This document shows, piece after piece, positions 1-64,000 of a stretch of DNA of 64,000 nucleotides. Within the stretch, counting starts at the first letter, position 1. Each line of letters opens with the position of its first letter. The DNA comes from Granulicella sibirica (GTDB taxonomy: Bacteria > Acidobacteriota > Terriglobia > Terriglobales > Acidobacteriaceae), in contig NZ_RDSM01000001.1 in the NCBI RefSeq assembly GCF_004115155.1, positions 930,001 through 994,000 of the forward strand, read 5' to 3'. Below the pieces are notes generated by a model. It saw only the letters and a list, made by a program, of their open reading frames with translations, did no database searches and was not told where the DNA came from. The position numbers were made by a program, and so were the translations under genes.

Positions 1-1
1 C

Positions 2-802
2 TTCCTACCGATCGCCATCGGCTCAGCCGACATCACCCTCGCCGAGCAGGTGGGAGCCTACTCCGTCTTCCCCAACGACGGTATCCGCATCGAGCCTCAC
101 TACATCCGCAAGGTCGTCCAGGCCGACGGACAGCCGCTAGGCGACAAGCTCCCCGAGGTCCGCGAGGTCATCGCCGTCGATACCGCCCGCACCATGATGA
201 CCTTCCTCCAGGGAGTCGTCCAACACGGAACCGCCGCCGTCGCCTCCTCCCTCAAGCACCCTCTCGGAGGCAAGACTGGCACGACGAACGACTACACCGA
301 CGCTTGGTTCATCGGCTTCTCCCCGTCCGTCACCTGCGGAACCTGGATCGGCTTTGACGACCGCCAATCCCTCGGCGAAAAGGAAACCGGCGCCAAAGCC
401 GCCCTCCCCATGTGGATGGAGTTCATGAAGGCTGCTATCGCGGACAAGCCAAACGAGTACTTCCCGACCGCCAATGCCCCGAAGAAACAGCTCGACGTGC
501 CCCTGACCCCTGCTAACGCCGAGCCCACCCCACCGGCAAAGCCTAAGGCCTCCGATGACTCCGATGCCGACGCGGACCCTGATCCAACAGACAGCGACGC
601 CCCCAAGCCCGCTCCCAAAGCCGCTCCCGCCCAGGCCACTCCACCCTCGAGCCTGACGCAGGATGCTCCCGCAACCCCTGACAGCACACCAAGAGCCCCC
701 GTCCCAATCGTCCGTCAGGCTCCCCGCGCTACGACCCCTGCAAGACCCGCGCCGGCTCCCGTCGTCCGGCGCCCCGCTTCGCCGCCAACCGGTACAAATT
801 GA
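2..802 (+). CDS. Penicillin-binding protein 1A, C-terminal part (5' end outside window)
   Basis: This is the end of the transpeptidase domain of a class A penicillin-binding protein, which cross-links peptidoglycan in the periplasm. The frame is already open at base 2, so the N-terminal glycosyltransferase and most of the transpeptidase lie upstream of the window. What is visible is the stretch around AEQVGAYSVFPNDG, typical of PBP1A, followed by the KTGT box (GGKTGTTNDYTDAWFIGFSP) that lines the active site. After the catalytic fold comes a low-complexity tail of roughly 100 residues rich in Pro, Ala and Asp, ending in a Pro/Arg-rich segment. The last 74 bases overlap the 3' end of the convergent ribF gene. 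The family is secure. The exact subclass (PBP1A rather than PBP1C or 2A) is likely but rests on the C-terminal part only. Confidence 0.9.
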   Translation, partial: FLPIAIGSADITLAEQVGAYSVFPNDGIRIEPHYIRKVVQADGQPLGDKLPEVREVIAVDTARTMMTFLQGVVQHGTAAVASSLKHPLGGKTGTTNDYTDAWFIGFSPSVTCGTWIGFDDRQSLGEKETGAKAALPMWMEFMKAAIADKPNEYFPTANAPKKQLDVPLTPANAEPTPPAKPKASDDSDADADPDPTDSDAPKPAPKAAPAQATPPSSLTQDAPATPDSTPRAPVPIVRQAPRATTPARPAPAPVVRRPASPPTGTN

Positions 803-1718
803 AGAACCGCTGCGCCCGCCCCACGTCTATCCCGATCTGCGCCTTGAGCGCCTCGGGCGTAGGCCACTTCTTCTCCCCACGCAGCCTCTTATGAAACTCC
901 AGCGTCAACGGCGTCGCCTCATTCAGCTCGATCGGATGAAAGTTCAGCAGGTACGACTCGACTGTGAATGAGTCTTCCCCAAACGTAGGCCGATTCCCTA
1001 CATTCGTCACGGCCTCAAACGCCTTACCGGCAACCGTCATGGTCGTTACGTAAACGCCGTTGGCCGGCAGAAGTTCGCCATATGGCGCCAGATTGATCGT
1101 GGGCACCGTATACCGCGTCCCGTAACCGCGCCCCGAGGCCGGCGTCGACTCCACCGCGAACGCCCGCCCCAGCAGAGCCCGTGCCTGGTTCATCTCCCCT
1201 GCCCCCACCAGCCCCCTCACCCTGCTCGAAGAAACCGGAGACCCGCGCAGACTCCGCGGAGCGTACGCCCTCACCCCAAACCCAAGCTCCCGCCCAATCT
1301 GCTCCAGCCCGTCGATTCCTGCCTCGGCCTGGTAGCCAAACCGGAAGTTCTCTCCCTCGTGCACCTCGACGACGCCTGCCGCCTCGACCAGCACAACCCG
1401 CGCAAACTCCCGCGCCGACATACGCGAAAGCTCATGTGTGAACGGGATCACCACCGCCGCATCCACGCCCGTCTCGGCAATCAGTTCCAGCTTCCGCTCG
1501 AGTGGCGTGATCATCGGAAACCACTTCTCTGGCCTCAGCACCCGCACCGGATGAGGGTCGAACGTAATCGCCAGCGATGCCGCACCCAGCTCCCGCGCCC
1601 GTCCGATCACCTCTTCGATCACCCACTGGTGCCCGCGATGCACGCCATCGAAGTTCCCGATCGTCGCCACCACCGGTCCACCCCGAGGCAACTCGCCAAT
1701 TCCCCGATAGACCTTCAT
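729..1718 (-). CDS. ribF: Bifunctional riboflavin kinase / FAD synthetase RibF
   Basis: RibF phosphorylates riboflavin to FMN and adenylylates FMN to FAD in the cytoplasm. The N-terminal nucleotidyltransferase shows ATIGNFDGVHRGHQ near residue 20. The C-terminal flavokinase has the PTINL motif after a GRGYGT stretch, then NVGNRPTFG and the VESYLLNF segment with its catalytic Glu. Length is 329 aa, slightly long, because about 18 basic residues follow the usual end of the fold. Those extra residues are the part that overlaps the PBP tail. The ATG overlaps the TGA of the upstream hydrolase by 4 bases, so translation is probably coupled. It is the last gene of a leftward group that includes the DUF1844 and YgfZ-like proteins. 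Confidence 0.95.
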   Translation of the reverse strand: MKVYRGIGELPRGGPVVATIGNFDGVHRGHQWVIEEVIGRARELGAASLAITFDPHPVRVLRPEKWFPMITPLERKLELIAETGVDAAVVIPFTHELSRMSAREFARVVLVEAAGVVEVHEGENFRFGYQAEAGIDGLEQIGRELGFGVRAYAPRSLRGSPVSSSRVRGLVGAGEMNQARALLGRAFAVESTPASGRGYGTRYTVPTINLAPYGELLPANGVYVTTMTVAGKAFEAVTNVGNRPTFGEDSFTVESYLLNFHPIELNEATPLTLEFHKRLRGEKKWPTPEALKAQIGIDVGRAQRFFNLYRLAAKRGAGRREPARVLQGS

Positions 1719-2530
1719 GCCTGTATCTCGAAGTCCAGCTTCAACCCGTCGTAGGCCAGCCGTATATGCGGAGGAAGCTCAGCCTCCGTCGCCTCATGGT
1801 CGAGATCATGCCCGATGTGCGTAAAATAAGCCCGCTTCGGCTTCAGCTTCTCCACAAACCCCACCGACTTCGCTAGGTGCGAGTGGCTCGGATGCGGCTC
1901 CCGCCTCAAGGTATCGAGGATCAGCACATCGAGCCCTTGCAGCCTCTCCATGCTCTCCTTCGGAATATCGCTCATATCCGTCAGGTAGGCCGCGCTTCCA
2001 AACCGGTACCCCGTAATCTCCTGCCGTCCATGCGTCACCGCGATCCGCCGGAAGCAAACCCCAAAGAGCCGCACCCCCGCACCTGGAACCGTATCCAGCC
2101 GGTGCAGCTTTACCCGCGCGCTCGTCGGATACCGGTTCTCCGTCCGAAACGTGTACTCGAACACCCGCTCGATCACCTTCGCCGTTGCATCGTCCGCGTA
2201 CAGCGGCAGGTTCTCTGGATTCCGAAAGCTCAGCGGCCGTAGGTCATCCATCCCGAGAATGTGGTCCGCATGGCTATGCGTGTAAAGCACCGCGTCGAGC
2301 CTCGTGATCTTCTCTCGCAGCGCCTGCGCATGAAAGTCCGGCCCTGTATCGATCAGCACCGAGTTCCCCCCGAACTCCACCAATACCGAGGGTCGCGTCC
2401 GCCGGTTTCTAGGGTCGCTCGATGTACAAATCGCGCACGTACACCCCAGAGTCGGCACCCCCATCGAGGTGCCGCTCCCCAGGAACGTCAGCGTAGCCTT
2501 GACCGGCTCACTCTGTTGCTTATCGGACAA
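1715..2530 (-). CDS. Metallo-beta-lactamase-fold hydrolase, PhnP-like
   Basis: This is a zinc-dependent hydrolase of the metallo-beta-lactamase fold. It shows FLGSGTSMGVPTLGC near the N-terminus, VLIDTGPDF, the metal motif THSHADH, and later ligands in VTHG, YLTDMS and THIGHDLDH. The cysteine-containing N-terminus and FLGSGTS start resemble the PhnP / cyclic phosphate phosphodiesterase branch. PhnP itself acts in phosphonate breakdown, but no phosphonate genes are nearby, so the substrate is unknown. Start choice is uncertain. The TTG used here overlaps the stop of the DUF1844 gene, and in-frame TTG (2560) and GTG (2545) codons lie further upstream inside that gene. The stop overlaps the ribF start by 4 bases. 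Confidence 0.82.
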   Translation of the reverse strand: MSDKQQSEPVKATLTFLGSGTSMGVPTLGCTCAICTSSDPRNRRTRPSVLVEFGGNSVLIDTGPDFHAQALREKITRLDAVLYTHSHADHILGMDDLRPLSFRNPENLPLYADDATAKVIERVFEYTFRTENRYPTSARVKLHRLDTVPGAGVRLFGVCFRRIAVTHGRQEITGYRFGSAAYLTDMSDIPKESMERLQGLDVLILDTLRREPHPSHSHLAKSVGFVEKLKPKRAYFTHIGHDLDHEATEAELPPHIRLAYDGLKLDFEIQA

Positions 2531-3161
2531 TGCTTGGGCGCCCACCCGGTATCTGCCCAAACCCCGGAGCCTGTCCTTGCTGCTGTTGCTGCTTCGCCGC
2601 CGCCGAACGCGCCAGCGCCTGCGTAATCTCCAGGAACGCCACCTGAACCTCGAACACAGCCCGATCCAGCAGCGCAGCCTCTTCCACGGATAGGTTCCCC
2701 GCCGTCTTCTCCGCCAGCGTCCCCAGCATCTCGATCGACTGCTGCGCGCCCATCAGGTCTACCTGCGGCTGCTGTCCTTCTGGAGTCGCACCGCCAAGCT
2801 GCATGATCGCCGTCATATAGATCGACTGCACCAGCCCATCGAAGTTCATCGGCGAAGGATGATTCATCCCCGGGTTCGCCGCCCGGATCGCCGTCGACAG
2901 CCGGTCCGCCGTCTGCTCATACGCCATCCGCGCCTGCTCCATCTGCTCGGCCGAAGGAGCCTGCGGCATCGTCGCCCCGTCCTCCATCTCAGGCTCAAGA
3001 ACTGCCTCGGGAACCGGTGCCGCGCTTACAGCCTCCTCGACCGGGGCAGGACGCTCCCGCTCCTCCTTCTCCGGAGACGGGTCCGCATCGGGCCTCAAAT
3101 CCCCATCCATCGTGTGTCTGCGTCGATCTGTAATCACAAACGGCTTGCTCTGCTCTGCCAT
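2520..3161 (-). CDS. DUF1844 domain protein
   Basis: This is a cytoplasmic protein of unknown function with a C-terminal DUF1844-type segment (about residues 115-185, containing MNFDGLVQSIYMTAIMQLG). That domain is common in Acidobacteriota and Deltaproteobacteria. It is preceded by an acidic, Pro/Ala/Glu-rich stretch of about 80 residues and followed by a Gln-rich tail. There is no signal peptide or convincing membrane segment. Two in-frame ATG codons exist. The second (3161) is chosen because AAAGAGGGCG sits about 8 bases before it, whereas the one at 3179 has no clear ribosome binding site. It lies between the YgfZ-like gene and the hydrolase-ribF pair, all leftward and closely spaced. Confidence 0.8.
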   Translation of the reverse strand: MAEQSKPFVITDRRRHTMDGDLRPDADPSPEKEERERPAPVEEAVSAAPVPEAVLEPEMEDGATMPQAPSAEQMEQARMAYEQTADRLSTAIRAANPGMNHPSPMNFDGLVQSIYMTAIMQLGGATPEGQQPQVDLMGAQQSIEMLGTLAEKTAGNLSVEEAALLDRAVFEVQVAFLEITQALARSAAAKQQQQQGQAPGFGQIPGGRPSIVR

Positions 3162-3214
3162 AATCTCGCCCTCTTTCAAAATCTTCAGATGCCGGAAGAT
3201 CCCTCCGCGGCTCT

Positions 3215-4237
3215 CTACCCCCGGTAAGGCACTGCCACCGGAACAGCCTTACCGCTCACGGAATCTTTGCTATAGCTGATCTCAGCCCCACGCTCCACGG
3301 CCTCGCGCCGCACATACCCAAGCCCAAGCTGGACCGTCGCACCCGCGAGCGGAATCGCCGCTACGCTGGTCAACTCCCCTACAGCCTTCCCATCCGCCTC
3401 GAGCACTGCGCCCACCGCCGGCACGTCCCCCGTCAGCACAAAAGCCCCGAACCCCCGATGCACATTCCCTCGCGACCGGATCCGTTCCACAATCTCCTGC
3501 CCCAGGTAGCATCCCTTGGCAAAGTGCAGCGCCCGCGTCTGCCCCGTCTCCTGCGGAAGCTCCTTATCCCGAATATCTACCCCATACGCCGGCGTCCCAT
3601 CCAGAATCCGTAGCCAGTCCACCGCCTCCGCCCCAACCGCTCCGCCGCCAAGCCCCGCAGCCTCGGCGATCAAACCCTCCCGCAGCCGCTCAGCGGTAGC
3701 CTCATCCGTCCAAACCTCAAACCGCCCGGCCTCAAAAGAGATCACCTCAACCGAGGCCCCATCCCAATCGACCGAAGCCCGCCGCGCCGGCTTCCCGGCA
3801 GCAATTCCAACCTTAGCCAGCAACTCCCCACCCAACGGCCCAACAACCCCCAAGCCAACGCGCTTGACGGACACATCCACCAGCTCCACATCATCCATAA
3901 TGATGTACCGGTCGAATAGCTCCATCATCGCCGCGACCCGATCCTTCGCCGTTTCCATCCAGATCGAATCCGCGTCCACGAACGCCCAGAGATCGCCCTG
4001 AATCCGCCCCTGGGCATTCAGCGCAAAGCTATAGTTTCCCTCACCCGGCTTCAACTCCTGGATCGAGTTCGTGACCATCCCGTTCAGCCAGCGCGTCCGA
4101 TCCTCGCCCGTCGCTCGGATCCACCCCAACCCATCCAGTTCCGACACCCCAACCGTCTCCAGCAGCCACTGAAGCTGCACCGCGCTTTCACCGGCTCGCA
4201 ATCCGGCAACATCCTCGATCTGTGCTGAAGCTGTCAT
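3215..4237 (-). CDS. ygfZ: YgfZ/GcvT-family folate-binding protein
   Basis: This is a member of the YgfZ family, tetrahydrofolate-binding proteins related to the glycine-cleavage T protein. They support repair or assembly of iron-sulfur enzymes, including the tRNA methylthiolase MiaB in E. coli. The defining C-terminal signature KGCYLGQEIVERIRSRGN is intact near residue 240, including the conserved Cys. The N-terminal GcvT-like region contains TRWLNGMVTN. Length is 340 aa, normal for the family. It is divergent from the secreted HExxH protein at 4300 and probably heads the leftward group that continues to ribF. Confidence 0.9.
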   Translation of the reverse strand: MTASAQIEDVAGLRAGESAVQLQWLLETVGVSELDGLGWIRATGEDRTRWLNGMVTNSIQELKPGEGNYSFALNAQGRIQGDLWAFVDADSIWMETAKDRVAAMMELFDRYIIMDDVELVDVSVKRVGLGVVGPLGGELLAKVGIAAGKPARRASVDWDGASVEVISFEAGRFEVWTDEATAERLREGLIAEAAGLGGGAVGAEAVDWLRILDGTPAYGVDIRDKELPQETGQTRALHFAKGCYLGQEIVERIRSRGNVHRGFGAFVLTGDVPAVGAVLEADGKAVGELTSVAAIPLAGATVQLGLGYVRREAVERGAEISYSKDSVSGKAVPVAVPYRG

Positions 4238-4299
4238 GGCAAATGGTCCCGCGACTCAACGTACACTGGTGATTATAGCGATTGGACGGAGGCTTCACG

Positions 4300-5853
4300 G
4301 TGGTATCAGCAGCAGTTCCCGGCACCCAGCCGGAAGAAACCGGGAGCCCATCCCGAATCGTCCTCTACCTCCTCGCAGCCCTCCTCACCGCGACCGCCGC
4401 CCACGCCCAGCAGCCCCCGGCGCCCCACAAGGACGGCGCCAAGCCTCAAGCTCCCCTCACCAAGGCGCAGTCCAAGGAACTCCTCGACTCCGTCGACGAG
4501 ATCCTCAAATTCGTCAGCACCGACACCAAACTACCCATCACCCACCCCGTCAAGCGCAAGCTCGTCTCCCGCGACGAGGTCAACCGCTACCTCCAGAAGA
4601 AGTTCGACGAGGACGAGAGCACCAGGCGTCTGCAAAACAGCGAGATCGTCCTCAAGAAGTTCGGCCTCCTCGAACGCGACTTCGACCTCCGCCCCTTCCT
4701 CATCAAGCTTCTGACCGAACAGATCGCCGGCTTCTACGACGAAAAAACCAAAACAGTAAACCTCCTCGACTACGTCGTCCCCGAAGAGCAAAAACCCGTC
4801 CTCGCCCACGAGCTCACCCACGCCCTCCAGGACATGCGCGTCGACCTGGTCAAATGGTCCGATCTCACCCCGCCCGGCAACCCCCACACCGTGCAGGAAG
4901 ACAACCACCGCCTTCAGGTCGACGAGTCCGGCTCCGCCCGCGAAGCCGTCACCGAGGGCCAGGCCATGGTCACCTTCCTCGACTACAGCATGCGCGACAC
5001 CGGCCACACCCTTGCCGACGCCCCCCAGGTCGTCGACAAGCTCAAGGACTCCCTCGGCGACAACAGCGACTCCCCCGTCATGGCCCGCGCCCCGCTTCTT
5101 CTCCAGCAAACCTTGATGTTCCCCTACATCGAGGGGTTAGGCTTCGAAGCCGCCCTCCTCGCCAAGGGAGGCCGCGATGCCGCCTTCGCCGGAGCCCTCG
5201 CCAATCCACCCACCTCCACTTTCGAGATCATCCATCCCGAGGCCTACCTCAACCACGCACACGTCCCCCAGATGACCCTCCCCGACCTCCGGCCCCTCAT
5301 GCCGCAGTACAGCTTCTACGACCTCGGCGTCATGGGCGAGCTCGACGTCCGCATCCTCACCGAGCTCTTCGGAGGACACGACATCGCCGCCGCAATCTCA
5401 CCCGAGTGGGACGGCGGCGTCTACTACGCCGCCCAGCGCACCGCCGCTACCCCAGCCGAGAAGCAGACTCCAGCCTCCGTCGGCCTCATCTATGTCTCCC
5501 GCTGGAAGAACGAAGACACAGCCCACTCCTTCCTCCGCATCTACGCCGGCCAACTTGCCCGCAAATACTCCGGCCTGGCCCGCCGCCCCAAGGACGAAAC
5601 CGATGAGGACGAGCAGGTCTACACCACCACCGAGGGCGACGTCCTCCTCACCAGCAAGGACAACACCGTCTACGCCCTCGAAGGCTTCCCCGTCGCCCAG
5701 GCTCGCACCCTCCGCGACGCCATCGACGCTGTCCAAACCACCGGCCCCATCCTGCAAGCCACAACACCCACTGCCGAACTCATCCCCCGCCTAGCCGCTT
5801 TGCTCAACTCCGTCATTCCCGAACGTTATACTTCAAGGGGCCTCAACCCTTAG
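4300..5853 (+). CDS. Secreted HExxH-motif protein, putative zinc metallopeptidase
   Basis: The protein begins with a signal peptide: a short N-region, then a hydrophobic stretch IVLYLLAALLTATAAHAQ. The mature part contains HELTH at about residues 170-174 in the context VLAHELTHALQD. Shortly before it is AGFYDEKTKTV, the layout of a gluzincin-like zinc peptidase. A downstream acidic residue in EAVTEGQAMV is a candidate third ligand. GTG at 4300 is preferred as start because GGAGG lies about 8 bases upstream. An in-frame TTG at 4282 is the alternative. Substrate is unknown. Proteins of this general type are frequent in Acidobacteriota, but I cannot assign a named family. It is transcribed away from ygfZ. 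Confidence 0.75.
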   Translation: MVSAAVPGTQPEETGSPSRIVLYLLAALLTATAAHAQQPPAPHKDGAKPQAPLTKAQSKELLDSVDEILKFVSTDTKLPITHPVKRKLVSRDEVNRYLQKKFDEDESTRRLQNSEIVLKKFGLLERDFDLRPFLIKLLTEQIAGFYDEKTKTVNLLDYVVPEEQKPVLAHELTHALQDMRVDLVKWSDLTPPGNPHTVQEDNHRLQVDESGSAREAVTEGQAMVTFLDYSMRDTGHTLADAPQVVDKLKDSLGDNSDSPVMARAPLLLQQTLMFPYIEGLGFEAALLAKGGRDAAFAGALANPPTSTFEIIHPEAYLNHAHVPQMTLPDLRPLMPQYSFYDLGVMGELDVRILTELFGGHDIAAAISPEWDGGVYYAAQRTAATPAEKQTPASVGLIYVSRWKNEDTAHSFLRIYAGQLARKYSGLARRPKDETDEDEQVYTTTEGDVLLTSKDNTVYALEGFPVAQARTLRDAIDAVQTTGPILQATTPTAELIPRLAALLNSVIPERYTSRGLNP

Positions 5854-5854
5854 C

Positions 5855-5900
5855 CTTTGTCTTTCTGGTTGTCATTCCCGAAGGGAATCTGCGTCTTCCG
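5855..5900. repeat. Intergenic repeat, type A copy 1
   Basis: The segment contains TTTCTGGTTGTCATTCCCG followed by AAGGGAATCTGCGTC. ATTCCC and GGGAAT form a small hairpin around GAA. Near-identical text recurs at about 11521 and 12054, always between genes, so this is a dispersed element rather than a gene part. Confidence 0.75.
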
Positions 5901-5963
5901 TTGCTGTTGCTTGTCCTCCATCGCACAGCCAACAAACCCACCGCCACGCACCAAGGAGCAAAC

Positions 5964-6827
5964 TTGCACACCGCAGAAATCGGAATCATAGGCGGCAGCG
6001 GCCTCTACGCCATGCCCGGCCTCACAGAGATCGAAGAAATCGCCATCGATACCCCCTTCGGGCCCCCATCCGAAACCATAGTCCTCGGCACTCTGGAGGG
6101 AAGAAAAGTAGCCTTCCTCGCCCGCCACGGCAAAGGCCACCGTATACTCCCGTCCGAGCTCAACTTCCGCGCCAACATCTACGCGCTCAAGAGCCTCGGC
6201 GTCACCAGCATCCTCTCCATCTCCGCCGTAGGCTCGCTCAAGCAGGAGCACAAGCCCACCGACTTCGTCATCCCCGACCAGTTCATCGACCGCACGTTCG
6301 CACGAAACGCGACCTTCTTCGGAGAAGGCATCGTAGGCCACGTAGCCTTCGGCGATCCCGTCTGCCCCATCGTCCTCGACACCTTCGTCAAAGCCTGTGA
6401 AGAGGTCGGCGTCGTCGGCAAGCGTGGTGGAACCTACGTCTGCATCGAGGGCCCACAGTTCTCCACCCGCGCCGAATCGAACCTCTATCGCTCCTGGGGC
6501 TCCGACATCATCGGCATGACCAACCTCCAGGAAGCCAAGCTCGCCCGCGAGGCCGAAATCTCCTACGCCACCTTAGCCATGGTCACCGACTACGACTGCT
6601 GGTACGAAGGCCACGACGACGTCACCGTCGAGCAGGTCATCGCCGTCATGCACCAGAACTCCGCCGCCGCCCAGAAGGTCGTCAAAGCCGCCGTCCGCCT
6701 CCTGCCCACCGACCTGAGCGCCAGCCCCGCCCAATCCGCCGCGAAATACGCCATCATGACCGACCGCGCCCTCATCCCCGAAGCCACCAGGCAAAAGCTA
6801 AAAGTCCTCTTCGGCAAATACCTCTAG
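5964..6827 (+). CDS. mtnP: S-methyl-5'-thioadenosine phosphorylase
   Basis: This enzyme cleaves methylthioadenosine, the by-product of polyamine and related reactions, into adenine and methylthioribose-1-phosphate in the methionine salvage route. The purine nucleoside phosphorylase fold is seen from IGIIGGSGLYAMPG at the N-terminus, RHGKGHRILPSELNFRAN (phosphate and base contacts), AVGSL, and the later FSTRAES and GMTNLQEAKLAREAE segments. The start is TTG at 5964, with AAGGAG six bases upstream, which gives 287 aa, the usual length. In-frame codons further upstream would add an unrelated N-terminus drawn from the repeat. A PfkB kinase follows 116 bases downstream. Confidence 0.93.
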   Translation: MHTAEIGIIGGSGLYAMPGLTEIEEIAIDTPFGPPSETIVLGTLEGRKVAFLARHGKGHRILPSELNFRANIYALKSLGVTSILSISAVGSLKQEHKPTDFVIPDQFIDRTFARNATFFGEGIVGHVAFGDPVCPIVLDTFVKACEEVGVVGKRGGTYVCIEGPQFSTRAESNLYRSWGSDIIGMTNLQEAKLAREAEISYATLAMVTDYDCWYEGHDDVTVEQVIAVMHQNSAAAQKVVKAAVRLLPTDLSASPAQSAAKYAIMTDRALIPEATRQKLKVLFGKYL

Positions 6828-6847
6828 TCGTAACCCGCCCAAAAGGC

Positions 6848-6905
6848 CCCGGGTGCTCCATCCTCACCGACAGCTTCATCGTCGGTGAGGATGGGAACGT
6901 AAAAC
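6848..6905. repeat. Intergenic hairpin repeat, type B copy 1
   Basis: A perfect 14-bp inverted repeat, CCATCCTCACCGAC (6858-6871) with its complement at 6881-6894, encloses the loop AGCTTCATC. The lead-in GGTGCTCCA and the loop text recur in the copy at about 12115. It could act as a transcription terminator for mtnP, but no T-run follows, and its recurrence argues for a mobile or REP-like element. Confidence 0.75.
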
Positions 6906-6943
6906 GCCCGCACCGCACTTTTGCTTTTAGAAAAGGAACCTCA

Positions 6944-7888
6944 ATGTCCATCCTCGTAGTAGGCTCCGTAGCCTTCGACACCCTCACCACCCCCTCCGGC
7001 AAGCGCGAAAAGATCGTCGGCGGAGCCGCCACCTACTTCTCCCTCGCGGCCAGCTTCTTCACCGGCGTCCGCGTCATCGGAGTAGTAGGCGAGGACTTTA
7101 CGAAAGAGCACGAGTCCATCCTCACCAACCGCGGCGTCGATACCCAGGGCATCGAGCACGCCCCCGGCCTCACCTTCCACTGGACCGGCTCCTACTCGGG
7201 CTCCATGAACGAAGCCAAGACCCTCGGCACCGACCTCAACGTCTTCGCCACCTTCTCCCCGAAGATTCCCGCCGCCTACCAGGACTCCGACTTCCTCTTC
7301 CTCGCCAACATCGACCCCGTCCTCCAGCTCGAAGTCCGCAAGAAGATGCCGAACGTCAAGATGGTCTGCGGCGACACCATGAACTACTGGATCGCCGACC
7401 ACACCGACAACCTCAAGGCGGTCCTCAAGGAGCTCGACGTCCTCCTCATCAACGACGGCGAAGCCCGCATGCTCTCGAACCAATCCAATATCGTCAAAGC
7501 CGCCGAAGGCGTCCTCGCGCTCGGCCCCAAATCCCTCGTCATCAAGCACGGCGAGTACGGTGCCACCAGCTTCTTCTCCAACCGCGCCTTCCCGCCCGTC
7601 GAAGGCCTTGCCGGCATCACCCCCCGCCCCTTCCGCGCCCCCGCCCTGCCTCTCGCCGAGGTCGTCGACCCCACAGGCGCCGGTGACTCCTTCGCCGGAG
7701 GCTTCTACGGCTATCTCGCCTCCCAGCCCGTCTTCTCTCCCGAGGTCTTCCGCACCGCAACCTTCTACGGCGGTGTCATGGGAAGCTTCGCGTGCGAAAA
7801 GTTCGGCACCGAGCGCCTCCAGACCCTCACCCGCGAAGAGATCGACGCCCGCTTCGAAACCTTCCGCGAAATCTCCCACCTCTCGTAA
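6944..7888 (+). CDS. PfkB-family sugar/nucleoside kinase
   Basis: This is a ribokinase-family (PfkB) kinase of 314 aa. The N-terminal IVGGAATYFSLAAS segment (substrate lid with the GG pair) and the C-terminal signature DPTGAGDSFAGGF, with the catalytic Asp in GAGD, are both intact. The family phosphorylates sugars, nucleosides or related alcohols, and the substrate cannot be read from the sequence. Its place directly after mtnP suggests a role in handling a purine or methylthioribose-derived product, which is inference only. GG-rich ribosome binding text (AAAAGGAACC) precedes the ATG. Confidence 0.87.
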   Translation: MSILVVGSVAFDTLTTPSGKREKIVGGAATYFSLAASFFTGVRVIGVVGEDFTKEHESILTNRGVDTQGIEHAPGLTFHWTGSYSGSMNEAKTLGTDLNVFATFSPKIPAAYQDSDFLFLANIDPVLQLEVRKKMPNVKMVCGDTMNYWIADHTDNLKAVLKELDVLLINDGEARMLSNQSNIVKAAEGVLALGPKSLVIKHGEYGATSFFSNRAFPPVEGLAGITPRPFRAPALPLAEVVDPTGAGDSFAGGFYGYLASQPVFSPEVFRTATFYGGVMGSFACEKFGTERLQTLTREEIDARFETFREISHLS

Positions 7889-7913
7889 ATCAAGCAGCAG
7901 AGGGATAACAAGT

Positions 7914-7962
7914 AGGTGCCCCACCTTCGGCACGGCACCATTGTGCCTAAGGTGGGCTGCCA
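7914..7962. repeat. Intergenic hairpin repeat, type B copy 2
   Basis: GGTGCCCCACCTTCGGCAC is followed by GTGCCTAAGGTGGG, forming a 13-pair stem with one mismatch (7920-7933 with 7943-7956). The opening AGGTGCCCCA matches the copies at about 11428 and 12115. It lies between convergent-free, same-strand genes. Confidence 0.7.
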
Positions 7963-7987
7963 CGGCGGCGCGTAAAATCAACCCAGA

Positions 7988-9775
7988 ATGCCCCGCCCCA
8001 AACCCACCGCCTCGAAGACCGCCGCCGAAATCCTCGCCCGCCCCTCGCGCCCATCCCGCCGCTACAAGCCAGACCCCTTCCCCGACCTCATCCGCCCCGC
8101 CACCCGCGAAGAGACCATGCCCGCCGCCCTGGCCTCGGTCATCCTCTCCTTCGTCGCCCTCATCCTCTGCTACAGCCACGGATACCTCCTCCTCTACGGA
8201 GACGCCGTCGCCCACCTCGGTATCGCCCGCCGCATCCTCGACAACCGCAACCCATCCCTCATCCAGCTCGGCGGCGTCTGGCTTCCCCTGCCCCACCTCG
8301 TCATGCTGCCGTTCATCCAGAACATCACCTGGTGGCAGAACGGCCTCGCGGGTGCCTGGCCGTCGATGATCTTCTACATCCTCGCCGTCGCCGGCATGTA
8401 CCGCCTCGCCCGACGCATCCTCGTCCCCCGCTGGGCCTTCGCTGCAACCGCCTTCTTCGCCCTCAATCCCAACCTCCTCTACCTCGCCACCACCGCGATG
8501 ACCGAGCCGCTGTTTCTCGCCCTGCTCATCTGGCTCACCCTCCTTACCCTCGAGTGCGTCGCCGCCATCCGCACCAGCGATCTCCCCAAAATCCCTTCGA
8601 AGCTCATCCTCATCGGCTTCCTCATCCTCGCCGCCGTCTACACCCGCTACGACGGTTGGATCCTCGGCGCGGCCATCTGGCTCATCCTTACCTGGAGCCT
8701 CCTCGGCAACCGCGACCTCTTCCGCAAGCTCATTCCGTCCTTCACCATCTTTACCGTCATCACCGTCTTTGGCCCCATAAGCTGGCTAGCCTTCAATCAG
8801 CATTACTTCCACGACTACCTCGACTTCATGCGCGGCCCCTACTCCGCCTACGCCATCGACCAGCGCACCAAGCCCCCCGGCTCTCAGCACCATCGCGGCT
8901 GGCACAATCCCTTCTGGGCCATCCTCTTCTACACCCGCACCGCCCAGGTCGACTCCACCTTCTGGGAGCTCGGCTTCCTCACCATGGCGTCCGCCCTCAC
9001 CGGCCTCTGGCTCTTCTGGAAGCAGGTCGCCGCCCATGCCCACGAGTCCGTCCTGTACACCCGCGACGCCGTCGCCAGCATTCCCTACGGCCGCGAAGCC
9101 CTCGTCACCCTCCTCCTGTGGCTCCCCGTCCCGTTTTACGTCTATTCCATCTCCTGGGGCTCGGTCCCCATCTTCATCCCCAACCTCTGGCCTCACGCCT
9201 TCTACAACTCCCGCTATGGCATGGAGCTTCTCCCCGCCCTAGCCCTCTTCGCCGCCTTCGCCTTCTCCGCCATCGAAACCCGCGTGGCAGCCTCGAAACC
9301 CATCCAGGCCCGCCTCATCCAGCCCATCACCCTCCTCCTCATCTGCGTCAACACCGTGGGCATGATCTACGCCATCCCTCTCGTCCTCCGCGAAGCCCAG
9401 CACAACTCCCTCACACGCATCCCATTCGAAAAATCTATCGCCGAGCAGCTCGAAGCCTTCCCCAAGGGCGTCCCGATCCTCATGGTCAACTCCGACCACG
9501 TAGGCGCTCTCCAGCAGGCCGGAATCCCCCTCAAGCAGACCATCAACGAGAACGACTACGACAGCTTCCAGGCCGCCCTCGCCGCCCCCGCCGAAAAAGC
9601 CGCCTACGTCATCTCCATCGGAGACGACTCCGTCTCCAAAGCCGTAGCCGAGCACCCCGAAAACCTCACCGAGCTGGTAGTCCTCTGCACCACCGGCCAG
9701 TCCTGTGCCCGCGTCTACAAGTCCGAAGCCTACAAACCGCCCCCACCGAAGAACAACTACGAGCCCCAGCACTAG
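7988..9775 (+). CDS. Polytopic membrane protein, ArnT/PMT-type glycosyltransferase-like
   Basis: This is a large inner-membrane protein (595 aa) with about ten hydrophobic segments after a basic, Pro-rich N-terminus. The first extracytoplasmic loop contains LLYGDAVAHLGIARRILDN, which resembles the acidic motif region of lipid-linked glycosyltransferases of the dolichyl-phosphate-mannose or ArnT (GT-C) type. HLVMLPFIQN and the YTRYDGWILG segment also fit that architecture. A soluble tail of about 120 residues follows the last membrane helix. It would be expected to transfer a sugar from a polyprenyl-phosphate donor to a protein or glycolipid on the periplasmic side, but donor and acceptor are unknown. 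It is followed at 27 bases by mgtC-like and then dapF. Confidence 0.7.
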   Translation: MPRPKPTASKTAAEILARPSRPSRRYKPDPFPDLIRPATREETMPAALASVILSFVALILCYSHGYLLLYGDAVAHLGIARRILDNRNPSLIQLGGVWLPLPHLVMLPFIQNITWWQNGLAGAWPSMIFYILAVAGMYRLARRILVPRWAFAATAFFALNPNLLYLATTAMTEPLFLALLIWLTLLTLECVAAIRTSDLPKIPSKLILIGFLILAAVYTRYDGWILGAAIWLILTWSLLGNRDLFRKLIPSFTIFTVITVFGPISWLAFNQHYFHDYLDFMRGPYSAYAIDQRTKPPGSQHHRGWHNPFWAILFYTRTAQVDSTFWELGFLTMASALTGLWLFWKQVAAHAHESVLYTRDAVASIPYGREALVTLLLWLPVPFYVYSISWGSVPIFIPNLWPHAFYNSRYGMELLPALALFAAFAFSAIETRVAASKPIQARLIQPITLLLICVNTVGMIYAIPLVLREAQHNSLTRIPFEKSIAEQLEAFPKGVPILMVNSDHVGALQQAGIPLKQTINENDYDSFQAALAAPAEKAAYVISIGDDSVSKAVAEHPENLTELVVLCTTGQSCARVYKSEAYKPPPPKNNYEPQH

Positions 9776-9802
9776 CCACCTGCTACCATCGCTGAAAAAT
9801 CC

Positions 9803-10507
9803 ATGCCCATCCACTCCTACTTCCACTTCAGCGAACTCGACCAGATATTCCTTTCCATCGGAACAATCAAGCGTCTCCTAATGGCATGCCTCCTCGGCGG
9901 TATCGTCGGCCTAGAGCGCGAATGGCGCCACAAGGCCTCCGGAATCCGCACCAACATGCTCCTCTGCCTCGGCTGCGCCTTCTTCACCCTCCTCTCCGCC
10001 GTCCTCGCCGGAGAAGGCAATCCCGACAAGGGCCGCGTCGCCGCCAACATCGTCCAGGGCATCGGCTTCCTCGGCGCCGGCCTCATCCTCCACACTCGCA
10101 GCCGCGTCCTCGGTCTCACCAGCGCCGCCACAGTCTTCGTCGTTGCCAGCATCGGCATGGCCTGCGGAGCCGGACTTTACCTCCTCGCCCTCCTCGCCAC
10201 CATCATCGTTCTCATCTCCCTCACCCTCGTCCGCCTCTTCGAGTCCAAACTCGGCTGGAAGCGCTACCCTCTCCTCTACGAGGTACGCGGCCAGGACCAG
10301 AACGAGCTTTACCTCGCACTCCTCGCCGTTCTCGACCGCGCCAACATCCACCTCAACATCCTCGAGCGCGACGTCATCGGCACCCTCGAACGCATGACCT
10401 TCCAGGTCGTCGCCACCCAGCACACCCACGCCAGCCTCCTCATCGAACTACGCGCCAGCGAAGCCACCGCCAAGGTGATTACCTTCCGCGACACCGACGA
10501 CGAATAG
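9803..10507 (+). CDS. MgtC/SapB family membrane protein
   Basis: This inner-membrane protein of 234 aa shows the MgtC N-terminal domain: LLMACLLGGIVGLEREWRHKA, then GIRTNMLLCLGCAFF, and VQGIGFLGAGLIL with the GFLGAG motif. About four or five membrane helices are followed by a cytoplasmic domain of roughly 80 residues that looks ACT-like. In pathogens MgtC proteins regulate ATP synthase and phosphate uptake under low magnesium. In free-living bacteria the role is unclear. The gene sits 33 bases before dapF on the same strand. Confidence 0.9.
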   Translation: MPIHSYFHFSELDQIFLSIGTIKRLLMACLLGGIVGLEREWRHKASGIRTNMLLCLGCAFFTLLSAVLAGEGNPDKGRVAANIVQGIGFLGAGLILHTRSRVLGLTSAATVFVVASIGMACGAGLYLLALLATIIVLISLTLVRLFESKLGWKRYPLLYEVRGQDQNELYLALLAVLDRANIHLNILERDVIGTLERMTFQVVATQHTHASLLIELRASEATAKVITFRDTDDE

Positions 10508-10539
10508 CCAAACCGCTCGCCGTAAACTAGATCCACACC

Positions 10540-11403
10540 ATGCAAACGAACGATCTCCCACCGCTCGAAGAATCCCCCGCCCCAAAGACCCTCGCCTTCC
10601 TCCCCTTCGTCAAGGCCCACGCCAATGGCAACGACTTCCTCATCCTCGAAGAGTCAGTCGCCCACAAGAATCACGCCGCCCTCGCCCGCTGTCTCTGCCA
10701 CCGCACCCAATCCATCGGAGCCGACGGCATCGAGTTCCTCGACCGCCGCCCCAACGGCGCCTTCTTCATCCGCCTCTTCAACTCCGACGGCTCCGAAGCC
10801 GAACTCTCCGGCAACGGCACCCGCTGCGTCGCCGCCTGGCTAGCCGCCACCGAAGGCCTTCAGCGCGTCACGCTGGAAACCCACGGTGGCCCCCGCGCCT
10901 GCGAGATCGTCGAGTCCCGCGACCCTCACTTCCTCATCCGCACCGGCATGGGCCTCCCCCGCGTCATGCCCCGCACCATCGACATCCCCAACATAGGCCC
11001 CATCCCCGGGGCCATGGTCAACGTCGGCAACCCCCACTTCGTCCTCTTCACCGACACCCCCGACTTCAGCGCCCACAACCTCCCTTGGCAGCAGCTAGGC
11101 GCCCTCATCGCCACCAGCCCCCTCTTCCCCCACGGCACCAACGTAGAGTTCGTAAGCGTCCGAAGCCCCGAAGAAATTGCCTTCCGCATTTACGAACGCG
11201 GCTGCGGCCCCACTACCTCCTCCGGCACCGGAACCTGCGCCAGCACCGCCGCCGCGATGACTCTCCGAAACACAAACCGCACCCTGAACGCCATAGCCGA
11301 GGGTGGTCCTCAAACCGTAACCTGGCCCACCCAGGAAGCCGAGATGCACCTAACCGGCCCCGCCGAAATCATCTGCCGAGGCGAAGCTCTCGGCGTGTCC
11401 TAA
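10540..11403 (+). CDS. dapF: Diaminopimelate epimerase homolog with both catalytic Cys replaced by Ser
   Basis: The fold is clearly that of DapF, which converts LL- to meso-diaminopimelate for lysine and peptidoglycan. Visible motifs are AHANGNDFLIL (residues 26-36), FNSDGSEAEL before the first active site, VNVGNPHFVLF, and YERGCGP before the second. In the classical enzyme the two catalytic bases are cysteines preceding GNG and GTG. Here those positions are Ser90 (LSGNGTRC, codon TCC at 10807) and Ser228 (TTSSGTGTC, codon TCC at 11221). Other cysteines lie nearby (Cys96 and Cys233), but not at the catalytic places. At 287 aa it is a little longer than usual because of its N-terminus. Either the family in this lineage works with serine, or the protein has another substrate. 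The gene symbol follows homology only. Confidence 0.85.
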   Translation: MQTNDLPPLEESPAPKTLAFLPFVKAHANGNDFLILEESVAHKNHAALARCLCHRTQSIGADGIEFLDRRPNGAFFIRLFNSDGSEAELSGNGTRCVAAWLAATEGLQRVTLETHGGPRACEIVESRDPHFLIRTGMGLPRVMPRTIDIPNIGPIPGAMVNVGNPHFVLFTDTPDFSAHNLPWQQLGALIATSPLFPHGTNVEFVSVRSPEEIAFRIYERGCGPTTSSGTGTCASTAAAMTLRNTNRTLNAIAEGGPQTVTWPTQEAEMHLTGPAEIICRGEALGVS

Positions 11404-11427
11404 CCATCCATCTCAGCCAAAACAGGC

Positions 11428-11475
11428 CAGGTGCCCACCTTAGCCGAAGGCTCCATCATCGGCTCAGGCGGGAGC
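11428..11475. repeat. Intergenic hairpin repeat, type B copy 3
   Basis: CCAGGTGCCCACCTTAGCC opens an imperfect stem. CCCACCTTAGCCGA (11434-11447) pairs with TCGGCTCAGGCGGG (11459-11472) with two mismatches. It lies just after dapF and shares the GGTGCCC opening with the other type B copies. Confidence 0.6.
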
Positions 11476-11517
11476 GCAAACCGCCCAACCGCAAGCTCTT
11501 ACCGTTGTAGCTTCTGT

Positions 11518-11562
11518 TCCCTTTCTGGTTGCCCTTTCCGAAGGGAATCTGCGTCTGCCCTG
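11518..11562. repeat. Intergenic repeat, type A copy 2
   Basis: CTTTCTGGTTGCCCTTTCCG then AAGGGAATCTGCGTC repeats the text found at about 5862, with a few changes on the 5' side. It runs up to the 3' end of the leftward SnoaL-like gene. Confidence 0.7.
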
Positions 11563-11565
11563 GCG

Positions 11566-11937
11566 TCAGTCCGCCATAGCCACCGAAGGCCCAAACGTAA
11601 TCAAATTCACAATCTTCCCCTCCGAAGAAATCCGGAGAGAATCATGCCCCGTCATGGCATGCGTCCCATCCAACTGCACCAGAACCCACGTCATCAACGC
11701 AACATCATGGTGCGCGGAAATCTCCGTCACCTCAAAATGCGCTCCAGGAAACTTCTCCTGGAAGCCAGCCATATCCTCCAGAGCCGCCTCACGCCCACCC
11801 TGAAACTCCGGAACGAGGTACTGAACATCCGCAGCGAAAACGTCTTCCAGAATCTTCATCCGCTTCTCAACCGAAATAGCCTTCCAAGCCTTGACATACC
11901 GCCCATAAAGCTTCCCAACCTCTTCCTTCGTCATCAT
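11566..11937 (-). CDS. SnoaL/NTF2-like fold small protein
   Basis: This is a 123-aa cytoplasmic protein with the size and pattern of the NTF2-like/SnoaL superfamily (cystatin-like alpha plus beta cone): an N-terminal helix YGRYVKAWKAISVEKR, then FAADVQYLVPEF, and strands AHFEVTEIS and VALMTWVLVQLDG. Members include polyketide cyclases, ketosteroid isomerases and many unassigned binding proteins, so no reaction can be given. It stands alone, on the strand opposite to its neighbours and flanked by repeat elements on both sides. Confidence 0.75.
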   Translation of the reverse strand: MMTKEEVGKLYGRYVKAWKAISVEKRMKILEDVFAADVQYLVPEFQGGREAALEDMAGFQEKFPGAHFEVTEISAHHDVALMTWVLVQLDGTHAMTGHDSLRISSEGKIVNLITFGPSVAMAD

Positions 11938-12053
11938 GTTCCTCCCGTCGCGTCTGCCACAGACCCACGATAGAAGGACCCTGCTGACACCGTACCGTCA
12001 GCACGAATCGCAACGCCTCGGACCGCCGACGTGAACTGCCCCTCAAATCCATC

Positions 12054-12100
12054 GCCTTTGTTTCTCTGGTTGTCATTCCCGAAGGAATTCTCTCTCCGCG
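12054..12100. repeat. Intergenic repeat, type A copy 3
   Basis: GCCTTTGTTTCTCTGGTTGT then CATTCCCGAAGGAATTCTC closely follows the copy at 5855, including the GCCTTTGT lead-in, with one G lost from GAAGGGAAT. Confidence 0.7.
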
Positions 12101-12110
12101 ATCGCATGGA

Positions 12111-12165
12111 ACCAGGTGCCCCATCCTTTCCGACAGCTTCATCGTTGATAGGGTGGGGTATCGAG
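12111..12165. repeat. Intergenic hairpin repeat, type B copy 4
   Basis: AGGTGCCCCATCC and AGGGTGGGG form the base of the stem (12118-12158). The middle CCGACAGCTTCATCGT is the same as in the copy at about 6867. Confidence 0.7.
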
Positions 12166-12253
12166 CAAAGCGAGACCGTTTTGGCCTAGCTTCCTACAAC
12201 GCCGTTTAGAGGAAAGGACATGAGAAACTGAAATCCGTCCTTCAAGGAGTTGC

Positions 12254-13093
12254 GTGAGCGAACATCAGCAGGCAGGCTCGCCCGAAATCGATCAAGTAGC
12301 AACGGACAGTGCAGCTAACGGCCCAAGAGTGCTGAAACCGGCAACCGAAACGCCACTAGAGTCTCTATCCTCCATCTGCGCCGTACTTGCTGTGGGTCTG
12401 TTTGTTATGACCTTTATCTTCCAGAACTTTGTGATTCCCTCCGGCTCGATGGAGAAAACTCTCTTGATCGGCGATCACGTTCTGGTGGATCGCATCACCT
12501 TCGCGCCATCTGCCAGGTGGGCTCCGTTGGTCCGCTATCGCGAGCCCCAGCGCGGCGATGTCATCGTCTTTTATAAGCCAAATCCTGAGACTCCTGACCT
12601 CATCCTGGTGAAGCGCCTTATCGGAGTCCCTGGCGACCGCATTCACCTCGTCCACGGCGTTGTCTACCTCAACGGCGTTGCTCAGAATGAACGATATGCA
12701 GCCATGCCTGAGTCGTCATCCGATCCAGAGGATGCTTACAGCCCCGCGCGCGACGATTTCCCGGCAGATGGCACGCCACTTGGCTCGTTTGAGGTCTGGT
12801 CTCAGGCTTTACCTTCGCATGTCGAAAATGGCGATCTGATCGTGCCACACGGGAGCTTCTTTGCCATGGGTGATAACCGTGAGCACTCTGCGGACGGACG
12901 CTTTTGGGGTTTCGTGCCGCGCGAAAACATTTTAGGGCGGCCAATGTTTAACTATTGGTCGTTTGAAACGACCGCGCCCCAGATGGACGCACAACAGGAG
13001 AGCTTAGGGGCACGCGTCGGCGCATTCTTCACCACTGCTGTGCACCTAGTAGACAAAACCCGGTGGAGCAGGACTTTCCATCTCGTTCGCTAA
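12254..13093 (+). CDS. lepB: Signal peptidase I
   Basis: This membrane-bound serine protease removes signal peptides from exported proteins. One N-terminal membrane helix (SSICAVLAVGLFVMTFIFQN) precedes the catalytic Ser in IPSGSMEKTL. The general-base Lys is in LVKRLIGVPGDRI, and the conserved MGDNREHSADGRFWGFVPR box is intact. The start is GTG with AAGGAG seven bases upstream. Length is 279 aa, between the short Gram-positive and long enterobacterial forms. Codon use is less C-rich than in the genes just to the left. The gene stands alone after the repeat-bearing spacer. Confidence 0.95.
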   Translation: MSEHQQAGSPEIDQVATDSAANGPRVLKPATETPLESLSSICAVLAVGLFVMTFIFQNFVIPSGSMEKTLLIGDHVLVDRITFAPSARWAPLVRYREPQRGDVIVFYKPNPETPDLILVKRLIGVPGDRIHLVHGVVYLNGVAQNERYAAMPESSSDPEDAYSPARDDFPADGTPLGSFEVWSQALPSHVENGDLIVPHGSFFAMGDNREHSADGRFWGFVPRENILGRPMFNYWSFETTAPQMDAQQESLGARVGAFFTTAVHLVDKTRWSRTFHLVR

Positions 13094-13163
13094 ACTGCTC
13101 CCAGAAAGTCGCGTTTTCGGCACCACTCCAATATCTCGTACCATGGCATGACCAACAAAAATC

Positions 13164-14132
13164 ATGCGCACCCTCCTCAAGCCCACGCCCCTGGCCCCTG
13201 GCGCCACCCTCGCCATCGTCTCCCCCGCCAGCACCCCGAAACCCGACCGCGTCCAGCAGGGCATCCAAGCCCTCGAAGCCCTCGGCTACAAAACCAGACT
13301 CTACCCCAACGCCCTCAACAAGGGCCCCCTCTACTTCGCCGGAGACCGCGCCGAGCGCTTGGCCGACCTCCACGCCGCCTTCGCCGACCCTGAAATCGAC
13401 GCAATTATCTGCACAAGGGGAGGCTGGGGCTCTGCTGAGCTTCTTCCCCACCTCGACCTCGAGATGATCCGCGCCAATCCCAAGCCCTTCCTCGGCTACT
13501 CCGACCACACCAGCCTCCACACCTACTTACTCAAGAGCCTGGGCCTCGTCACCTTCTACGCCCCCATGGTCGCCGCTGACTTCGCCCGCCGAAACGGCTA
13601 CGACCAGGCAAGCTGGACCCACGCCCTCACCGGCTCCGATCCCTGGTCCCTCACCGCCACCGACGGCCTCCGCACCCTGCGCCCCGGCACCGCCACCGGC
13701 CAAATCGTCGGAGGCTGCCTCAGCATCTACACCGAGAGCATGGGTACCCCCTACGCCCCCAACGTCTACGCCCCCGACCTCCCCAACTTCCCCACCATCC
13801 TCTTCCTCGAAGACATCGGTACCAAGCCCTACCAGTGGGACCGCTACCTCCTCCACCTCCGCTTCGCTGGCCACCTCGCCACCGCCCAGGCCATCGTCTT
13901 CGGCGACATGAGCCAGAACATCGCCCCCGGGAATCCAGAAGACCTCGCCTTCCTCGAAGCGGTCCTCCTCAACAACCTCCGCGATTTCCAGGGCCCCATC
14001 GCCATCGGCCTCCGCAGCGGCCACGTCGACGCCCCCAACATCACCCTCCCCCTCGGCATCCAGGCCCAGCTCGACACCAGCGACCCCGACAACCCCCGCC
14101 TCACCTATCTCGAATCCGCCGTTCAGCCCTGA
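13164..14132 (+). CDS. LD-carboxypeptidase (peptidase family S66)
   Basis: This is a serine peptidase of family S66. The type enzyme LdcA trims the terminal D-Ala from murein tetrapeptides during cell-wall recycling, and MccF members inactivate microcin. The segments ICTRGGWGSAELLPHLDLE, the nucleophile region FLGYSDHTSL, FLEDIGTKPYQWDRYLLHL (with the Glu) and SGHVDAPNITLPLG (with the His) are all present, so the Ser-Glu-His triad is complete. Length is 322 aa. There is no signal peptide, in agreement with cytoplasmic recycling. The location, close to dapB, dapA and mpl, supports a murein role over microcin immunity. Confidence 0.9.
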   Translation: MRTLLKPTPLAPGATLAIVSPASTPKPDRVQQGIQALEALGYKTRLYPNALNKGPLYFAGDRAERLADLHAAFADPEIDAIICTRGGWGSAELLPHLDLEMIRANPKPFLGYSDHTSLHTYLLKSLGLVTFYAPMVAADFARRNGYDQASWTHALTGSDPWSLTATDGLRTLRPGTATGQIVGGCLSIYTESMGTPYAPNVYAPDLPNFPTILFLEDIGTKPYQWDRYLLHLRFAGHLATAQAIVFGDMSQNIAPGNPEDLAFLEAVLLNNLRDFQGPIAIGLRSGHVDAPNITLPLGIQAQLDTSDPDNPRLTYLESAVQP

Positions 14133-14555
14133 CTTCCTGACGCTCCAGGAAATTCTTTTCAGAAAACAGATCGAAACCAAAAAAAATCACATGCTACGTC
14201 CTCGGCGTAAGCCCATCAACGCAAACAAGATATCGACGGCATAGTGCTTCCGGCACATTTTCTCAAGTACCAGCAGGGATCAAAGAACAAAGTGCGACCT
14301 CGATGCGCGCATAACCCTTTTGCTATGAGTGATTTGACTGCAACCCTCTTGCCTGAAGGAATTTGCGTCCTGCGATCAACGCAAATAAAACAAAATAAAA
14401 GGAATCGGGCGCGCTACAAAGGAGGAAGGGGGGAGCGGGCCAGAACGAGACGAAGCCTTCCTCGATGCGATATCCTCTCCTTTTCGGCAAAGGATCGCCG
14501 CCGCACCCTCTGAACGATCTCCCACCGTCTCTGCAACCGGAAAGAAACAGATCAC
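14133..14555. other. 423-base intergenic region before dapB
   Basis: No convincing gene. It holds an A-rich patch around 14385 (CAAATAAAACAAAATAAAAG), a purine-rich AAAGGAGGAAGGGGGG at about 14418 with no start codon suitably placed after it, and CTGAAGGAATTTGCGTC at about 14355, which may be a decayed type A repeat. I saw no lysine-riboswitch-like layout, though that cannot be excluded by eye. Confidence 0.5.
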
Positions 14556-15266
14556 ATGCGCATTCTCGTCCTGGGACATGGCAAGACCGGCAAGCTCGTC
14601 GCCGAAGTGGCAAGCGAACGTGGACATGGCGTAAACGTCCTCGACGCCAGGGAAAACCAGAATGCCGCGGCTCTCACTCCCGCATTCCTGGCAGGCTTCG
14701 ACGCCGTCATCGACTTCACCACACCTGAAGCGGTTATCCCCAACATGCGCGCCTGCCTCTTCTCCGGCGCCCGCATGGTCGTCGGAACCACAGGCTGGTA
14801 CAGCAAGCTCAAGGACATGCGCGATCTCGCCGAGCGCAAGGATGCAGGTCTTCTCTACGGTTCTAACTTCTCTATCGGCGTACAGGTCATGCATCAACTC
14901 GCCGAGCAGATGGGAGCCGCGCTCTCGGGCGCAGGCTACGACTTTGCCATGAGCGAGACTCACCACATCACCAAGATGGATAAACCCTCCGGAACCGCCC
15001 TGACCCTCGTAGACGCCGTGGTCCAGGGATCTTCGTCCGCCGGAAAGACAGGCATCGCCAAGGAGCACATCCCAATCGAGGCCATCCGCGACGGCGACGC
15101 GCCTGGTCTCCATGTCCTTACCGCAACCTCCGGCGCCGACCGCCTCACCCTAACCCACGAAGCTTTTTCCCGCCGAGGCTTCGCCGAAGGCGCAGTCCGA
15201 GCTGCTGAATGGCTGGCTACCCGCAAAGGCTGCTATGACTTCCGCGAGGTCTTTACGAAGCTTTAG
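14556..15266 (+). CDS. dapB: 4-hydroxy-tetrahydrodipicolinate reductase
   Basis: DapB reduces hydroxy-tetrahydrodipicolinate with NAD(P)H in the lysine/DAP pathway. The N-terminal Rossmann motif is LGHGKTGKLV, and VIDFTTPEAV and VVGTTGWY follow. The catalytic segment SETHHITKMDKPSGTA (His-His and Lys) is intact, and the C-terminal SRRGFAEGAVRAAEWL is typical. At 236 aa it belongs to the short version of the family. GGAAAG lies about 10 bases before the ATG. An M29 aminopeptidase and dapA follow on the same strand with gaps of 111 and 67 bases, so the three may form one unit. Confidence 0.95.
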   Translation: MRILVLGHGKTGKLVAEVASERGHGVNVLDARENQNAAALTPAFLAGFDAVIDFTTPEAVIPNMRACLFSGARMVVGTTGWYSKLKDMRDLAERKDAGLLYGSNFSIGVQVMHQLAEQMGAALSGAGYDFAMSETHHITKMDKPSGTALTLVDAVVQGSSSAGKTGIAKEHIPIEAIRDGDAPGLHVLTATSGADRLTLTHEAFSRRGFAEGAVRAAEWLATRKGCYDFREVFTKL

Positions 15267-15377
15267 ATCCAAAGCAGAACGCTGGACTTTCTCCGAAATG
15301 CAGCCCGGGGGGTAAGGTCCGACCGTTTTCGCTCTCATCGCCTTGCAACCACCATGCAAAACCCCTAACCTTAGGCC

Positions 15378-16667
15378 ATGAGTCTCCCGGCTATTCTCGA
15401 GCAGGCCTCCGCCACCGCCACATTACCGTCATTTGAGAGCCTCACCTTCGAGCAGAAGCTCGATCGATTTGCCGAAGTCGCCGTCCGTGTGGGTCTCAAC
15501 CTGGCCGAAGGTCAAGAGCTCTTGATCTCCGCTCCGATCGAAGCGCTTCCTTTGGTTCGCCGCATCACGGACCATGCCTACAAAGCTGGAGCGCTCCTCG
15601 TCACGAGCTTTTACGCCGACGATCCAGCCGTTCTCGCCCGTTACCAGTTCGCGCAGGATAAGAGCTTTGACTACGCTCCGACGTGGCTGCAGGAAGGAAT
15701 CGCGAATGCCTTCCGCTCCGGGGCCGCTCGGCTCGCAATCTCCGGAGCGAATCCCGCTCTCCTCTCGGGTCAGGATCCAGGGAAGATCGCCCGCGCCAAC
15801 GTCGCCGCCTCAAAGGCCAGCAAACCCGCAATGGAGATGATCACCCGCCACGATATCAACTGGTCGATCGTCGCCTACGCGACACCCGAATGGGCTAAAC
15901 TCGCCTTCCCTGACGCTCCGGTAGAAATCGCCGTCGAAAAGCTCTGGGACGCGATCTTCAAGGCCTCGCGCATCACCGGCGCGGATCCCTGCGCCGACTG
16001 GCAGGAGCACACCACGTTCCTTAAATCCCGCGTCGACAAGCTAAACCAGAAGCACTACCACAGCCTGCACTTCAAGGGCTCAGGAACCGATCTCCACGTA
16101 GGTCTCGCCGACGACCACCTCTGGGCTGGCGGAGGAGGGCCATCCGGAAACGGAATCTTCTGCAACCCGAACATCCCGACTGAAGAATGCTTCACGACGC
16201 CCCACAAGGACCGTGTCGATGGCTTCGCACGCGCCTCGAAACCTCTCTCGCACCAGGGCACCCTGATCAAAGACATCGCGGTTCGCTTCGAAAAAGGGAA
16301 GATCGTCCAAGCAAGTGCAAGCGCTGGAGAGGATGCCCTCAAACGCCTGATCGCTACCGATGATGGGGCACGCCGCCTGGGTGAAGTTGCTCTCGTCCCC
16401 CACTCCTCGCCCATAGCGCAAACCGGAATCCTCTTCTGGAACACCCTCTTCGACGAGAACGCTGCGAGCCACATCGCACTCGGACAGGCCTACGCGACCT
16501 GCCTGATCGACGGCGAGAAGATGGACGAGACGACGCTTGCCGCCAAGGGAGCGAATCACAGTCTCATCCACGTGGACTGGATGATTGGATCCGCAGAGAT
16601 CGACGTCGATGGTGTCGGCGCCGACGGAACGGCCGAACCGCTGATGCGCAGCGGAGAGTGGGTTTAG
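15378..16667 (+). CDS. Aminopeptidase, M29 (thermophilic aminopeptidase) family
   Basis: This is a metal-dependent exopeptidase of family M29 (AmpS/AmpT/PepS type), 429 aa, cytoplasmic. The metal-binding segments are easily seen in the C-terminal half: NIPTEECFTTPHKDRVDG, then LFWNTLFDENAASHIALG, and SLIHVDWMIGSAEIDVDG. The family removes N-terminal residues from peptides with broad specificity. Its position between dapB and dapA is notable. It may supply amino acids from recycled peptides, including murein peptides, but that is inference. No signal peptide is present. Confidence 0.92.
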   Translation: MSLPAILEQASATATLPSFESLTFEQKLDRFAEVAVRVGLNLAEGQELLISAPIEALPLVRRITDHAYKAGALLVTSFYADDPAVLARYQFAQDKSFDYAPTWLQEGIANAFRSGAARLAISGANPALLSGQDPGKIARANVAASKASKPAMEMITRHDINWSIVAYATPEWAKLAFPDAPVEIAVEKLWDAIFKASRITGADPCADWQEHTTFLKSRVDKLNQKHYHSLHFKGSGTDLHVGLADDHLWAGGGGPSGNGIFCNPNIPTEECFTTPHKDRVDGFARASKPLSHQGTLIKDIAVRFEKGKIVQASASAGEDALKRLIATDDGARRLGEVALVPHSSPIAQTGILFWNTLFDENAASHIALGQAYATCLIDGEKMDETTLAAKGANHSLIHVDWMIGSAEIDVDGVGADGTAEPLMRSGEWV

Positions 16668-16734
16668 TCGCATTAGACCTGACTCCAAAGAACCTTACCT
16701 GCGATGCGCGCTCGTCGCGCTAAACTAAGCAGCG

Positions 16735-17652
16735 ATGAACCTCCAAGGCTGCGGTACCGCGCTCATTACCCCATTTCAAGCTGACGGCAGCATCGACGAG
16801 TCCGCGCTCGTCGCACTCGTTGACTGGCAGATCGAATCGGGCGTTCACTTCCTGATCCCCTGTGGGACGACTGGCGAAGCCGCAACGCTCACCTCCTCTG
16901 AAACCGAGCGCGTCATCGAACTTGTGTGCGCCACTGCCGCGGGCCGAGTCCCGGTATTCGCAGGATGCACTCACAACTCCACCGCTGAAGCTGTGGCTCG
17001 GGTTCAAAGTTTGGCGAGAGTCCCCGGCCTGAGCGGCCTGCTCACGGCAAACCCGTATTACAACCGCCCGAACCAGGAAGGGCAGTACCAGCACTTCAAG
17101 GCGATCGCGAACGCAGTTGATCTGCCGATCCTGCTCTACAACATTCCCTCGCGCACGGGAGCCAATCTGGAGCCCGCAACAGTGCGGAGGCTGGCGGAGA
17201 TCACAAATGTCATTGGAATCAAGGAGTCGAGCGGCAACCTAGTCCAGATCACGGAGCTTCTCACAACGCTGTCCCCGGAGTTCAAGGTCTTTGCCGGAGA
17301 CGATGTGCTTGCGCTTCCCATCCTGGCACTCGGGGCCGTGGGCCTGATCTCGGTCGCCTCAAATGTCATCCCAGCCGAGACCGCTCGGTTGACACAGGCC
17401 GCCATCGATGGCGATTGGGCTAGGGCGCGCAGCATCAATCGCGAGTTCTACAAGCTGATGCAGTCTCTCTTCCTTGAACCGAGTCCTGCCCCGGCGAAGG
17501 CTCTGTTGAACATCATGGGACGCGCCCACGATGCCTTGCGGCTTCCTTTGGTCTCCGTCTCAGCTCCGGTTCGGCAGAGACTGGAGGATCTGATCGCGGA
17601 GATCGCGCAGTTACACGGAGTGTCGACCGCAAGAGATCTTCACATGGTCTAG
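16735..17652 (+). CDS. dapA: 4-hydroxy-tetrahydrodipicolinate synthase
   Basis: DapA condenses pyruvate with aspartate semialdehyde, the first committed step to DAP and lysine. The TIM-barrel lyase motifs are complete: CGTTGEAATLTSSE near residue 45, the active Tyr in ANPYYNRPNQEGQYQHF, YNIPSRTG, and the Schiff-base Lys in VIGIKESSGNL. Length is 305 aa, normal. A strong hairpin lies just after the stop. The partner enzymes lysC and asd, which supply its substrate, are about 8 kb further on, on the other strand. Confidence 0.96.
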   Translation: MNLQGCGTALITPFQADGSIDESALVALVDWQIESGVHFLIPCGTTGEAATLTSSETERVIELVCATAAGRVPVFAGCTHNSTAEAVARVQSLARVPGLSGLLTANPYYNRPNQEGQYQHFKAIANAVDLPILLYNIPSRTGANLEPATVRRLAEITNVIGIKESSGNLVQITELLTTLSPEFKVFAGDDVLALPILALGAVGLISVASNVIPAETARLTQAAIDGDWARARSINREFYKLMQSLFLEPSPAPAKALLNIMGRAHDALRLPLVSVSAPVRQRLEDLIAEIAQLHGVSTARDLHMV

Positions 17653-17685
17653 CTGGCCGTCAGCCCTGGATTTCTTGACCGGTTC

Positions 17686-17731
17686 GCAACATCCGTTGTT
17701 TCTCGAACGTCCAAGAAACAACGGACGTTGC
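17686..17731. terminator. Strong hairpin after dapA
   Basis: GCAAC-A-TCCGTTGTTTCT pairs with AGAAACAACGGA-C-GTTGC: 12 continuous pairs, one mismatch and 5 more pairs around a 10-base loop. It starts 34 bases after the dapA stop. No T-run follows, so a terminator or mRNA-stabilising role is likely but not proven. Confidence 0.55.
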
Positions 17732-17818
17732 CTCGGCAGAAGCTTTTGCAACACGGCGCGTGGAGCTTCGAACCGGGTAGACTGAAAGTGCACGAGTGTG
17801 CGTAAGGAGCCTTTCCTG

Positions 17819-18553
17819 ATGTTGATTTCTCTTGACCGGGCGTCTCACCGGTCCTCCCATCTGTCCACTACCCAGCCCTCTCGCCTCCACCGAATCGTCC
17901 GGCATATCTCTTTTCAAACCATGATGTGCGGCCTGGCTCTCGGAGCTCTGTGCATTGTTGGACAGACCCGGGCGGATGCGCAGGCGCAGGTGGTCACGGC
18001 GTTCGATCGCCAGTTGAGCCGGCTGGACCTGGCCGTGAGTGGCGCGGGCTACTTCAATACCAAGACGAGCGGAAACAACTACCTTGGTCAGCCTCTAGTC
18101 AACGATCCGGGAAACACACTCGGCGCAATCGTCACGATACGTTACACCGCGAGACCCTACGTAGGCTTTGAATTCAACTACGGTTACGCCCGTTTCACGC
18201 AGAACTTCTCGTCCATCGGCGGTGTGCAGTCGAACGCAAACGAGTACACCGTGGGATATGTTGCTCATCCCGGCTTCTCCGTCTTCGGGCTTCAGCCATT
18301 CGCGGCAATCGGTGCGGGCTCGATCGCCAATAAGCCGACTCCGGGCGGTGGCCAGGGGCTTCAGGAGCAGGCGCGCGCGGCGTACTACTACGGCGTCGGC
18401 GTAGATGACCTCTACTTCGGTCCACACTTCGGCTTCCGCGGACAGTTTCGGCAGCTTATCTCTCTCGCTCCGGACTACGGGCAGAACTACCTGACGATCA
18501 AGAAGCGGACCATCACGTCAGAGCCAGCATTTGGAATATTTCTGAAGTTCTAA
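17819..18553 (+). CDS. Predicted outer-membrane beta-barrel protein
   Basis: This is an exported protein of about 244 aa. After a basic N-terminus comes a hydrophobic segment MCGLALGALCIVGQTRADAQA that looks like a signal peptide, set unusually far (about 35 residues) from the start. The mature part has alternating aromatic strands (YVGFEFNYGYARFTQNF, YTVGYVAHPGF, HFGFRGQFRQLISLAPDYG) and ends in FGIFLKF, with a C-terminal Phe, as expected for an outer-membrane barrel of the OmpA/OmpW-like size. ATG 17819 is chosen because AAGGAG lies nine bases upstream. An internal ATG just before the hydrophobic part is an alternative. Function unknown. Confidence 0.7.
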   Translation: MLISLDRASHRSSHLSTTQPSRLHRIVRHISFQTMMCGLALGALCIVGQTRADAQAQVVTAFDRQLSRLDLAVSGAGYFNTKTSGNNYLGQPLVNDPGNTLGAIVTIRYTARPYVGFEFNYGYARFTQNFSSIGGVQSNANEYTVGYVAHPGFSVFGLQPFAAIGAGSIANKPTPGGGQGLQEQARAAYYYGVGVDDLYFGPHFGFRGQFRQLISLAPDYGQNYLTIKKRTITSEPAFGIFLKF

Positions 18554-18659
18554 CGGTCTGGGTTCCTGCCTGCGGATTACTGAAACCCTCCCATCCTCGC
18601 TGGCATACAATCGCATCGGCCCCTCTGCGTGTTCGGCGGGTTCCTGAGAGCTGGTTGCC

Positions 18660-19550
18660 ATGTTGCCCTTTCCATTGCTGATCGTTGTCGCCATTGTTGT
18701 CCTCTATGTCATCAACTCCATCAAGATCCTGAAGGAGTATGAGCGCGGTGTCGTCTTTCGTCTCGGACGTGTGCGCTCGGATGCGACAGGACCAGGTGTC
18801 GTGCTTGTGTTTCGGCCCATCGATCAGATCGTTCGAGTGAGCTTGCGGCAGGAAGCGATGGAGGTTCCATCGCAGGATGTCATTACGCGCGATAACGTCA
18901 CGCTAAAAGTGAACGCGGTCATCACGCTGAGGGTCATTGATCCGGTCCGCGCCGTCATCGAGGTCTCGAACTACGTCTATCAGACCTCGCAGTTCGCGCA
19001 GACCACCTTGCGCTCTGTGCTTGGCGAGGTGGATCTGGACGAGCTCTTGGCTCACCGCGAGCAGTTGAACCAGAGGATCCAGACCATTATTGATGGGCAC
19101 ACAGCACCGTTCGGCGTAAAAGTGGTCTCGGTCGAGGTCAAGCAGGTTGATATGCCGGAATCGATGCTCCGCGCGATGGCAAAGCAGGCTGAAGCCGAGC
19201 GGGAACGCCGATCGAAGATTATCCATGCGGAAGGCGAGTACAACGCTGCGGGCAAACTCGTGGAAGCGGCCGCCCTTATGGCGACGCAGCCTATGACTCT
19301 ACAGCTTCGATATCTTCAAACGCTGACGGAGATCGGCGTTGAGAAGAACACGACGATCGTGTTTCCGTTGCCAATGGAACTGATGAATCTGCTGAACAGG
19401 ACGTTTGCTGGGACGGCGAGCGGAGTCGCAGGCCCGGTGAAGACGACTCCAGAGACTGCTCCTGTAGTTCCCGGCGCACGGTTTACTGGCTCGGACGCCG
19501 CGGCAACCCGCGAGATGGAGGACTTGAGCGATGAGCCTTCTGCGCAGTGA
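18660..19550 (+). CDS. SPFH/Band 7 (slipin) membrane protein
   Basis: This is a stomatin/slipin homolog: one N-terminal membrane helix (LLIVVAIVVLYVINSIKI) followed by the SPFH domain with YERGVVFRLGRVRSDATGPG, QEAMEVPSQDVITRDNVTLKVNA and RSVLGEVDLDELL. A coiled-coil portion contains AMAKQAEAERERRSKIIHAEGE. About 50 Ala/Pro/Thr-rich residues form the tail. Such proteins assemble into membrane cages or platforms that recruit proteases. Slipins are normally paired with an NfeD protein, but here the next gene is a SPOR-domain protein whose start overlaps this stop by 20 bases. Confidence 0.9.
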   Translation: MLPFPLLIVVAIVVLYVINSIKILKEYERGVVFRLGRVRSDATGPGVVLVFRPIDQIVRVSLRQEAMEVPSQDVITRDNVTLKVNAVITLRVIDPVRAVIEVSNYVYQTSQFAQTTLRSVLGEVDLDELLAHREQLNQRIQTIIDGHTAPFGVKVVSVEVKQVDMPESMLRAMAKQAEAERERRSKIIHAEGEYNAAGKLVEAAALMATQPMTLQLRYLQTLTEIGVEKNTTIVFPLPMELMNLLNRTFAGTASGVAGPVKTTPETAPVVPGARFTGSDAAATREMEDLSDEPSAQ

Positions 19551-20217
19551 GAGTGATCTTGAGGATATGACAGACATGCACGACTCCGGACGAGACCGGG
19601 AGATTTCTCTTGGCACGTCAACACTGCTTGGAATCTTCTTTGCGCTGGCCTTGGTGTGTTCGGCCTTCTTTGGCTTTGGTTATTCGCTTGGGCGCAAATC
19701 GGCTCAACCAACCGGTGCACCGGTTGTTGCTGCGACTACTGACGCGCCAGCCAGCGGTGGCCTGTTCAAGAGCTTCAAACCTTCGCCTGGAAGTCCTGTG
19801 AAGGCGAGTGCAACGTCTTCCTCCGATGGGGATGAGGCTTCTAAGGCAGTTACGGCTCCCGCAACGAGGACCGAAGTGGTTGCGGTAGAGAAGAAGGCGT
19901 TTGACCCGGATGCGTCCGTTGTGGGAGATGAGCCTGCGCCTGCGCCGAAGACTGCTCCAATCGTTCGTCAGGCCCCTGCTGTCGTTGCTCCGGTCGCTGG
20001 TGGGACGGCGGTTGTGCAGGTTGCGGCTGTGTCACACCAGGAGGACGCTGATGTACTGCTCTCAGCGCTCCGGCGCAAGGGTTACAGCGTGAGTGTCCGG
20101 CAGGAACCGCAGGACAAGCTGCTGCATGTGCAGCTTGGTCCTTACGCCTCGAAGAAGGATGCCGAGGCAATGCGGCAGAAGCTGCTTGGCGATGGTTACA
20201 ACGCGATCGTGAAGTAG
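19531..20217 (+). CDS. SPOR-domain membrane protein
   Basis: This is a bitopic inner-membrane protein: a cytoplasmic N-terminus of about 30 residues, one helix (STLLGIFFALALVCSAFFGF), a long Ala/Pro/Thr-rich periplasmic linker, and a C-terminal SPOR domain from about residue 155 (VVQVAAVSHQEDADVLLSAL to the end). SPOR domains bind peptidoglycan stripped of stem peptides at the division septum, so a role in division or wall remodelling is likely. The ATG lies inside the end of the slipin gene, with GGAGGA upstream, so translation is probably coupled. Confidence 0.87.
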   Translation: MSLLRSESDLEDMTDMHDSGRDREISLGTSTLLGIFFALALVCSAFFGFGYSLGRKSAQPTGAPVVAATTDAPASGGLFKSFKPSPGSPVKASATSSSDGDEASKAVTAPATRTEVVAVEKKAFDPDASVVGDEPAPAPKTAPIVRQAPAVVAPVAGGTAVVQVAAVSHQEDADVLLSALRRKGYSVSVRQEPQDKLLHVQLGPYASKKDAEAMRQKLLGDGYNAIVK

Positions 20218-20943
20218 CTAGACGTTGAGCGCGATCGGCTTCATTGCGGCTGGAAGTGCGGCGGCGATAGAGGCGTGAACGGCGCGCATCAGTTCGTCGC
20301 GGGTGGCGAAGGCGGAAGGATAGATCGCGGGCAGGAACTGGATACGGGCGGTTCCTGGGACGATGGCTGCGCTTCCCTTGCGGAGCATGTGTTCCGTGCC
20401 GGAGATGGCGATCGGGACGATCGGTGCGAGCGTCTGCTGCGCGAGGAAGAATGGACCCTTTTTGAAAGTCGAGAGACGACCGTCGGTGGAGCGCGTCCCT
20501 TCGGGGTAGACGAGGATATTCAGGCCAGAGCGGAGTGCCGCGGCAGCAGCTGCGACGCTGGCTGCGGCAGATTCGCGGCGGCTTCCGCGCTCGACGGGTA
20601 CGAACTGGGCCATGCGCATCGCCGTTCCAAGAATCGGGATCTTCATCAACTCTTTCTTGAGGAGGACTGAGGATCGGCCTGGGAGCGATGGGAGAAGAAC
20701 TGGTGGGTCGAGGTTCGAGACGTGGTTGGACATGAAGATCACGCTCTCGGCTTTGGGCACGTTTTCGAGGCCGATCGAGTCGACTTTTATGCCAGCCGCC
20801 CTGAGAGCTAGACGAATGATGCGCATGGCCACTCGGTATAGAGGCGAGATGTCCTTGATGAGCCGGGCGTGTGGGATGCCGATGATTCCGGCGAGCGGCC
20901 CGAGCGCGGTGAGGACGAAAAGAAACTTGAACGAAGCGAACAT
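20218..20943 (-). CDS. plsC: 1-acyl-sn-glycerol-3-phosphate acyltransferase
   Basis: PlsC makes phosphatidic acid by acylating lysophosphatidic acid at the inner membrane. The catalytic block MSNHVSNLDPPVLL (NHxxxxD) and the substrate block VYPEGTRSTDGRL are intact, followed by PIVPIAISGTEHML. The N-terminal hydrophobic stretch FASFKFLFVLTALGPLAGIIG is a membrane anchor. The start at 20943 is four bases after the mpl stop. Codons further upstream lie inside mpl and would add an unrelated N-terminus. Length is 241 aa, normal. Confidence 0.92.
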   Translation of the reverse strand: MFASFKFLFVLTALGPLAGIIGIPHARLIKDISPLYRVAMRIIRLALRAAGIKVDSIGLENVPKAESVIFMSNHVSNLDPPVLLPSLPGRSSVLLKKELMKIPILGTAMRMAQFVPVERGSRRESAAASVAAAAAALRSGLNILVYPEGTRSTDGRLSTFKKGPFFLAQQTLAPIVPIAISGTEHMLRKGSAAIVPGTARIQFLPAIYPSAFATRDELMRAVHASIAAALPAAMKPIALNV

Positions 20944-20947
20944 TGAA

Positions 20948-22384
20948 TTAGTTGAGGATATCAGCCGGTGCTTCGGCGATGGCATTGGGAAGTTTTTCGT
21001 AGATGTTGCCAAAACCGCCGTTGGAGAGAATCGCGATGACATCTCCGGATTTCAGTTGAGGGGTAAGCGCTTCGACGATGGCATCGGCGTCCGGGTAGAC
21101 GGTGGCGGGAATGTTGCGGGCGCGGAGGCTGGCAGCGACATTTTCAGGGTGGAGACGCTCGGTGACGGGGATGGATTCGCTCTTGAAGACGCCCGCGAGG
21201 ACGACCTGGTCGGCTAGGGCGAGGGAGTCGACCAGGTCCTGCTCGAAGACGTTGCGGCGGAGCGTGTTCGAGCGGGGCTCGAGGATGGCGACGAGACGGC
21301 GTCCGCGATAGCTGGTGCGCAGGGCGCGGAGGGTCTCCCGGATGGCGGTGGGGTGGTGCGCGAAGTCGTCGATGATGGTGATGCCGTGGACCTCTGCGCG
21401 GACCTCGAGGCGCCGCTTGACGCTGCGGAAGGTGGCGAGGGCTTCGACGATGGCCTCCGTTGGAACGCCTTGGCCAGCGGCCAGCGCGGCTGCGGCCGTG
21501 GCGTTGAAGGCATTGTGCTCACCGGCCATTGGGAGGGTGAGCGTGGCGAAGGGCTCGCCTTTGCGGCGGAGGTCCCAGGTCGAGGTTGTGCCCTCGTGAG
21601 TGAGGTTGGCGATGTGCCAGTAAGAGCTGGGCAGGAGGCCGTAGCGCTCGACGGCGCAGAAGGCTCGGTCGATGCACTCGGTGACGTTCAGGCTGGCGTC
21701 GAACGCGACGACACGACCTCGGCGGGGAATGAGGTTGACGAGGCGTTTGAAGGCGGTCTTGACGGCTGGTAGATCGGGGTAGATGTCGGCGTGATCGAAC
21801 TCGACGTGGGTGAGGATGGCGGCGTCGGGAAAGTAGTGGAGGAACTTAGGCCCCTTGTCGAAGAAGGCGGTGTCGTACTCGTCACCTTCAAGGAGGAAGG
21901 GCCTGGTGCCGCGGACCAGGAAGGAACGTCCGAAGTTCTCGGCGAGGCCTCCGATGAGGAAGCTTGGAGCGAGTTCGGGGTGGGTGTGGCTGGCGACCTC
22001 GTAGATCCAGGCGAGCATGCTTGTCGTGGTGGTCTTGCCGTGGGTTCCGGCGACGACGAGGGATTCGCGGTTGGGGAGGAACTCGTCGTGGAGAAGCGCG
22101 GCCATGCTGGTGAAGGGGATGCGCTGGTCGAGGACGTATTCGAGTTCGACGTTCCCTCGGGAGATGGCGTTTCCGACGACTACCAAATCGGGGCGTGGCG
22201 TGAGGTTGATTTCGGCGTAGGGCTCGTGGACAGGGATGCGGAGGGCGGCGAGTTGGTCGGACATCGGCGGGTAAGCGGCGGCGTCGGAGCCGGTGACGCT
22301 GTGGCCGATCTGTTGGAGCATGCCTGCGAGAGAGGCCATCGCTGTGCCGCAGATGCCGATGAGGTGAATGTGTTTTGTCTTCAT
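20948..22384 (-). CDS. mpl: UDP-N-acetylmuramate:L-alanyl-gamma-D-glutamyl-meso-DAP ligase (murein peptide ligase)
   Basis: This Mur-ligase-family protein of 478 aa begins MKTKHIHLIGICGTAMASLA, has the ATP loop AGTHGKTTTTSM, FLIGGLAENFG, EGDEYDTAFFDKGPKFLHY, VEFDHADIYPDL and DDFAHHPTAIRETL. The EYDTAFFDK and DDFAHHPTAI wording is that of Mpl, which ligates a recycled tripeptide to UDP-MurNAc, rather than of MurC, which adds L-Ala. MurC is the main alternative. Mpl consumes meso-DAP-containing peptide, so it links the recycling enzymes here to the DAP genes. The start at 22384 avoids a long unrelated extension into the repeat-bearing leader. Confidence 0.88.
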   Translation of the reverse strand: MKTKHIHLIGICGTAMASLAGMLQQIGHSVTGSDAAAYPPMSDQLAALRIPVHEPYAEINLTPRPDLVVVGNAISRGNVELEYVLDQRIPFTSMAALLHDEFLPNRESLVVAGTHGKTTTTSMLAWIYEVASHTHPELAPSFLIGGLAENFGRSFLVRGTRPFLLEGDEYDTAFFDKGPKFLHYFPDAAILTHVEFDHADIYPDLPAVKTAFKRLVNLIPRRGRVVAFDASLNVTECIDRAFCAVERYGLLPSSYWHIANLTHEGTTSTWDLRRKGEPFATLTLPMAGEHNAFNATAAAALAAGQGVPTEAIVEALATFRSVKRRLEVRAEVHGITIIDDFAHHPTAIRETLRALRTSYRGRRLVAILEPRSNTLRRNVFEQDLVDSLALADQVVLAGVFKSESIPVTERLHPENVAASLRARNIPATVYPDADAIVEALTPQLKSGDVIAILSNGGFGNIYEKLPNAIAEAPADILN

Positions 22385-22475
22385 GGCTTCGTGATCCGCA
22401 CCTGTCTCAGGAGGTACCCCCCCTATGTAGTGGGTGACTTTCTTTGTTTTGTGCAGCTTACGCCGATATTTTTTT

Positions 22476-22533
22476 GCAAATTCCTCCAAACAAAGGAGTT
22501 GCGGGTAAATTCCTCAAAAGAAAAGGGTTGCGG
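22476..22533. repeat. Head-to-tail pair of a 29-base repeat
   Basis: Two directly adjacent 29-base units (22476-22504 and 22505-22533) agree at 24 positions. Each reads AAATTCCTC near its start and GTTGCGG at its end. The first contains GGAG complementary to CTCC, so each unit can also fold weakly. They lie about 90 bases upstream of the mpl start. Confidence 0.7.
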
Positions 22534-22780
22534 CGATCCCCATTCTGGAGTGTGATCCCGGCGATGAATACTTTTTCTCATGTTTCAAGTGTACCGGACT
22601 CACCATAACTGATGTGACAGGGCTATCTTCCTTATTTTGAGTGATTTGCGCGATTTTGGACTTGACATGCGGAAATGCTGGTTTTTCTTGCGATTATTTT
22701 TGTAAGTGGTTCAAATGATTCGGTTTGTAGTGACTACTTCGGCTGGTGGAGTGGCGGATGGTGCTGAGGATGGGTGCCTC

Positions 22781-22838
22781 AGGGGCTGAAGCCCCTTTTC
22801 CAGATGTTTTCTGATGGCACGGCTGAAGCCGTGCCATC
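22781..22838. repeat. Paired TGAA-loop hairpins
   Basis: AGGGGC-TGAA-GCCCCT (22781-22796) is followed 16 bases later by GATGGCACGGC-TGAA-GCCGTGCCATC (22813-22838), an 11-pair perfect stem. Both have the same TGAA loop. Elements of this kind are, from memory, frequent in Acidobacteriota intergenic DNA. Confidence 0.8.
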
Positions 22839-23011
22839 AAGCAGGACGAGCAAGACGCGCGTATGGAGAGGGAGGCGAGAGCCGCTGGAGGCGCGCAGGA
22901 TTCGAGCGAAGTTGTTGCCGTCGTGAGCTTGCGCTTTGCTTTGGCTGGCGCGTCTACACTACGAGGGCGGGGTTGATCCAATCCCGCCCCAAGACGAAGG
23001 ACTGACCGCCT

Positions 23012-23755
23012 ATGCAGCCGCCTCTCCATCCCGGAGTGCCCGTTCGCACCGGTCCGAGCTTCTATCTGACCGGACGCCAACCGCTGCGGCCCGGAGCTAT
23101 CGTGCTGGCTGTCGTGGGTGCCGTGATTGCGTTGTCGTCGGTGCTGTATGCGCTTGGTCACAACGGACGTCTGGCTCTGAGTTCCGGCAGCCCGGGTGAT
23201 GATCGTTCCGCCAGCACCACCTCTGGAGCGGCTCCGGGTGCTGACGACAAAGACGACAAGGATGATGATCCGAACCAGGTCGACACCATCGTTCTGGGTG
23301 ATCCGAGCGATGCTCCTGTGCCTGGGAGACGGGGAGATCACGTCAGTCCGGTTCACGCTACCATTCTTGTTCGGCTGCCCCGGTATGGGGACCAGGTGGG
23401 GCTTATCCCTGACAGCCCGGCGGGCCATCTGCTCTACGGATGGCTTGCGGCTTTCAACCACGCGAGTCCTTCGGCGCTGGGGGATGTCCTGCCCAACGTT
23501 TCGCCTGAAGCCGCGATTGCGGCGCAGATGGAGCTTCGGCAGCAGAGCGGAGGGTTCAACCTGCTTTCGGCCAAAGAGGTGCAGCCTGGGATGCTGGTGT
23601 TTCGGCTGCGCGACCAGACTCCCGAGGCGAAGGAGGTGTTGGGGACGCTGCAGGTGCGTCCGGGGTCGAGCCCGGCTGCGATTGGGAGTTTCAGCTTGCG
23701 GGGTGTTCCCTCGCCGCGCCGGACCTCTACGACTGAGGCTGCGCCACCGCGATGA
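23012..23755 (+). CDS. Membrane-anchored protein of unknown function
   Basis: Not recognised. The protein has a short N-terminus, one hydrophobic segment (AIVLAVVGAVIALSSVLYAL, about residues 30-50), then an Asp/Lys-rich linker (GADDKDDKDDDP) and a C-terminal region of about 140 residues without obvious motifs. A single-pass inner-membrane protein with a periplasmic domain is the simplest reading. AAGGA lies nine bases before the ATG. It stands alone, divergent from mpl and convergent with the toxin-antitoxin pair. Confidence 0.65.
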   Translation: MQPPLHPGVPVRTGPSFYLTGRQPLRPGAIVLAVVGAVIALSSVLYALGHNGRLALSSGSPGDDRSASTTSGAAPGADDKDDKDDDPNQVDTIVLGDPSDAPVPGRRGDHVSPVHATILVRLPRYGDQVGLIPDSPAGHLLYGWLAAFNHASPSALGDVLPNVSPEAAIAAQMELRQQSGGFNLLSAKEVQPGMLVFRLRDQTPEAKEVLGTLQVRPGSSPAAIGSFSLRGVPSPRRTSTTEAAPPR

Positions 23756-23775
23756 AGCGACTACCGGGGAAACCC

Positions 23776-24084
23776 TCAGGATGGGTTTGATGGACGGGTC
23801 TTCCAGTGCCGGGGGTTCCGCTTTCCGTGAAAGCAGGCGATCACGACGATCCGATTCGGCTCGTCGATGAAGAAGATGCCATAGGGAAAGCGGCGAACGC
23901 CGGCTCGTCTGCGGTTCCTGTCCGCGACGGCGAAGAGCAATGGGTTGGCGGAGATGTTCTCCATGGTTGCGTCGATCGCCTGAGCGAACCGGATTCCAAG
24001 CTCCGGGCGCACGTTACTGTACCAGGCCGCGGCTTCTTTCAGTTCTGCAACCGCTTCGGGCAGCCATACGACCGGCAGGTTCAC
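23776..24084 (-). CDS. RelE/ParE-type toxin
   Basis: This is a small basic protein (102 aa) of the RelE/ParE superfamily. It shows VVWLPEAVAELKEAAAWYS, the Arg-rich middle RNRRRAGVRRFPYGIFFID and the ending IACFHGKRNPRHW typical of these toxins. Members either cleave mRNA at the ribosome or inhibit DNA gyrase, and the sequence does not tell which. The GTG start overlaps the TGA of the antitoxin gene by 4 bases (GTGA), as in standard antitoxin-toxin operons. Start codons further upstream lie inside the antitoxin. Confidence 0.88.
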   Translation of the reverse strand: MNLPVVWLPEAVAELKEAAAWYSNVRPELGIRFAQAIDATMENISANPLLFAVADRNRRRAGVRRFPYGIFFIDEPNRIVVIACFHGKRNPRHWKTRPSNPS

Positions 24085-24290
24085 TTCTTGAATAGATCCG
24101 CTCTGACTTGCTCCCATGGAATCACAGCGGAGGAGTCCTGTGCATAGCTCGCCATGCGCCGATCGAGTTCCGAGGATTGTTCGTCGGTCAGGTCGGGCGG
24201 ATGGGCCTCGATGTTCTCCCAGAGTGCGTCGAGCAAGTCGAACTTTTCCGCGACGGATAGACTGCTGATCTGGCTCGGGAGATTGGTCAT
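24081..24290 (-). CDS. Addiction-module antitoxin
   Basis: This short protein (69 aa) is of the putative addiction-module component family (unstable antitoxin type). It shows the helix-rich ISSLSVAEKFDLLDALWENI and the signature LTDEQSSELDRRMASYAQD, ending in IPWEQVRADLFKK. It is expected to bind and neutralise the downstream ParE-like toxin and to repress the operon. ATG 24290 is chosen because the protein family begins this way. An upstream in-frame start would add 25 basic residues. Confidence 0.88.
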   Translation of the reverse strand: MTNLPSQISSLSVAEKFDLLDALWENIEAHPPDLTDEQSSELDRRMASYAQDSSAVIPWEQVRADLFKK

Positions 24291-24484
24291 GATTTTCAGC
24301 TTAAGAAGGTTGGGGATGGGTGTCAATCGCCTTAGACTTCGCCGGCGCGCGTCACGCTGCGGCACGCGGAATCACGAAGATGCCGATGACAACGACTTCG
24401 CGGGAGCTTTATCGTGAAAGGCTCCATTCGACGTTTGGGCGACACCTAGAATGGAAATGATTCTCTTTGAAAGCGAGCGCGTCA

Positions 24485-25081
24485 ATGCCCAGAGTCAAGG
24501 TCTTGAAGGGAGTTGCACACAACCTTGGTAGCTCGTTCATCAGCTTGATGAACTACACCGCCGATGATTATTCAATGGGACACATCCTCCGATTTGCGCG
24601 GGAAAGTGAATGCAGCACGCTGACGATAGACCTGCTCCACGGCACGGGCAATCCAGCCGGGCTGCTGCAGGACCCTATCTCCGATTTGCCAAGTAGGTAT
24701 TTAGGGATGTTCCACCGGCTGGTTGAGAGCGCCGGATCGGATCGAAGCCTCATCCAAACGGCGACACTCACGCTTACTTACGACCTGCTCAGTAGCCAAC
24801 CAAGCCCGATCCCGAGTGAGCCACAGAGCGCCTACACCTGTGATGTTTCCATCGTGGACAAACGCGGCAAGGACTATGCAGCACGGTTTGATGGCTGGTG
24901 GTTCGTTGAGAGGGCGGAACACAACCGCCTCGTTACAGCTTCGAACATGAAGGGATCGTTAGAGCGCAAGCCGAGATCATGGCGCTGGCCGTGGATTGTT
25001 CTAGCTGTTGTCCTTGCCTTAGGAATCGGCTTTGTAGTCTGGGTTTTTGTGCTGGCTCACACCTTCAAGAATGGAATCTGA
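24485..25081 (+). CDS. Tail-anchored protein of unknown function
   Basis: Not recognised. The protein of about 198 aa has a soluble part with VLKGVAHNLGSSFISLMNY at the start, acidic and mixed alpha/beta composition, and VDKRGKDYAARFDGWWFVE. It ends in a basic segment (ERKPRSWRWP) and one C-terminal membrane helix (WIVLAVVLALGIGFVVWVFV), so it would be tail-anchored to the inner membrane. A TTG at 24467 is an alternative start. Codon use is less GC-rich than in the neighbours. It lies between the toxin-antitoxin pair and lysC, in a patch of accessory-looking genes. Confidence 0.65.
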   Translation: MPRVKVLKGVAHNLGSSFISLMNYTADDYSMGHILRFARESECSTLTIDLLHGTGNPAGLLQDPISDLPSRYLGMFHRLVESAGSDRSLIQTATLTLTYDLLSSQPSPIPSEPQSAYTCDVSIVDKRGKDYAARFDGWWFVERAEHNRLVTASNMKGSLERKPRSWRWPWIVLAVVLALGIGFVVWVFVLAHTFKNGI

Positions 25082-25198
25082 GACGTTTGCGTAATGCCTC
25101 TAACTTGCCGACCCGCTGAATTCTCAGCCAACGCACGCAAAACGGTGTTATCGGAAATCGATCGTGTAGACTAACCCGCCGCCGACCGAAGCACCCGC

Positions 25199-26632
25199 CT
25201 AGGCGGTCGCGATGGCGGAAATGCGGGCGGTGAGGTCGAAGACGGTGGGGTCGGGGTCGGTGAAGAAGGCCTTGTGGAGGGAGCGGATGGCTTCTTCGAC
25301 GTCTTCTTCGTCGATCATGAAGCTCATGTTGATCTCGCTGGCTCCCTGCGAGATCATGCGCAGGTTCACATGGGAGACGGCGGAGAAGACGCGGCCGGCG
25401 ATGCCGTTGTGGCCTCGGATGTCTTCGCCTACGAGGCAGATGAGGGCTTTCTTGCCTTCGTATTTCACGTCGGCGATCTTGCCTAGTTCGGCGCAGATCT
25501 CGGGGAGTTTTTCGTTGGAATCGACGGTGAGCGAGATGGAGACTTCGCTGGTGGAGACCATGTCGATGGCGCACTGGTATTTGTCGAAGACGTCGAAGAC
25601 GGCCTTGAGGTAGCCGTGGGACATGAGCATGCGGCTGGCGACCACATCGATGATGGTGAGGCGCTTTTTGGCGGCGATGCTCTTGAAGGGGCTGGCGCAA
25701 GGGGGGCTTACGGCGACGATTTTCGTGCCTTCGTTTTCGGCGTTGCGCGAGTTGAGGACCCAGACGGGGATGGACTTCTGGACGGCGGGGAGGATGGTCG
25801 CGGGGTGGAGGACCTTGGCGCCGAAGTAGGCGAGTTCGGCGGCCTCTTCGAAGCTGATGGTCTTGACGCGGAGGGCGTCGGGACAGATGCGGGGGTCGGT
25901 GGTCATGATGCCGTTGACGTCGGTCCAGATTTCGATGGCTCCGGCATGGAGGCCTCCGCCGACGAGGGCGGCGGTGTAATCGGAGCCTCCCCGGCCTAAG
26001 GTGGTGGTGATGCCCTGGGCGTTGGAGCCGATGAAGCCGCCCATGACGGGGGTCTTGCCGGCTTCGATGAGGGGGAGGACGTGCTTGTGGAGGGCCGCCT
26101 CAATGGCGGCTTCCTGCGGGGTGGCCTTGCCGTAGTGGTCGTCGGTGATGATGCAGTGGCGGGCTTCGACGTGGGCGCCTTCGAGGCCGCGCTGGGCGAA
26201 GGCGGCCGCGACCATGCGGCTGGAGAGGCGTTCGCCGAAGCTGGTGACGAGGTCGTTGGTGCGGGGGGTGAGCTCGCCGACGGCGGCAATGCCGCGAAGG
26301 AGATCGTCGAGGGCGTCGAACTCGCTGTGGAGGGCGGCATGGAGGACGGGGAGGTCGGCTTCGCCGAGGAGAGCCATGGCGGTGTCGGCGTGGCGGTTGC
26401 GGAGGCGTGCGGCGAGGGCGAGGGCTCCGGCCTTGTCGCCACGGCCGGCGGAGGCGGCGGCGGCAAGGAGCTGGTCGGTGACGCGGGCCATGGCGGAGAC
26501 GACGACGACCGCGGAGAGGCCCTTGTCGCGGCGGCCCTTGACGATGGCGGCAGTGCGGTTCATGGCGACGGCGTCTTCGACCGAGGTTCCACCGAACTTC
26601 ATGACGACGAGGTGTTCGCGGACTGTGCTCAT
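25199..26632 (-). CDS. lysC: Aspartate kinase
   Basis: Aspartate kinase phosphorylates aspartate, the first step towards lysine, DAP, threonine and methionine. The kinase domain shows VVMKFGGTSVEDA at residue 10, SFGERLSS, TTLGRGGSDYTAALVG and TDVNGIMTTDPR. The C-terminal third holds two ACT-type regulatory regions (LTIIDVVASRML, and KALICLVGEDIRG with VNLRMISQGASEINMSF), so feedback control by lysine or threonine is expected. ATG 26632 overlaps the asd stop by 4 bases. The same frame stays open far into asd, but that extension is not real. Length is 477 aa. Confidence 0.96.
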   Translation of the reverse strand: MSTVREHLVVMKFGGTSVEDAVAMNRTAAIVKGRRDKGLSAVVVVSAMARVTDQLLAAAASAGRGDKAGALALAARLRNRHADTAMALLGEADLPVLHAALHSEFDALDDLLRGIAAVGELTPRTNDLVTSFGERLSSRMVAAAFAQRGLEGAHVEARHCIITDDHYGKATPQEAAIEAALHKHVLPLIEAGKTPVMGGFIGSNAQGITTTLGRGGSDYTAALVGGGLHAGAIEIWTDVNGIMTTDPRICPDALRVKTISFEEAAELAYFGAKVLHPATILPAVQKSIPVWVLNSRNAENEGTKIVAVSPPCASPFKSIAAKKRLTIIDVVASRMLMSHGYLKAVFDVFDKYQCAIDMVSTSEVSISLTVDSNEKLPEICAELGKIADVKYEGKKALICLVGEDIRGHNGIAGRVFSAVSHVNLRMISQGASEINMSFMIDEEDVEEAIRSLHKAFFTDPDPTVFDLTARISAIATA

Positions 26633-27729
26633 GCGGTGACCAGCTTCTTCTTCGACTCGAACTTGCCGAGGCGCGCGAGGACTTCGGCGTTGAGGATAGC
26701 CGCACCGGCGGCGCCGCGGATGGTGTTGTGGGAGAGGACGACGAACTTCCAGTCGAGCAGAGAGCAGGGGCGGAGACGGCCGACGGTGGAGGCCATGCCT
26801 TTGCCGCGCATGCGGTCGAGGCGGGGCTGGGGGCGGTCGATGGCGTGGTCGTACTCGATGGGCTGGTCTGGGGCGGAGGGGAGATGCTGGCCAGCGAGGG
26901 GGTTGAAGTCGGCCCAGGCGGCGAGGATCTCTTCGTGGGTTGCGGGCTTGCGCAGCTTGATGGAGACGCACTCCATGTGGCCGTCTTCGACCGCCACGCG
27001 GTTGCAGTGCGCAGTGAGTCTGGCTTCGAGCATCTCGATGTGGTCGCCCTTGTAGGCTCCGAGGAGCTTGAAGACCTCTTCCTGGAGCTTTTCCTCTTCG
27101 TTCTTGATGAAGGGGATGACGTTGCCGAGGATGTCGAGCGAGGCGACGCCGGGATAGCCTGCTCCGCTGACGGCCTGCATGGTGGAAACGAAGAGACTCT
27201 CGATGCCGAACTTCTCTTCTAACGCCTTGAGGGGGAGGACAAGTCCGATGGCGCAGCAGTTTGGGTTGGTGACGATGTAGCCGCCGGGATGGGAGCCGGG
27301 TTGGGCTTCGCGGCGCCAGGTTTGTTTTTCGATCAGGGAGAGGTGGTCGGCGTTGACTTCGGGGACGACGAGGGGGACGTCGGAGACCATGCGGAAGGCG
27401 CTGGAGTTGGAGATGACGGCGCAACCGGCGGAGGCGAACTTGGGCTCTAGATCGCGGGCGATATCGGCGTCGAGGGCGGCAAAGATGATCTTGGGCAGCT
27501 CGCCTACGGCGCCTTCGGGCACGTTGGGCTGGAGGGTCATGCCGGCGATGCGCTTCGGCAAGGGCGTGTCGAGCTTCCAACGGCAGGCGTCGGCGTAGGT
27601 CTTGCCGGCCGAGCGGTCACTTGCCGCAAGCCACGTGATCTCGAACCAGGGGTGATTGGAGAGGAGTTGGATGAATCGCTGGCCCACCATGCCGGTGGCG
27701 CCGAGAATGCCTACATTTCGCCGTTCCAT
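26629..27729 (-). CDS. asd: Aspartate-semialdehyde dehydrogenase (archaeal/fungal type)
   Basis: This enzyme reduces aspartyl phosphate to aspartate semialdehyde, the substrate of DapA. The N-terminal GILGATGMVGQRFIQLL is the NADP-binding loop. The active Cys lies in VTNPNCCAIGL and the catalytic His in VEDGHMECVS. The sequence style (SDRSAGK, SGAGYPGV) and length of 366 aa fit the archaeal/fungal branch rather than the enterobacterial one. The coupled order asd-lysC with an ATGA overlap puts both steps in one transcript. The promoter should lie in the 76 bases between asd and the FUSC gene or further upstream. Confidence 0.95.
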   Translation of the reverse strand: MERRNVGILGATGMVGQRFIQLLSNHPWFEITWLAASDRSAGKTYADACRWKLDTPLPKRIAGMTLQPNVPEGAVGELPKIIFAALDADIARDLEPKFASAGCAVISNSSAFRMVSDVPLVVPEVNADHLSLIEKQTWRREAQPGSHPGGYIVTNPNCCAIGLVLPLKALEEKFGIESLFVSTMQAVSGAGYPGVASLDILGNVIPFIKNEEEKLQEEVFKLLGAYKGDHIEMLEARLTAHCNRVAVEDGHMECVSIKLRKPATHEEILAAWADFNPLAGQHLPSAPDQPIEYDHAIDRPQPRLDRMRGKGMASTVGRLRPCSLLDWKFVVLSHNTIRGAAGAAILNAEVLARLGKFESKKKLVTA

Positions 27730-27805
27730 CCCAATAGGATAACGCGGAAATACAGTGGCGGAGATAGGACGGAAGGTGTAGAGAAGAGGATCGAGAACGA
27801 TTGTT

Positions 27806-30037
27806 TTAGTTGGCGCGGCGCTCGATGGCTCCGGCTACGGCCATGGCCTCGGCGGCACGTTCGAGGACGGTGACCTGGCGTTCGATGCGCTGCATCTGGA
27901 GTTCGGCAACGTCGAGGGCATCCATGGGACGGATGAGGGTGAGACTGGGAGCGGACGGCATACTGGGGGCGCGGGACGGGAGGACTTCGAGGCGGTTGGC
28001 GAGGACTTCCATGCGAGCGGCGGGAGTTGGTTTTCCTGGGCCTGGACGCGCGGGCCGGCCGAGGGCCGCGAGAGCGGTGACGGTCTGGGTGAGACGGCGG
28101 AGGTAGGTGGTGAAGGCGAGGGCGTGCTCGGTGCCCGGGCTGGTTTTGCGACTGAAAGAGGGCTCCAGCAGGAGACGGTCCAGGGTCTCTTCGGCAGCGT
28201 TCGAGGCCAAACCGCAGGCGCGGCGGGCGGGGGCAAGGATGCGGCGTTCGATGTCGACGCGGGTGTAATCGCGGCCTATGCGGCGGGGGCTTGGGGTTTC
28301 TACAGACTCGGCGGCGCTCCAGAAGCGGAGCATGGCGCGGATGTAGGCGGCGTCGGCGTGAGCCCCAGCTTGGAGGAGCCGGGTGAGCTCGCGGTCTTCG
28401 CGCTCGGGCCACAGCAGGCGCATGGCGACAACGGCGATGACTGCTCCGACAAGAGTGGTAACGACGCGGACTCCGGCGTAGCGCCAGTCGCGGAGTTGCG
28501 GCAACGAGAGGAGGACGAAGGTTGGGGTAAGGAAGAAGCAGTAGACTCCGTAGTCGACGGCGAAGCTGGCGAGGGTCAATCCGGCGCCGACGGTAATGAC
28601 GAAGATGATGCCGGCCTGGTTGTGGATGACGGCGGTGAGGAGCGCGGCGAAGATGCCTCCCGCGATGGTTCCTGCGACGCGCTGGAGGCCTCGACGCATG
28701 GTTCCGGAGCCGTTTGGCTGGAGGACGATGATGCTGGTCATCGCCAGCCAGAAGCCGTGGTTGACGTGGAGGACGTGCATCAGGAGAACGTCCACGGCTC
28801 CGACGGCAGCCATGCGGAGGGCGTGCCGCATCATGGTGGAGCGGAGGGACCAGTCGGCAAGGAGGTTATCGAAGAGACCGGGAAATGGGTTGGTGCGGCG
28901 GGTTTCGGGCCGGACGATGAGCTCGGTGGGCGCGCGGAGGCCCCGGGATGATCTGGCATCCGTTCCGCTCCAGATGGAGCGGATTGCTTCGAAGGCTATT
29001 TCAAGTTCCTGGCGAGCGTCGCGCTCTTCGGCGGCGAGGTGTCCGGCGAGGTCGTTGCCGGAGGCGATGGGGACGGGCCGACGCCGCAGGAACTCGACGG
29101 TGTGGGATCCCTCCGGTGCGAAAGAGGCCCCGAGATCGAGAGGCTGGACGTGGAGGGCCGCGGCGATCGAGTGTTCCGCACGGCCCAGCCACTGGGCGAT
29201 CTCATGGAGCCCAAGGGAGTCGGGATCAGCATTCGATTCGGCGAGGTCGGCGAGTTCGCTCAGCCGGATGGCGTGGGCGAAGAGCATGTCGGCGGTTTCC
29301 AGCAGGACGGTGAGGTTGCGGGCGCGGTGGGTACGCGCAGGGGCGCGGGCGGCGGTCTGGCCGATGGCGATGCGGGCGTCTTCCATGACGACGCGGATGC
29401 GGCGCTTCCAGTCGTGCGAAGAAAGGCTATCGAGGGAGCGGGGGGCGTCCGGAGCGGCGATGCGGGACGTGGTCTCAGCGAGGAAATCGTAGGTGATGGC
29501 GACGGAGCGGCGGGCAGGCCGGAAGGGATCGAGGGGCCACAGGATGAGCGAGATGGCGGCGGCTCCGATTCCTCCGGCGATGAAGTAGGCGGCGTTCGAA
29601 AAGGCCTGCGCGGCGGTGCGGTCGCCACTTCCGAATCCGGCGAAGTAGATGACAAGGATGATGACGCTGGTGGACGCGAGGGGCTGGGTGAGGACGCGGG
29701 CGAAGGTGAAGGCGAAGCAGATGGCGGCGGTCGCAAGAGCAGCGATCAGGGTGTGCTGGAGGGATGCGCCGCGCGGCATGAGGCTGCCAACGAAGGACCC
29801 TAGGACGCCGGCGAGAGCCCCTGCGGTGAGGAGGGTAAGCATGGTGTTGAGGCGGGAGCGGTATGGGCCGCCGTTATCGACGAGGATGGCTTCGAAGGCT
29901 CCGAGGGCGGCCCAACCCATGGGCTTGTGGAAGGCAAGGCAGAGCAGCATGGCGGCCGCGACGGCGATCGCAGCACGGGCTCCGCGGCGCCATTGCAGGC
30001 GGGCAGCCAACTCACGCACGGTTGCGGATAGCGTCAT
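27806..30037 (-). CDS. FUSC-family inner-membrane protein
   Basis: This is a large membrane protein (743 aa) with two blocks of about five or six helices (residues 20-180 and 390-540), each followed by a long cytoplasmic helical region. That is the internal-duplication layout of the fusaric acid resistance / aromatic acid exporter (FUSC, YccS/AaeB-like) family. The second block contains HVNHGFWLAMTSIIVLQPN and RGLQRVAGTIAGGIFAALL, which are typical. Such proteins often work with a membrane-fusion partner, but none is adjacent. Substrate unknown. Confidence 0.85.
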   Translation of the reverse strand: MTLSATVRELAARLQWRRGARAAIAVAAAMLLCLAFHKPMGWAALGAFEAILVDNGGPYRSRLNTMLTLLTAGALAGVLGSFVGSLMPRGASLQHTLIAALATAAICFAFTFARVLTQPLASTSVIILVIYFAGFGSGDRTAAQAFSNAAYFIAGGIGAAAISLILWPLDPFRPARRSVAITYDFLAETTSRIAAPDAPRSLDSLSSHDWKRRIRVVMEDARIAIGQTAARAPARTHRARNLTVLLETADMLFAHAIRLSELADLAESNADPDSLGLHEIAQWLGRAEHSIAAALHVQPLDLGASFAPEGSHTVEFLRRRPVPIASGNDLAGHLAAEERDARQELEIAFEAIRSIWSGTDARSSRGLRAPTELIVRPETRRTNPFPGLFDNLLADWSLRSTMMRHALRMAAVGAVDVLLMHVLHVNHGFWLAMTSIIVLQPNGSGTMRRGLQRVAGTIAGGIFAALLTAVIHNQAGIIFVITVGAGLTLASFAVDYGVYCFFLTPTFVLLSLPQLRDWRYAGVRVVTTLVGAVIAVVAMRLLWPEREDRELTRLLQAGAHADAAYIRAMLRFWSAAESVETPSPRRIGRDYTRVDIERRILAPARRACGLASNAAEETLDRLLLEPSFSRKTSPGTEHALAFTTYLRRLTQTVTALAALGRPARPGPGKPTPAARMEVLANRLEVLPSRAPSMPSAPSLTLIRPMDALDVAELQMQRIERQVTVLERAAEAMAVAGAIERRAN

Positions 30038-30083
30038 AACGACAGTTTATGGTGCGTTCTGGGGTGCATTGACTCAGCTGGAC

Positions 30084-31013
30084 CTAGAGGATCGCGGGTT
30101 CGAGTTCACGGACCCTGGTCTTTGACTGCGTCGTAAGCGTGATGGCGGAGGCGAGGATGAGTCCGCCGCCGAGCCACGCGCTTGGACCGAGATGCTCGGA
30201 GAGGACGAAGACGCCGAGGAGGGAGCCCATGAGGGGCTCCATATTCAGCAGGACACCTGCCTGAGACGCAGGGACTTGGGTGATGCCCCAGTTCCACAGG
30301 CTCGTGGTGACAGCGGTGCACAGGACACCGGCGGCGGCGCTGGCGGCCCAGGGCTTCCAGGAGATCCCATGGATTGCCGGCAGGCCATAGCGGAAGGGCA
30401 CGACGATGGCAAGCATCGCGGTGCCGAGGAAGATGCCATAAGCGGTAACGAGGAGGTGGTTGTGACCTTCCATGAGCTGCTTGTTCATCAGGATCCAGAA
30501 AAGGGCGATGAAGAGGGAGGCGACGACGAGGAGGTCTCCGGCAAGAGATGGACCACCCGGGATGGCACTGTGACGACCGCCGAGAGCAATAAGGCAGGCT
30601 CCAAGCGACGAGCCGAAGAGAGCGAACCAGCCGATCTTATCCATGCGCTCGTGCGCCCAGACAGCGGCTCCGACGGCGAGGATGACGGGCATGAGGCCGA
30701 CCATCAGGGCGGCATGCGAGACGGTGGTGAGGCGTAGTCCTTCGAACTGGAGGAGGAACTGAACTGGGACGCCGAGGAAGGCAGAGAAGGCTAGGATGGT
30801 CCACTCACGTGGACTGAAATCGGGCTTGTGGGTGAAGAGAACAGGCAGAAGGGCAAGGCAAGCGAAGGCGAAGCGGTAGAAGACCATCGAGCCCACCCCC
30901 ATCTCGGCCAGAACGATCTTGCCGAAGAAGAAGCCGCAGCCCCAGAGCGTGCTGGCGAGGGTGCAGGCACCGAAGCCGAGGGCTCTGTGGGTGGGTAGGG
31001 TGTTTGAGGGCAT
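30084..31013 (-). CDS. DMT-superfamily (EamA) transporter
   Basis: This is a ten-helix EamA-type carrier of 309 aa with the usual two repeated halves: the first with TLWGCGFFFGKIVLAEMG and RFAFACLALLPVL, the second with ALFWILMNKQLM and PLMGSLLGVFVLSEHLG. Family members export metabolites or amino acids. The substrate is unknown. The start ATG at 31013 is chosen because the hydrophobic family N-terminus follows directly. The frame stays open upstream into the neighbouring gene, with an unrelated basic sequence. It is divergent from the secreted protein at 31119 with about 105 bases between them. Confidence 0.87.
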   Translation of the reverse strand: MPSNTLPTHRALGFGACTLASTLWGCGFFFGKIVLAEMGVGSMVFYRFAFACLALLPVLFTHKPDFSPREWTILAFSAFLGVPVQFLLQFEGLRLTTVSHAALMVGLMPVILAVGAAVWAHERMDKIGWFALFGSSLGACLIALGGRHSAIPGGPSLAGDLLVVASLFIALFWILMNKQLMEGHNHLLVTAYGIFLGTAMLAIVVPFRYGLPAIHGISWKPWAASAAAGVLCTAVTTSLWNWGITQVPASQAGVLLNMEPLMGSLLGVFVLSEHLGPSAWLGGGLILASAITLTTQSKTRVRELEPAIL

Positions 31014-31118
31014 TTGTTTATGGTCGCACACTGCGTCCGGCGCGAGGACATGGTCCGGGCGGACGCAACCTTGGCGCGGCGGGCTCGTCTGTGAAAGAGT
31101 AAAGTCCACAATCGTCCT

Positions 31119-32714
31119 ATGCCGATGCTGCTTTTTTCTCTCTTGAGTACGGCGACCCGTTCGCGACTTCGTTTCGCTCCTGCCGCTTTGGTTTTCCTTG
31201 CGGCGCTTGCCTGCGCTCCGAGGGCGTCCGCGTGGGCCGCGACGGAACATCCGGTGGTGATCGCGCTCGCGGATCTGGGCATGCAGGCGCAGGGTGGGCG
31301 GCCTGCGGTTCCGGGAAGCACGGTGGCGACTGCACATTTTGTTGGGGATCATCATGTTCTGGTGACGTTTGCGGTGCGGCGGCTCATGAAGAGGCTTCCG
31401 GATACGAGGCCGGAAGACGATGACCGGATGATCGACGCCGTGCTTGTGGATGTTCCTTCAGGCAAGGTGGCGGCGCGGACGACCTGGCGGGTTCACGACG
31501 CGGGGCAGTACCTGTGGGACCTGGGGCATGGGAGGTTTCTGCTGCGTGTGAGGGACAGGCTGGCGGTGATCGCGCCACTGGCGAACCTTTCAACCGAAGA
31601 ACCGTTCCAGGAGCATCACCTGCTCGGGTATGAGCGGAGGGTTGTGGGCATCCTGGTGTCGGCGGAGGGTGACTTGCTGACGGTCGAGACACGGGATCCG
31701 AATGCGATCAAAGAGGAGGATGGCGCGGTCGTCCACAAAAAGGTAGAGGAAGGGGTCGAGATCAACTTCTACCGGCTGGTTGGGACAGGCGAGGGCGAAG
31801 GGGCTCAGCACGCGGGCGTAGTGCGATCGAAGATGCCAGTCGAGGTCCCGATGACAAAGGACGGGTATCTCGATATCAGCCAGGAAAGCAGGACGCGGTG
31901 GCTCTTCGACTACTACTCGCACGAGGGCAAGAAGATCGAGCTTTCGCCGTTCGACACCAGCTGCTTTCCGCGGGCGACGTTTGTGAGCCGGAGCGAGTTT
32001 GTGGCGTTCGGGTGCCATGGCTCGCCGGACAAGATCGAGATCGGCGGGTTCGACATGACCGGGCAGCAGATGTGGCAACAGAACTTCTACGACTACTTCG
32101 CGCGGGCAACGTTTTCGTTTGCACCGGAGTCAGGAAGATTTGCGATCGGGCGGGGGATTACGACATCTCCTCCTTCACTGATCGGGCAGGATCCTGGGGG
32201 TGACTCGATGACCGGGCAGGATATCCAGGTGATGCAGACGCACAGCGGGAAGCAGCTGTTCCACATTGCCACGACCCCGGCACAGAAGAGCGGGCAGAAC
32301 TTTGCGCTTTCGGCGGATGGGATGGAACTGGCGGTAATTCGCGGGGGCGCGCTCGAGATTTACAAGATGCCCGGGCTATCCGGAAAAGATAAGCAGGAGG
32401 TAAAGGCGGCGCGGGAGTTCGCGCTGGAGACGGGGAACGGGCCGATCCGGCTGCAGACGCGGACTCAGAAGACGGAGTCGGCGGGGCTGGCTCCGGTAAC
32501 TCCGCCTGCCCCGAAGAGTACGGCCCCGGTGACAGCGGTGGCTTCGGCTGTTCCTGCTGTCGCTGCAGCGACTTCAGCAAATGTGCCGGCAGCTCCGCAG
32601 AGGCCAGCGGAAAATGTGATCGTGAACGGGGATGTTCCAGATGATGGACCGAGGAAGAAGCCTACGCTTTATGGCGAGGGAGATGCGGGAACAAACGAGA
32701 CTGCGCCGAAGTAG
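31119..32714 (+). CDS. Secreted protein of unknown function, predicted beta-propeller-like
   Basis: Not assigned to a named family. A clear signal peptide (LRFAPAALVFLAALACAPRASAWA) is followed by about 390 residues of alternating short strands, with repeated patterns such as HHVLVTFAVRRL, GRFLLRVRDRLAVIAPL, ARATFSFAPESGRFAIGRG and NFALSADGMELAVIRGGALEIY. These resemble WD40/TolB-type propeller blades. The last 110 residues are a Pro/Ala/Thr-rich tail ending in an acidic, charged segment. It is probably periplasmic or extracellular. No catalytic motif is visible. Confidence 0.7.
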   Translation: MPMLLFSLLSTATRSRLRFAPAALVFLAALACAPRASAWAATEHPVVIALADLGMQAQGGRPAVPGSTVATAHFVGDHHVLVTFAVRRLMKRLPDTRPEDDDRMIDAVLVDVPSGKVAARTTWRVHDAGQYLWDLGHGRFLLRVRDRLAVIAPLANLSTEEPFQEHHLLGYERRVVGILVSAEGDLLTVETRDPNAIKEEDGAVVHKKVEEGVEINFYRLVGTGEGEGAQHAGVVRSKMPVEVPMTKDGYLDISQESRTRWLFDYYSHEGKKIELSPFDTSCFPRATFVSRSEFVAFGCHGSPDKIEIGGFDMTGQQMWQQNFYDYFARATFSFAPESGRFAIGRGITTSPPSLIGQDPGGDSMTGQDIQVMQTHSGKQLFHIATTPAQKSGQNFALSADGMELAVIRGGALEIYKMPGLSGKDKQEVKAAREFALETGNGPIRLQTRTQKTESAGLAPVTPPAPKSTAPVTAVASAVPAVAAATSANVPAAPQRPAENVIVNGDVPDDGPRKKPTLYGEGDAGTNETAPK

Positions 32715-32813
32715 TGGAGCGCACCGGCTAAATAAGACCAGCCAGAGTGTCCCTGACCGGCATGCCAAACGCGTCAGAGCTCGATAGCAAAGCCGACAAG
32801 AGGAATCAGACGT

Positions 32814-32852
32814 GCGAAAGGCCAGACCCTTATGCTTGGCCTGGCCTTTCGC
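32814..32852. terminator. Hairpin between the secreted-protein gene and rpsT
   Basis: GCGAAAGGCCAG (32814-32825) and CTGGCCTTTCGC (32841-32852) form a 12-pair perfect stem with a 15-base loop. It lies between convergent genes, 27 bases beyond the rpsT stop, so it could end transcription from both sides. Neither side has a long T-run. Confidence 0.6.
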
Positions 32853-32879
32853 GAATCTGTCAGCTGGTGCCGGAGACGC

Positions 32880-33152
32880 TTATGCCTTGACGACGGCGGC
32901 TTTGACGCGGGCGTTGAGGCGACTCTTGTAGCGACTGGCAGTGTTCTTGTGGAGAACACCCTTCTGCACGCTCTTGTCGAGGATGGAGACGGTGGTGCGG
33001 TACTGCTCGCCAATGGCCTTGGCGTCGCCGGTGACAATGGCTTCGCGGAGGCTGCGCAGGGTTCCGCGGAGCTTGCTCTTGTTGGAGCGGTTAACGGCGG
33101 TCTTAACGATGGTCTGACGTGCGCGCTTCAGCGAGGAAACATGATTTGCCAT
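32880..33152 (-). CDS. rpsT: 30S ribosomal protein S20
   Basis: S20 is a small, very basic, helical protein that binds 16S rRNA in the small subunit. The start [30 protein letters not shown] is typical, as is the later [13 protein letters not shown] ending. Length is 90 aa, the normal size. GAAGAGAG lies a few bases before the ATG. It is a single gene with a hairpin after it and the tRNA-Met gene upstream on the same strand. Confidence 0.97.
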
Positions 33153-33355
33153 AAACTCTCTTCTCTAATACCCGGACGTTGTCGGGGGAAATGGGATGCA
33201 GGCACCGGAGGCTCATCCTGCCGATCGCGGCGGGAGAACACCAGCCAGAGACGTGGCTTGCCGCATCCCCTGCAATTTTCAAGTTTACGGGAGGATGGGC
33301 CTGGGGTCAATCGAAAACAGGTCGACTACACGAAAGCTCTTGTCTGAATCTCTTA

Positions 33356-33432
33356 TGGTGGCGGTGGGCAGAATCGAACTGCCGACCTACGGGTTATGAG
33401 TCCGTCGCTCTAACCATCTGAGCTACACCGCC
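33356..33432 (-). tRNA. tRNA-Met (anticodon CAT)
   Basis: Read on the minus strand, the gene begins GGCGGTG and ends CACCGCC followed by A and an encoded CCA, giving a 7-pair acceptor stem. The D-arm GTAGCTCAGATGGTTAGAGC and the T-arm containing GTTCGATTC are standard. The anticodon loop CTCATAA gives CAT. The sequence resembles elongator tRNA-Met more than the initiator, which would lack the first acceptor pair. A lysidine-modified tRNA-Ile with the same CAT anticodon is the other possibility. One A-C mismatch closes the anticodon stem. Confidence 0.93.
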
Positions 33433-33567
33433 TGGTGTGGGGAGGCCGTCCGGTAGGCCGGGGTCGCGTGTGACCATGCGTCTCCCGTTGCCCTTCCTTG
33501 TGCCAAGATCGATGATACTTGATTTTGGCGGCGCGGTGTTGGTTTAGACCGCTTCCGAACGGGGGAA

Positions 33568-34296
33568 ATGACGGATTTGCGAACGCTTGGGGTGATTCCG
33601 GCGAGGCTGGCTTCTACGCGGCTGCCACGTAAAGTGCTGCGGGAGATCGCGGGACGGCCCATGCTGGCGTGGGTTTGGGAGGCTGCGAAGGCCTGTGAGC
33701 AACTAGATGGGCTGGTCGTCGCTACGGATTCGGTGGAGGTGGAGAGCCTTTGCCGGGACCAGGGGTGGGCTTGCGAGATGACCTCCGTTGACTTGGCGAG
33801 CGGGAGCGACCGGGTGCATGCGGTGGCGCAGAGGATCGAGGCGGAGATCTACGTCAACATCCAGGGCGATGAGCCTATGCTCCGGCCGGAGCATATCGAT
33901 GGGCTGCTGGCGCCGTTTACGCGGGAGCATGTGGAGGTGTCGACGCTGAAGGTGCGGTGTGCGCCGGAGAATGTGCACAATCCGAACGCGGTGAAGGTGG
34001 TGACGGCTTCGGATGGGCGAGCGCTTTATTTTTCGCGGGCGACGATTCCGTTCGACCGGGATGGTTCCGAGCCGGTTTATTGGAAGCATCTTGGGCTGTA
34101 TGCGTACCGAAAGGCGGCGATTGACCGCTTCCCTACCCTGTCGGCGAGCATGCTGGAGCGGGCGGAGAAGCTGGAGCAGCTGCGGTTTCTGGAGAACGGA
34201 TTCAGCCTGTATGTCGAGGCGACGGAGTTCGATACCGTTGGGGTGGATACGGAGGAGGACCTTAGGCGGGTAGAGGGGATTCTCCTCAGGCGATAG
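33568..34296 (+). CDS. kdsB: 3-deoxy-manno-octulosonate cytidylyltransferase
   Basis: KdsB activates Kdo as CMP-Kdo for the inner core of lipopolysaccharide. The nucleotidyltransferase start LGVIPARLASTRLPRKVL and the later YVNIQGDEPML, VKVVTASDGRALYFSRATIP and KHLGLYAYRKAAIDRF are all characteristic. Length is 242 aa, normal. The gene shows that the organism makes lipopolysaccharide with Kdo. Its 3' end overlaps the convergent HAD phosphatase gene by 11 bases. Confidence 0.96.
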   Translation: MTDLRTLGVIPARLASTRLPRKVLREIAGRPMLAWVWEAAKACEQLDGLVVATDSVEVESLCRDQGWACEMTSVDLASGSDRVHAVAQRIEAEIYVNIQGDEPMLRPEHIDGLLAPFTREHVEVSTLKVRCAPENVHNPNAVKVVTASDGRALYFSRATIPFDRDGSEPVYWKHLGLYAYRKAAIDRFPTLSASMLERAEKLEQLRFLENGFSLYVEATEFDTVGVDTEEDLRRVEGILLRR

Positions 34297-34999
34297 GGGT
34301 GAAGTGGAGGTGCAGCATGCCTTCGACTTCGGTGACTTTGAGATCTTCGAGGGAGCGGATGATCCAGGTGGCGGCGCTTAGTTCTTCCGGCGAGTGGGTT
34401 CCGAGTACGGCAAGGACGCGGCTGCCGGCAGCGATGCCTGCGCCGACCCCCGGAGGGGCGTCTTCGACGACGATGCAGTCCGCGTTCGAGAAGCCGAGGA
34501 GTTCGGCACCACGCATGTAGGGCTCGGGGTGGGGCTTGCCGTGGACGACCATGTCGGCGGTGATCAGGTTCGGCGGGATGGGAAGCTGGGCGGCACCGAG
34601 GCGGCCGTCGACAAGGCGGCGAGTTCCAGAGGTAACGATGGCCCAGCGGTCGGTTGGCAGGCTGGCCAGGAGTTCGCGAACCCCGGGGAGGACTTCGAGG
34701 CCTTCGGTGTCGGCGATTTCGATGTCTTCAATGATGCGAAGGCCTTCGTCCGCGTCCATGTCCGGGCGTAGGATGGCGATGATGTCGCGTGCGCGGACGC
34801 CGTGGGGGACTTCGTAGGTATCGGCGTTGGGGATGTTGTGGATGGCGGCCCACTTCTGCCAGGAGCGGACGACGGACTTGATGGACGAGATGAGCACGCC
34901 GTCGTTGTCGAAGAGGATTCCGCGGGTTTCGATGTTGAGCGCGGTGCGCGGGGCGTCGGCGGTCTCGTACGTGGCTGTGCTCAGCGGCGTTTCCGTCAT
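34286..34999 (-). CDS. HAD-superfamily phosphatase
   Basis: This is a haloacid-dehalogenase-fold hydrolase of 237 aa with the four standard motifs: GILFDNDGVLISS (nucleophile Asp), IVTSGTRRLVDG, the Lys in VVHGKPHPEPYM, and IVVEDAPPGVGAGIAAG. The helical cap and motif wording resemble sugar phosphate phosphatases such as YfbT/DOG1 or glycerol-phosphatase-like proteins. The neighbouring phosphohexomutase and mannose-1-phosphate guanylyltransferase make a sugar phosphate substrate plausible, without proof. Confidence 0.88.
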   Translation of the reverse strand: MTETPLSTATYETADAPRTALNIETRGILFDNDGVLISSIKSVVRSWQKWAAIHNIPNADTYEVPHGVRARDIIAILRPDMDADEGLRIIEDIEIADTEGLEVLPGVRELLASLPTDRWAIVTSGTRRLVDGRLGAAQLPIPPNLITADMVVHGKPHPEPYMRGAELLGFSNADCIVVEDAPPGVGAGIAAGSRVLAVLGTHSPEELSAATWIIRSLEDLKVTEVEGMLHLHFTPIA

Positions 35000-35032
35000 G
35001 CTGGAATTCCCTTCGTGGTCTTTCCTGTTTGT

Positions 35033-36478
35033 CTACGCCCCCTGGAGGACGAACTGTTGGGCAGCGGCGAGGATGCGCTCCACAGACTCAGTAGAACAGC
35101 TTTCACAGTAGACGCGAAGTAAAGGTTCGGTACCGGAGGCGCGGAGGAGGAGCCATGTTTCAGCTGCGTTCTTTTTTCCGGTGCAGTCGGGATTCTCGAG
35201 GAAGAACTTGATGCCATCGAGGGTCTCCATGCGGAGAACCTTGAAGCCGGCGATGGTGTCGAGGCCTGCTCGGGCGCGGCTGATGGCTCCCTGCTTCAGT
35301 TCTTCGGTGATGTGCATGTCGACGCGGCCGTACTGGTGCTCGCCGAACTCCTCCTGCAAAGCGGCCACGAGCTGGCCGAGGGTCTTCTTTTCGTCGGCCA
35401 TGACGTTGGCGAGGAGGAGGGAGTTGAGGAGACCGTCGCGCTCGGGGAGGTGGCGACTGATACCGACGCCGCCGGACTCCTCGCCGCCAATGAGGATCTC
35501 GCGCTCGAGCATGAGGTCGCAGACGTACTTGAAGCCGATGCCGTGCTCGTGGAGGGTGCGGCCGTATTTCGCGGCGATGCGGTCGAGCATTTTGGTGGTG
35601 TTGAAGGCACGGGTGACATCGCCGGGCCAGTCTTTGCGGGTGAGGAGCCAGTAGAGGATGATCGAGAAGATCTTGTGGGCGTCGACGACGTTGCCATGCT
35701 CGTCGACGGCTCCGATGCGGTCGGCGTCGCCGTCGGTAATGAGGCCGGCATCGCAGTGCTCGGCGACTACCTTTTGCCGGGACAGCTCGATGTGGGGAAG
35801 GATGGGCTCGGGGTTGATGCCGGGGAAGGCGGGATTGATCTCGTCGCGGATGGCGACGCAGGGGATACCAGCCCGGTCGAAGATGCCCTTGACCACGCCG
35901 CGACCAGCTCCGTACATGGTGTCAATGAGGAAGCGGTAGCCGGAGGCGCGGATGGCGTCGAGATCGACGAAGCGCTCGATGGCGGCGATGTAGTCGGGGT
36001 TGAAGTCGACCTCGGTGATGGGGGCGGGCGACGCCGCGGCGGGCAGAGGCTGGTCGAGGTAGCTCTCGATCCTGGAGATGATCGCAGGGCGGCCGGAGCC
36101 TCCGTAGCTGGCCTTGTACTTCACGCCGTTCCACTCGGCGGGGTTGTGGCTGGAGGTGATCATGACGCCGCCGGCGGCCTTGCGCTCGCGGACGGCGTAG
36201 GAGAGCGCGGGCGTTGGGGTGATGTCCGTGGCGAGGGAGACAGGGATACCGGCTTTCGCAAGGACTTCAGCGACAACCTTGGCGAACGACTTCGAGCCGA
36301 AGCGTGTGTCGTAGGCGATGCAGACGCCGTGAGTGGGGTCTTCATCGTTGAGGACGTAATGGGCGATCGCGGAGGCGGCTACGCGGACGTTGGCGTAGGT
36401 GAAGTCGTCGGCGATGATGCCGCGCCAGCCGTCAGTTCCGAACTTGACGGCGCTTGGTGAGGGAACAGGAGTCGTCAT
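35033..36478 (-). CDS. Phosphohexomutase (phosphomannomutase/phosphoglucomutase family)
   Basis: This is an alpha-D-phosphohexomutase of 481 aa. It shows KFGTDGWRGIIADDFT at the start, the phosphoserine loop VMITSSHNPAEWNGVK, the metal loop ITDGDADRIGAVD, the sugar-binding GGEESGGVGIS and the C-terminal phosphate contact RASGTEPLLRVY. The specificity (mannose, glucose or glucosamine phosphate) cannot be set by eye, but the next gene makes GDP-mannose, so phosphomannomutase activity is the best guess. It lies between the HAD phosphatase and that gene, all leftward with short gaps. Confidence 0.92.
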   Translation of the reverse strand: MTTPVPSPSAVKFGTDGWRGIIADDFTYANVRVAASAIAHYVLNDEDPTHGVCIAYDTRFGSKSFAKVVAEVLAKAGIPVSLATDITPTPALSYAVRERKAAGGVMITSSHNPAEWNGVKYKASYGGSGRPAIISRIESYLDQPLPAAASPAPITEVDFNPDYIAAIERFVDLDAIRASGYRFLIDTMYGAGRGVVKGIFDRAGIPCVAIRDEINPAFPGINPEPILPHIELSRQKVVAEHCDAGLITDGDADRIGAVDEHGNVVDAHKIFSIILYWLLTRKDWPGDVTRAFNTTKMLDRIAAKYGRTLHEHGIGFKYVCDLMLEREILIGGEESGGVGISRHLPERDGLLNSLLLANVMADEKKTLGQLVAALQEEFGEHQYGRVDMHITEELKQGAISRARAGLDTIAGFKVLRMETLDGIKFFLENPDCTGKKNAAETWLLLRASGTEPLLRVYCESCSTESVERILAAAQQFVLQGA

Positions 36479-36508
36479 GCGCTGGAGGTGTCGTCCTTCC
36501 GGTATCGG

Positions 36509-37726
36509 TTAGATGAGGTCTTCGCGTCCGCTTTCATGGATGGCGCGGACGATTTTGGAGACGTCCTGCGAACGGCCCCGGGTTGTGATGAGCAGGGCGT
36601 CGGGGGTTTCCACGACGACGAGGTCTTCAACGCCGAGCAGGGCTACCATGCGGCCGGGGGCGTGGACGTAGTTTCCCTTGGACTGAACGGCGATGAGGTC
36701 GGTGGTGGCTCCGTCGACGACGTTGTCGGTCTCGGCGGAGCCGCGATGCTCGTGGAGCGAGGCCCAGGAACCGAGATCGTTCCAGCCGAAGTCAGCGGGG
36801 AGGGAGAAGATGGCGGAGCGGCGTTCGCCCTTGCCGGAACGGGGTTCGAGGACGGCGTAGTCGATCGAGATGTTTTCGCAGAGCGGGTACTGCTCGGCGA
36901 AGACCTTCTCGAAGTCGGGCGTGCCGTAGGCGGCGGCGATGGCTTCGAGCGGCGGAGCCATGTCGGGGATGTGCTCGCGGATGGCGTTGGCGAGGGTGCG
37001 GGCGGACCAGAGGAAGATGCCGCCGTTCCAGACGTAGTTGCCGAGCGAGAGGAAGCGCTCGGCGGTGTGGCCGTCGGGCTTCTCGCGGAAGCGCCGGACG
37101 CGATGAGCGGTGATGCGGTTTTCGGTCGCGCCATCGAGGGTGTCGGTGGTCTCGGGCGGCTCGAAGGCCTCGGGGGCGAGGATGTCGAGGGGGATGGAGT
37201 CGCCCTGCTCGATGTAGCCGTAGCCGGTCTCGGGACGGGTGGGCGGAACTCCAAGGACAACGATGTTTTCCCCTGCAGCAGCGATGCGGATGCCGGTCGC
37301 GAGGACCTCGGCGAAGCGCTCGATGTTCGAGACGACGTGGTCCGAGGGGAAGATGCCGATGACGGTGTCGGGCTCATTGCGCTCGAGGAGGAAGGCCGAG
37401 AGGGCGCAGGCGGGAGCGGTGTTGCGCGGGCAGGGCTCGGAGATCACGTGGGCAGCGGGAACGCCGGGAAGCTGCTCGCTGATGACATCGTGGAGCCAGT
37501 GGTTGGTGATGACCCATACGTTTTCCGCGGAAGCGACCGGCAGAAGGCGCTCGAGAGTCTGCTGAATCATGGTGCGTTCGCCGTCGAGGGCGAGGACCTG
37601 CTTGGCCCGGGCGCGGCGGCTGCGCGGCCAGAAACGGGTTCCACTTCCTCCGGCCAGGATGACCGCCGCGAATTTTGGCGCGGCTTCGCTGGGACCCGGG
37701 GGCAGACTGCTTCCGTTTGTGCTCAT
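36509..37726 (-). CDS. Mannose-1-phosphate guanylyltransferase
   Basis: This enzyme makes GDP-mannose from mannose-1-phosphate and GTP. The start AAVILAGGSGTRFWPRSRRARAKQ is the nucleotide-binding signature. PSDHVV, ETGYGYIEQG, the FREKPDG loop and WNGGIFLW follow in order, and FGWNDLGSWASL is the family-specific motif. Length is 405 aa, a one-domain form without the isomerase half found in AlgA/ManC fusions. ATG 37726 is chosen. The upstream extension has no similarity to the family. Confidence 0.93.
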   Translation of the reverse strand: MSTNGSSLPPGPSEAAPKFAAVILAGGSGTRFWPRSRRARAKQVLALDGERTMIQQTLERLLPVASAENVWVITNHWLHDVISEQLPGVPAAHVISEPCPRNTAPACALSAFLLERNEPDTVIGIFPSDHVVSNIERFAEVLATGIRIAAAGENIVVLGVPPTRPETGYGYIEQGDSIPLDILAPEAFEPPETTDTLDGATENRITAHRVRRFREKPDGHTAERFLSLGNYVWNGGIFLWSARTLANAIREHIPDMAPPLEAIAAAYGTPDFEKVFAEQYPLCENISIDYAVLEPRSGKGERRSAIFSLPADFGWNDLGSWASLHEHRGSAETDNVVDGATTDLIAVQSKGNYVHAPGRMVALLGVEDLVVVETPDALLITTRGRSQDVSKIVRAIHESGREDLI

Positions 37727-37838
37727 GGTCCTCAGTCTATTGGATTTTGAAGAAGGCGTCTCGTGAAAAGCCCGCAAGCGCCGGGTGGCGAGTGCGGGTT
37801 TCTGTATGACTTTCGGACTGTTTGCAGGGTTTTCCTGG

Positions 37839-39074
37839 TTACTTGAGGCCCGCGAAGAACTCGCGCATGCGCTTCACGCCCTCGTCGATGACATCGGCCG
37901 AGACTGCGTAGGAGAGTCGGATGTGGTCCGTTGTGCCGAAGGCTTCGCCCGGCACGACAACCACATGGGCCTCACTGAGAAGACGCGCGGCGACGTCGGC
38001 GGCGGTGCGGATGCCACCCTTGCCGAAGAAGCTCGAAACGTTCGGGTAGACGTAGAACGCACCCTGAGGAACGGTGCAGGTGAGGCCAGGGATGGTCTTG
38101 AAGCCTTCGAGCACGCGGTCGCGGAGCTTGATGTAGTCGGCGCGCATCTCGGCGACGCACTCCTGCGGGCCGTGGACGGCGGCGATGGACGCCCGCTGAA
38201 CCATGCTGGCTGCGTTCGAGGTGCTCTGGGACTGGAGCTTGCTCATCGCGGAGATGATCTGCTTGGGTCCGAGAGCGAAGCCCGCACGCCAGCCGGTCAT
38301 CGCGTAAGTCTTCGAGAGCGACCCGAGGATGACCATATGCTCCTTGCAATCCTTGAAGGAGCCGCCGGAGACGACCTCGCCGGTGAAGGTGAGGTAGACG
38401 TAACACTCGTCGAGGAGGACATAGATCTCCTTCGCGTGGGCGAGGCGGACGATGGCTTCGAGATCCTCAGGAGCGACAACGGCGCCAGAGGGGTTCGAAG
38501 GCGTGTTGAGGATGATGGCCTTGGTCTTGGGGGTGATCGCGGCTTCGATCATCGCGGCGGTGATGCGGAAGTTCTCGGACTCTTTGCTCTCTACGAACAC
38601 GGGAACGCCGCCGGCGTACTGGATGATGTCCTTGAAGGAGACCCAGTAGGGGACGGGCAGGATGACTTCGTCGCCGTGGTCGACGAGGACCTGGATGGCG
38701 TTGAAGAGGGCGAGCTTTCCGCCGGTGGTGAAGACGCACTCGTCGGGGGCGTAGGCGGAGCCGAAGTCGGCGGCGTGACGGTCGACGATTGCCTTGCGCA
38801 GGTCGGGGATGCCGGCGACGTTGGTGTAGCGGGTGAAGTTCTGCTGGATGGCCTCGATGGCCGCGTCCTTGATGTGCTGGGGGGTGGCGAAGTGGGGCTC
38901 GCCGGCGCCGAAGTCGGAGAGGTCGACGCCCGTGGACTTGAGGCGGAGAGCTTCAGCCGTAATGGCCATGGTGGCCGAGACTTCGATGCGGTTGATGCGG
39001 TCCGTAAGGATCTTGCGCGCCTTGGGGGCGGAGGCGACTGGGGCGGCTGGGGTAAGGACGGAAGAGGCGCTCAT
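37839..39074 (-). CDS. Aspartate aminotransferase, class I
   Basis: This is a pyridoxal-phosphate aminotransferase of fold type I, 411 aa. It shows GAGEPHFATPQHIKDAA, YTNVAGIPDLRKAI, NTPSNPSGAV, the DECYVYLTF segment, and the cofactor Lys in LGSLSKTYAMTGWRAGF. The layout is that of the Ib-gamma aspartate/prephenate aminotransferases. It would supply aspartate for the lysC-asd-dapA branch. LL-DAP aminotransferase (DapL) is more distant but not excluded. The start at 39074 matches the family. The frame stays open upstream with unrelated sequence. Confidence 0.92.
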   Translation of the reverse strand: MSASSVLTPAAPVASAPKARKILTDRINRIEVSATMAITAEALRLKSTGVDLSDFGAGEPHFATPQHIKDAAIEAIQQNFTRYTNVAGIPDLRKAIVDRHAADFGSAYAPDECVFTTGGKLALFNAIQVLVDHGDEVILPVPYWVSFKDIIQYAGGVPVFVESKESENFRITAAMIEAAITPKTKAIILNTPSNPSGAVVAPEDLEAIVRLAHAKEIYVLLDECYVYLTFTGEVVSGGSFKDCKEHMVILGSLSKTYAMTGWRAGFALGPKQIISAMSKLQSQSTSNAASMVQRASIAAVHGPQECVAEMRADYIKLRDRVLEGFKTIPGLTCTVPQGAFYVYPNVSSFFGKGGIRTAADVAARLLSEAHVVVVPGEAFGTTDHIRLSYAVSADVIDEGVKRMREFFAGLK

Positions 39075-39140
39075 ACCTTCTAGTTTGGCAGATTTGCGGG
39101 GTGAGATAAAGGTTGGCGGGGATAATAAGCTCTGGAGCGA

Positions 39141-39644
39141 ATGACCTTGAATCTGCGGTTGGCTGTCGTAGGGGATGTGGACGCGATCTGTGCGATTGAG
39201 ACGATCCCGGCGTTTCGGATGTTTGTCGGCTCCTGGCCTGCCGAGCAGCACCGAGAGCTGATGGCGAACCCGGACGCACGCTATTTTGTGCTGGCGGATG
39301 AACACGGTGACGTGGGTGGATTCGCCATCCTCAGGGGCATGACGTCGGTCCACAAGTCGTTCGAAATTGTGCGGCTTGCCGTGAAGGAACCGAACAAGGG
39401 CCTTGGGCGCGTGCTGTTGAAAGCTTGCCTCGCAGCGGCTTTCGAGGAATACAGAGCGCACCGGCTATGGCTGGATTTGTTCGAAGGCAACGAGAGGGCG
39501 CGGCATGTGTATCTCAGCGCAGGATTCACGGTGGATGGGGTCTTGCGTGAGTCGATCCTGCTCGATGGGGAGTACTACTCGATGTTGCTGATGTCGATTC
39601 TCGAAGACGAGTACCGGCAGAGCCTGCTCACTCCGGAGAGTTGA
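39141..39644 (+). CDS. GNAT-family N-acetyltransferase
   Basis: This 167-aa acetyltransferase shows the N-terminal strand LNLRLAVVGDVDAICAIE, the acetyl-CoA loop VKEPNKGLGRVLLKACL (Q/RxxGxG-type, here NKGLGR) and LFEGNERARHVYLSAGFTVDGVLRE. This layout resembles ribosomal-protein or amino-acid acetyltransferases of the RimJ/RimL-like group, but the substrate is unknown. It is divergent from the aminotransferase, and its end overlaps the convergent coaD gene by 17 bases. Confidence 0.87.
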   Translation: MTLNLRLAVVGDVDAICAIETIPAFRMFVGSWPAEQHRELMANPDARYFVLADEHGDVGGFAILRGMTSVHKSFEIVRLAVKEPNKGLGRVLLKACLAAAFEEYRAHRLWLDLFEGNERARHVYLSAGFTVDGVLRESILLDGEYYSMLLMSILEDEYRQSLLTPES

Positions 39645-40128
39645 TCGGGACCTTCGTTTTGAGACGTTCCATGACGAGCGGAGGGACGAGGGCGGAGACG
39701 TCGCCGCCGAGCTGAAAGACGCCCTTGATGAGGCGGGAGCTGACGTAGGTGTATTTTTCCGCCGGCATCATGAAAAGGGTCTCGACGTTGGGGTCGAGCT
39801 TGCGGTTCATCATGGCCATCTGGAATTCGTACTCGTAGTCGGAGATGGCGCGGATGCCGCGTAAGACGGCCTTGGCGCCCTGGGCGCGGCAGAAGTCGAC
39901 GAGGAGGCCGTTGAAGGTCATGACGGAGACGTTGCCGAAGGGACGGGTAGCCTCGGTGATCATCTCGGCTCGCTCGTCGGGGGTGAAGAGCGGGTTGCTC
40001 TTTTCGGAGTTGCGCAGGATGGCGACGACAAGCTGATCGACGATTTGCGAGCCACGGGCGATGAGGTCGAGATGCCCGTTGGTGAGGGGATCGAAAGTTC
40101 CGGGGTAGATCGCCTTGACAGTGTGCAT
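39628..40128 (-). CDS. coaD: Phosphopantetheine adenylyltransferase
   Basis: CoaD makes dephospho-CoA from phosphopantetheine and ATP. It is 166 aa, the usual size, with AIYPGTFDPLTNGHLDLI at the start, VLRGIRAISDYEYEFQMA, the ETLFMMPA segment and SSRLIKGVFQLGGDVSALVPP. All catalytic residues visible by eye are in place. The ATG at 40128 is the family start. The frame continues upstream without similarity. Confidence 0.96.
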   Translation of the reverse strand: MHTVKAIYPGTFDPLTNGHLDLIARGSQIVDQLVVAILRNSEKSNPLFTPDERAEMITEATRPFGNVSVMTFNGLLVDFCRAQGAKAVLRGIRAISDYEYEFQMAMMNRKLDPNVETLFMMPAEKYTYVSSRLIKGVFQLGGDVSALVPPLVMERLKTKVPINSPE

Positions 40129-40276
40129 GCAGACAGAAGCATACCTGCTTGGGGTGGATTGTTCTGTCAATCGGGTTGGAACGGCGCCAGCGGAGAGTAC
40201 CTTTTGTTTGGCCCGAAGAAAAATTGCTGCCCGTGTAGGCTTCTCTATGGAAATCTCCGTCAGTGATGGTGAAGGA

Positions 40277-40948
40277 ATGAACTTCGACTCAGGTTCCACC
40301 AGAGAGACGATGAGCACACCAAGCCTGACCGCATACGATCCTCTTGATCTGCCATCGATCGGCACGGAGCCGGTCGAGGCGCTGCCGGCCGCAGCGACGC
40401 GGGTGGGCACCTTCGACAACATGGCCGAGATCGTGGCCAACCACGAAGTTCGGATCTTCCGGTTCATCCTGGCCTCGCTGCGGGACCGCGATGCCGCCGA
40501 GACGCTGACGCAGGAGACGTTTGTGCGGGCTTGGAATGCGCGGGAGAGCTTTCGCGGAGATTGCGCGCCTAACACATGGCTGATGCGCATCGCCGTGAAC
40601 CTGGTGCGAGATTATACCCGCACGGACCGGTTCAAGTTCTGGAAGAAGGTCGCGACGACGGCGGTCGATGTGACCGAGGTTTCGACTCTGGTGCCAACGC
40701 ATGAGAGTTCCGCCGAATCGCGGCTGATCGCGCGGCAGCAAGTGGACCTGATCTGGGAGACGGTGGAGACGCTCTCGGAGAGGCAGCGCACGATCTTCCT
40801 GCTGCGGTTCGTCGAAGAGCTTGAGCTTGCCGAGATTTCGACGATGACAGGACTTCCGTTGAGCACCGTCAAAAGCCATCTTTACCGCGCACTGAACACC
40901 GTCCGCGCACGCCATACACGACTGACGAAAGAGGGCGGACAGCTATGA
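40277..40948 (+). CDS. ECF-type RNA polymerase sigma factor
   Basis: This is a sigma-70-family factor of the extracytoplasmic type. Region 2 is VANHEVRIFRFILASLRDRDAAETLTQETFVRAWNARESF with PNTWLMRIAVNLVRDYTR. Region 4 is LSERQRTIFLLRFVEELELAEISTMTGLPLSTVKSHLYRALNTVRA. An N-terminal extension of at least 50 residues precedes region 2. The start is uncertain: ATG codons at 40247, 40277 and 40310 are all in frame and none has a clearly spaced ribosome binding site. The stop overlaps the next start by 4 bases (ATGA). It should transcribe its own operon and a stress regulon. Confidence 0.9.
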   Translation: MNFDSGSTRETMSTPSLTAYDPLDLPSIGTEPVEALPAAATRVGTFDNMAEIVANHEVRIFRFILASLRDRDAAETLTQETFVRAWNARESFRGDCAPNTWLMRIAVNLVRDYTRTDRFKFWKKVATTAVDVTEVSTLVPTHESSAESRLIARQQVDLIWETVETLSERQRTIFLLRFVEELELAEISTMTGLPLSTVKSHLYRALNTVRARHTRLTKEGGQL

Positions 40949-41472
40949 TCGCTACCGATAAGACGAATCACCTTACGTCCGAGCAGATGGATCTTCTGCT
41001 CTACATAGGACCAGCCGAGATTGACCAGGAAAGCGCAGGGCACCTGCGTGGCTGTTCAGCGTGCAGCAAAGAATTGCAGGAGCTTCGGCTGTCGCTTGGA
41101 GCGTTTCGCGCGACGACGACGGCGCTTGCCGAGAAGGCTGCCATGACACGGCCAAGGACGAATCTACTTCCGGCTCGTCCTGTATGGGGCTGGACTTCGT
41201 TCCGGGCTACGCCGGCTTATTTTGCACTGGCGGCCGGGCTGACGGTAGCGGCGGTCCTTGTCCCGTTCGTGCGGCACTCACAGAGTGTCGCGGAACCCGC
41301 ACAGCCTCTCGCACAATCGACTCGCAATGTCGCCGATGATGACGCGCTGCTGCGGGATATCGATCAGCAGCTCGATGCTTCGGTCCCAAGCGCGATGGAG
41401 CCGCTTGCGGATCCGGCCATGAACTCGACCAGAAAATTGGATGCAACGATCAAAGACACTAACAAGGACTGA
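40945..41472 (+). CDS. Membrane-bound anti-sigma factor with zinc-finger motif
   Basis: This 175-aa protein has an N-terminal helical region with a HxxxCxxC cluster (HLRGCSACSKEL, about residues 34-45), as in ZAS-type anti-sigma factors. One membrane helix (FALAAGLTVAAVLVPFV) and a short acidic periplasmic part follow. It is expected to hold the upstream sigma factor at the membrane until a signal arrives. The ATGA overlap with that gene and the very short gap to the next gene support one operon. Confidence 0.87.
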   Translation: MIATDKTNHLTSEQMDLLLYIGPAEIDQESAGHLRGCSACSKELQELRLSLGAFRATTTALAEKAAMTRPRTNLLPARPVWGWTSFRATPAYFALAAGLTVAAVLVPFVRHSQSVAEPAQPLAQSTRNVADDDALLRDIDQQLDASVPSAMEPLADPAMNSTRKLDATIKDTNKD

Positions 41473-41473
41473 C

Positions 41474-42136
41474 ATGATGATGCGAACTGCTCTTCGGCTT
41501 GCTCCCGTAGCCCTCTTCACTTCGACACTGCTGTACGCGCAACAGACACCGGCCCCCTCCGCGGCACCGGTACCGATTATTCGAAACACTCCTCCGGTGG
41601 CACAAGGCGGACCGGGTGGCCCGCAGGGCTTTCGCGGCGGCGATGGCGGCATGAACGATCATGGCATGCGGTCGGGCCGGATGCGCTTTGAAGGTGGCAT
41701 GGGCCCGATGGGGATGTGGTGGAAGAACCCTGACGTGGTTCAGCGAGTGGGGTTGACTCCTGACCAGACCGGAAAGATGGAGGAGATCTTTCAGAAGAGC
41801 CGTCTGCAGTTGATCGACCTGAAGGCCAACGTCGAGCGGCAGGAGGTAACGCTGGAACCTCTTCTCGACGCGAACCCGGTGGATACGAAGAAGGCGCTGT
41901 TTCAAATCGGTAAGGTCGCGGATGCGCGGGCGGAGCTGGAAAAAGCGAACGCGGCGATGCTTCTGGGACTTCGCGGTGTGCTCACTCCGGAGCAGTGGAC
42001 CAAGCTCCATGCGGGCTGGCGGCATGGCGACATGATGAAGGGCGATCATCCGGGCGGGACACCGGGTGGCGGCGGTACGGCGACGCGTGGCGACGAAGAG
42101 GGTCGACGGTCCGATGCCATGCAGGGCACGCGGTAG
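41474..42136 (+). CDS. Periplasmic Spy/CpxP-like protein
   Basis: This exported protein of about 220 aa has a signal peptide (LRLAPVALFTSTLLYAQQ), a Gly/Met-rich linker, then a helical region with LTPDQTGKMEEIFQKSR and LTPEQWTKLHAG. These are the paired LTxxQ-type motifs of the Spy/CpxP or CnrX-like heavy-metal sensor group. The C-terminus is Gly- and charge-rich. As third gene of a sigma/anti-sigma operon it could sense metal or envelope stress. Three ATG codons in a row (41474, 41477, 41480) follow AAGGA. Which is used is not clear. Confidence 0.78.
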   Translation: MMMRTALRLAPVALFTSTLLYAQQTPAPSAAPVPIIRNTPPVAQGGPGGPQGFRGGDGGMNDHGMRSGRMRFEGGMGPMGMWWKNPDVVQRVGLTPDQTGKMEEIFQKSRLQLIDLKANVERQEVTLEPLLDANPVDTKKALFQIGKVADARAELEKANAAMLLGLRGVLTPEQWTKLHAGWRHGDMMKGDHPGGTPGGGGTATRGDEEGRRSDAMQGTR

Positions 42137-42144
42137 AAGCAAAA

Positions 42145-42176
42145 ACAGGCAGATCTCCCGGATGGAGTCTGCCTGT
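42145..42176. terminator. Hairpin between the Spy-like gene and recA
   Basis: ACAGGCAGA and TCTGCCTGT form a 9-pair stem with a 14-base loop, preceded by an A-run (AAAAA) and followed by CTTC. It lies between convergent genes. The A-run makes it a reasonable terminator for the leftward recA transcript as well. Confidence 0.65.
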
Positions 42177-42257
42177 CTTCAGATTTCCAAGATTTCAAGT
42201 TTCGCAGCTGACCACTGCGGTTCGGGCGTCCGGATTCTCCGGGCGTCCTTTTCTTCT

Positions 42258-43340
42258 TTAGCTTGCGACCTTCTTGGCCGGACGGATCGCTTCCTGCGCG
42301 AGAGTCGGACCGGCTGCGGGAACCTCGGGGATCGGAGCCACAAGCGCAGCGCCGATACCGAGCTTCTTGCGAAGTTCAGCGTCGATACGCCCGAAGATGT
42401 CCTTGTTTTCCTTCAGGAAGTTGCGGACGTTCTCGCGGCCCTGGCCGATTCGCTCGCCCTGGAAGCTGTACCAGGCTCCGCTCTTGTCGACGATGTTGTT
42501 CAGGACGGCGAGGTCGAGTGCATCGCCCTCGCGGGAGATGCCTTCGCCGTAGAGGATGTCGAACTCGGCGTCGCGGAACGGGGCGGCAACCTTATTCTTG
42601 ACGACCTTGACCTTTGTGCGGGAGCCGACAATGACGTCGCCTTCCTTTACCGCGCCAATGCGGCGGATGTCGATGCGCATGGACGAGTAAAACTTGAGCG
42701 CGCGGCCGCCCGTGGTCGTTTCCGGGTTACCGAACATAACGCCGATCTTGTCGCGGATCTGGTTAATGAAGATGAGGCAGGTGCGCGACTTGGCTACCGT
42801 TCCCGTGAGCTTCCGAAGCGCCTGTGACATCAGGCGAGCTTGCAGCCCCATGTGTGAGTCGCCCATCTCACCGTCGAGTTCGGCCTTGGGAACGAGGGCG
42901 GCTACGGAATCGACAACGAGGACGTCGATAGCGTTCGATCGGACGAGGGCTTCGACGATCTCGAGCGCCTGTTCGCCGTAGTCGGGCTGCGAGACGAGAA
43001 GGTTGTCGATGTCGACGCCGAGTTTGCGGGCGTAGGCGGGGTCGAGCGCATGTTCGGCGTCGACGAAGGCCGCGAGGCCGCCGGCCTTCTGCGCCTCGGC
43101 GATGATCTGGAGGGTGATGGTGGTCTTGCCCGAGGATTCAGGGCCGAAGATCTCGATGACGCGTCCGCGCGGGACGCCGCCTACGCCGAGGGCCGCGTCG
43201 AAGGAGATGGATCCGGTCGAGATGACCGCGATCGGGACGATCGCTTCCTTCGAGCCGAGACGCATGATGGAACCCTTGCCGAACTGCTTCTCGAGCTGCG
43301 AAAGTGCGGTTTCGATTGCCTTGCTGCGTTCGTCTGCCAC
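42258..43340 (-). CDS. recA: Recombinase RecA
   Basis: RecA drives homologous recombination and the SOS response. The Walker A loop [19 protein letters not shown], the segment [33 protein letters not shown], the Walker [17 protein letters not shown] and the DNA loop [27 protein letters not shown] are all intact. The start is GTG at 43340 with AAGGAG eight bases upstream. This gives 360 aa, the usual length, with a C-terminal acidic-poor tail of about 25 residues. A good promoter lies at 43414-43442. Confidence 0.98.
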
Positions 43341-43413
43341 GTGTGTTGCTCCTTCGATATGTGCCCGAAAGGTGCTCTGCTGGGCGCGGAATGGTGGTGC
43401 TGATTGTTCCCGG

Positions 43414-43442
43414 ATTCTAGCATTCCAATTTGGGAAAAGCAA
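43414..43442 (-). promoter_or_regulatory. Predicted sigma-70 promoter of recA
   Basis: On the minus strand TTGCTT (43442-43437) and TAGAAT (43419-43414) are separated by 17 bases, a good -35/-10 pair. It lies about 75 bases before the recA start codon. No E. coli-type LexA box (CTGT-N8-ACAG) overlaps it. Confidence 0.6.
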
Positions 43443-43489
43443 AGAAAAGGCGAAGCAAAGAATAACAACCAATTCCCTGCCTTCTAGGA

Positions 43490-44260
<771 letters not shown>

Positions 44261-44304
44261 GTCTTCCGCCTGAGGCGGTCGGTGCAGGTCCGATTATACG
44301 AAGC

Positions 44305-45072
44305 TCAGGCGGTTGGAGCGTCGGGGGTGAGGGACCAGAGGAAGACCTCGAGGGAGCGGGCGAAGTGCAGGATCGGCGGGCGCGGCGGGAGGATGATGCC
44401 GTGGGCGGCGGGGATCGTGTTGACGCGGATCTCCGCTTCGGCGGGTTCGAGGGGCCATGGCAGGTGGTGGATGTGTCCGGCGAGCAGACTGCCGCGATGC
44501 GGGGTGAAGAGGGCGTACCGCTCGGTGAGGAAGGCTTCGAGAGAGCCGGCCTGGCTCAAGGCTACTGGGCCGAGGCTCCTATAGGTGGCTTCGAAGATTG
44601 CTGTAGTACGCGTGAGGAGACGTCGGCTGGCGTAGTCGACCTGTCCCTGGCTTGTGGTGCGGGTCATCGAGGCAAAGAAGTAGGGAAGATGGAAAAGGAC
44701 GCGGGCTCCGATCACGGCGAGTGGACTGGCGCAATCGAGCGAAAAGAAGAAAACGCCTGCCAGGCCCGTACGGCGGGAGCGGACGTAGGTGCGCAGGTTC
44801 AGTTCCGGGAAAGTGTTGGTTGTAGGCACGCCGAAGGTGGCTTCTCCGGCGAAGCGGGTGCGAACGCGATCCATCCAGAAGGGGACGACGCCGATCCACG
44901 CGTATCCGTCGTAGAGATCAGGTTCGAGCCCTGCGGGGAGGAGTGGGGCAAGGTCGGTCGAGGGGATGGGCCAGTGGGCGAAGAGGAGATCGTTCCAGCG
45001 CTGGGCTAAACGCCATGGGCGGGTAGGGATGGGGTAAGGGCGGTGGGCGGTTGTGGTGAGGATTGCGGGCAC
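44305..45072 (-). CDS. DUF2071 (YqjF-like) protein
   Basis: This 255-aa protein belongs to the DUF2071/YqjF group: WRLAQRWNDLLFAHWPIPSTDLAPLLPAGL at the start, YAWIGVVPFWMDRVR, and NLRTYVRSRRTGLAGVFFFSLDC in the middle. The function of the family is unknown. It has no signal peptide. The start is GTG at 45072. A short gap of 44 bases separates it from fabG on the same strand, so they may be co-transcribed. Confidence 0.85.
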   Translation of the reverse strand: MPAILTTTAHRPYPIPTRPWRLAQRWNDLLFAHWPIPSTDLAPLLPAGLEPDLYDGYAWIGVVPFWMDRVRTRFAGEATFGVPTTNTFPELNLRTYVRSRRTGLAGVFFFSLDCASPLAVIGARVLFHLPYFFASMTRTTSQGQVDYASRRLLTRTTAIFEATYRSLGPVALSQAGSLEAFLTERYALFTPHRGSLLAGHIHHLPWPLEPAEAEIRVNTIPAAHGIILPPRPPILHFARSLEVFLWSLTPDAPTA

Positions 45073-45105
45073 GATGGTTGGATGCCACGTTGTCGGCCAC
45101 TAACA

Positions 45106-45170
45106 AGAATAACAACGGCAGTACGAAATACGAGGATCCTTAGCTCCGCTCAGGATGACCGCGTAGAGCG
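45106..45170. repeat. Possible intergenic repeat, type D
   Basis: GTACGAAATACGAGGATCCT followed by TAGCTCCGCTCAGGATGACC resembles, from memory, the AGGATCCTTCGCTTCGCTCAGGATGAC-like repeats found between genes in many Acidobacteriota. AGGATCCTTAG and CTCAGGATGAC give two related halves. A single copy is visible in this window. Confidence 0.4.
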
Positions 45171-45198
45171 AGCAACGGCAAGAGCGGACACAGGTGGG

Positions 45199-46542
45199 CT
45201 ACTCGATCTTGAGCATGCGTTGGAGCTCTTCGAGCGAGACCTGCTTGGTCTCGGGAAAGAAGAAGAGGACAACGAAGAACTGCAGAACCATCATGGCGGA
45301 GAAGAAGACGAATGGGCCGGCTCCCGAGCGGGCAGCGATGACCGGGAAGACTCCCGAGAGGATCGCATTCATCACCCAGTGGGTTCCGGAGCCGAGGCTC
45401 TGGCCCTTATTGCGCACGCGTGTGGGAAATACTTCGCTGATATAGACCCAGATGACCGCACCCTGCGAGACGGCGAAGAAAGCGATATAGCCAACGAGCG
45501 CGTAGACGAGCCATGCCTGGTGCTGATGCAGGTAAAAGATGCCTGCGACGATGGCCAGGCAGATCGCAGTTCCGACCGCGCCGATAAGGAGGAGGAGCTT
45601 GCGTCCGAGGCGGTCAATCAGCAGCATGCCGAGCAGGGTGGCGAAGAGGTTCATCGCGCCGATGGCTACGGCCTGCAGGTTTCCGGAGAGTTTGCTGAAG
45701 CCGGCGGCGGCGAAGATGTCATTCAGGTAATAGAGGATTGCGTTGATGCCGGCGAGCTGGTTGAACGCGCCGATCGCGATGGCGAGGAACATGGGGCGTC
45801 CGTAGCGGAAGCGGCCGTTCAGGCGTTCGAAGAGTGAGGCGCTCTTCTGGTCCGCCTCCATGTGGAGCGACTCGCGGATATCGCGAAGCTCGGCCTCGGA
45901 GTTGTTCGAGCCGAGGAGTTCGAGAACGTCTTTGGCTTCCTTGAAGCGGCTCTGCGTGACCAGCCAGCGCGAGCTGCGCGGGATGCCGTAGAGCAAAGCG
46001 AAGAAGAGGAACGCGGGAACGGCGGCGACACCAAGCTGGTAACGCCACTCCTGCACGCCGATGTTGAAGAGGCTGATGAGGTAGTTCGAGAGGTAGGCGA
46101 GCAGGATGCCGACCACGATCATGATCTGAAAGGTGCCGACGAGGCGCCCGCGGATGCGCGCCGGGGCCAGCTCAGCGATATAGACGGGGCCGAGTACCGA
46201 AGAGCCTCCGATGCCGAGGCCGCCAAGGAAGCGGGCAGCGAGCAGGAGATCCCAGTTGGGCGCAATCGCGCAGCCGATCGAGGAGATGAGGTAAAGGATC
46301 GCAGTGAGGCGGAGCATCTCGCGCGAACCGTACTTCTGACCGAGCGTTCCAGCCGTGAGCGCACCGATGACGGTGCCCCAAAGAGCGATCGAGACGGTGA
46401 TGCCGAGCTGGTTGGCCGTGAGCGCGTAGGCGTGCGTGAGGCCTGCTGTAGTGCCCGAGATGACGGCAGTATCGAACCCGAAGAGGAGGCCACCCAGGGC
46501 ACCCACGAAGGTGCTCCGGATGATGTATTTATTGATGGGCAA
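45199..46542 (-). CDS. Sugar porter (major facilitator superfamily)
   Basis: This is a twelve-helix sugar/proton symporter of 447 aa. The first helix reads GALGGLLFGFDTAVISG. GRRIG-type loop motifs appear as ARFLGGLGIGGSS and VYIAELAPARIRGRL, with QQLSGIN-type text as GAFNQLAGINAILYY, and the PETKQVSLEELQ ending is typical. Related to XylE/GalP/AraE. The start is TTG at 46542, read inside the last codons of the ROK kinase gene, with GGAGG six bases upstream. The coupling with a kinase suggests import and phosphorylation of one hexose or pentose. Confidence 0.93.
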   Translation of the reverse strand: MPINKYIIRSTFVGALGGLLFGFDTAVISGTTAGLTHAYALTANQLGITVSIALWGTVIGALTAGTLGQKYGSREMLRLTAILYLISSIGCAIAPNWDLLLAARFLGGLGIGGSSVLGPVYIAELAPARIRGRLVGTFQIMIVVGILLAYLSNYLISLFNIGVQEWRYQLGVAAVPAFLFFALLYGIPRSSRWLVTQSRFKEAKDVLELLGSNNSEAELRDIRESLHMEADQKSASLFERLNGRFRYGRPMFLAIAIGAFNQLAGINAILYYLNDIFAAAGFSKLSGNLQAVAIGAMNLFATLLGMLLIDRLGRKLLLLIGAVGTAICLAIVAGIFYLHQHQAWLVYALVGYIAFFAVSQGAVIWVYISEVFPTRVRNKGQSLGSGTHWVMNAILSGVFPVIAARSGAGPFVFFSAMMVLQFFVVLFFFPETKQVSLEELQRMLKIE

Positions 46543-47548
46543 GCAGGGCCTCCGGAGAACCTGTAATCGTCTGTGGCTGAAACGGTAACAGGCATGCTCC
46601 GAGAAGGCCAGCCGTTGCACCGAGTTGCGCCCCAAGGATATACGTTTTGTGGCGTTCCAGGCGCTCGGGCTCAAGGATCGTTGGCTGGGTCAAGCGATAG
46701 ACATAGCTGCGGCTGTGGAGCTCGCGAAACATCGCCGGCGAGAAGAGGTCCCATGCCTCGCAGACACCGCCGCCAAGGAGATACAGCGGCAGATTGAGCG
46801 TATTGATGAGGCCCGTAAGACCGATTGCGAGAGCGTGGCCGACCGTCTCGAAGACGGAGATGGCCTCGAGATTGCCGTCGCGGGCGAGCAGGGCGACATC
46901 GTGAGAGGTGGCCGGGGCGGCATCGCCCATGCGTTCGCGCGCCATGCGCAGGACGGCGGTAGCGGAGGCGTACTGTTCGAGGCAGCCGGAGCCGCCGCAT
47001 CCGCAGGGAGCACCATCGGTATCGCGGATGATTACGTGGCCGGCCTCGCCCCCCATGCCGGTCGAGCCATGCCAGATACGTCCGTTGAGGATGAGGCCGT
47101 TGCCGACGCCGGTCCCCAGGGTGAGGACGCAGAGAGATTCGACACGGTGCGTGCGTCCTGCTCCTAACATCTGCTCGGCAAGGGCGGCGAGGTTGGCGTC
47201 GCTCTCGATGTCGATGCTTCGGCCGAGGGTTGATTCGACTGCGTGGCGCAGGTTGAAGCCGTCCCATCCGCCGAGGTTGGGCGGGTTGCGCAGGATACCT
47301 TCCGGAAGCTCCAGCGGGCCGGGGGTTCCGATACCGATGCCGGCGAGACTGCGGTCAGAGTACTCCTTCGCCAGAAGCGCGTTGATAGCCTCGCACATGT
47401 CGCGAACGACCTGATCGCGACCTTCTTCGAGGCGCGTCGGGATCAGGATGGAGTCGAGGAAGTCGATGCCTTCGGCGTAGGAGGCCACCCGAAGGTTCGT
47501 CCCGCCCAGGTCGACGCCGATAGAGTATGTTTCGCTGGCCAGTTTCAA
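46529..47548 (-). CDS. ROK-family sugar kinase (glucokinase-like)
   Basis: This ROK-type kinase of 339 aa shows SIGVDLGGTNLRVASY at the start, GIGTPGPLEL, the catalytic Asp in DIESDANLAALAEQ, TLGTGVGNGLI, the zinc-site CGCGGSGCLEQYAS and LLGGGV. Kinase rather than repressor, as there is no N-terminal helix-turn-helix. Glucose is the usual substrate, but N-acetylmannosamine, fructose or allose kinases look alike. The start is TTG with AGGA close before it. The end overlaps the sugar porter start by 14 bases. Divergent from the LacI regulator across a 374-base spacer. Confidence 0.9.
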   Translation of the reverse strand: MKLASETYSIGVDLGGTNLRVASYAEGIDFLDSILIPTRLEEGRDQVVRDMCEAINALLAKEYSDRSLAGIGIGTPGPLELPEGILRNPPNLGGWDGFNLRHAVESTLGRSIDIESDANLAALAEQMLGAGRTHRVESLCVLTLGTGVGNGLILNGRIWHGSTGMGGEAGHVIIRDTDGAPCGCGGSGCLEQYASATAVLRMARERMGDAAPATSHDVALLARDGNLEAISVFETVGHALAIGLTGLINTLNLPLYLLGGGVCEAWDLFSPAMFRELHSRSYVYRLTQPTILEPERLERHKTYILGAQLGATAGLLGACLLPFQPQTITGSPEALLAHQ

Positions 47549-47922
47549 ATTCCTAATCCATTCGATAACTCAAGATGTGATAAGCCTTCCAATCCGGTCC
47601 TGATCGTCCGGAGCATCGCGAATCTGTCTCCGCTCGAAGGGGACCGGTGCGTGGGCCGTCGGCTATGGGTCAGCATGGCTGTGATGATAATCGTTCCCAC
47701 TGGATTGTTGGCCGCAGCCCTCATGGTGCATCGTCATGGACGTGCCCTGCAAGCGATAAGTCGCGAGTCCGGTCATGTTCTTGCATAAGAATTGATGGAC
47801 GGCCTCAGCCTCCGCTGGTATTGTTACCACGCACGATCTGCGCTTTCTCCTGTGCGGCGGAGCGCGGTTTCCGCGCCGTCTCTTGCCGGGCGGAGACACG
47901 CCGTCATTTATCCTGTGGGCTT
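47549..47922. other. 374-base divergent intergenic region of the carbohydrate locus
   Basis: The region separates the leftward ROK kinase from the rightward LacI regulator and should hold both promoters and LacI-type operators. I see no perfect palindrome of the classic TGTAAACGTTTACA kind. TTACCACG near 47827 and short symmetric CGCGGTTTCCGCG (47863-47875) are the only hints. No gene is supported. Confidence 0.45.
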
Positions 47923-48957
47923 ATGAGCGAAGCGCGTAACCCGACGATTCGCGAGGTCGCCAAGCTCGCTCGTGTGGGCTTGATGACCGTCTCGCGCGTG
48001 ATCAACAATCATCCCTCGGTGCGTCCATCTACGCGCAAAAAGGTCGAGATTGCGATCGCGCAACTCGGCTACCGGCAGAATGAGGCGGCTCGTCTGCTAA
48101 AGGGTCAGCGCGCGAAGATGATCGGGTTGATCGTTCCGGACCTGTCGGACGCGTTCTTCGCGTCGTGCGCTCATACGGTCCAACACATTGCGCGCATGCA
48201 CGGCTACATGACGCTCGTGGTTTCGTCCGAGCGTGATGCGGACCTCGAATTCCAGCAGGGCGAATTGATGGCGAGTCGCAAGGTCTCTGGCCTGCTGATC
48301 GTGACGTCGACCTCGCGCGGAGATGAGCGACTCAAGCACTTGCAGAGCACCGGCCTTGCCATCGTTGCGTTCGACCGTCCTCTGCCCGGCGCCGATACCG
48401 ATTGCGTGGTGGTCGAGAATCGGCTCGGAGCGGAAGAGGCGACGCGGCATGTCATCGAGCATGGACACAGCCGTATCGTCTGCGTGGGATACGACGAGGA
48501 GACGTACACCATCTATGAGCGGATCCAGGGCTACACCCACCAGATGAACGCCTCGGGACTGAAACCGGAGGTTGCGCTCGGGCTGCTTACCTTCGAAGAA
48601 GTGCGGGACTGGGTGAAGCATCTGCTTGGACGCACCAATCGACCGACGGCGATCTTCTCACTCAACCACCGCACCGCGGTATTCGTGCTGCGTGCGCTGG
48701 CGGAGATGCAGATAAAGATTCCGGAAGAGATGTCGGTGCTAGGATTCGACGACTTCGAACTTGCGTCGGTGATCACGCCGCCATTTACGACGGTGGCACA
48801 GTCTCCGGTGGAAGTGGCAAGGCGCTCCATGGCTCTTCTGCTCGAACGTATCCAGGGAGTGAAGACGGGCGCCGCCTCGTCTCCAGCGAAGATTCTGCTG
48901 CCGGTGAAGTTGATGGTCCGGTCTTCGTGCGCACCCCCGGGTAAAGCTGCATCTTGA
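47923..48957 (+). CDS. LacI-family transcriptional regulator
   Basis: This 344-aa repressor has the LacI helix-turn-helix at the start (PTIREVAKLARVGLMTVSRVINNHPSVRPSTRKKVEIAIAQLGYRQNEAAR) and a periplasmic-binding-protein-like sensor domain: MIGLIVPDLSDAFFASCAHTV, ATRHVIEHGHSRIVCVG, PTAIFSLNHRTAVFVLRAL, and MSVLGFDDFELASVITPPFTTVAQ. It should sense a sugar or sugar phosphate and control this locus. The glycosidase genes follow 45 bases downstream. Confidence 0.93.
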   Translation: MSEARNPTIREVAKLARVGLMTVSRVINNHPSVRPSTRKKVEIAIAQLGYRQNEAARLLKGQRAKMIGLIVPDLSDAFFASCAHTVQHIARMHGYMTLVVSSERDADLEFQQGELMASRKVSGLLIVTSTSRGDERLKHLQSTGLAIVAFDRPLPGADTDCVVVENRLGAEEATRHVIEHGHSRIVCVGYDEETYTIYERIQGYTHQMNASGLKPEVALGLLTFEEVRDWVKHLLGRTNRPTAIFSLNHRTAVFVLRALAEMQIKIPEEMSVLGFDDFELASVITPPFTTVAQSPVEVARRSMALLLERIQGVKTGAASSPAKILLPVKLMVRSSCAPPGKAAS

Positions 48958-49002
48958 AGCGTGAAGAGTGTTGCAAGCTTTGTTACGAATGGAGAGAACC
49001 GC

Positions 49003-50013
49003 ATGACGAACCGGGGATTCTTGGCAAGGCGCTGGGTTGTCGTTCTACTCTTCTGCTTCGCGCTCTGCTGTGTTGCTCAGGCGCAGAGCGCGAGCACCGA
49101 TATCAAGCCCGGGGAGCCGTGGTTCGACGATCGTGGGCAGCAGATTCAGGCGCACGGCGGCGGCATTCTTCATCTTGGCAAGACCTGGTTCTGGTTTGGC
49201 GAGGATCGCTCGAAGACGAACGATCCGGACAAGCGCTACGTTGCCTGCTACTCGTCAGATGATCTCGTGCATTGGAAGTATCATCGGCAGGTAATAGCGA
49301 TGGCCGCGCCTGAGGGTCTTAGCGGGCACTGGGTGCTGGAGCGGCCCAAGGTTTTCTACAACGCGAAGACGAAGAAGTTCGTCTTGTATATGCATCTCGA
49401 CGACCCCGCGTACAAGATGGCGCGGGTTGCCGTCGCAACGAGCGATACGGTTGACGGCGACTATAACTACATCCGCAGCTTCCGCCCGCTCGACTTCGAG
49501 AGCCGCGACATCGGGCAGTTCATCGACGATGATGGTGCGGCGTACCTGATCTTTGAGTCGCGGCCTAGCAAAGGCTTCTATATTGCCAAGCTCTCGGACG
49601 ACTACCTCGATGTCGCGAAGGAGATGAGCTTCGTCGACGCGCCACTCGAAGGTGGAGCGATCGTTCATTATCAGGGCCTTTACTATGCGCTTGGCTCGCA
49701 CCTGACGGGCTGGAAGGCAAACCCGAACGTCTATGCCACGTCGGCAACACTCAGCGGGCCATGGTCCGCGATGAAAGACATCGCGCCACCCGAGGTCAAC
49801 ACGTATGACTCGCAGTCGAGCATGCTGGTGAAGGTGGTGGGTAGCAAGGCGACGACGGTCATCTATGTTGGTGACCGTTGGAAGCCGAAGGATCTATGGG
49901 ACTCGCGGTATATATGGATGCCGGTTGAGATCGGTTCCGGCAATCTTCATCTGCCGCAGCCAAAGTACTGGACCATCAACGCGAAGACGGGCGTCGCGAC
50001 CGTTGCTCGTTAG
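49003..50013 (+). CDS. Glycoside hydrolase family 43-like, possibly exo-beta-1,3-galactanase type
   Basis: This is a secreted five-bladed beta-propeller glycosidase of 336 aa. A signal peptide (WVVVLLFCFALCCVAQAQS) is followed by QQIQAHGGGILHLGKTWFWFGE, HWVLERPKVFYN, and SRDIGQFIDDDGAAYLIFESR. The catalytic-acid region is APLEGGAIVHYQGLYYALGS. The AHGGG opening and ERPK segment fit the GH43 group that includes exo-beta-1,3-galactanases, which lack the usual Asp base at the start. Arabinan or xylan specificity is less likely. ATG 49003 is chosen for its GGAGAG upstream. GH95 follows after 33 bases. Confidence 0.85.
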   Translation: MTNRGFLARRWVVVLLFCFALCCVAQAQSASTDIKPGEPWFDDRGQQIQAHGGGILHLGKTWFWFGEDRSKTNDPDKRYVACYSSDDLVHWKYHRQVIAMAAPEGLSGHWVLERPKVFYNAKTKKFVLYMHLDDPAYKMARVAVATSDTVDGDYNYIRSFRPLDFESRDIGQFIDDDGAAYLIFESRPSKGFYIAKLSDDYLDVAKEMSFVDAPLEGGAIVHYQGLYYALGSHLTGWKANPNVYATSATLSGPWSAMKDIAPPEVNTYDSQSSMLVKVVGSKATTVIYVGDRWKPKDLWDSRYIWMPVEIGSGNLHLPQPKYWTINAKTGVATVAR

Positions 50014-50046
50014 TAGGCCTTCGCACAAGAAAGGAATCGCTTCAGC

Positions 50047-52584
50047 ATGGGTCGAATCACACGCAGAGGCTTTGTAACAGCAGCATCGTCGGTTGTAGGC
50101 GGGTTTTCGATCGGCAAGCGGAAGGCGCTGGCGTGGGCTCAGCCTGTGACCAGCTATCCCGGGGAGCGGCTTGCGCTCTGGTACGACAAGCCATCGGCGG
50201 CGTGGGTCGACGCTCTTCCCGTCGGCAACGGACGCCTGGGTGCGATGGTCTACGGCGGCGGGGACGATGGCTCGCCGCAGCGCGAGGTGCTCCAGTTAAA
50301 CGAAGACACGCTCTGGTCCGGAAAGCCGATCGACGGTAACAACCTCGATGCGCCGAACCATCTGGCGGAGGTGCGCAAGGCGGTGCTCGAGCAGAAGGAC
50401 TACCATCTCGCCGACAAGCTCTGCCAAAAGTTACAAGGCAAGTTCGCGGAGTCGTATCAGCCTGCCGGCAATCTGCGGATCGACTTCAAGCATGATGCTG
50501 CAGTGACGGAGTATCGGCGCGAACTCGATCTCGACCAGGCGGTCGCAACGACGCAGTACAAGGCCGACGGCGTGAGCTACAAGCGAGAGGTCTTCTCATC
50601 GGCGCCGGACCAGGTAATCGTCGTGCGAGTCACAGCCAACAAGCCGCATGCGCTGAACGCGACACTCTCATTCGATGGAGAGTTGCAGAAGTCCGTGACT
50701 GCCGTCTCGGATCGTCGCCTGCTGATGACGGGCAAAGCGGCTGCACACATCGCAGGCGCGGGCCACCCGAATAGCGAGAAGCCTGTGACTCTGTCCGACA
50801 CACCTGGCGACGGCATGTATTTTGTGACGATGCTCAATGTGCTCGTCGACGGCGGAAGCTCGAAGGCTGCGAAGCACGAACACGGCGCGGGAACTCTAAG
50901 CATTGCCGATGCCTCGTCCTTCACGATCTTCCTCAACGTAGCGACCGGATATCGCGGCTTCCAGAACGCTCCCGACCTCACGATCGAGCAGATTACGGCG
51001 AAGTGCGCTGTGCCACTCGAGAAGGCTATGAAAGTACCCCTCTCCACATTGCGCGAGCGCCATGTGGCGGATCACCAGAGGCTCTTCCGTCGCTCCTCGC
51101 TGCATCTTCCGTCGGCTGGTACGGACGCCCCTCTTCGACCGACGAATGAACGTGTCCGAAACTACACGCCCGGCGACGCCGCGCTGCTCGCGCTTTATTT
51201 TCAGTACGGTCGCTACCTCCTGATTGCAAGCTCGCGGCCAGGTTCGCAGCCAGCAAACCTGCAAGGCATCTGGAGCTACGAGGTCACACCGCCGTGGAGT
51301 TCGAACTGGACGACGAACATCAACGTCCAGATGAACTATTGGCTCGCCGAGACGTGCAATTTGAGCGAGTGCGCGTCGCCTCTATTCGACTGGATCGCCG
51401 ACCTCAGCAAGACCGGAGCCGTTGCAGCGAAGGAGACCTATGGACTGCCCGGCTGGTGCTCGCACCACAACGTCGATATCTGGCGCTCGGCGAATCCCGT
51501 GGGCGAGGGCGTGGGACAGCCGACCTGGGCCAACTGGGGCATGTGCGGCCCATGGGTCTGTGAGCACTTGTACGAGCACTTTCTCTTCACCGGCGACCGA
51601 GCCTTTCTCGGCAGCCGCGCGTACCCGCTGATGAAAGGAAGCGCCGAGTTCTGTCTGGCTTGGCTGATTGAGGACGGCAACGGCCACCTCACCACCTGCC
51701 CCTCGTTCTCGACCGAGAACGACTTCCTCGCTCCCGACGGCAAGAAGGCCATGACCAGCGCCGGATGCACCATGGACATGGCTCTGATGCGGGAACTCTT
51801 CGGCAACTGCATCGCCTCGGCGCGGTTGCTCGGTATCGATGCGGAGTTCGCGGGCAAGCTCGAAGCCGCGATGAAGCGTCTTGTGCCGTACCAGGTCGGC
51901 AAGCATGGGCAGCTCCAGGAGTGGGCAATCGACTTCGACGAGAGCACACCAGGGCAGAGGCACATGTCACATATGTATCCGCTCTACCCGGGATGCCAGA
52001 TCGCGCCCGAAGGAACACCGGACTTGGCAAAGGCGGCGCGTGTCTCGCTCGAACGCAGGCTCGCTGCCGGCGGGGCTTACACCGGGTGGAGTCGCGCCTG
52101 GGCCATCGCCTTCTGGAGCCGCCTGCACGATGGCGATATGGCGCTCGAATCGCTCGTGATGCTCATGCTCCACAGCACCAATATCAACCTCTTCGACACG
52201 CACCCGGCGGGCAAGGGACAGATCTTCCAGATCGACGGAAACTTCGGTACGACCGCCGCAATCGCGGAGCTTCTGCTCCAGAGCCACGATGGGAGTATCC
52301 GCCTTCTGCCTGCCCTTCCGGCGAAGTGGGCCGAGGGCGAGTACAGGGGACTGCGCGCGCGTGGAGGGCTCGAGGTCGATCTCGCCTGGGCAGCCGGAAA
52401 GGCTACCTCCTGCACGATCCGCTGCAACCAGGCTGGCGAGGTTCGGCTTCACGCACCGAAGGGACAGAGCATCGCACGGGTCACCAGTGGCGTTGCTGCT
52501 CCGGCACTTACGCAGGCGGCGGCCGGAGGCGTCACGGTCAAGCTGCAGGCGGGACGGTCCTACCGGGTGACCTTCAGTGCCTGA
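50047..52584 (+). CDS. Glycoside hydrolase family 95 (alpha-L-fucosidase type), Tat-exported
   Basis: This 845-aa glycosidase starts with a twin-arginine signal ([19 protein letters not shown]). Then follow [30 protein letters not shown] and [11 protein letters not shown], the family opening. The catalytic half has [20 protein letters not shown] (two key Asn), the Glu in [10 protein letters not shown] and [19 protein letters not shown] with the Asp. The family removes alpha-1,2-L-fucose, or alpha-L-galactose, from glycans such as xyloglucan or arabinogalactan. With the GH43 protein upstream it would trim plant cell-wall polymers in the periplasm or outside. Tat export implies folding before transport. 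Confidence 0.93.
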
Positions 52585-52631
52585 ATCACGACCGGATTAT
52601 CCTCGCACGAGCCTTGTATCCTGAAACGACG

Positions 52632-54197
52632 ATGGATGACAAGGATGTGCAGGCGGCGGAAACAGATGTCTATGCGATTCATGGAGCGGAGCCTGAGGTC
52701 CTGGCGTATGCCATGGCGAAGTACTCGCGTTCGGCCCTGACCCTCAAGGAGTCGCTCGCCGAGATCAGCACGCAGCGCGCCGAGCAGTTTCTCAACACCT
52801 TCTACTTCCAGTACGGGCATCGGTCGATCGCCGACCTTGCCCATATTCCATTCGCCATCGAGCGCCTGAGTCTGCTCGCCGCCATCTCGCTCGTGGATGA
52901 GCAGCGCTGGGACGGGCAGGAGCGGTCGACCCGTTACCAGGATTTTCGGCGGTCGGGTTGGTACACGCCTGACTTCGGGACGAGCGAGGACACGCGCGAG
53001 ACGTACACCTCCGCCATCAAAGCCATGTTCGAGAGCTACAACAGCGTCGGCGCGCTCATGCTGACGGCTTTGAAAGGCGCTATCGAGCGACCGGAGACCA
53101 TGAAGCACGAGGCCTACGAGCGCACGCTCAAGGCACGAGCGTTCGACGTCGCACGCTACCTGCTTCCGCTCGCGACGAATACCTCGCTCGGCCAGATCGT
53201 GAATGCGCGCACGCTCGAGACGCAGGTCTCTCGCCTGCTGACAAGTGAGTTCGCCGAGATCCGCACCATCGGCGAGAAGCTTCGTATCGCAGCCGCTGAA
53301 CCGGCGTGGAACGTCCAGCACGCCGCCGGGGCGCAGATGGCGGACGAGGTCGCCGACATGGATGAGGAGCTTGGGGGGCGCGTGGGCGAGTTCATGCTCA
53401 AGCCGGTCCGCACGGCTCCCACGCTGGTCAAGTACGCCACGCCCTCGAACTATCTTCACCAGAGCTGCTTCGAGCTTGAGCAGGCGGCGCGCGAGCTGAT
53501 GGATGGGCAGACGATTTATCCCGCGCCGACTGTCGACCTGCTCGAAGACAACGAGCCACTCGAGGTCGAGCTGGTGACCTCACTGCTTTATTCGCACTGT
53601 CACTTCTCCTACCGGCAACTTCGTGGCACGGTCGCCGCGCTGACCGAGGCGCAGCGGCTGGAGATCGTCGGGCTGGGGATGAAACATCGCGGACGTCATG
53701 ATGAGTTGCTCCGCGCTTTCTCGAGCGGGCGCGGCCTGCGCTTCGACTTCCTCATGGACATCGGCGGTTTCCGCGACATGCATCGTCATCGCCGCTGCAC
53801 GCAGTTGCTCCAGGGATTCACCGACCTGCATGGCTACGAGGATCCGGTCTGCCCGGGCCAGCCGACGCTGGCCGCGGCCGGGCTTGCCGAGGAGTATTCG
53901 GTCGCCATGGATTCAGCCTTCACCGCCTTCCGCGCGGTTCGTGATTCAGGCGTCCCCGAGGCGGCACAGAGCGCGCAGTACTGCCTTCCCCTGGGCACGC
54001 GCTGCCGGTCGATGTTCAAGATGGACTTCGCGGAGGCGCTCTACATCTCGGAGCTGCGCAGTGGCGTCGCCGGACACTTCAGCTACCGGCGCGTGGCATG
54101 GGAGATGTACCAGGCGGTCGCCCGGCGGCATCCAACGCTTGCCTCCTACTTCCGGGTCGAAGATGTCTATCAGCCGGTCGATCTTCTGCGGCGCTAG
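52632..54197 (+). CDS. Tandem ThyX-like (flavin-dependent thymidylate synthase family) protein
   Basis: This 521-aa protein is made of two ThyX-like halves. In the first (about residues 20-240) YGHRSIADLAHIPFAIE and the degenerate signature QRWDGQERSTRYQDF line up with the ThyX motif, and FDVARYLLPLATNTSLGQIVNARTLE is typical. In the second (about 290-515) FRDMHRHRRCTQLLQGF, QYCLPLGTRCRS and ISELRSG occupy the same places. The standard RHR-x7-S signature is complete in neither. ThyX makes dTMP from dUMP with FAD and folate. Whether this form does so is open. ATG 52632 follows the GH95 stop by 47 bases. Confidence 0.85.
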   Translation: MDDKDVQAAETDVYAIHGAEPEVLAYAMAKYSRSALTLKESLAEISTQRAEQFLNTFYFQYGHRSIADLAHIPFAIERLSLLAAISLVDEQRWDGQERSTRYQDFRRSGWYTPDFGTSEDTRETYTSAIKAMFESYNSVGALMLTALKGAIERPETMKHEAYERTLKARAFDVARYLLPLATNTSLGQIVNARTLETQVSRLLTSEFAEIRTIGEKLRIAAAEPAWNVQHAAGAQMADEVADMDEELGGRVGEFMLKPVRTAPTLVKYATPSNYLHQSCFELEQAARELMDGQTIYPAPTVDLLEDNEPLEVELVTSLLYSHCHFSYRQLRGTVAALTEAQRLEIVGLGMKHRGRHDELLRAFSSGRGLRFDFLMDIGGFRDMHRHRRCTQLLQGFTDLHGYEDPVCPGQPTLAAAGLAEEYSVAMDSAFTAFRAVRDSGVPEAAQSAQYCLPLGTRCRSMFKMDFAEALYISELRSGVAGHFSYRRVAWEMYQAVARRHPTLASYFRVEDVYQPVDLLRR

Positions 54198-54207
54198 AGA
54201 GGGAACG

Positions 54208-54723
54208 ATGAGCCTGACGATCCGATCCGCCGAGACGACCGAGGAGATCGCGCAGGTACGTGCGCTGATGTCCGCGTACGGGGCTTATCTGGCGGCGAAC
54301 CCGTCAGGCGCGGCAAGCATCAATGTGGACGGGTATGAGACTGAGCTCGACGCGCTGCCTGGCCCGTACGTGAGACCCGCCGGGGTCCTTCTGCTTGCCG
54401 CCGATGGCGATCGCGGGGCGGCGTGCGTCGCCTTCAAACCAATCGAGCCTGCGCTCGAGACCGATCCCGGCGAAAGAGCATGCGAGATGAAGCGGCTGTG
54501 GGTCGATCCGGCCTTTCGCGGACATCGGCTCGGAAGGCGTCTAATCGAGGAAGGAATCGCCTGGGCACGTACCGCAGGGTACACCGCGATGTACCTCGAC
54601 ACCGCCCCGGCCGCCATGCCGGAGGCAAATGCCCTCTATGGGCTTCTCGGCTTCGAGCAGGTTCCGCGCTACAACGACAATCCGGTTCCGGACATCGTCT
54701 TCTACCGCCTGCGCCTTAGCTAG
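54208..54723 (+). CDS. GNAT-family N-acetyltransferase
   Basis: This 171-aa acetyltransferase shows ERACEMKRLWVDPAFRGHRLGRRLIEEGIAWARTAGYTAMYLDT, which holds the acetyl-CoA loop (FRGHRLGRRL), and LYGLLGFEQVPRYNDNP near the end. Substrate unknown. GAGAGGGAACG precedes the ATG, and it begins 10 bases after the ThyX-like stop, so the two are probably co-transcribed. Confidence 0.9.
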   Translation: MSLTIRSAETTEEIAQVRALMSAYGAYLAANPSGAASINVDGYETELDALPGPYVRPAGVLLLAADGDRGAACVAFKPIEPALETDPGERACEMKRLWVDPAFRGHRLGRRLIEEGIAWARTAGYTAMYLDTAPAAMPEANALYGLLGFEQVPRYNDNPVPDIVFYRLRLS

Positions 54724-54729
54724 AGGCGG

Positions 54730-55263
54730 CTATTCGCCGAGTACATCCAGAATGCGTCCACTCGGCGTCAGTACGGCGACTGACGATCCAGGCATCTCGG
54801 CGGCGGTTTTGTCGATCTCCATGCGCGTATAGGCGAAGGTGTTTTCGAGCGCGGCGACGTCGCCCTTCTCCCAGAACTCCGCCTCATCCTGTACGTCGAG
54901 CATCTCGAAGAGGTTCTCGGTCTTGTGGAAGAGCTGAATGATCTGCTCATGGACGGCTGCCCCGGCGAATTGGGTCTTGCAACAGTCCTGCATGAAGAGG
55001 TCGCGGTCGAACTCGAAGGTCAGCGGTTCGCACTCGGGGTGGGGCAGGAGGTACACGCCGCGAGTCGGCCCGAGGTACACCTCCTCGTACTCGTCGGCAT
55101 GAGGGTCTTCGGGCTGGAGCGTACGTGTGAGCTGCTTTTTGGCTTCGTCGATCGCGTGTGCCGGCCAGTTCCGCTCAGCGGCAAACTGCTTCACCAGCGT
55201 AAGAAACCTCTCGCAACTGGCCTCGGACTGAAGCTGGCCTTGATAGTGGATGGTTAGGCCCAT
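54730..55263 (-). CDS. Conserved-looking protein of unknown function
   Basis: Not recognised. The 177-aa soluble, acidic protein contains MGLTIHYQGQLQSEASCERFL at the start, an aromatic middle (EEVYLGPTRGVYLLPHPECEPLTFEFD), a CC pair in FMQDCCKTQF, and a helical end. There is no membrane segment or signal. Such a start (a strand with a short linker and a helical part) suggests an alpha/beta fold. It converges with the acetyltransferase gene. Confidence 0.65.
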   Translation of the reverse strand: MGLTIHYQGQLQSEASCERFLTLVKQFAAERNWPAHAIDEAKKQLTRTLQPEDPHADEYEEVYLGPTRGVYLLPHPECEPLTFEFDRDLFMQDCCKTQFAGAAVHEQIIQLFHKTENLFEMLDVQDEAEFWEKGDVAALENTFAYTRMEIDKTAAEMPGSSVAVLTPSGRILDVLGE

Positions 55264-55512
55264 GGCGGAATTGTAGCGGGTCGTCGCGTGAGCGCCTACA
55301 TGGTGCCGACGGCGCAGGTTTACTCATCCAGCAATACCGTTCTGGCTAATATATCCTGTGGTTCAGAGGTGCTGTGAGGGTGAAGTAGAGGTTTAGGTCT
55401 CGCCGCCTAAGTCGAGCGAATTCTGCCGCCTGAACCAGCGGTGGTACGGGAATCGCACTCGCCACCAAGTTAAGGATTGACCGCCATCTCGCGGCTCGTT
55501 ACTTTCAGGCTA

Positions 55513-55920
55513 ATGGCCGACATGCAAACTATGACCCCGATCAACCAGCTCCCGACACCGACCCCGATCTCGTCGAATATCGGCACCACGATCCGCGGAT
55601 ACCGGCTCCAGAAGGGCATGTCCCAGGGGGACATCGAGAAGCGGACGGGCCTGCTCCGCTGCTATCTGTCGCGAGTCGAGAACGGTCACACCATCCCTTC
55701 GCTCGAGACGCTGCAGAAGATCGCCCGCGCGCTCGACCTGCAGCTCGCGCAGTTCTTCGCCGAGGAGACGGTTGGCAAGGAGATGTCGTCGCTTCACCTG
55801 AGCGAAGAGGAGATTCGCTTTCTGACACAGGTTCAGCGTTACTCGGCGCACCTGTCCGACTCCGACCGCAAGCTCCTGCTCGCGATGGTCAAGAAGTTCG
55901 CCCAGAGTTCTATTAGCTAA
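55513..55920 (+). CDS. XRE-family helix-turn-helix regulator
   Basis: This 135-aa protein has a Cro/CI-type DNA-binding domain (about residues 20-80): GTTIRGYRLQKGMSQGDIEKRTGLLRCYLSRVENGHTIPSLETLQKIARALDLQLAQFF. It is followed by a helical C-terminal tail. No ligand-binding domain is present. An ATG at 55513 is used. Upstream in-frame codons would extend the N-terminus without domain support. The target is unknown. It is flanked by a 249-base spacer on the left and converges with the rhomboid gene. Confidence 0.87.
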   Translation: MADMQTMTPINQLPTPTPISSNIGTTIRGYRLQKGMSQGDIEKRTGLLRCYLSRVENGHTIPSLETLQKIARALDLQLAQFFAEETVGKEMSSLHLSEEEIRFLTQVQRYSAHLSDSDRKLLLAMVKKFAQSSIS

Positions 55921-55933
55921 AGCAGCCAGGCAG

Positions 55934-56785
55934 CTAAACGAGTTTCGCGATCCAGTATCCGAACAGGATGAGCAGAAACGTGGCCGCCCCAAAGACGATC
56001 TTCTGCCGGGCCAGGTAGCCGGATCGTCCGGCCGTCATCCGCGGCACAAGCCCCGGTCCAAGCGCGAGTCCCGAGAGAAAGCCCCCGATGTGCGCCGAGT
56101 TGTCAATCCGGACGAAGCTGCCGAAGACGGGCAGGATCGTCGAAGCACCGATCACGAGGTTGAGCACAGCGAACTGAACGACAGACCGTCGCAGACGCTT
56201 CAGTTCTCCCCAGGGGATCGGGAGCTTGCGGTTCGACAACAGAACGATCAGCAGGCCGGCGATGCCGAAGACCGCACCAGACGCCCCAGCGCCGATCCCG
56301 AAGGTGAGTTGCTCGTGGAAGAAGAGCGCATAGCCCACATCCCACGCCATGGCCAGCAGGTTTCCGGCGATCCCGGTGATCAGGTAGACCGTCACCAGGC
56401 CGTACGGCCCGATCAGCGGCTCGCCGAGCATGCCAAGGTTCCAAAGGCACCACATGTTGGTCGCGAGGTGAATGATGCCGATGTGGACGAAGATGGCCGT
56501 TAGCAGCCTGTACCACTGCCCGTTCAGCTCAAGCAGTGTGGAGCTGGCGCCGTAGCGCACGAGATCCCGGGATCCCGGGGAGGTCGGCGAGACACCGTGG
56601 CCGATCATCCACAGGAAAACAAGGATGTTGATCGCCAGCAGAAGATAAGTCGCCGGCGCGGTCATGGGGTTCCAGTCGCTGCGCTCGCGGGGTTTCCGGG
56701 CAGCAGCCTCGCCCGGCGCGAACTCCGGAACGGAAGTCGCCGGGCCCAGCGGCGGATGGATCTCGGGTTGGTCCGGGAACGACAT
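55934..56785 (-). CDS. Rhomboid-family intramembrane serine protease
   Basis: This is an intramembrane protease of 283 aa with about six helices. The catalytic Ser lies in GAGASGAVFGIAG and the catalytic His in NSAHIGGFLSGLALG. The loop segment HIGIIHLATNMWCLWNLG is the rhomboid HxxxN motif. A soluble N-terminal region of about 45 residues precedes the first helix. Substrates are unknown. A short gap separates it from the next leftward gene (56854). Confidence 0.92.
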   Translation of the reverse strand: MSFPDQPEIHPPLGPATSVPEFAPGEAAARKPRERSDWNPMTAPATYLLLAINILVFLWMIGHGVSPTSPGSRDLVRYGASSTLLELNGQWYRLLTAIFVHIGIIHLATNMWCLWNLGMLGEPLIGPYGLVTVYLITGIAGNLLAMAWDVGYALFFHEQLTFGIGAGASGAVFGIAGLLIVLLSNRKLPIPWGELKRLRRSVVQFAVLNLVIGASTILPVFGSFVRIDNSAHIGGFLSGLALGPGLVPRMTAGRSGYLARQKIVFGAATFLLILFGYWIAKLV

Positions 56786-56853
56786 GGTTATCGTCTACGC
56801 TATCGTGTGCCGATAGAGAAGACAACCGCTGAAGGGCGGCGCGTTGGGAGGAT

Positions 56854-57327
56854 TCACGCGTGGTTCTTCATGATCCGGTCGCGCAGGTTTGCCGGCAGCC
56901 GATCCTGCGGAAACTTGCGCCGTACGACATCGCCAAGAAAACCAGGAAGCGGCGTCGCAATAGCGACCAGCACCCAAAGGAGCATTGAAAAAAATAGCCC
57001 GGCGAAGGCGACCGCCTCGAGCGAGATGGCGATCGGCGTTCGATGAAGCTGGCGAAGCTGAACGTGAACCGCGCCAATATGCGTCAATGCCTCCACGCGA
57101 TGAATGACGGCGACCGCAAGCAGGAAGGCGAGGATCGAAAGCGAACTGACCGAGATGAGAAGCACATCGATCGTCCGGTGCAGACGTTCCTTCGAGTGGC
57201 AGTGCGAGCAGGTGGCGAGGTGATCCTCATAGTCGGTCCGCATGGCGGGCGACAAGCCGGAGATATCGTACCGCCAGCCTGAGAGGATGGCGCCGACAAC
57301 AGGGTCGGTGCAGATTGTTGCGGGCAT
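56854..57327 (-). CDS. Membrane protein with putative zinc-binding N-terminus
   Basis: This 157-aa protein has an N-terminal soluble region with HLATCSHCHSKERLH (His and CxxC), similar to anti-sigma zinc fingers. Two membrane helices follow (LLISVSSLSILAFLLAVAVI and VAFAGLFFSMLLWVLVAIAT). ATG 57327 follows AAGGAATCGCCGC, a good ribosome binding site. An anti-sigma-like or membrane-anchored regulatory role is possible, but no sigma factor is adjacent. Confidence 0.65.
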   Translation of the reverse strand: MPATICTDPVVGAILSGWRYDISGLSPAMRTDYEDHLATCSHCHSKERLHRTIDVLLISVSSLSILAFLLAVAVIHRVEALTHIGAVHVQLRQLHRTPIAISLEAVAFAGLFFSMLLWVLVAIATPLPGFLGDVVRRKFPQDRLPANLRDRIMKNHA

Positions 57328-57498
57328 GCGGCGATTCCTTTTCTTCGGACGAATTCGCGAAGAGCGTCGGGTGAATAAGGCCATGTCTTAGATAGACCTC
57401 ATTCTACCCTCGTTAGATAGCGAAGGGAGGCGAAAGATTCAGGCCGGACAGGGTTGCCAGGGAGGGTCTACACCAAAGCACACATCTAACAGTAACGT

Positions 57499-58578
57499 TT
57501 ACAGGCAGATAGATGCAAGTGGTTCAGCCTGGTGGGCGAGCAGGACGCGGTTACCCAGAAGAGTCATCCGGTCGCCGATCGCCTGTTCGGCGGCCAGCAG
57601 CGCAAGAGCAGGATTGTTGTTCGATTCCGACAGGTGGCCGAGGACAATATAGGCTGCGCCGCCATCGTAGTCCCTGGCGAGGAACTCCGCCGTGGCGTCG
57701 TTCGAGAGATGCCCGACGCGCGAGAGCACACGTTGCTTCACGGACCATGGGTATGGGCCGTCGCGCAACATCTCAAGGTCGTGATTTGACTCCAGAAGAA
57801 GCACGTCGATACGCTTCAGCGCGGCCTTCACGTTTGGCGGCATGTATCCAAGATCGGTTGCCAGCGCCATCCGGATTCCATCCGCTTCGAAGACGAAGCC
57901 GCACGGATCTGCCGCATCATGCGGGATCGTAAACGGGGAGATCTCGATATCGCCGATCGAGAAGTTCGTTCCGGCACGAAAGTATTCCACGGCCGGAAGA
58001 AACGTCGGATCAGCCTTCTCCTTCGCTGGCAGATCCGCGCTCGCTTGCTGGTCGCATGACTCCTGGTCCTCATCACCCGGCAGCTCCATCATGGCATTCG
58101 GGTCGTCGGAGCGGTTCAGGGCAGGATCGAGGCTTGCTGCCTCAGCCGAGATGTGCGCGACCGCCTCAAGTTGCGCCGGGTCTGGAGCAGAGGAAGGCTC
58201 AGTCAACTCGTAGGTAGGAATCGCGGCAGCCGTCGCTGCGGCGCGAGCCTGCTTCTCCTTCTGCAGGTGATCGAGCCACTTGGCGTAGGTCATCGTGGTG
58301 CGCGGGGTCAACATCCGGACCCAAGCCCGGTGGGTCGGTTCGGTAAAGAAGACGGGGATTTTAAGGCGCCGCGCGAGCACAGCCAGTCCGGCAACATGAT
58401 CCTGATGCTCATGCGTGATGAGGATTGCGTCGAGTTGAGCGGGGTCCTCCTCGGCGATCGCCATCCGGCGCAGAAGCTCGCGACACGACAGCCCGGCATC
58501 GACCAGGACACGGGTCCGTCCGGAAGAGATCACGGTGCTGTTGCCTTTGGAGCCCGAGGCGAGCACAGTCATGCGCAT
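57499..58578 (-). CDS. Metallo-beta-lactamase-fold hydrolase, YycJ/WalJ-like with a large insertion
   Basis: The N-terminus (VLASGSKGNSTVI, VLVDAGLSCREL) and the metal motif THEHQDH (residues 55-61), followed later by ESNHDLEMLRDGPYPWSVKQRVL and SNDATAEFLA, are those of YycJ/WalJ proteins, nucleases or phosphohydrolases linked to cell-wall regulation and DNA repair. Usual members are about 260 aa. This one has 359 aa because of an Ala/Glu/Asp-rich insert at about residues 100-195. ATG 58578 is chosen. ATG 58572 is equally possible. Confidence 0.85.
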   Translation of the reverse strand: MRMTVLASGSKGNSTVISSGRTRVLVDAGLSCRELLRRMAIAEEDPAQLDAILITHEHQDHVAGLAVLARRLKIPVFFTEPTHRAWVRMLTPRTTMTYAKWLDHLQKEKQARAAATAAAIPTYELTEPSSAPDPAQLEAVAHISAEAASLDPALNRSDDPNAMMELPGDEDQESCDQQASADLPAKEKADPTFLPAVEYFRAGTNFSIGDIEISPFTIPHDAADPCGFVFEADGIRMALATDLGYMPPNVKAALKRIDVLLLESNHDLEMLRDGPYPWSVKQRVLSRVGHLSNDATAEFLARDYDGGAAYIVLGHLSESNNNPALALLAAEQAIGDRMTLLGNRVLLAHQAEPLASICL

Positions 58579-58679
58579 TTGGTTAACATACGCCGCTGCG
58601 CCCGGGGAGAACAAACGGCGACAAGGGCCGCATCTGGAAAACCGCTCCCAAATAGGAATGCCGCCCGACGAGACCTTCC

Positions 58680-58925
58680 CTATGCCAGTACTTGGGTCGG
58701 CGTCCGCACCGCGAGGATATCCTCGAGCAGGATCGACTGTCCCGTCTCGGCCGTCTTGAGGTTTCCGCTCGCGCCGCGCTCGACGGGCAGGAAAAAGACG
58801 TCGGGATTGTCTTCACCCTCGTAAACGAACAGAGGCGTCGCGAGAAAGCGTGTGCCGTCCAGCGTTTCCAGTTCGACAATCTGGTCGATGCTTGCGTTCA
58901 GCAGCGCAAGATGTTCAGCAGTCAT
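58680..58925 (-). CDS. Small protein of unknown function
   Basis: Not recognised. The 81-aa acidic protein contains NASIDQIVELETLDGTRFLA, FVYEGEDNPDVFFLPVERG and ends in ILLEDILAVRTPTQVLA. The pattern of short strands suggests a small beta-rich fold. AAAGGAACC lies a few bases before the ATG, a good ribosome binding site. The gene is leftward, 101 bases before the YycJ-like gene, and may be co-transcribed with it. Confidence 0.65.
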   Translation of the reverse strand: MTAEHLALLNASIDQIVELETLDGTRFLATPLFVYEGEDNPDVFFLPVERGASGNLKTAETGQSILLEDILAVRTPTQVLA

Positions 58926-59059
58926 CAGGGTTCCTTTGGGGATAGGAATCAGGGCTTTAGCCTAGCAGCGGAATGTTGCAGGAGGAGGAAAACCGGGCGC
59001 GTTCGCAGCAAAAGCACTTCCGCTCTTCATTGCTTCCCTCCGCTCTTCACCGCTTCCAT

Positions 59060-59512
59060 CTAGATCTCGCTCTTCACCGGCGCCAGGAAGTTCACCACCG
59101 ATCGCATGACAAGCTCATTCCTTTGGTTGTAGACCAGCGTCTGCGTCCGGACGACGCCATACTCCTTGCGATTCTGCGACCGCCTCACCCCGAGCACCTC
59201 GATCTCCGAGCGGATGACGTCATTCGGACGCACCGGGGTCGTCCAGCGAATCTCCTCGACGCCCGCGCCGATCATGCCGCCCGCCACGGGAACCGTCTGC
59301 ACCCGCAGCCGCATCACGATGGCAGCCGTCAGCCATCCCGAGGCGGCAAGCCCTTTGAAGAAGCTCCCTTCACCCGCTGCTTCGTCCAGGTGGAACGGCT
59401 GCGGATCGTACTTGTTGCCGAATTCCTTGATCTCTTCCGCCGTAACCTTCGCCCCGCCAACCGAGGCGAACTTCTGGCCTACGTAGAAATCCTCGAAGTA
59501 AAGCTCCTTCAT
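59060..59512 (-). CDS. MaoC-family hot-dog dehydratase
   Basis: This 150-aa hot-dog-fold protein shows the hydratase signature YDPQPFHLDEAAGEGSFFKGLAASGW (Asp and His of the catalytic pair) and the strand EIRWTTPVRPNDVIRSEIEV. Family members hydrate enoyl-CoA or enoyl-ACP. The usual start helix MKELYFEDFYVGQKF matches. Substrate unknown. It lies 80 bases from the PP2C gene on the same strand. Confidence 0.9.
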   Translation of the reverse strand: MKELYFEDFYVGQKFASVGGAKVTAEEIKEFGNKYDPQPFHLDEAAGEGSFFKGLAASGWLTAAIVMRLRVQTVPVAGGMIGAGVEEIRWTTPVRPNDVIRSEIEVLGVRRSQNRKEYGVVRTQTLVYNQRNELVMRSVVNFLAPVKSEI

Positions 59513-59593
59513 CCTGTTCTCCCGTTCCTTTGTGCCATTCGTTCCAACAGTGTAAAAGCTTTGCGACAGCTTGCGTCCGAGCCGTCAGTGTCC

Positions 59594-60379
59594 CTAGCCT
59601 ACGCGCAGAAGGAGAACTGTGACGTTATCGTGCCCGCCAACTGCATTCGCGGCGTCGACCAGCGCCACGCAGCCCGCCTCGAGCGATTCGGCGCCTGTTC
59701 TAATGCCGGACAGCACATCCGCGATTGCCTCATCGCTGAGGTCGCGGTTCAGCCCGTCCGAGGCCAGCAGAACAATGTCTCCGGTACCTACATCGAGCGG
59801 CTGCACCGCGGCCTCAACCTGCGCGTGCGCCCCGATCGCGCGTGTGATGATGTGACGCATGGGCGAGTGGGCCGCCTGGGCGCGCGTCATCAGGCCGGCC
59901 TGCATCTGCTCCTGAACCACCGAGTGGTCACAGGTGACGAGCCGAAGCAAGCCCTTCCGGTAGAGATAGCACCGGCTGTCGCCCACGTGGCCGATCCAGA
60001 ATCTCGCTTCAGGTCGCTCGCTCTCGCTCTCCGCATTTTCCAGCAGTGGCGGAGCGTCAAGGATTGCCGCGACCAGCGTGGTGCCCATCCCGGAGAGCTC
60101 CCGATTCTGCTTGGCCTTGCGATACACCGCATCGTTGGCCGCCCGGGCTGCCCGTTGAATGCGTTCTACCGTATCGACCGCCCTGTTGCCGTGGTCCAAC
60201 GCCCGGGTGAAGGTTTCCACGGCAAGTCGGCTCGCCACCTCACCCGCCGCCGCACCACCCATCCCGTCGCACACCACGAAGACACCCTGTTCCTTCGATG
60301 CGGAGCAGAAGTCCTCATTGCCCTTGCGGACGAGCCCGGGGTGCGAGGACATGGCATAGTCGAGTTTGCTAAGGGTCAT
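59594..60379 (-). CDS. PP2C-type serine/threonine phosphatase
   Basis: This 261-aa phosphatase has the metal-binding blocks HPGLVRKGNEDFCSAS, VVCDGMGGAAAGEVASRLAVE, HVGDSRCYLYR, LASDGLNRDLSDE and GGHDNVTVLLL. It is the stand-alone PppA/PrpC type. The usual partner Ser/Thr kinase is not in this window. ATG 60379 begins the domain directly. The frame extends upstream with unrelated sequence. Confidence 0.93.
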   Translation of the reverse strand: MTLSKLDYAMSSHPGLVRKGNEDFCSASKEQGVFVVCDGMGGAAAGEVASRLAVETFTRALDHGNRAVDTVERIQRAARAANDAVYRKAKQNRELSGMGTTLVAAILDAPPLLENAESESERPEARFWIGHVGDSRCYLYRKGLLRLVTCDHSVVQEQMQAGLMTRAQAAHSPMRHIITRAIGAHAQVEAAVQPLDVGTGDIVLLASDGLNRDLSDEAIADVLSGIRTGAESLEAGCVALVDAANAVGGHDNVTVLLLRVG

Positions 60380-60526
60380 AAGCGAAAAATAGATGCAAGA
60401 AGACAAAGCACGTCGTCTATCAGAACGTGCAAGCCGTCCGCATAGGCCCGGTTCTGTACCGTATCCTGAGGCGAGCCCTCTCCGCAACCCCCTGAGGGAT
60501 GAACGTACAGCAGAAATGACGAAGCC

Positions 60527-61450
60527 ATGAACCGGATTGTGCATGGAGAAAATCTCGAGGTGCTGCGCGGCCTGCCCGCGGAATCGGCTCACCTGATCTA
60601 CGTGGACCCGCCGTTCAACACTGGCATCCAGCAAAAGCGCAGACGCATCCGTGTCGTGCAGGACGCCGAGGGCGACCGCGGCGGATTCGGCGGAAAACGC
60701 TACCGGACGCTCGCGCCCACGGCCCAGGCCGCGGACGCAGGCTACGCCGACCAGTTTGACGACTACCTCGGCTTCCTCAAGCCGCGTCTCGTCCAGGCGC
60801 ACCGCATCCTTACCGCGACCGGCTCGCTCTTCTTTCATATCGACTACCGCGAGGTCCACTACTGCAAGGTAATGCTGGACGGCATCTTCGGCCGCGAGTG
60901 TTTTCAGAACGAGATCATCTGGGCCTACGACTACGGCGCTCGCTCCCGCACACGCTGGCCCGCCAAGCACGACACCATCCTCTGGTACACCCGGCACCCA
61001 AAGAAGTACACCTTCAACCTCGACGAGTGCGACCGGATCGAATACATGGCCCCGCGCATGGTCGGCGCGAAGAAAGCCGCCCTCGGCAAGCTCCCAACGG
61101 ATGTCTGGTGGCACACCATCGTCTCGCCAACGGGCAAGGAGAAGACCGGCTACGCCACACAGAAACCCCTCGGCGTCCTAGAACGCATCGTCCGCGTCCA
61201 CTCCAATCCCGGCGAACACGTCCTCGACTTCTTCGCCGGAAGCGGAACCACAGGGGCAGCGGCAGCGAAGCTCGGGCGAGAGTTTCTGCTTGTCGATGAG
61301 AGTGGCGAGGCGGTCGCCGTCATGACCAAACGCCTGGAAGCCTACAAACCCGACGTGAGCGATCCGATCGATCCGCAGGCAGGCATGAAACCCGCGATCA
61401 AGAAAGCCGCCCCGAAAAAACGCACGTCCAAGGTTGCCGTTCAGACCTGA
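60527..61450 (+). CDS. Solitary DNA methyltransferase (N6-adenine/N4-cytosine, beta-type order)
   Basis: This 307-aa enzyme carries motif IV early (HLIYVDPPFNTG, about residues 22-33) and the AdoMet motif I late (VLDFFAGSGTTGAAAAKLG, about residue 225), the order of the beta class of amino-methyltransferases (D12/N6_N4 family). No restriction endonuclease or specificity subunit is adjacent. It ends in a Lys/Ala-rich tail (KKAAPKKRTSK). It is likely an orphan modification enzyme with a regulatory or epigenetic role. The target site cannot be read from sequence. Confidence 0.9.
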   Translation: MNRIVHGENLEVLRGLPAESAHLIYVDPPFNTGIQQKRRRIRVVQDAEGDRGGFGGKRYRTLAPTAQAADAGYADQFDDYLGFLKPRLVQAHRILTATGSLFFHIDYREVHYCKVMLDGIFGRECFQNEIIWAYDYGARSRTRWPAKHDTILWYTRHPKKYTFNLDECDRIEYMAPRMVGAKKAALGKLPTDVWWHTIVSPTGKEKTGYATQKPLGVLERIVRVHSNPGEHVLDFFAGSGTTGAAAAKLGREFLLVDESGEAVAVMTKRLEAYKPDVSDPIDPQAGMKPAIKKAAPKKRTSKVAVQT

Positions 61451-61471
61451 GCTGGTCTGCAGCCAGGGACG

Positions 61472-62386
61472 TTACGTATTCTGCGGCTCGATCGACCTGA
61501 ACCCATACGTCTCATACCGGGTGGCCATCTTGCCATTTGCCACCTCGACAACGGTAAATCCTTCCGGCGTCCCCATCCGGGTGCCATGCCACCAGTTCCC
61601 CGAGACCGCCCCGCACGTGTGATACGGAACGCCCTTCCACACGACTAGTTCGTTCACGTGCGTGTGTCCCTGCAGCACCCCGATAACGTTGTACCCCGTG
61701 AACCGGTCGATCACCTCGTTTGAGTTGATCAGGCTCAGGCCGCGCCGCGAATCCAGCGACGGCTTTGCCGCTTCATACTGGACAAATGCCGTCACCACCG
61801 GGTAGTGAATCGCCACAATCACCGGCATGTGCGGCGGTAGGGCGGCGAGGTCCGCGCTCAGCCACTGGAGCTGCGCCGCATCGACCATGCCCTCGTAGCT
61901 CCGGTCCGCGTTGACAACGATCGAGTCCAGCACAATAAAGTGGCAGCCCTTGTGATCGAACGAGTAATACGTCTTTCCAAATCGCTCTTCGTACAGATTC
62001 TTTCCATACAGGTTGTCGTTGATCGAAACCGTGTTCGACGGAGTGACAGCGAACACATCGTGATTGCCGAGCACGTGATACATCTTCAGCCCCAGATCCT
62101 GCTCAGTCTTCCCGTAGAGATCGTATAGCTGCGTCGCCCGAGGCTTGGAAACGGCGTTCGAATCGAAGACGTGGTCCCCGCCGTTGATCGCAAAATCTGC
62201 CTTGATCGTGCGGCCGTGGCGAAACGCCATCCCGGTGCCAAGCACGCCGTTGAGCTCCGGCTGAAGGTGCGCATCGGTAAAGAAGAGAAAAGTGAAGGGC
62301 TCGGAGGGAGGAGCGAGCGCGAAGGCCGGCAGCGATGCGGCGCCAAGTGTTGCGCCAGTGAGCGAGAGGAAGCGTCGGCGGTTCAT
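61472..62386 (-). CDS. Tat-exported metallophosphoesterase
   Basis: This calcineurin-like phosphoesterase of 304 aa has a twin-arginine signal (MNRRRFLSLTGATLGAASLPAFA). The metal sites are TDAHLQ, INGGDHVF, VLGNHDVFA, AIHYPVVTAFV and LQGHTHVNE. Substrates of secreted members include nucleotides, phosphodiesters and cyclic nucleotides. None can be picked here. ATG 62386 is chosen because it starts the Tat motif. Divergent from the VKOR gene. Confidence 0.9.
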   Translation of the reverse strand: MNRRRFLSLTGATLGAASLPAFALAPPSEPFTFLFFTDAHLQPELNGVLGTGMAFRHGRTIKADFAINGGDHVFDSNAVSKPRATQLYDLYGKTEQDLGLKMYHVLGNHDVFAVTPSNTVSINDNLYGKNLYEERFGKTYYSFDHKGCHFIVLDSIVVNADRSYEGMVDAAQLQWLSADLAALPPHMPVIVAIHYPVVTAFVQYEAAKPSLDSRRGLSLINSNEVIDRFTGYNVIGVLQGHTHVNELVVWKGVPYHTCGAVSGNWWHGTRMGTPEGFTVVEVANGKMATRYETYGFRSIEPQNT

Positions 62387-62478
62387 CGAAGTAGCCACAC
62401 GCCCATCATAAACACGGCTGTTTTCCCTGCGATCAACAACGCCGAGCCCCACCCGCGCCGGAACGATAAGATGGAGGC

Positions 62479-62946
62479 ATGAAATATGTCCTTGCCCTGC
62501 TTGCGATGGCTGGCCTCGTCGTCAGCGTTCTTGCCCTGCGCGTGCACAACATGGATCCGAACCTCGCGCCGCCATGCGCCGTGACCGAGCACTGGGACTG
62601 CGGCGCGGTGAACCACAGCCGCTTTGCCGTATTCCCACCGCGTTCCTTCGATGAAGACCCGAAGTCCAGCAAGCCGCACATCCCGGTCGCCACCATTGGA
62701 ATTATCGGCTACAGCCTCATGCTATTGCTCGCGCTCCTTGGCCGCGTTGGCCTGGTTCGGGAGCTTGCCTTGATCGGCTTCATGGCCGCCGGCTTCCTTA
62801 CTTATCTCGAGGCGTTCGTGCTGGAAAAGTGGTGCATCTACTGCGTCTGGTCGCAAGGAATCGTCACCGTCCTTCTGCTGACCGCGATCGTCGCGGTCTG
62901 GCTGCAGCAACGCAGCCTCTCACCCTCAACCCGCTCCATCAGCTAG
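62479..62946 (+). CDS. Vitamin K epoxide reductase (VKOR) family protein
   Basis: This 155-aa membrane protein has four helices and the two cysteine pairs of VKOR: CAVTEHWDC in the first extracytoplasmic loop and the CxxC of EKWCIYCVWSQG. VKOR homologs reoxidise DsbA-type thiol oxidases with quinone. A fused thioredoxin domain, common in other groups, is missing here. The quinone fits with the menaquinone gene mqnC downstream. ATG starts the protein directly before the first helix. Confidence 0.9.
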   Translation: MKYVLALLAMAGLVVSVLALRVHNMDPNLAPPCAVTEHWDCGAVNHSRFAVFPPRSFDEDPKSSKPHIPVATIGIIGYSLMLLLALLGRVGLVRELALIGFMAAGFLTYLEAFVLEKWCIYCVWSQGIVTVLLLTAIVAVWLQQRSLSPSTRSIS

Positions 62947-62998
62947 GCTGAGAACGAACATGGCCACCCCAATCATTGAAAAATCCAGGAGACCCGCC

Positions 62999-63397
62999 AT
63001 GTGGCCCAAGATGTTGATCGAGCTCCTGCCCCACCTATCCCGTCTCGTGCCGATGTGGGAGAAGTTCCTCACCTCCCGCGCGGCCAACGACAAGGCTAGC
63101 GAGAACGCCCTCACCGCAATGGCCGAAGGTGTTCGGGGCGATCTCGGCCAGGTGACTGCGGCACACGCTGGCCTCTACCGCCAGCTTCAGGACCAGAGTG
63201 CGCAAATCGCTTTGCTCGGTGAAGAACTCAAGCTCACCCGCGACGCCGCCGAACGCGCCGAAACAGCCGCTCGTCATACCGATCCGGAGATCTTAGCCCT
63301 AACGGCGGCTGTAAAGCGCGTCGGAACGGGACTTCTCTTCGTCGGACTCCTGCTCGTCGTTGTGATCGTGCTTCAAGTCGTCTTTCGGCACGGCTAG
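62999..63397 (+). CDS. Small tail-anchored protein of unknown function
   Basis: Not recognised. About 132 aa, with helical, Ala/Glu-rich content (a coiled-coil-like middle with LYRQLQDQSAQIALLGEELK) and one C-terminal membrane helix (GTGLLFVGLLLVVVIVLQVVF). ATG 62999 is chosen because AGGAGACCCGCC precedes it. An in-frame ATG at 62960 would add 13 residues. It lies between VKOR and mqnC on the same strand. Confidence 0.7.
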   Translation: MWPKMLIELLPHLSRLVPMWEKFLTSRAANDKASENALTAMAEGVRGDLGQVTAAHAGLYRQLQDQSAQIALLGEELKLTRDAAERAETAARHTDPEILALTAAVKRVGTGLLFVGLLLVVVIVLQVVFRHG

Positions 63398-63427
63398 CGC
63401 GAAACCGGGCGGGGGTAGAATATTGCT

Positions 63428-64000
63428 ATGGGAATCAGCCGCGAACAAGCTCTGGACTGCTTTAACAGCGACGATCTGATCGGCATCGGCATGGAAGCCG
63501 ACTCGGTCCGCCGCCGCCTGCACCCCGAGGGCGTGGTCAGCTACATCATCGACCGCAACATCAACTACACCAACTTCTGCACCGAGTACTGCACCTTCTG
63601 CGCCTTCTACCGGCCGCTCAAGGGCAAGCTCGCCGCCGAAGGCTACATCCTCACCTTCGACACTATCTACGAGAAGATTCGCGAGACCGTCGAAATGGGC
63701 GGCACCGGCGTCCTCATGCAGGGCGGCATCCATCCCGACCTCAAGATCGACTGGTTCGAAAGCCTCTTCACCGGCATCAAGGAGCGCTTCCCCTCCATCT
63801 GGCTGCACTGCCTCTCGGCTTCCGAGATCCTCGCGATTGCCGAGTACTCCGAGATCAGCCTCCGCGACACCATCATGCGTCTCCGCGACGCCGGTCTCGA
63901 TTCCATCCCCGGAGGAGGAGCCGAGATCCTCGACGACGAGGTTCGCCACCGTATCGCCCGCCTCAAGTGCCGGACCCAGGATTGGGTCGACGTCCATCGC
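63428..64000 (+). CDS. mqnC: Cyclic dehypoxanthine futalosine synthase MqnC, 5' part (3' end outside window)
   Basis: This radical-SAM enzyme of the futalosine route to menaquinone cyclises dehypoxanthine futalosine. The cluster motif CTEYCTFCAFYRP (CxxxCxxC) is preceded by VSYIIDRNINYTNFC and followed by GGTGVLMQGGIHPDLKIDWFE and the IPGGGAEILDDEVR segment. These fit MqnC rather than MqnE. Only 191 codons are in the window. GGGGG text precedes the ATG. It shows that menaquinone is made by the futalosine pathway. Confidence 0.93.
   Translation, partial: MGISREQALDCFNSDDLIGIGMEADSVRRRLHPEGVVSYIIDRNINYTNFCTEYCTFCAFYRPLKGKLAAEGYILTFDTIYEKIRETVEMGGTGVLMQGGIHPDLKIDWFESLFTGIKERFPSIWLHCLSASEILAIAEYSEISLRDTIMRLRDAGLDSIPGGGAEILDDEVRHRIARLKCRTQDWVDVHR

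Follow-up and report, generated by a model that had tools for sequence, protein, structure and literature searches.

The window, by which we mean the whole 64,000-nucleotide stretch of Granulicella sibirica DNA that was analyzed, contains an open reading frame for a homolog of the diaminopimelate (DAP) epimerase DapF (Table 1). Its translation contains SEAELSGNGTRCVA and CGPTTSSGTGTCAS, and reads SEAELSGNGTRC around Ser90 and GPTTSSGTGTC around Ser228. These two serines share alignment columns with C73 and C217 of E. coli DapF, so the reading of the frame and the alignment agree with the original prediction, which had placed serine, encoded by TCC, at both catalytic cysteine positions. The same prediction had listed dapA, dapB, and mpl in the window, and each exceeds its NCBIfam cut-off.

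Table 1. Features of the dapF region, with positions counted from the first letter of the window. Residue numbers in brackets are those of E. coli (Ec) or C. glutamicum (Cg) DapF.
Feature	Position	Strand	Basis
dapF, Ser-Ser diaminopimelate epimerase homolog, 287 aa	10540..11403	+	PF01678 149.5 bits (cut-off 34.7); TIGR00652 192.8 bits (cut-off 114.65)
Asn31, DAP contact (Cg N15)	10630..10632	+	alignment, PMC5296763 residue list
Asn81, DAP contact (Cg N74)	10780..10782	+	alignment
Ser90 codon TCC, site of first catalytic Cys (Ec C73)	10807..10809	+	alignment
Asn92, DAP contact (Cg N85)	10813..10815	+	alignment
Asn164, DAP contact (Cg N159)	11029..11031	+	alignment; replaced, mostly by Val, in the phylum's Cys-Cys homologs
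Asn201, DAP contact (Cg N194)	11140..11142	+	alignment
Glu219-Arg220, DAP contacts (Cg E212, R213)	11194..11199	+	alignment
Ser228 codon TCC, site of second catalytic Cys (Ec C217)	11221..11223	+	alignment
Thr230, DAP contact (Cg T223)	11227..11229	+	alignment
Muramoyltetrapeptide (LD-) carboxypeptidase-like ORF	13164..14129		132.7 bits, below cut-off 378
dapB, 4-hydroxy-tetrahydrodipicolinate reductase	14556..15266	+	TIGR00036, above cut-off
ORF of 429 aa	15378..16667		no NCBIfam match
dapA, 4-hydroxy-tetrahydrodipicolinate synthase	16735..17652	+	TIGR00674, above cut-off
mpl, murein tripeptide ligase, named for meso-DAP peptide	20948..22489	-	TIGR01081, above cut-off

NCBIfam TIGR00652 classifies the protein as DapF, and PF01678 was the sole family listed in the Pfam scan, which gave no match to the proline racemase superfamily with its catalytic serine. 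Against the bifunctional DapF/glutamate racemase model NF038284, the protein scored 74.1 bits, below the cut-off of 350. The predicted fold has the two domains and two opposed central helices of DapF, with one helix (residues 91-105) starting right after Ser90 and the other (residues 229-242) right after Ser228. Because the pair of catalytic cysteines is missing, we treat the protein as a Ser-Ser variant that probably works like DapF and not as an ordinary member of the family. The closest proteins come from Granulicella pectinivorans (72%), an Edaphobacter sp. (72%), and metagenome-assembled genomes of Acidobacteriota.

Between dapF and dapB lies the carboxypeptidase-like frame, which together with mpl suggests a murein recycling neighborhood; the 429-residue frame between dapB and dapA is presumably an M29-type aminopeptidase, judging by eye. 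The linkage of dapF to dap genes seen in the window is not general among Ser-Ser loci. A tblastn search with the G. sibirica DapA, DapB, LysA, and DapD as queries (E 1e-8), covering flanks of up to 6 kb at 13 named Ser-Ser loci, found none of these genes near the Ser-Ser gene, in a comparison where far relatives could be missed, and mpl was nearby at one of the 13.

Distribution and ancestry of the Ser-Ser proteins

A DapF match was present in 60 of the 62 genomes of the genus (59 besides that of G. sibirica). We read the gene in the window and the loci of 29 of these 59, and all 29 have serine at both sites, ruling out sequencing error as the source of the pair. In a draw of 297 genomes from the phylum, 284 had a DapF match, which was over the cut-off in 260. 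The loci read from genus and phylum together number 191 from 189 genomes, of which 124 genomes are Ser-Ser, 60 Cys-Cys, 4 Cys-Ser, and one incomplete (L177). The serine version, one of two alternatives in the original prediction, is therefore present in 124 of the 188 genomes with both sites readable and in 40 of the 73 families read (37 family codes with Ser-Ser only, 29 with Cys-Cys only, 4 with Cys-Ser only, and 3 mixed), counts that are not frequencies since genomes were picked by best score and family spread and the genus is heavily sampled. Ser-Ser is neither a sequencing error nor a local oddity. With both serines in the only recognizable dapF of G. sibirica and a double substitution in so many families, these bacteria likely run the reaction without any sulfur group.

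For comparison outside the draw, the best 80 named loci from a contig scan comprised 13 Ser-Ser, 64 Cys-Cys, and 3 Cys-Ser. All 13 Ser-Ser loci are titled Acidobacteria, Blastocatellia, Bryobacterales, or Candidatus Aminicenantes, and none of the best 80 is a Ser-Ser locus from outside the phylum, in what is a small and biased sample. Natural Cys-Ser proteins, which keep the first catalytic cysteine and have serine at the second site, were found at L236, L270, and L280 (the three among the best 80, all Hydrogenedentota) and at L125, L130, L139, and L152. The reverse order, Ser-Cys, was seen neither in the 188 genomes nor among the best 80 named loci, which suggests that substitution may begin at the second site.

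In 1500 sampled pairs of Ser-Ser proteins, the median identity was 38%, and 17 residues are invariant across all 124 Ser-Ser loci. The invariance of positions 90 and 228 in this set is by choice, because the loci were picked as Ser-Ser, but that in the main clade of the tree described below is not: all 94 of its rows have serine at both. For the 15 other invariant residues, the leading residue is identical in Cys-Cys rows. Among the 124 loci, the codon for Ser90 is TCN in 116 and AGC in 8, and that for Ser228 is TCN in 123 and AGC in 1. The adjoining position 227 has serine in 98, alanine in 25, and phenylalanine in 1.

Trees were made by quick searches, and many of their forks are weak. The main set has 165 rows (100 Ser-Ser, 60 Cys-Cys plus E. 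coli, and 4 Cys-Ser) and leaves out most genus loci, L177, and L182. Its Ser-Ser rows form the clade of 94 and two groups of three, one from families f22 and f65 and the other, which falls among Cys-Cys proteins, from families f3 and f25. When the columns of the catalytic residues were masked, five changes were needed to account for the three catalytic states. A single Ser-Ser clade was borderline in the AU test under an earlier model and search (p = 0.0515) and was rejected under another model with a fuller search (p = 0.0027); we do not rely on the much smaller p from an initial run in which the constrained searches were fast ones. Once L072, L091, and L137 are set aside, a single clade of the main clade plus f22/f65 is compatible with the data (p = 0.833 and 0.719). 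These three second-origin proteins are without the equivalent of C. glutamicum Asn159, and LysA gave no match in the genome of one of them (G062), which leaves room for another function. In a 78-row tree with other phyla, ordinary DapF proteins (Bacillota, Planctomycetota, and E. coli) group with the main clade, whereas the Cys-Cys rows from Acidobacteriota stand apart, L032 excepted.

Substrate pocket, pathway, and gene replacement

In C. glutamicum DapF, changing any of N15, N74, N85, N159, N194, E212, R213, or T223 to alanine almost completely abolished activity, according to the available part of PMC5296763. We scored these eight residues as DAP contacts, accepting threonine or serine at T223. 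All eight are present in the protein of the window and in each of the 97 Ser-Ser rows that do not belong to f3/f25; among the best 80 named loci, they are present in 13 of 13 Ser-Ser, 61 of 64 Cys-Cys, and 3 of 3 Cys-Ser proteins. The full set was found in none of the 60 acidobacterial Cys-Cys, 4 acidobacterial Cys-Ser, and 3 f3/f25 Ser-Ser rows, mostly for want of N159, which is valine in 46 of the 60 Cys-Cys rows (for example, L033, L081, and L102). By these alignments, the Ser-Ser proteins other than the f3/f25 group have the classical DAP pocket, and it is the Cys-Cys proteins of the phylum that are odd there. The substrate of the latter, which are mostly without Asn159 and often come from genomes without LysA (not over the cut-off in 17 of 26 Cys-Cys genomes tested), is worth a look, but the missing asparagine need not mean another substrate, because a Cys-Cys gene replaces the Ser-Ser gene in two species.

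This replacement was found in genus g63 (family f41), of which all four genomes in the draw were read. In G127 and G214, the gene order is a degP-like gene, the Ser-Ser dapF, a reverse gene, and lon (reverse), an order common to their relatives G303 and G251. In G258 and G311, dapF is absent from the same locus, where the reverse gene of G258 is thiL, and the only DapF match is a Cys-Cys protein (L298 and L299) over the DapF cut-off, at another site with other neighbors. The g63 genomes are 94-96% complete, so a second copy may have been missed; both G258 and G311 show the loss at the old site. That a Cys-Cys DapF takes the place of a Ser-Ser DapF within a genus suggests that the two are exchangeable, as expected if both do the same job.

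The G. sibirica genome (6.14 Mb, 99.9% complete) has a single PF01678 protein, that of the window, and a whole-genome search found neither a second DapF nor a match to DAP dehydrogenase. Across 80 genomes, the DAP dehydrogenase model had some match in 20 and exceeded its cut-off in one (G239, Cys-Cys) and in none of the 50 Ser-Ser genomes. DapD of G. sibirica is over the NF008808 cut-off and below that of TIGR00965, LysA is present, and MurE carries DNPR, which we take to mark the meso-DAP type. A 435-bit match considered as DapL, another source of LL-DAP, proved to be an alanine transaminase (PRK08175, above cut-off), and nothing in the genome exceeded the cut-off of the DapL model TIGR03542. 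Given DapD, LysA, and a DNPR MurE, and no second DapF or dehydrogenase in the genome search, something must make meso-DAP; LL-DAP from the succinylase route needs an epimerase, and the protein of the window is the only candidate recognized. Of the 50 Ser-Ser genomes, 40 had LysA over its cut-off, as did 9 of the remaining 30. The full route is not found in every acidobacterium, since Chloracidobacterium is without lysine synthesis according to the available part of PMC12816986. The open-licence literature searched, mainly titles and abstract openings, yielded no statement of the DAP isomer in the walls of these bacteria.

We take the protein, with a probability of roughly 0.8, to be a working DAP epimerase in which Ser90 and Ser228 would replace the two cysteines in turning LL-DAP into meso-DAP. 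Of the two alternatives in the original prediction, the serine version is favored by the single DapF of the genome, the retained DAP contacts, the spread through the phylum, and the Cys-Cys replacement in one genus. The other, a protein for another substrate with the true DapF elsewhere, fared badly, the genome search giving this protein alone and the known DAP pocket being matched better by the Ser-Ser than by the phylum's Cys-Cys proteins. A form of it in which a DapF-fold enzyme serves some other substrate or reaction and an unrecognized enzyme supplies meso-DAP is unlikely. Relatives of the fold do carry out other chemistry (PhzF and the hydroxyproline enzymes), LysA is not over the cut-off in 10 of the 50 Ser-Ser genomes, two Ser-Ser genomes of family f22 have further DapF matches, and cysteine racemases do badly after a Cys-to-Ser change, which almost abolished activity in PddB and greatly reduced it in HisR (available parts of PMC8225329 and PMC11602996, respectively). 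Against this stand the eight contacts in all 97 rows, the G. sibirica genome with no match to a second DapF or a DAP dehydrogenase, the replacement inside genus g63, and a separate MurI, which makes a glutamate racemase role unnecessary.

Less probable again is a weak or dead epimerase in cells that build wall and lysine from LL-DAP through a tolerant MurE and LysA. MurE can accept LL-DAP, as the walls of Streptomyces, which contain it, show, and low rates would be expected from a group with the high pKa of serine; however, a full DAP pocket kept at a median pairwise identity of 38% is unexpected for a dead enzyme, LysA is taken to require the meso isomer, and both mpl in the window and the DNPR MurE of the genome are presumably of the meso type.

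In family f22, the DapF-like gene read from four genomes (L172-L174 and L176) is Cys-Cys, divergent, and scores under the DapF cut-off, and G121 and G291 carry the Ser-Ser DapF (L116 and L059) plus the further matches; in G121, the next gene after the Ser-Ser dapF encodes a deacylase of the M20 family, a relative of ArgE/DapE. The MurI of G. sibirica is over the TIGR00067 cut-off and has ACNTA and LGCTH, which we take to be its cysteine motifs, so a general loss of cysteine from the racemases of the organism does not hold for MurI. Two members of the Asp/Glu racemase family in the same genome apparently have no catalytic cysteine when their cysteine motifs are inspected by eye (L312:1474-2235, ALSSMGAH and LGGTDL; L314:1471-2169, TAVGPHI and LAGTEL).

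Proposed catalysis and comparison with known systems

Under the preferred reading, a serine-based DAP epimerase, Ser90 and Ser228 would be the acid/base pair on the two faces of the substrate. In the predicted fold, the two central helices start immediately after these serines, which thus occupy the places of the DapF cysteines, and helix dipoles and a closed pocket could lower the serine pKa enough for catalysis. One hydroxyl or alkoxide would take the alpha proton and the other serine would return one, with Glu219 holding the alpha-ammonium and Asn92, Gly91, Gly229, and Thr230 the alpha-carboxylate. That another residue does the proton transfer and the serines merely hold the substrate is very improbable: the neighboring Cys233 is cysteine in 66% of 100 Ser-Ser rows, which favors it, but is not invariant, and the 15 other invariants, being the same in Cys-Cys rows, offer no new invariant candidate base.

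In C. glutamicum DapF, a disulfide between the two cysteines switches the enzyme off (available part of PMC5296763). Two serines cannot form a disulfide, so neither that switch nor thiol reagents would be expected to act on the Ser-Ser enzyme. The substitution may have served as redox protection, an idea that fits poorly with the Ser-Ser proteins of Candidatus Aminicenantes, presumably anaerobic bacteria.

The Ser-Ser protein is likely an active, thiol-free two-base variant of the known enzyme DapF, widespread in the phylum. With less assurance, we lean towards a wider claim, that it represents a second class of cofactor-independent amino acid epimerase, in which a natural thiol-free Ser-Ser dyad moves a proton of pKa about 29, and which is established in over half the families of Acidobacteriota that were read, arose on more than one occasion, was exchanged with the Cys enzyme in at least one genus, and would be proof against the disulfide switch and thiol-directed inhibitors. 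The explanation given for cofactor-independent racemases is a thiolate-thiol pair, and removal of the alpha proton even by a cysteine thiolate is judged an unsolved matter in enzymology. If the claim is true, a thiol is not required, the rate enhancement is placed in the pocket, and DapF inhibitors of the aziridine and thiol-directed kinds are predicted to meet with natural resistance. It also bears on wall and lysine synthesis in the Acidobacteriota, a common soil phylum, in which automatic DapF annotation hides the change of active site. The available text of PMC12039745 puts the two pKa values at about 8.5 for the cysteine thiolate versus about 29 for the alpha proton.

A single catalytic serine has precedent. 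In the proline racemase superfamily, the Ser/Cys 4-hydroxyproline 2-epimerase has a serine, assigned as catalytic, in place of one cysteine, and the Ser/Thr trans-3-hydroxyproline dehydratase also has a serine so assigned; both share the fold class but belong to another family with other substrates and have cysteine or threonine, respectively, on the opposite face, and no Ser-Ser pair was found in the available part of the article describing them (PMC4113996). The available part of a review (PMC8142540) mentions an exception with Thr in place of Cys in another family and gives none for DapF. We found no description of a natural Ser-Ser DapF in the open-licence literature searched, which comprised mainly titles and abstract openings and few subscription journals. 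The H. influenzae DapF crystal mutants C73S and C217S (PDB 2q9h and 2q9j) have serine at one of the same positions, but they are single mutants made in the laboratory, whereas the protein of the window has both serines naturally. O-ureidoserine racemase (7vdy), the histidine racemase CntK, HisR, and PddB are DapF-like cofactor-independent racemases that differ in substrate, and the first two have two cysteines. HisR and PddB are likewise described with two cysteines (available parts of PMC11602996 and PMC8225329). The closest known system is DapF itself (TIGR00652, with structures from Haemophilus, E. coli, Corynebacterium, a cyanobacterium, and Arabidopsis), which the protein of the window resembles in score, fold, the eight DAP residues, catalytic positions at helix N-termini, and pathway genes in the genome, and from which it differs in having serines for both catalytic cysteines, the natural state of a whole clade.
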